From Chloroflexota bacterium (GTDB lineage Bacteria; Chloroflexota; Dehalococcoidia; Lucifugimonadales; GCA-002694895), in NCBI GenBank assembly GCA_002694895.1, contig NZNN01000057.1:1-13440 (forward strand): a stretch of 13,440 nt of DNA, read 5' to 3'. Below are positions 1 to 13,440 of the stretch, one piece after another (within the stretch, counting starts at the first letter, position 1; every line of letters starts with the position of its first letter). The notes beneath the pieces were generated by a model. That model was not told the origin of the DNA. It saw only the letters and a program-made list of their open reading frames with translations, and searched no databases. The position numbers and the translations under genes were made by a program.

Positions 1-267
1 GTCTAATCCCGACTTGATTAGCTGACCAACCACTTCAAAAGCACGGGGATGTTCTGACTGCTTAGCAATTTCCAACATATCTTCTACTGCGTCTTGATTT
101 CTTTCGATTAGATTATAGTAATTTTCACGGGCATAATTATAATCAATGTCATCATCCTTACCATCAGTTTTCGGTAAAATTCTTGAACTAGGTTCCGGTT
201 TTATTTCCGGAGTTGGAACTAAACTTGTAATTTCTAATATTTCATCTATACGATCATCTACTGTCAT
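1..267 (-). CDS. 16: Terminase small subunit gp16 (T4-like), 5' part only
   Basis: The frame is open from an ATG at 267 to the window edge, giving the first 89 residues of a longer protein. It begins MTVDDRIDEIL, passes through a proline/lysine-rich linker, then has an acidic stretch and the block YARENYYNLIERNQDAVEDM followed by LEIAKQSEHPRAFEVVGQLIKSG. That helical block is the conserved core of gp16 in T4-like cyanophages, as I remember it. gp16 recognises phage DNA for packaging and stimulates the large terminase gp17, whose gene should lie just beyond the left edge. The start is supported by a GAGG Shine-Dalgarno sequence that overlaps the stop of the upstream gene (ATGAGGAAAAATG). Position after gp13-14-15 is the canonical T4 order. 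The C-terminal half is outside the window. Confidence 0.9.
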   Translation of the reverse strand, partial: MTVDDRIDEILEITSLVPTPEIKPEPSSRILPKTDGKDDDIDYNYARENYYNLIERNQDAVEDMLEIAKQSEHPRAFEVVGQLIKSGLD

Positions 268-273
268 TTTTCC

Positions 274-657
274 TCATTGTTTTTCATGCTCATACCAAAT
301 TTGACCCCTTTCTTCTATACATTCAGAGGTTAATGGTTTAATAATATTATGTATTTCTATAGGAGGCCTATCTAAAAATGTTCTAGGTTCATATTTAGCT
401 CTAATCTTATCACATATACAAAAACATTGTCTTGATACATCTTCTTCTTTTAATGTTTTTTTAGTTCTTTTATATTTTGTATTACCTAGAAAGTAAATAG
501 TTTCATAACAAGATTTAAATAACAATAAAATATCTTCGGTTTTATATGTATCTCTTTTAACTATGGTATCGTGTATTATTGCTTCAGTACGTGGTTGCGC
601 ATAACTTAAGGTACTAACAAAAATTATACAAATTGCTAAAAGAATACGGGACAACAT
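274..657 (-). CDS. Small secreted cysteine-rich protein of unknown function
   Basis: The 127-residue product starts with a textbook signal peptide: MLSR, a hydrophobic core LLAICIIFVSTL, then SYA before QP, with predicted cleavage near residue 20. The mature part of about 107 residues is charged and has Cys50, a CxCxC cluster (Cys78, 80, 82) and Cys113, which could form disulfides in the periplasm or bind metal. I do not recognise a named family. It sits between gp15 and gp16 with one base separating it from gp15 and six from gp16, so it is co-transcribed late with packaging genes. The Shine-Dalgarno is weak (TAGA directly before ATG), suggesting coupling to gp15. It has no lipobox, so it is probably soluble after export. 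A role in the host envelope, for example in superinfection exclusion or lysis control, is possible but only guessed. Confidence 0.75.
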   Translation of the reverse strand: MLSRILLAICIIFVSTLSYAQPRTEAIIHDTIVKRDTYKTEDILLLFKSCYETIYFLGNTKYKRTKKTLKEEDVSRQCFCICDKIRAKYEPRTFLDRPPIEIHNIIKPLTSECIEERGQIWYEHEKQ

Positions 658-658
658 T

Positions 659-1606
659 CTACAGATTCACATCTAATCCGGTTGTCAAATTCGTATCAAT
701 ATTGTCATTAAAATATTCAAAGGTTTCTGTATAGCCAAAGTCGTCATTTGCAGTAACATCTCCTGGCTTTGGGGCCATTGTTAATCGTGATTTAATTCCT
801 GAAGCGGCCACTTCTGCTGAACTATCTTCTGTTATGAACTTCATTATTCCTGTTGCGTCTGGAGAATTTGCATCTGCATTTAAAAGTAAATAATTAGTAG
901 AAAAATCTGTACTATCTTCTAAGATAATATACTCTGGCAGCGGTGTCTCATTTCCTCCTGGCATTCTGAGATTCACTATCACCGATTTCGTAACTGACCC
1001 AGACTTAACATCTGGATAAATATATCCTTTTAGTTGAAAAGTAAATGACCATATAATTTCCCTTCTCGCAGTAAAATCTCCCTCATAAGAATCTTCAACT
1101 GTAGTGCCATTTAGTATTATAGAAACATCCGGTTTTATGTTCATAGATGGAACTAAATTCACACTAACTGTAAATTCTGGAGTAAAGAAAGGAACGATCT
1201 GTTCAAATATTTGTGCGCCATCTTCTGAACTGTCTACCATTGCGGTCAAGGCAAAATCAAAATTGTAAGGTACAGGATTATATTGTTTCATGAGTGTAGT
1301 TGAAGATGTTGCATTATTCGCCGCATAAACTTGACCCATTGTATTTAATTTTCTAGTTCCATCATAAGCAATTCCATTCATAACAAAACCCATTCTTGGA
1401 AGACTTACGGCAACACCTCCGTCAGCCTGAACCGCTCTTGTCCGGAGAATCAATTTATCTTTAGCCTCGTATGCAATGGGAACTTTAATTTGTTCTGTTA
1501 TTACTCCACTAGAATCTCTCCTTTGAATGTTTATATCATTAAAAAGAGTCCCGAAAACCGCCACATATTTTCTGATAGTTTCGTGATAATAAGTTATTCC
1601 CAGCAT
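659..1606 (-). CDS. 15: Tail sheath stabilizer / tail terminator gp15 (T4-like)
   Basis: This 315-residue protein is recognisable as T4 gp15, which caps the tail tube and sheath and joins the tail to the neck. The N-terminus MLGITYYHETIRKYVAVFGTLF and the following KVPIAYEAKDKL match the T4 pattern (GDLFSNI, VPITYASKEH). YNPVPY (109-114), QIFEQIVPFFTPEF (132-145) and RREIIWSFTFQLKGYIYP (181-198) are the hallmark segments. The protein is somewhat longer than T4 gp15 (272 residues as I recall); the extra length is in the acidic Asp/Ser-rich C-terminal tail. Its ATG shares one base with the gp14 stop (TAATG), preceded by GGAG at good spacing. The first residues align with T4, which supports this start. 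Confidence 0.93.
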   Translation of the reverse strand: MLGITYYHETIRKYVAVFGTLFNDINIQRRDSSGVITEQIKVPIAYEAKDKLILRTRAVQADGGVAVSLPRMGFVMNGIAYDGTRKLNTMGQVYAANNATSSTTLMKQYNPVPYNFDFALTAMVDSSEDGAQIFEQIVPFFTPEFTVSVNLVPSMNIKPDVSIILNGTTVEDSYEGDFTARREIIWSFTFQLKGYIYPDVKSGSVTKSVIVNLRMPGGNETPLPEYIILEDSTDFSTNYLLLNADANSPDATGIMKFITEDSSAEVAASGIKSRLTMAPKPGDVTANDDFGYTETFEYFNDNIDTNLTTGLDVNL

Positions 1607-2475
1607 TATAGGCTCCCGAATGGATTACCTTCGGTGAAATCAATAATAGCATCAGCGGCCGCTTCTATTTCTGCATTGTCTACAGATGCTGCTGTATCGG
1701 CAGCAGATGTTTGAGCATCAAAAGAGGAAATAGAATAAGACGCACTAGAACTGTCACCAACAATATTTACAGTTCCAGAAAAATTTCCTGTCATGTTTAT
1801 GAGATTTAATAATTTATCAGTAGCATTCCAACTAGACACCTCTCCTTTGACTGTAGCAGCGGCGAGAGATGCCCCCTGATAAACTTGCTCACCAACAGTA
1901 TAGTTACCACTACCCGTATTCATTGTAAAATCAATCGAATAAGATTGTGCTCGTTCAATTGCATCTATAACTTCAATACCGGTATTAAGAGATTGATCTG
2001 AATAAAAGAACATTTCACATAGAAGATCATAAACTTGTAATCCACCAGTTTGATAAAATACAGACTCATCCTCTACAAACATTACTTGGAATAACGATTC
2101 AGTAGTAGGAAAATAAATCAAATCTCCTTCAGCTGGTGCGTCCGCCCTTCCTTCACCTTGAACATTCAACTCTGCCCATCTGCGTCTTGCAACAGTAAAG
2201 GTAATTTGATCTTTTATTTGTAGTCCAAATTTCGAAATAAAATCACCTTCTCCCTCAAATCCATCTACTGATTTAATATACATTTCAATTGTATGAGCAC
2301 TATTATAAGATGAGGTATTATCATCACCCATCAATGTGTCTTCATCATTCAATGTTCTGGGACAATAATATACATCTGTTCCAAAAGTCTTTATTGCTTC
2401 AATATTTAAATTTTCTATTAATCTTTGTTCTGGTGTATTTGTCCCATGAAGATTAAAATACTGATTTGTTGCCAT
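1606..2475 (-). CDS. 14: Neck protein gp14 (T4-like) with an inserted beta module
   Basis: The 289-residue product matches T4 gp14, one of the two neck proteins that close the filled head and provide the tail-docking ring. Conserved stretches include TFGTDVYYCPR (30-40), SVDGFEGEGDFISKFGLQIKDQITFTV (69-95) and EGDLIYFPTTESLFQVMFVE (116-135), the last matching the EGDLIYFP...SLFEI segment of T4. The C-terminus NPFGSL resembles the SPFD-type end of the family. Residues about 190-252 form a Gly/Ser/Thr-rich segment with two GE/GxVNIxG-type half repeats that has no counterpart in T4 gp14. An AGGA Shine-Dalgarno precedes the ATG, three bases after gp13 ends. Confidence 0.92.
   Translation of the reverse strand: MATNQYFNLHGTNTPEQRLIENLNIEAIKTFGTDVYYCPRTLNDEDTLMGDDNTSSYNSAHTIEMYIKSVDGFEGEGDFISKFGLQIKDQITFTVARRRWAELNVQGEGRADAPAEGDLIYFPTTESLFQVMFVEDESVFYQTGGLQVYDLLCEMFFYSDQSLNTGIEVIDAIERAQSYSIDFTMNTGSGNYTVGEQVYQGASLAAATVKGEVSSWNATDKLLNLINMTGNFSGTVNIVGDSSSASYSISSFDAQTSAADTAASVDNAEIEAAADAIIDFTEGNPFGSL
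1720..1908 (-). repeat. Inserted GExxxG/SSSA repeat module in gp14
   Basis: This stretch encodes about residues 190-252 of gp14. It reads as two half-repeats, NYTVGEQVYQGASLAAATV and NFSGTVNIVGDSSSASYSI, separated by a short strand-like linker (WNATDKLLNLINM). The pattern (aromatic, GE-x-hydrophobic-x-G, small residues, A-x-V/I) also occurs twice in the gp13 insert at 3037-3306. It looks like a small beta-rich decoration domain. The boundaries are approximate, judged by eye. Confidence 0.6.
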
Positions 2476-2478
2476 TTA

Positions 2479-3486
2479 TTATCCTATTAAATGATCTACC
2501 GGTAATTCGTACCGTAGTGACATTTCTGTTTGAATGGTTTCTAACTCTGTAGTAGCATCATCATACAACTGTCTTCCATTCATCGTTACCCCACCGGGTA
2601 ATTGCATACCCTCAAACTTGGTAAGATTTTGTCCCCATTGTTTTTTCATCAATGCAGTATTATATCTCTTAAGAAACATATCACTCCAAATATCGGCATA
2701 CGTGGCCGGATCAATAATTTTGTCACACTCAACAACTATCCAATCATCTATACCAGCATCTGCTCCCCATGAAATGTCAAGAAATAATTTATCTTGATGG
2801 CGATTATATCTAAACATTGGAGTTCCTGTAAACATTTCATTAAGCATCATTAAACGTTCTTGTGCCATTTGATAATTTACAAGTTGTCCACCTAATTGAT
2901 GCATCTCCTGCAGAGCAAATTGATACTTAGAGGAAAACATAGAGTTGGATCTAGAATTATCATAGAAAGGAATAATTCTTCGAACTCCAATAATTGCCTC
3001 GGCTATCGATATGTATTTATTGTCAAAATCCCCTATTGCTGTAGCGGTTGATGCGTGAGTTGTTGCGGTTGCTGAACTAGAATCGCCTGTAATGGTTTCG
3101 CCTGTTGAAAAGGTAGTGGTAGTATTTGCATAGTATGTATTACCATCTCCACCAGATTTAACTTCTGGATTTTTATATCTTAATGTAGTATTTGCACTAT
3201 GATATTCATGAACTGTTGCTTGTACTTCACTCGTTCCACCAGTAATTTTTTCACCGGCCGTAAAAGTTCCGGTGGGGGCTCCAGCTAGTTTAAGTGTCGA
3301 ACCTGATATTTGATGTTTTAGAAATGTGTTTTCGGTTGCATCAAAATGATATTCTTGAAAAAATTGAAGTGAATCATCAATACAGTCTTCTACTTGGTCA
3401 TCATCAATATTCAATTCTACTACTGGCCATCCAAGTTTGCGTTTACAATAATCTTTAAAAGTTGATCTAGTAGTTGGTTGTGTCAT
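2479..3486 (-). CDS. 13: Neck protein gp13 (T4-like) with an inserted repeat module
   Basis: The 335-residue product starts with TRSTFKDYCKRKLGWPVVELNIDDDQVEDCIDDSL then FFQEYHFDATENTFLKH, which is the signature N-terminus of T4 gp13 (KFKEYCLRKLGAPVIEINIDDDQ in T4). gp13 and gp14 form the head-tail neck complex. The later part (IGVRRIIPFYD, LQEMHQLGGQLVNYQMAQERL, KLFLDISWG, DIWSDMFLKRYNTALMKKQWGQNL) is the conserved family core with its expected Trp and Lys/Arg residues. Residues 61-150 are an inserted Gly/Thr/Ser-rich segment with two GE-T/K-I-T-G repeats. The ATG overlaps the stop of the upstream gene (ATGA) and has a strong GGAGG 8 bases upstream, so it is both coupled and independently initiated. 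Confidence 0.93.
   Translation of the reverse strand: MTQPTTRSTFKDYCKRKLGWPVVELNIDDDQVEDCIDDSLQFFQEYHFDATENTFLKHQISGSTLKLAGAPTGTFTAGEKITGGTSEVQATVHEYHSANTTLRYKNPEVKSGGDGNTYYANTTTTFSTGETITGDSSSATATTHASTATAIGDFDNKYISIAEAIIGVRRIIPFYDNSRSNSMFSSKYQFALQEMHQLGGQLVNYQMAQERLMMLNEMFTGTPMFRYNRHQDKLFLDISWGADAGIDDWIVVECDKIIDPATYADIWSDMFLKRYNTALMKKQWGQNLTKFEGMQLPGGVTMNGRQLYDDATTELETIQTEMSLRYELPVDHLIG
3037..3306 (-). repeat. Two GExITG repeats inserted in gp13
   Basis: This encodes about residues 61-150 of gp13. Two copies of one pattern are visible: GTFTAGEKITGGTSEVQATV (74-92, within the segment) and TTFSTGETITGDSSSATATT (124-143). They are joined by a longer linker, HEYHSANTTLRYKNPEVK and a glycine-rich turn. 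The second copy shares GDSSSA with the gp14 insert. The conserved gp13 core continues on both sides, so the module sits in an exposed loop. Boundaries are approximate. Confidence 0.6.
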
Positions 3487-3827
3487 TTCGTTGCCTCCGC
3501 AGATATCGTTATAATTCCTTCTGCCAATCGTTCTACTATTGTACCACCTGATTGTGTATATTCAACATCGTAAACATAATTTCCAGGGGAAAGGGCCGCC
3601 GTCTGTGTCGCAGTTAAAGAAATTGTACAATTTGATCCTGCAACGGCGGTAGTTATAGTAGTAATATTATTTGATGAATAGTAAGATTGACGCATCTTAG
3701 CGGCACAAGTACCTGTAGAAATAGTGACATTCTGGCTAACAGAATTTTGTGCGGTAATTACTTTTTCAAACGTGCAACCTTGATCTAATGCAATGTTTAC
3801 AGTTTGTTTTTGGAGGGTCAATGCCAC
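3483..3827 (-). CDS. Small phage structural protein, Ig-like beta fold (predicted)
   Basis: The 114-residue product is rich in Thr, Ser, Ala and Val and has alternating beta strands: KQTVNIALDQGCTFEKVITAQ, VTISTGTCAAKMRQSYYSS, CTISLTATQTAALSPGNYVYDVEYTQSGG, IVERLAEGIITIS. This strand order, including the L-T-x-x-Q/A-T-A-A-L-x-x-G-x-Y-x-Y-D-v-e motif, is common in small virion-associated proteins of marine phages, where it resembles the Ig-like N-domain of baseplate or fibre proteins. A structural or assembly role is inferred from fold and from being the first gene after the late promoter. The start is GTG, chosen because AAGGAG lies 7 bases upstream and no other start is available. Its stop overlaps the gp13 start (ATGA). 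Confidence 0.78.
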   Translation of the reverse strand: MALTLQKQTVNIALDQGCTFEKVITAQNSVSQNVTISTGTCAAKMRQSYYSSNNITTITTAVAGSNCTISLTATQTAALSPGNYVYDVEYTQSGGTIVERLAEGIITISAEATK

Positions 3828-3834
3828 AATCTTT

Positions 3835-3840
3835 CTCCTT
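3835..3840 (-). promoter_or_regulatory. Strong Shine-Dalgarno setting a GTG start
   Basis: The minus strand reads AAGGAG, then AAAGATT, then GTG. This full-length Shine-Dalgarno at 7-base spacing fixes the GTG at 3827 as the start of the 114-residue structural gene. Confidence 0.8.
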
Positions 3841-3844
3841 TTAG

Positions 3845-3879
3845 AATAGTATTTTTTATATAGTTGTTACTATACTATT
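3845..3879. repeat. Nested inverted repeats at the late promoter
   Basis: Arms AATAGTAT (3845-3852) and ATACTATT (3872-3879) are perfect 8-base inverse complements with a 19-base spacer. Inside lies a second perfect 6-base pair, TATAGT (3859-3864) and ACTATA (3869-3874), with a TGTT loop. The right-hand outer arm overlaps the promoter box. All arms are AT-rich and no T-run follows on the minus strand, so this is not a good intrinsic terminator. It may be an mRNA structure in read-through transcripts, or chance in AT-rich DNA. Confidence 0.45.
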
Positions 3880-3883
3880 TATA
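3876..3883 (-). promoter_or_regulatory. T4-type late promoter (TATAAATA) for the neck/packaging block
   Basis: The minus strand carries an exact TATAAATA, the -10-like consensus of T4 late promoters, which are read by RNA polymerase with the phage sigma factor gp55 and the clamp gp45. It is in the 75-base gap between the cargo operon and the first structural gene, and the ATG-proximal distance leaves room for a leader of about 43 bases with a strong Shine-Dalgarno. As expected for T4 late promoters no -35 box is needed. It would drive the 114-residue gene, gp13, gp14, gp15, the secreted protein and gp16. Confidence 0.8.
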
Positions 3884-3902
3884 TCATAGAGAAATCTGTG
3901 GC

Positions 3903-4466
3903 TCACTTTGTAATTATATAATTTCCCATAACTAATGTATCAATATTTGTGCCCATAAACGTTTTTAGTGCGTTTTCAGGAGATTCTATTATGGGCTCAC
4001 CATCAACATTAAATGATGTATTTAATAATATGGGAACATTAGTTTTTGTATTCCATTCGGTCAATAACTGAAAAATCGGTTTATTTAACTCTTCAGTTAC
4101 AGTTTGTATTCTAGCTGAACCGTCTACATGAATTACTGCTGGTACTCGACTTTCTTTCTCTGGCAAAATTTGAGCATTAAACAACATATATGGTGAAGAG
4201 TTTTTGGGAATATCAAACCAATCGTGTATATATTCTTCTAACATGATTGGTGCGTAAGGCCGCCAACCTTCCCTATGTTTTACTCTTTCATTAATATAGT
4301 CTTTATTATTTTTAATAATTGGATTTGCTAATATAGATCTATTTCCTAATGCTCTAGGACCAAATTCACTTTTACCTTGAAACCATCCGATTATTTTGTT
4401 TTCCAATAAATCTTCAACAATAAGTTGACACAATTTATTAAAATCTTCGTAACATGTGTAATTCAT
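3903..4466 (-). CDS. Carbamoyltransferase C-terminal (YrdC-like) domain as a separate protein
   Basis: This 187-residue protein is the complete C-terminal domain of the NodU/CmcH/TobZ O-carbamoyltransferase family. It has KIIGWFQGKSEFGPRALGNR (24-43) followed by SILA, KHREGWRPYAP (63-73), DGSARIQTV (115-123) and LLNTSFNVDGEPI (147-159), all family hallmarks. In TobZ this YrdC-like half makes carbamoyl-adenylate from carbamoyl phosphate and ATP, and the Kae1-like half transfers the carbamoyl group to a hydroxyl. Here the Kae1-like half is a separate gene at 5388-6659, with an oxygenase gene between them. The residues before the first motif (YEDFNKLCQLIVEDLLENK) are the family's normal linker helix, so nothing is missing. 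The ATG follows the upstream stop by two bases (TAATAATG) with no clear Shine-Dalgarno, so translation is probably by re-initiation. Confidence 0.9.
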   Translation of the reverse strand: MNYTCYEDFNKLCQLIVEDLLENKIIGWFQGKSEFGPRALGNRSILANPIIKNNKDYINERVKHREGWRPYAPIMLEEYIHDWFDIPKNSSPYMLFNAQILPEKESRVPAVIHVDGSARIQTVTEELNKPIFQLLTEWNTKTNVPILLNTSFNVDGEPIIESPENALKTFMGTNIDTLVMGNYIITK

Positions 4467-4468
4467 TA

Positions 4469-5386
4469 TTAGTTCACTTGAGGTAATGTTTCTCCCATGA
4501 CATTTCGTGGAGAAATGACGGGCCGATTGTCACGCATAGGTTGCATCTCTGCTGGGTGAAAATTCCAAAATATAACTTGAGAAAGTCTTTTTATATCTAT
4601 TAATTCTTTAATATCAAACAAAGCTGAATGAAACATTCCGCCCATATAAGATACCATTTGATTATATTTACCAGTAGACTCCCACAACAATTCCCATTCA
4701 GCATTATTTGCTAATATACATTCATCATACTTTGGGCTCATGTCAGAATTTTTTAGTACTTCTTTTTTCATCTGCATTGTTGAATTATCAATGGGAGCTC
4801 CACCTTTTTTCTCACAATCAGTTATCCAATCCGACTGTAAATCATCTTGAGGATAACCGACTAAATCAGATTTTCTGTGTCTATATATGCCTGTACCATT
4901 AGTTTCTAATTCATCATCCTTATTTAAATAAATTATAGAAGTAATAAGAGAAGGATCTGAATGTGGAGTATAAGATTCTTTTCTTTGTTCCTTTGTCACG
5001 CCATATTCTTTATCATTGTGAATAACATTTACACAAAACTGATTATTATTAGTTGTTGTGTCGTATGATATCATATCCGTCATTTCTAATTTATGTAATA
5101 ATAACATAGCTAATGTATTTAAAAAATTCTCGTTTCCTATAAAATTATCAATCGTTACTCTATTACCATAATATTTTTCATAATTACAATTTGCGAGTGG
5201 TATAGGTAATGTATTTACAAAATCGTATATTCTATCTGGGTTTTTATATACATTATCTATAATAACAACCGGATATTTCCCCTCTCGATAACCTCCACCA
5301 TGAGGATCTTCCCCACCAATCATTTCAACGCGAACAGTCATTTCTGAACCTAATTCGAACATTGATTCATTATCATAAAATTCCAT
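4469..5386 (-). CDS. DUF6445-like putative Fe(II)/2OG oxygenase between the carbamoyltransferase halves
   Basis: The 305-residue protein has the layout of the DUF6445 family, thought to adopt the Fe(II)/2-oxoglutarate dioxygenase fold. It shows VVIIDNVYKNPDRIYDFV near residues 40-57, HSD (His142, Asp144) followed by a strand and YLN, then GTGIYRHR (164-171), YNQMVSYMGGMFHSA (241-255) with the likely distal His253, and Arg267 in a final strand RLSQVIFWNF. His-x-Asp, distal His and the late Arg form a plausible iron and 2OG site. The substrate is unknown; hydroxylation of a sugar, lipid or peptide side chain would fit. It lies between the two carbamoyltransferase genes, with AAGGA 5 bases before its ATG located in the end of the upstream gene. 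The family assignment is from memory. Confidence 0.75.
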   Translation of the reverse strand: MEFYDNESMFELGSEMTVRVEMIGGEDPHGGGYREGKYPVVIIDNVYKNPDRIYDFVNTLPIPLANCNYEKYYGNRVTIDNFIGNENFLNTLAMLLLHKLEMTDMISYDTTTNNNQFCVNVIHNDKEYGVTKEQRKESYTPHSDPSLITSIIYLNKDDELETNGTGIYRHRKSDLVGYPQDDLQSDWITDCEKKGGAPIDNSTMQMKKEVLKNSDMSPKYDECILANNAEWELLWESTGKYNQMVSYMGGMFHSALFDIKELIDIKRLSQVIFWNFHPAEMQPMRDNRPVISPRNVMGETLPQVN

Positions 5387-5387
5387 T

Positions 5388-6659
5388 TTATTCCTTATAA
5401 TTTTCTAAACAAGTTTTTATATATTCATCACTATATGAACCACCTAAACATCCTTGATTCAAAGGCAATACTAAATCTTCTTCCATCTGTGAGGCGGCCC
5501 ATGATGCTGCCCCAAAACTTAAGCCGTCATCATTAGGAGCAGTATTCACATGAACATCTTCATATATACCTTCAGAAATAATTTTAGAATTGGCTAATAT
5601 ATTTAACGCGCAACCTCCACCAAGACATAATTTTTCCTTTTTAAATTCTTTAGGTATATTTTTTAATAATAAAAGTAAATATTTTTCAAAATTGTATTGT
5701 AACCAATCCGCCAAATCTTCTGGTAAATAGTCTTTACTATTTTGTATTATGTGTATTTTAGTGTCCTTGATAACCTTAATAATAGGAAAATCATCCTCAT
5801 CAAAAATCAACTCATAGATATCTGGAGCATCTATATTTTCATGATTGCCGTATGCCGACAATCCCATAATTTTACCTGGATAAGTTTCTCGCAATTTTGG
5901 ATTGTCATATATATCATCTTCAATATTACTTTTATAATTAGTTATATCAACAAAATCAGAGAATGAATGTATATTCAATACCTTTTTCATAATTTGAGTA
6001 TAATTTTCAGTAACTTGATCTACATCCTCTTCAGACGGAATCACCCCATTGACTTTCATCTCATATATCATTATAGAATATTCTGAATAGACTCCCCCAA
6101 ATGAATTTGTTCCCGCTTCGTTTATATAAGTATTGTGAATATTAGTAAGTGTTTTATCTTTTATACGTGAAGCATTATAGAAAGAAGTATTATTTAACTT
6201 AGGAGCATCCCATTGTTGGTCTGGATGAAAATCACCGGCTCCATCAAATGTAAAAACATTGGCCTCTTCAAATTCTGATGTTAAGAAAGAGGCTGCTGCG
6301 TGAGCTACATGATGATCAACAGTTATTATACGTGCATTGGGAAATAATTGTTTTAATCTTGTTGTTAAATATCCACGTAATTTTAATGCATAACACAATA
6401 ATACCGCTCCCGAAACGTATGCTACCACATCAACATCTTCATTTGTTAAATCATTATCTGTCAGAATTTTTTCTATTGCATTTTCAGGATAACGGCCATC
6501 ATATTTAATTCTTGTCAGTCGTTCTTCAGATAATGCATTCTTTAATTCACCATCAATAAATAACGTAGCGCCTGATCCGTGAACCCAATAATCCACATCA
6601 TTAATCATGCTCCAATTACCATCCCATCCAACAGCTCCCGCTATTCCTAATATATTCAC
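5388..6659 (-). CDS. Carbamoyltransferase N-terminal (Kae1-like) domain as a separate protein
   Basis: This 423-residue protein is the N-terminal ASKHA/Kae1-like domain of the NodU/CmcH/TobZ family. Visible motifs are MNILGIAG at the start, SEERLTRIKYDGRYPENAI (44-62), the metal-site motif DHHVAHAA (115-122), FTFDGAGD (136-143), GKIMGLSAYG (262-271), KLCLGGGCALN (343-353) and NTAPNDDGLSFGAA (372-385), ending at YSDEYIKTCLE. The polypeptide stops exactly at the inter-domain linker, where normal family members continue to the GWFQG domain found here at 3903-4466. Together the halves (610 residues) equal a normal full-length enzyme. The start is GTG at 6659, supported by GGAG 7 bases upstream. 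The gene is in the same frame as the upstream oxygenase, separated by only a stop and one codon. Confidence 0.9.
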   Translation of the reverse strand: MNILGIAGAVGWDGNWSMINDVDYWVHGSGATLFIDGELKNALSEERLTRIKYDGRYPENAIEKILTDNDLTNEDVDVVAYVSGAVLLCYALKLRGYLTTRLKQLFPNARIITVDHHVAHAAASFLTSEFEEANVFTFDGAGDFHPDQQWDAPKLNNTSFYNASRIKDKTLTNIHNTYINEAGTNSFGGVYSEYSIMIYEMKVNGVIPSEEDVDQVTENYTQIMKKVLNIHSFSDFVDITNYKSNIEDDIYDNPKLRETYPGKIMGLSAYGNHENIDAPDIYELIFDEDDFPIIKVIKDTKIHIIQNSKDYLPEDLADWLQYNFEKYLLLLLKNIPKEFKKEKLCLGGGCALNILANSKIISEGIYEDVHVNTAPNDDGLSFGAASWAASQMEEDLVLPLNQGCLGGSYSDEYIKTCLENYKE

Positions 6660-6662
6660 AAA

Positions 6663-7265
6663 TTATCTCCAAGAGGGGCCGTATGACCAGCCATTAACTG
6701 CATATCTAATTCCGCTTGTTACATCAAGTACACGGTGTTTTAAAAAAGACGGAAACATTATCATTGATCCTTGTTTACGGCCATCATACTCAAGTTCACC
6801 ATGTAGAGGATCAAATTCTACCTTACCACCTTCAAAATCTTTATCTCCGTCACTAATTACAACAACTTGAGTAAGTTTTCTTATAAGATTTAGAGTTGGT
6901 TGTGTCCATACATCATCAGTATGCCAATCAAAATGTGGCAATGTACCAGCTGGTGCTTCAGATGGAGCGTATTTTATAACTTGTATATCAGCAAAATCGT
7001 CAGGAGTATCAACACCTTTATATATACTTCTATTAACCGATTTCAAATATGTGTTCATAATAACTCTCAGAGAATTTATCGATTGTATTTTGCACCCTGA
7101 CTGCACTTGCATTGCTTCATCATTAATAAAACAATTTCTTTTTTCATGATATGTTTGATTATTCAGTAGAGCCGGCATCCATTCTAAAGTCTCAAAATCT
7201 TTTTTTAATTGTTCACACAAATCTATTGGTACAGCATTCAAATTTTCGTAAAAATATTGTTTCAT
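6663..7265 (-). CDS. 2OG-Fe(II) oxygenase, prolyl-4-hydroxylase/PKHD type
   Basis: The 200-residue protein has the compact double-stranded beta-helix of phage and bacterial PKHD-type hydroxylases. The iron site is visible as WHTD (His115, Asp117) and the distal His177 in MFPSFLKHRV, with the 2OG-binding Arg187 in the segment TSGIRYAVNGWSYGP. RKLTQVVVISD (129-139) and DFEGGKVEF (143-151) are the usual connecting strands. Such enzymes are frequent in marine T4-like phages, often near tail-fibre genes; their substrates are mostly unknown. AGG lies 9 bases before the ATG. Its stop is 3 bases before the GTG of the carbamoyltransferase N-domain, so the two are probably co-translated and may act on the same substrate. 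Confidence 0.9.
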   Translation of the reverse strand: MKQYFYENLNAVPIDLCEQLKKDFETLEWMPALLNNQTYHEKRNCFINDEAMQVQSGCKIQSINSLRVIMNTYLKSVNRSIYKGVDTPDDFADIQVIKYAPSEAPAGTLPHFDWHTDDVWTQPTLNLIRKLTQVVVISDGDKDFEGGKVEFDPLHGELEYDGRKQGSMIMFPSFLKHRVLDVTSGIRYAVNGWSYGPSWR

Positions 7266-7272
7266 TTTTTGC

Positions 7273-8514
7273 CTAAGTTACTCTGTTAAATCTTTCTTCT
7301 GCATCAATTTCATTTATTGAACTGTCATAATCTGGAACACCAAATGTTCTTTCACACTCATGACAATCATAACATTGTGACCTACAATTTAAAAGTATTC
7401 TATTCAATCTTTTACCCTTTTCAGATAACCAAATCTCATCCCGTAAATGTATATCATGATATTTTTGATATCTGTCAACTGTTAAGTTTGCTTCTTCTCT
7501 TGTTGGTACAAGTACTAACCATTGATCAAAAGGAATGGCATTTGTTTCATAAACACTACTAAAAGATGATGCAGTTAAAGGACCAAACTGTCTCATCAAT
7601 TTTACATTCTGATTTTTAATGTCCTCCTCTGAATATGTATTGTATAACCGACCATCAAATCTACCAGAAGTTTTTAGTATGTCCACTCCTCCCATCTTTT
7701 TATCTAAATACTGATCCAACATTTCTTTATCAGTAGTAACCATGTCAATACCATTTCTTGGTAGCTTGTCCATTTCATCAGATTTCCAATTATTACATGA
7801 AAGAGATGAAAGGGCATTGTCACCACCCCAATAGTTTGCACCTATAACTGTTGATGCCATATCATGTTCTAATTTAAAAGGACATCTATATAAACATCCT
7901 TCTGATACAAGAAGAGAAGTTTTTATTGGTCTTGGTTGTCTTTGTACTAATTTATTTATGCGCCGTAACTCTTTGATGTTTCTATTTAATGAACGATCAA
8001 GAAGTATTGTGTTATATCCAATTCCTATTGTATCGGCTACTTGTTGTCCATCAGATATTATATGATTTACAGTATTCTTCCACTTCATCTTAGGACATCG
8101 ATTTTGTAATTTCATTGTCCTCATCAAATGTTTGGAAGAGATAGTACAACTTCTTAATCCTTTATCATAATATCCCCCAACCCATTCTACAAACTCATCT
8201 TGTAATGCTTGGTCTAAAATTAATTCATCCGGCCAAACTGTTTGATTTATTGTAAGAGAAACTTCAACTCCAAATTCCTCTTGTATACGGAGAAGATTAT
8301 CTATGTGTTCATCAGTTGCTTCCTGTCCCATAGCATTACCAAGAAACTTACGTTGTCTCCTATACGTATAATAAAAGTTTTTGCCAAAGTATATATCTTC
8401 TATTTCATCCAAAATAGATTTTGGAGTATTCTTAAAAATTAGATAATAATGATTTGGACAATTTTCCATATCTTTTTCAGGATGTGCAATCGAAAATCTT
8501 TTTGTAAAATCCAT
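7273..8514 (-). CDS. Cysteine-rich TIM-barrel-like protein, U32-peptidase-like (tentative)
   Basis: The 413-residue protein has repeated strand-helix units: VEVSLTIN (83-90), LRSCTISS (120-127), NHIISDGQQVADTIG, then YNTILLDRSLNRNIKELRRI and IKTSLLVSEGCLYRCPFKLEHD. The last segment resembles the strand and Cys motif of U32 peptidase-like proteins (the UbiU/UbiV/RlhA group), which carry a 4Fe-4S cluster. Cysteines fall at 207, 211 and 240, and at 377, 381, 384 and 387 (CX3CX2CX2C). They could bind iron-sulfur or zinc. There is no CX3CX2C radical-SAM motif at the N-terminus. The function is unknown; a hydroxylation or group-transfer role fits the neighbours. It has a strong AAGGAG and its ATG overlaps the upstream stop (TAATG). 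Confidence 0.6.
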   Translation of the reverse strand: MDFTKRFSIAHPEKDMENCPNHYYLIFKNTPKSILDEIEDIYFGKNFYYTYRRQRKFLGNAMGQEATDEHIDNLLRIQEEFGVEVSLTINQTVWPDELILDQALQDEFVEWVGGYYDKGLRSCTISSKHLMRTMKLQNRCPKMKWKNTVNHIISDGQQVADTIGIGYNTILLDRSLNRNIKELRRINKLVQRQPRPIKTSLLVSEGCLYRCPFKLEHDMASTVIGANYWGGDNALSSLSCNNWKSDEMDKLPRNGIDMVTTDKEMLDQYLDKKMGGVDILKTSGRFDGRLYNTYSEEDIKNQNVKLMRQFGPLTASSFSSVYETNAIPFDQWLVLVPTREEANLTVDRYQKYHDIHLRDEIWLSEKGKRLNRILLNCRSQCYDCHECERTFGVPDYDSSINEIDAEERFNRVT

Positions 8515-9416
8515 TATTCTCCTTGAATATACTTCATATATGTTTCAATAGGTAAAATAGTAGGGGCGCCTTTTAACCAATTATCTTTTTCTTGTTGTAT
8601 TTTAGGATCATCTGTACGCCAAACGATATTGTTATTTAAAAATTCGTATAAGATTATATGATTCCATCTAAGATCGTTGTCATCGACCATGTGAATTAGT
8701 TCTTGAGTAAACTGTGTAGTTACATCAGCAAAATATATATTTTGAATAATACGATAATTTTCTCTTTCCTTTTGTCTCTTAAAATCTACTGCATGATGAA
8801 ACTGTCCATTGAACATAATAAAAGTATTGGGCTCCCCATCTGTATGATATACTTCAGTATAATATTTATCTAAATAATTTTCATAATCTTGAGAGGTTTC
8901 AGGTTTTCCACTAGGAACACTAGTTAAGTTTGGTAACTCCTCTCCGTTATATTGATAAAATGATGTTCCACATCCGCCAGACAAATAAATTTGGCCGTTT
9001 ACAAAATCGTCGCGATGTGGGGGAACACAATTATTAGTTTCTTGTTCAGCTTTTTCGAATATTTCAGGAGTTATTATAGTAAATATTCCTAAAGAATCTA
9101 AGTTATTAGTGGTAGGCGGAAAAGGCATTGCCGTTTCCCTTACAATCTTCCTACCTACTTGAGTAGAAATATACTCTAACATACAATCATCAATATTAGC
9201 AATAGGAGCAAACGCTCTTATTATATTTTGCATTTGAATTATACTTTTATGATCAGTATAATTACAAGATTCTACGTATGTAAGAACATCAACTATATTT
9301 TCATAATAATTTTCTACTTCAACAATCCAATTATCATTATCAAAATATTCAATATAAAGATCTTCTTCTGTATAAGAAGTTTTAAATATTTCAGAAAGAT
9401 CATGTATTGTAATCAT
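8514..9416 (-). CDS. Second DUF6445-like putative Fe(II)/2OG oxygenase
   Basis: The 300-residue protein contains PPHRDDFVNGQIYLSGGCGT (132-151), with His134 and Asp136 as a candidate iron pair, then SFYQYNGE, and later NTFIMFNGQFHHAVDF (197-212) with distal His208 and Arg222 in the strand NYRIIQNIYF. The order H-x-D, YLS/YLN, G-T-x-F/I-Y, F-H-x-A and Arg is shared with the protein at 4469-5386, although overall similarity is low. The first 120 residues are acidic and helical and the last 70 form an extra tail (WRTDDPKIQQEKDNWLKGAP), both without recognised motifs. Substrate unknown. The ATG overlaps the stop of the glycosyltransferase gene (ATGA), with only a weak GGAAA before it. Confidence 0.72.
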   Translation of the reverse strand: MITIHDLSEIFKTSYTEEDLYIEYFDNDNWIVEVENYYENIVDVLTYVESCNYTDHKSIIQMQNIIRAFAPIANIDDCMLEYISTQVGRKIVRETAMPFPPTTNNLDSLGIFTIITPEIFEKAEQETNNCVPPHRDDFVNGQIYLSGGCGTSFYQYNGEELPNLTSVPSGKPETSQDYENYLDKYYTEVYHTDGEPNTFIMFNGQFHHAVDFKRQKERENYRIIQNIYFADVTTQFTQELIHMVDDNDLRWNHIILYEFLNNNIVWRTDDPKIQQEKDNWLKGAPTILPIETYMKYIQGE

Positions 9417-10243
9417 ACGTTTTCCATTGTATCAAAAATTATATCAGGCGAAATATCATTACACATATCATTACTACATGATAAATTTATTTGAAAATCG
9501 TACCCTATCCTTTTGTGATTTTGTTGAGTTTCATTCCACAATACAATAACTTTGTTGTTGTTAGTAGTAGCCGCTAAATGCATCAATGCGGAATCTATAC
9601 ATACTATAAATTTGGCTCCATCTATCAAAGGTATTATGTCTAATACCCCCTCTTCATCTTTTGATGTATATGTTATTGCTGCAGAAGGTTTATATTGATC
9701 ATCACGCCGTAAACATATAACATCTAATTTCAAATTATTTTTAATTTTATGAACTAATTTTTCCGCCAAATCTGGTCGATAATCTCGTTTACCTATATTG
9801 TTTTTGTTATCACCAAAATTTGCATCATAATAATTGGGTGCTCCTGAAAATTGTACAATACAATAATCATTTAATAACTCACTACTTAAATATTTATGCG
9901 CCTGGCCTATATCCAAATTATGATTCAAATAAGGTTTATTTATAACGTTTTTGATTCCATAAGCTTGAGCCCAACTTTCTAATACATGTTTATCTTTATA
10001 TTTCAAGAAGTCAGAAAAATATGGTTCATGATAAATGATATCATCATATATTGTTAGTTGTTCATTAAATGGAAAATCTCTTAGGGGTTCTATGTGATCT
10101 ATATTTTTATTATTATAAAACACAAAAGGCCACGGTGTCATCACAGAAATATTTTCCCCACATTTGACATTTAATTGTTCTATAAGTGATGTCCATATTA
10201 TATTTTTTCCTAATCCACCAACGACAACAAATAAATTTTTCAT
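9413..10243 (-). CDS. GT9/heptosyltransferase-like glycosyltransferase, copy B
   Basis: The 276-residue protein opens with MKNLFVVVGGLGKNIIWTSLIEQL, where GT9 family enzymes have their first Rossmann strand and a Gly-rich loop. It continues with YDDIIYHEPY and DYRPDLAEKLVHKIK, and ends with the donor-site segment KFIVCIDSALMHLAA (211-225; Asp217, Ser218, His222) and KVIVLWNETQ. The D-S-x-x-x-H-x-A segment is the main signature of ADP-heptose:LPS heptosyltransferases. The protein is shorter than typical GT9 enzymes (about 340 residues) and has a C-terminal Cys pair (CSNDMC). It is a clear tandem paralogue of the next gene upstream. The sugar donor and acceptor are unknown. It overlaps both neighbours by four bases (ATGA) and lacks a good Shine-Dalgarno. 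Confidence 0.78.
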   Translation of the reverse strand: MKNLFVVVGGLGKNIIWTSLIEQLNVKCGENISVMTPWPFVFYNNKNIDHIEPLRDFPFNEQLTIYDDIIYHEPYFSDFLKYKDKHVLESWAQAYGIKNVINKPYLNHNLDIGQAHKYLSSELLNDYCIVQFSGAPNYYDANFGDNKNNIGKRDYRPDLAEKLVHKIKNNLKLDVICLRRDDQYKPSAAITYTSKDEEGVLDIIPLIDGAKFIVCIDSALMHLAATTNNNKVIVLWNETQQNHKRIGYDFQINLSCSNDMCNDISPDIIFDTMENV

Positions 10244-11082
10244 TTCATAATTTCTAATATCTTATCAAACACTTCATTGGCCGGAGTATCAATACACAAC
10301 TCAGTATCACAAAGAATATTTTCTTGAAAATCATAACCAATTCTATTAGGTGTGGTTTGGTTTGTATTCCAAAGAACAACTGTGGGTTTATCTTTTACAT
10401 AGGCGGCAAAGTGCATTAGAGCGGAATCTATACATATCACAAACTTTGCTTTTATTACTAAAGGTACGATTGCTAATACCCCCGATTCCATTTTAGATCT
10501 AAATGTTATAGTGCCTGATGGTCTAGGTTCATGTTCATATCTAAAACAAACACAATCTAAATTAAAATTGTTTTTTATTTTAGCATTTAATCTTTCTACT
10601 AAATCTGGCCTATAATCTCTTGGACAAAGCTGGTTTTCACCATGTCTCCCCATTCCACCAGTAAATTGTATTATATAATAGGGGGTTTCTAATCGTTCAC
10701 TTAATTCAAAACTCTCATTTCCTGTTATCTTCAATCCGGAATATACACCGACTGGTGGATTTAATATTGGTCTTGGTGGTACTCTTTCTATACCATAAGC
10801 ATCTGCCCAATTATCAAGCATGTGCTGATCTTTTTCTTTTAAATAATCTGATAGATAGGGTTCATGATATATGATTTTATCATATATTTCTAATTGGGGG
10901 AAATATCTAAAATCATAAAGAGGTTCATGATTCTCTATTAAATTGTGTTTATTAAAAAGGAAAGGCCATGGCGACATTACTGAGATTTTGTCAACTCCAT
11001 CTTTTTTACAAAGACTAGGAATTAAGGAAGTCCAAAGTACGGCCTTCCCCAATCCTCCCATTACGACATATAAGTTTTTCAT
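10240..11082 (-). CDS. GT9/heptosyltransferase-like glycosyltransferase, copy A
   Basis: The 280-residue protein parallels its downstream neighbour along the whole length: MKNLYVVMGGLGKAVLWTSL, ISVMSPWPFLF, IYDKIIYHEPYLSDYLKEKD, WADAYGIERV, RDYRPDLVERLNAKIKNNF, and KFVICIDSALMHFAAY (213-228; Asp219, His224) then TVVLWNTNQTTPNRIGYDFQENI. The C-terminal CDTELC pair is also shared. The donor-binding end is GT9-like; the N-terminal GGLGK replaces the usual GIGD-type loop. It probably transfers a sugar, perhaps to host lipopolysaccharide or to the phage's own proteins or precursor. No Shine-Dalgarno is visible; it starts within an ATGA overlap with the upstream gene. Confidence 0.78.
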   Translation of the reverse strand: MKNLYVVMGGLGKAVLWTSLIPSLCKKDGVDKISVMSPWPFLFNKHNLIENHEPLYDFRYFPQLEIYDKIIYHEPYLSDYLKEKDQHMLDNWADAYGIERVPPRPILNPPVGVYSGLKITGNESFELSERLETPYYIIQFTGGMGRHGENQLCPRDYRPDLVERLNAKIKNNFNLDCVCFRYEHEPRPSGTITFRSKMESGVLAIVPLVIKAKFVICIDSALMHFAAYVKDKPTVVLWNTNQTTPNRIGYDFQENILCDTELCIDTPANEVFDKILEIMK

Positions 11083-12050
11083 AATATTGAATTTATTTCG
11101 TATACTACTTCATCTACAAGAGGCCAAACATCTTTTCTGGCATTTTCTGGCATGAGACAACATCTTTGATTTAGATCATCTGGAACATAGAAACTTCCTT
11201 TATCAATACAAGGCGGTTGACCACAATGCCGTATTGCTTCTAAATTTATATTGTGTTCATGTCCATGTGTTTTAGGATTAGAACTACCCCACAACACAAT
11301 ACCTTTTTTATTTGAATGTAATGATACGTGAGCAACAATTGAATCGATAGCAACAAATGTGTCTGTACATTCAAGCAAATATGCAACTTGTCTAATATTA
11401 ATCATGTCTCTTAAGTCAAAACAATTTTCGGCCTGAACATGAAAATCTGGAACTATTCTTGAAGGTTTGTCTTGAGGTGGTTCTTCTTTTGTTCCGACCT
11501 GAATAAAATTAGCATTAGGTAATTTTGTTGTTAACTCATGCCACCATTCATAATTAGGAGTTTTCCCATAAGGAAACTTATAAGGATGTCCCGTATGTAA
11601 AACTATAGTCGGCCCTTTAGCTGGTTGGAAACTTCCAGAAGAAAAGTAGATATCATTATTTAAAAATTCATCTACTAGATGTTTTTCTTCATCAGTTATA
11701 TTTAAACGGAAGATATCGGGAAATTTATCTCTATCTAATGTAATATCTAAATTATCAGAAATAATTTCCCAGAAATGTTTTTTTGGGGGATAGAATAAGG
11801 TGATGCCGTGTTTTTGAATATCCCAATTATAAACTCTATCAAAACGATTTATCGGATATTCAGTTTCAAAGGTGTTTATATAATTATCAAACCACTTTTT
11901 ATTATATGCAATATTTTTTATTGAATTGGTAGATAATAAGGTAATATTATCATCTTTGTATTTACTTCTTAGTGCATCAAATAAAGGGAACAACAGATAA
12001 AAATCACCTATACCACAAGAATCGTGGTAATAATATAAAATATTTTTCAT
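11079..12050 (-). CDS. GT9/heptosyltransferase-like glycosyltransferase (divergent third member)
   Basis: The 323-residue protein has the classic GT9 order: MKNILYYYHDSCGIGDFYLLFPL with GIGD at 13-16, TIVLHTGHPYKF (148-159) at the start of the second Rossmann domain, WWHELTTKLPNANFIQVGTKEE (169-190), DLRDMINIRQVAYLLEC (212-228) and TFVAIDSIVAHVS (231-243; Asp236, His241), then KKGIVLWGSSNPKTHGHEHN. C-terminal cysteines (276, 281, 297, 298) resemble the Cys pattern seen after the donor site in heptosyltransferases. It is closer to canonical GT9 than the two downstream copies. It is the first gene of the cargo block, only eight bases after the tail-assembly-like gene, with no visible Shine-Dalgarno and no separate promoter. 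Confidence 0.82.
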   Translation of the reverse strand: MKNILYYYHDSCGIGDFYLLFPLFDALRSKYKDDNITLLSTNSIKNIAYNKKWFDNYINTFETEYPINRFDRVYNWDIQKHGITLFYPPKKHFWEIISDNLDITLDRDKFPDIFRLNITDEEKHLVDEFLNNDIYFSSGSFQPAKGPTIVLHTGHPYKFPYGKTPNYEWWHELTTKLPNANFIQVGTKEEPPQDKPSRIVPDFHVQAENCFDLRDMINIRQVAYLLECTDTFVAIDSIVAHVSLHSNKKGIVLWGSSNPKTHGHEHNINLEAIRHCGQPPCIDKGSFYVPDDLNQRCCLMPENARKDVWPLVDEVVYEINSIL

Positions 12051-12058
12051 AAAATAAT

Positions 12059-12508
12059 TTAATCGTCTTTAGATTCTCTCATGAATTGATTTCCTGTTTG
12101 CCAATTGCCATCCACATCAACAGAGTCTTTTTTTCTATATGCTGTTGGATCAGGAGGAAGTGTGGGATCATAAATATCAAAATCAGCAATACGACATGCT
12201 AAAGGAGGAATTTCACCTACTTGTTTCATTATTATAACCCATCCTTCGGGGTTATCAGGCCGATCAACTCCAACTATATCTTCACCCGTACCAGTAAAAT
12301 TAATATTCTTTTTAGGACCGATAGCAATATCAACCCATGCTTTCCGATATGCTTTCCAATTCGCAATATCTGTTTCACTAAGCCCCCAGGGGTTATCATC
12401 AGCAATGAAAGACCTACTGATTTTCATTTCACATCTAGCTATATGCAATAAAAGATGTAAGGTATATCCTTTATCTATTTTCCATTCAACTGCTGCAGGT
12501 GTGGCCAT
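12059..12508 (-). CDS. Small tail-assembly-chaperone-like protein, paralogue 2
   Basis: This 149-residue protein shares a core with the next gene upstream: CEMKISRSFIADDNPWG (26-42), WKAYRKAWVDIA (51-62), then P-NPEGW (84-90) and IPPLACR. The pattern R-x-E-x-x-x-x-S followed by W-x-x-YR-x-x-x-x-D resembles the phage tail assembly chaperone/tail-fibre-assembly domain (W-x-x-YRQALRDI). It is therefore best read as a fibre assembly or structural accessory protein. The tail KDSVDVDGNWQTGNQFMRES is unique to this copy. The ATG has AGGAG at suitable spacing. The family assignment is by motif only. Confidence 0.65.
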   Translation of the reverse strand: MATPAAVEWKIDKGYTLHLLLHIARCEMKISRSFIADDNPWGLSETDIANWKAYRKAWVDIAIGPKKNINFTGTGEDIVGVDRPDNPEGWVIIMKQVGEIPPLACRIADFDIYDPTLPPDPTAYRKKDSVDVDGNWQTGNQFMRESKDD

Positions 12509-12530
12509 TTTTTAATTCTCCTCTTATGTG

Positions 12531-12929
12531 TTAAGCTACGCCAGATTGATCTTGAGTTTGTGACTCTTGTATTTCCGAATCAGGATCATAGCCATCTATA
12601 TTAGTCCTAGTTAATACGGGTGGTAAGTCATCCTCTGCTCGTACAATAAAATCCCATCCATCTGGAACCTCTGGTATGTCTATACCACCTAACATCATGT
12701 CATTTTGCATAACGATAGATACGCCAGATAAATCTGATCTTGCAAGGTCACACCATGCCTTTCGGTAAGCCTTCCAAGAAGTTAATTCTGCTGCGGTGCA
12801 CCCCCAGGGATTGTCTCCATCCACAACGGATTGTGTCATTTCTAATTCCGCTTGGGCCCGAAGCATAAGTTTATATCTTATATCAGACATAAAATTTTTG
12901 ACACCTTCGTTCTGTGTGTTCTCTGCCAT
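12531..12929 (-). CDS. Small tail-assembly-chaperone-like protein, paralogue 1
   Basis: This 132-residue protein has RAQAELEMTQSVVDGDNPWG (24-43) and WKAYRKAWCDLA (52-63), then IPEVPDGWDFIVRAEDDLPPV. The same order is present in the downstream paralogue, so the pair arose by duplication. The W-x-x-YR-x-x-W-x-D core resembles tail assembly chaperone domains found next to tail-fibre genes. The C-terminus is a low-complexity Glu/Gln/Ser tail. Its position directly after a fibre-like protein supports a fibre-assembly role, which is inferred. AGGG lies about 8 bases before the ATG. Confidence 0.65.
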   Translation of the reverse strand: MAENTQNEGVKNFMSDIRYKLMLRAQAELEMTQSVVDGDNPWGCTAAELTSWKAYRKAWCDLARSDLSGVSIVMQNDMMLGGIDIPEVPDGWDFIVRAEDDLPPVLTRTNIDGYDPDSEIQESQTQDQSGVA

Positions 12930-12956
12930 GTTATATTCCCTTAATTTTTATTATTA

Positions 12957-13440
12957 TTAATAGTTTGATTCTTCTTCATAGTATAACCATGAAGTAACTG
13001 TAAATCCCGTAGGCACTACTTGAGTCCAAGATGTAGAACCATGTACTCCTATAGCCGTGCATGTTGCTGAGTATCCCCTTGCTGTACCATATCCGTATCC
13101 ATAACCGAAACCATATCCATAACCAAAACCGTATCCATATCCACCTAAACCACAATATCTTGCACAGTAATGAGCACAGTATCTAGCACAGTAATGGGCA
13201 CAATATCTTGCACATATATGGGGAATCCACCCGCAATTCCAAAGGCTTCCTCCTGTAGTTCCACTATCTGCGGCTCCATCAGTACCACTATCTGCGTGTC
13301 CTTCTGTACCAAACATATTTGCTGTTGTTCCAGAACCGGTTGATGTTGCTTGTGTCGAACCAGTCGTTGCTGTTTCTCTAGCTTCTAATAATTTACAAAC
13401 ACCATGTGCCAACCAAGTTTTCCCTGCAGGAATCGTAGTA
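12957..13440 (-). CDS. Fibre-like structural protein with Cys/His and Gly/Tyr repeats, C-terminal part
   Basis: The frame is open to the right edge: residues TTIPAGKTWLAHGVCKLLEA continue past a TTG at 13412, so this is the C-terminal part of a longer protein, not a gene starting there. IPAGKTW-type segments are typical of marine phage virion proteins. Next comes a low-complexity linker (ATTGSTQATSTGSG, with two ADSGT repeats), five CARY/CAHY tetrads ending in Cys, an alternating Gly-aromatic run, and a short end domain (STSWTQVVPTGFTVTSWLYY). The repeats suggest a thin fibrous stalk with a small tip. No family was recognised. A tail-fibre or virion-surface role is inferred from composition and from the chaperone-like genes that follow. 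Confidence 0.7.
   Translation of the reverse strand, partial: TTIPAGKTWLAHGVCKLLEARETATTGSTQATSTGSGTTANMFGTEGHADSGTDGAADSGTTGGSLWNCGWIPHICARYCAHYCARYCAHYCARYCGLGGYGYGFGYGYGFGYGYGYGTARGYSATCTAIGVHGSTSWTQVVPTGFTVTSWLYYEEESNY
13086..13142 (-). repeat. Gly-Tyr/Phe alternating repeat
   Basis: Codes for GYGYGFGYGYGFGYGYGYG: nine Gly-aromatic dipeptides with Phe at the third and sixth. At DNA level it is a run of imperfect six-base units (CCATAT/CCGTAT/CCATAA/CCGAAA on the plus strand). Alternation places all glycines on one face and all aromatics on the other face of an extended strand. Confidence 0.9.
13152..13214 (-). repeat. Cys-Ala-(Arg/His)-Tyr tetrad repeat
   Basis: Five tetrads CARY, CAHY, CARY, CAHY, CARY followed by a sixth Cys. 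Arg and His alternate strictly, giving a 24-base higher-order unit. Every fourth residue is Cys. Synonymous differences (TGT/TGC, GCA/GCT/GCC) between units show that it is maintained as protein, not only as a recent DNA slippage product. Confidence 0.9.

Follow-up and report, generated by a model that had tools for sequence, protein, structure and literature searches.

The two domains of a carbamoyltransferase, a Kae1-like N-domain and a YrdC-like C-domain, were found to be encoded by separate genes (N and C) in the DNA analyzed here, and the split is real. N and C are likely to be the subunits of a single O-carbamoyltransferase of the TobZ/GdmN class, divided at the inter-domain linker, with an oxygenase gene carried between them as cargo. 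The stretch of DNA analyzed (the window, 13,440 bases) comprises bases 1-13440 of a 16,511-base contig from an assembly which is 65% complete and 1.05 Mb in size. Although the assembly is bacterial, the gene content of the window is that of a T4-like phage.

Gene content of the window and the two halves

The genes described here lie on the minus strand in the order three GT9-like genes, a phrog_1644 protein, a conserved Cys-containing protein (S), a 2OG oxygenase, N, a DUF6445-type gene, C and the neck genes. On the 3' side of the cluster are head closure, head-tail adaptor, tail sheath stabiliser and small terminase genes. The T4-like neck genes (1606-3486) are head closure Hc2 (1606-2475) and head-tail adaptor Ad2 (2479-3486), and the pair was matched by phrog_460 (E 3.9e-87) and phrog_211 (E 6.7e-39). 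The GT9-like glycosyltransferases are A (9413-10243, PF01075, E 2e-06), B (10240-11082, homologous to A, 19.1 bits and so below the PF01075 cut-off of 22) and C (11079-12050, PF01075, E 9.3e-07). S (7273-8514, 413 aa) matches phrog_1458, which has no known function; comparison with solved structures gave a single match at E 0.15, which is not meaningful, and we take its Cys clusters to recall U32-type Fe-S proteins. Just upstream of N is a 2OG-Fe(II) oxygenase gene (6663-7265, 200 aa, PF13640, E 7.8e-10). The 300 aa product of 8514-9416, with an H134-x-D136 motif, and the DUF6445-type protein both match phrog_1644; this family is labelled "minor coat protein", yet both proteins look oxygenase-like and the label is perhaps mistaken. 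The operon's upstream end encodes a Cys/Tyr/Gly-repeat-rich protein (12957-13412; ARYCAHYC, GYGYGFG) with 24-base DNA repeats. It gave no match in a Pfam search and is perhaps a tail-fibre adhesin tip.

As the initial annotation had described, N (5388-6659, 423 aa, GTG start; PF02543, E 3.6e-31) and C (3903-4466, 187 aa, ATG start; PF16861, E 4.5e-68) are separate, complete genes, each with its own start and stop, and a full DUF6445-like gene lies between them (4469-5386, 305 aa, ATG start; PF20043, E 5.2e-08, 33.5 bits against a gathering score of 24) which encodes a probable Fe(II)/2-oxoglutarate oxygenase. The intergenic gaps are 1 and 2 bases. All three proteins scored above the Pfam gathering scores, N matching PF02543 only and C matching PF16861 only. 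Read by eye, Shine-Dalgarno-like sequences precede N (GGAGA) and the oxygenase (AAGGAA), and a weaker one precedes C. The cut had been described as a clean one at the domain boundary, which holds to within the linker only: N keeps the LG..Y...I segment and C starts just after it. The break falls in this same variable linker in all 13 split loci aligned, the window plus 12 others.

The motifs of both halves were retained, as had been claimed, with the metal ligands and general base of N and the YrdC motif residues of C all present. The likely metal ligands H116, H120, D139 and D377 align with H133, H137, D156 and D333 of GdmN, and the likely general base H27 aligns with GdmN H27 in the N-terminal acceptor loop. 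The ligands were present in all 44 stand-alone N rows (43 distinct; one cut, without the D377 region), as was the general-base histidine (44/44), and the first three ligands were found in 171/171 fused rows used for comparison. Conserved YrdC residues were found in 59/59 stand-alone C rows, duplicates included, and the C profile matched the VtdB-type structure 7xb6, NovN, GdmN and TobZ with E values from 6.8e-70 to 2.1e-51. The final ~20 residues of N were poorly modelled and align to far parts of GdmN and TobZ.

TobZ, GdmN, NovN and VtdB, class III O-carbamoyltransferases of the NodU/CmcH family, are single chains, as were the class III structures found in our structure search, whereas the window has two genes with another gene between them. 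The window pair shares with TobZ and GdmN the two-His/two-Asp metal ligands, the general-base His and the Carbam_trans_C (PF16861) domain; since the two domains are not on one chain, it is a split variant and not a standard class III member. The NodU equivalog model NF041651 gave 130.8 bits for C and 36 bits for N (cut-off 1000) and the HypF model gave 26.3 bits (cut-off 466.1). In t6A synthesis the YrdC-like TsaC/Sua5 and the Kae1-like TsaD are likewise separate proteins and share an adenylate intermediate (PMC10321239), but N scored only 21.2 bits on the TsaD model (cut-off 296.1) and C 16.6 bits on PF01300 (cut-off 25.1). TsaN (8ide) is, by the title of its structure, a natural TsaD-TsaC fusion, the reverse arrangement to the split seen here.

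Proposed reaction and acceptor

In the two-subunit enzyme C would turn carbamoyl phosphate and ATP into carbamoyl-adenylate, and metal-bound N would move the carbamoyl group onto an acceptor hydroxyl. Carbamoyl-adenylate is labile, so N and C would have to dock with their active sites facing, as do the domains of the one-chain enzymes. The separation of N and C by the oxygenase gene was counted against this reading. The domains, residues, gene order, selection and co-occurrence that we report rest on sequence, and from them we infer the docking, chemistry and acceptor. Because the cluster carries three GT9-like genes and lies in the late virion gene block, our guess from context is that the likeliest acceptor would be a glycan, or some part of the virion or host surface that is glycosylated or oxidised. 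The oxygenase, as operon cargo, would probably oxidise this same acceptor. WapO-type carbamoylation of the Pseudomonas LPS core, with carbamoyl on heptose and made beside heptosyltransferases (PMC8005017), is alike as a functional precedent only.

A DNA base as acceptor is unlikely. The comparison comes from the phage 5-hydroxymethylcytosine carbamoyltransferase, which comes from a phage and belongs to this domain family (PMC8670742), but is a single 63 kDa chain acting on the DNA base, and whose contig carries a thymidylate synthase homologue; stand-alone halves also follow a ThyX-type gene in cyanophage S-SCSM1, and a deoxycytidylate-deaminase-type gene is near an N-C-N locus in L241. Against this, no thymidylate synthase or deaminase was present among the window genes scanned by family (the window being only 13.4 kb of a phage genome), the window neighbours are GT9-like glycosyltransferases, oxygenases and virion genes, and PMC8670742 places family copies that modify no DNA near glycosyltransferases.

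S-SCSM1 is a cultured phage (NC_070962, gp175-gp178; L257, 2205-5787) in which the row is thyX, C, N, C, N, with the halves all annotated as Nol-like carbamoyltransferase and the main N residues kept. In contrast to the window, its halves are directly joined with no oxygenase between them, and it is distant from the window clade. A term search of the main text of the S-SCSM1 paper (PMC9602691) found carbamoyltransferase and related terms absent from that text.

Close relatives and the gene between the halves

The order N-oxygenase-C was kept in all 12 close contigs fetched (N 71%-100% identical to the window), comprising 11 distinct IMG/VR contigs (L002-L007, L013-L017; N is cut by the contig end in L017) and one Pelagibacterales MAG contig (L095), so the split is not an assembly artefact. 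Intact single-chain genes in close relatives, with a relaxed or decayed copy in the window, were looked for and not found, all 12 contigs with N at least 71% identical being split. Among the matches listed the nearest fused relative was P0014, with an N only 54% identical to that of the window. Using a simple counting method against five relatives, dN/dS was 0.10-0.30 for N and 0.10-0.14 for C (one comparison undefined). The middle oxygenase gave 0.28-0.44 and gp14, a neck gene, 0.11-0.15; in these comparisons dS values above ~0.6 are partly saturated. Both N and C are under purifying selection, and the split is old and maintained.

Two side observations concern these contigs. In P0014 (616 aa, fused) an internal Met coincides exactly with the start position of stand-alone C proteins, as re-fusion would leave. 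Contig C52 of G000 and L095 are phage contigs binned into bacterial MAGs, and the place of L095 in a Pelagibacterales MAG is a weak hint at the host.

The middle gene contains candidate Fe(II)/2OG residues (H142-x-D144, H253 and R267), but its predicted structure was too poor for a firm fold, and its profile gave no match to PDB sequences at E 10. It had been proposed as a possible third subunit, and conservation of the split together with the inserted oxygenase had been suggested as a check. The arrangement held in 12/12 close contigs, and in other split loci the oxygenase was absent or replaced. L023 and L175, whose C proteins are 81% and 79% identical to that of the window, have overlapping N and C genes without an oxygenase between them; S adjoins N directly on the upstream side in these two loci and in a third sister locus, L180, and no counterpart of the 6663-7265 oxygenase was matched when sought in the three. 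A tryptophan halogenase gene lies exactly between N and C in L026 (8969-10648), and another was noted in L175 (5121-6731).

A complex of three proteins, with the DUF6445-type oxygenase obligate and either bridging N and C or channelling a hydroxylated product, is thus improbable, even though the tight spacing is conserved with the gene order in the close contigs and an oxygenase relative fills the same slot in L180. In addition to the loci above which lack the oxygenase, N and C are directly joined in L028, L029, L030, L185 and L197, the oxygenase evolves faster, and it had 7 homologues at E 0.001 compared with 743 for N. Since its slot is empty in some related loci and taken by a tryptophan halogenase in another, the middle oxygenase looks like operon cargo and not a third subunit. 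The other suggestion, that it acts on the same substrate as the carbamoyltransferase, is possible.

Distribution of the split and loci with two N genes

The initial annotation had taken a single chain of about 550-610 residues as the norm. This holds for most relatives fetched, fused rows on viral contigs being 539-615 aa (one further row is truncated at the edge of its contig) and those of named phages 501-598 aa apart from a single gene of 766 aa, but the implied rarity of the split does not stand, as it recurs across phages and is also in a GenBank cyanophage record. After 28 repeat fetches of the same contigs were taken out, 145 distinct viral contigs remained, 103 with fused genes only and 42 with at least one stand-alone half; this is a biased sample and gives no frequency, the fetches having taken the best 80 loci of at least 449, 222 and 264 relatives. 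The layouts were N..C (15), N-C-N (9), C-N (6), fused+N+C (5) and fused+N (3), with one each of fused+N+N+C, C+N+C (first C cut), N+fused and fused+N+fused. Among genome loci, the one split in the best 80 loci of 222 relatives was the phage-like L095. No C domain was present in 97 of the best 120 database matches to N (367-449 aa). AG-345-L05, the nearest named relative, is fused (N 31%, C 50% identical to the window), in Sf-FS3 a separate N accompanies a fused gene, in AG-345-D19 C is followed by N, and PHROGs holds a C-only family, phrog_20469. N proteins grouped around P0035 were found only as database proteins, and a viral scan with P0035 gave the fused L025 as best match. C-only proteins (P0153, P0225 and similar) were also seen on long contigs, some named Lachnospiraceae or Dorea, and may be independent splits in bacteria.

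In 42/42 split contigs the partner domain was present on the stretch as well, either as a gene of its own or as part of a fused neighbour. Together with the conserved split, the retained active-site residues and purifying selection, this bears out, at the level of sequence, the two-subunit O-carbamoyltransferase first thought plausible. It also speaks against halves that work independently, with C releasing carbamoyl-adenylate to diffuse or N borrowing a host YrdC-type activity and no complex formed. TsaC and TsaD offer a parallel for such an arrangement (PMC10321239), and extra N genes without their own C exist (L024, N-C-N and fused+N loci). We give it little probability, the intermediate being labile and the one-chain relatives keeping both sites on one chain.

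In the N tree (built on 187 of 250 non-redundant rows; 63/75 genome-derived fused rows dropped at random; "split" rows including database proteins judged only by an absent C domain) the split/fused label changes at least 16 times, 11 of these forced by well-supported branches, compared with 61 in shuffles. The smallest well-supported large group holding the window is made up of 81 split rows and 9 fused ones. In the C tree 8 changes are required, of which 4 are forced. From these label changes, fission and fusion have probably both happened repeatedly. A recently broken gene, an assembly error or two decaying remnants is very improbable for the window, for while a truncated carbamoyltransferase, sxtI, is reported for another cluster in PMC3037375, the order recurs in 12 further contigs, the residues are intact, selection on both halves is purifying, and split rows occur widely across the N tree.

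Two N domains accompany one C domain in three places in the family. L024 has two N genes (57% identical) followed by C, with a distant fused gene upstream. Nine contigs have N-C-N with overlapping gene ends (L239-L241, L244-L246, L249, L250, L252), the paired N being 36%-41% identical in the four compared. Five contigs have a fused gene and an N-only gene (L193 with a second fused gene, L047 cut); in four of them the N-only protein was compared with the neighbouring fused N, at 59%-65% identity. Wherever visible, both N retained the metal ligands; a TsaB-like degenerate N partner in N-C-N loci was rejected, neither N having lost its active site.

Divergence was also concentrated in N. Relative to the window, C of L023 and L175 is 81% and 79% identical, S 83% and N 53%, with the neck genes of L175 at 88%-92%; between L023 and L175 themselves N is 76%, C 95% and S 99% identical, so that they differ mostly inside N. 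The N/C distance ratio to the window was 3.2 (L023) and 2.9 (L175), where the median of 230 pairs was 1.58, but high ratios occur in fused pairs too (L025-P0066, 4.4; L238-L036, 3.2). Divergence is faster in N than in C and falls mainly in the middle part of N, and the same is seen in some fused pairs; by these comparisons, fast N divergence is shown. In tree tests C rejected the grouping seen for N, which joins L023, L175, L180 and P0014 and leaves out the window (p 0.006), and N did not reject the C grouping (p 0.139). Given this mismatch between the two trees, N and C may at times have moved independently. An N-subunit swap in L023/L175 is not shown, since fused pairs are equally skewed, L023 and L175 differ within N and the tree test is one-sided.

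The two-N loci and N divergence support diversification of the acceptor over a constant activator, suggesting that in two-N loci one activating C subunit may serve several acceptor-specific N transferases. Cutting the gene at a flexible linker would leave N free to duplicate, diverge and re-pair, with C staying constant. We tentatively propose, with more doubt than for the two-subunit enzyme itself, that phages use a modular O-carbamoylation in which one general C serves at least two acceptor-specific N and the split lets N duplicate, swap and combine with tailoring enzymes such as the DUF6445-type oxygenase or tryptophan halogenase in the slot between N and C; the window would be the one-N, one-C, oxygenase-in-slot form.

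No description of a two-gene class III carbamoyltransferase was found in the openly licensed literature searched. Alongside TsaC and TsaD, the split pair would provide a second example in nature of a YrdC-like and a Kae1-like partner made as separate chains. Passage of carbamoyl-adenylate between the sites is hard to study while these are inseparable. With two chains that occur naturally, docking, channelling and acceptor specificity become open to direct test, and the pair provides a swap-in system with which acceptors of choice could be carbamoylated. If it is true that one C serves several N, this would explain phages keeping N genes without a C of their own.
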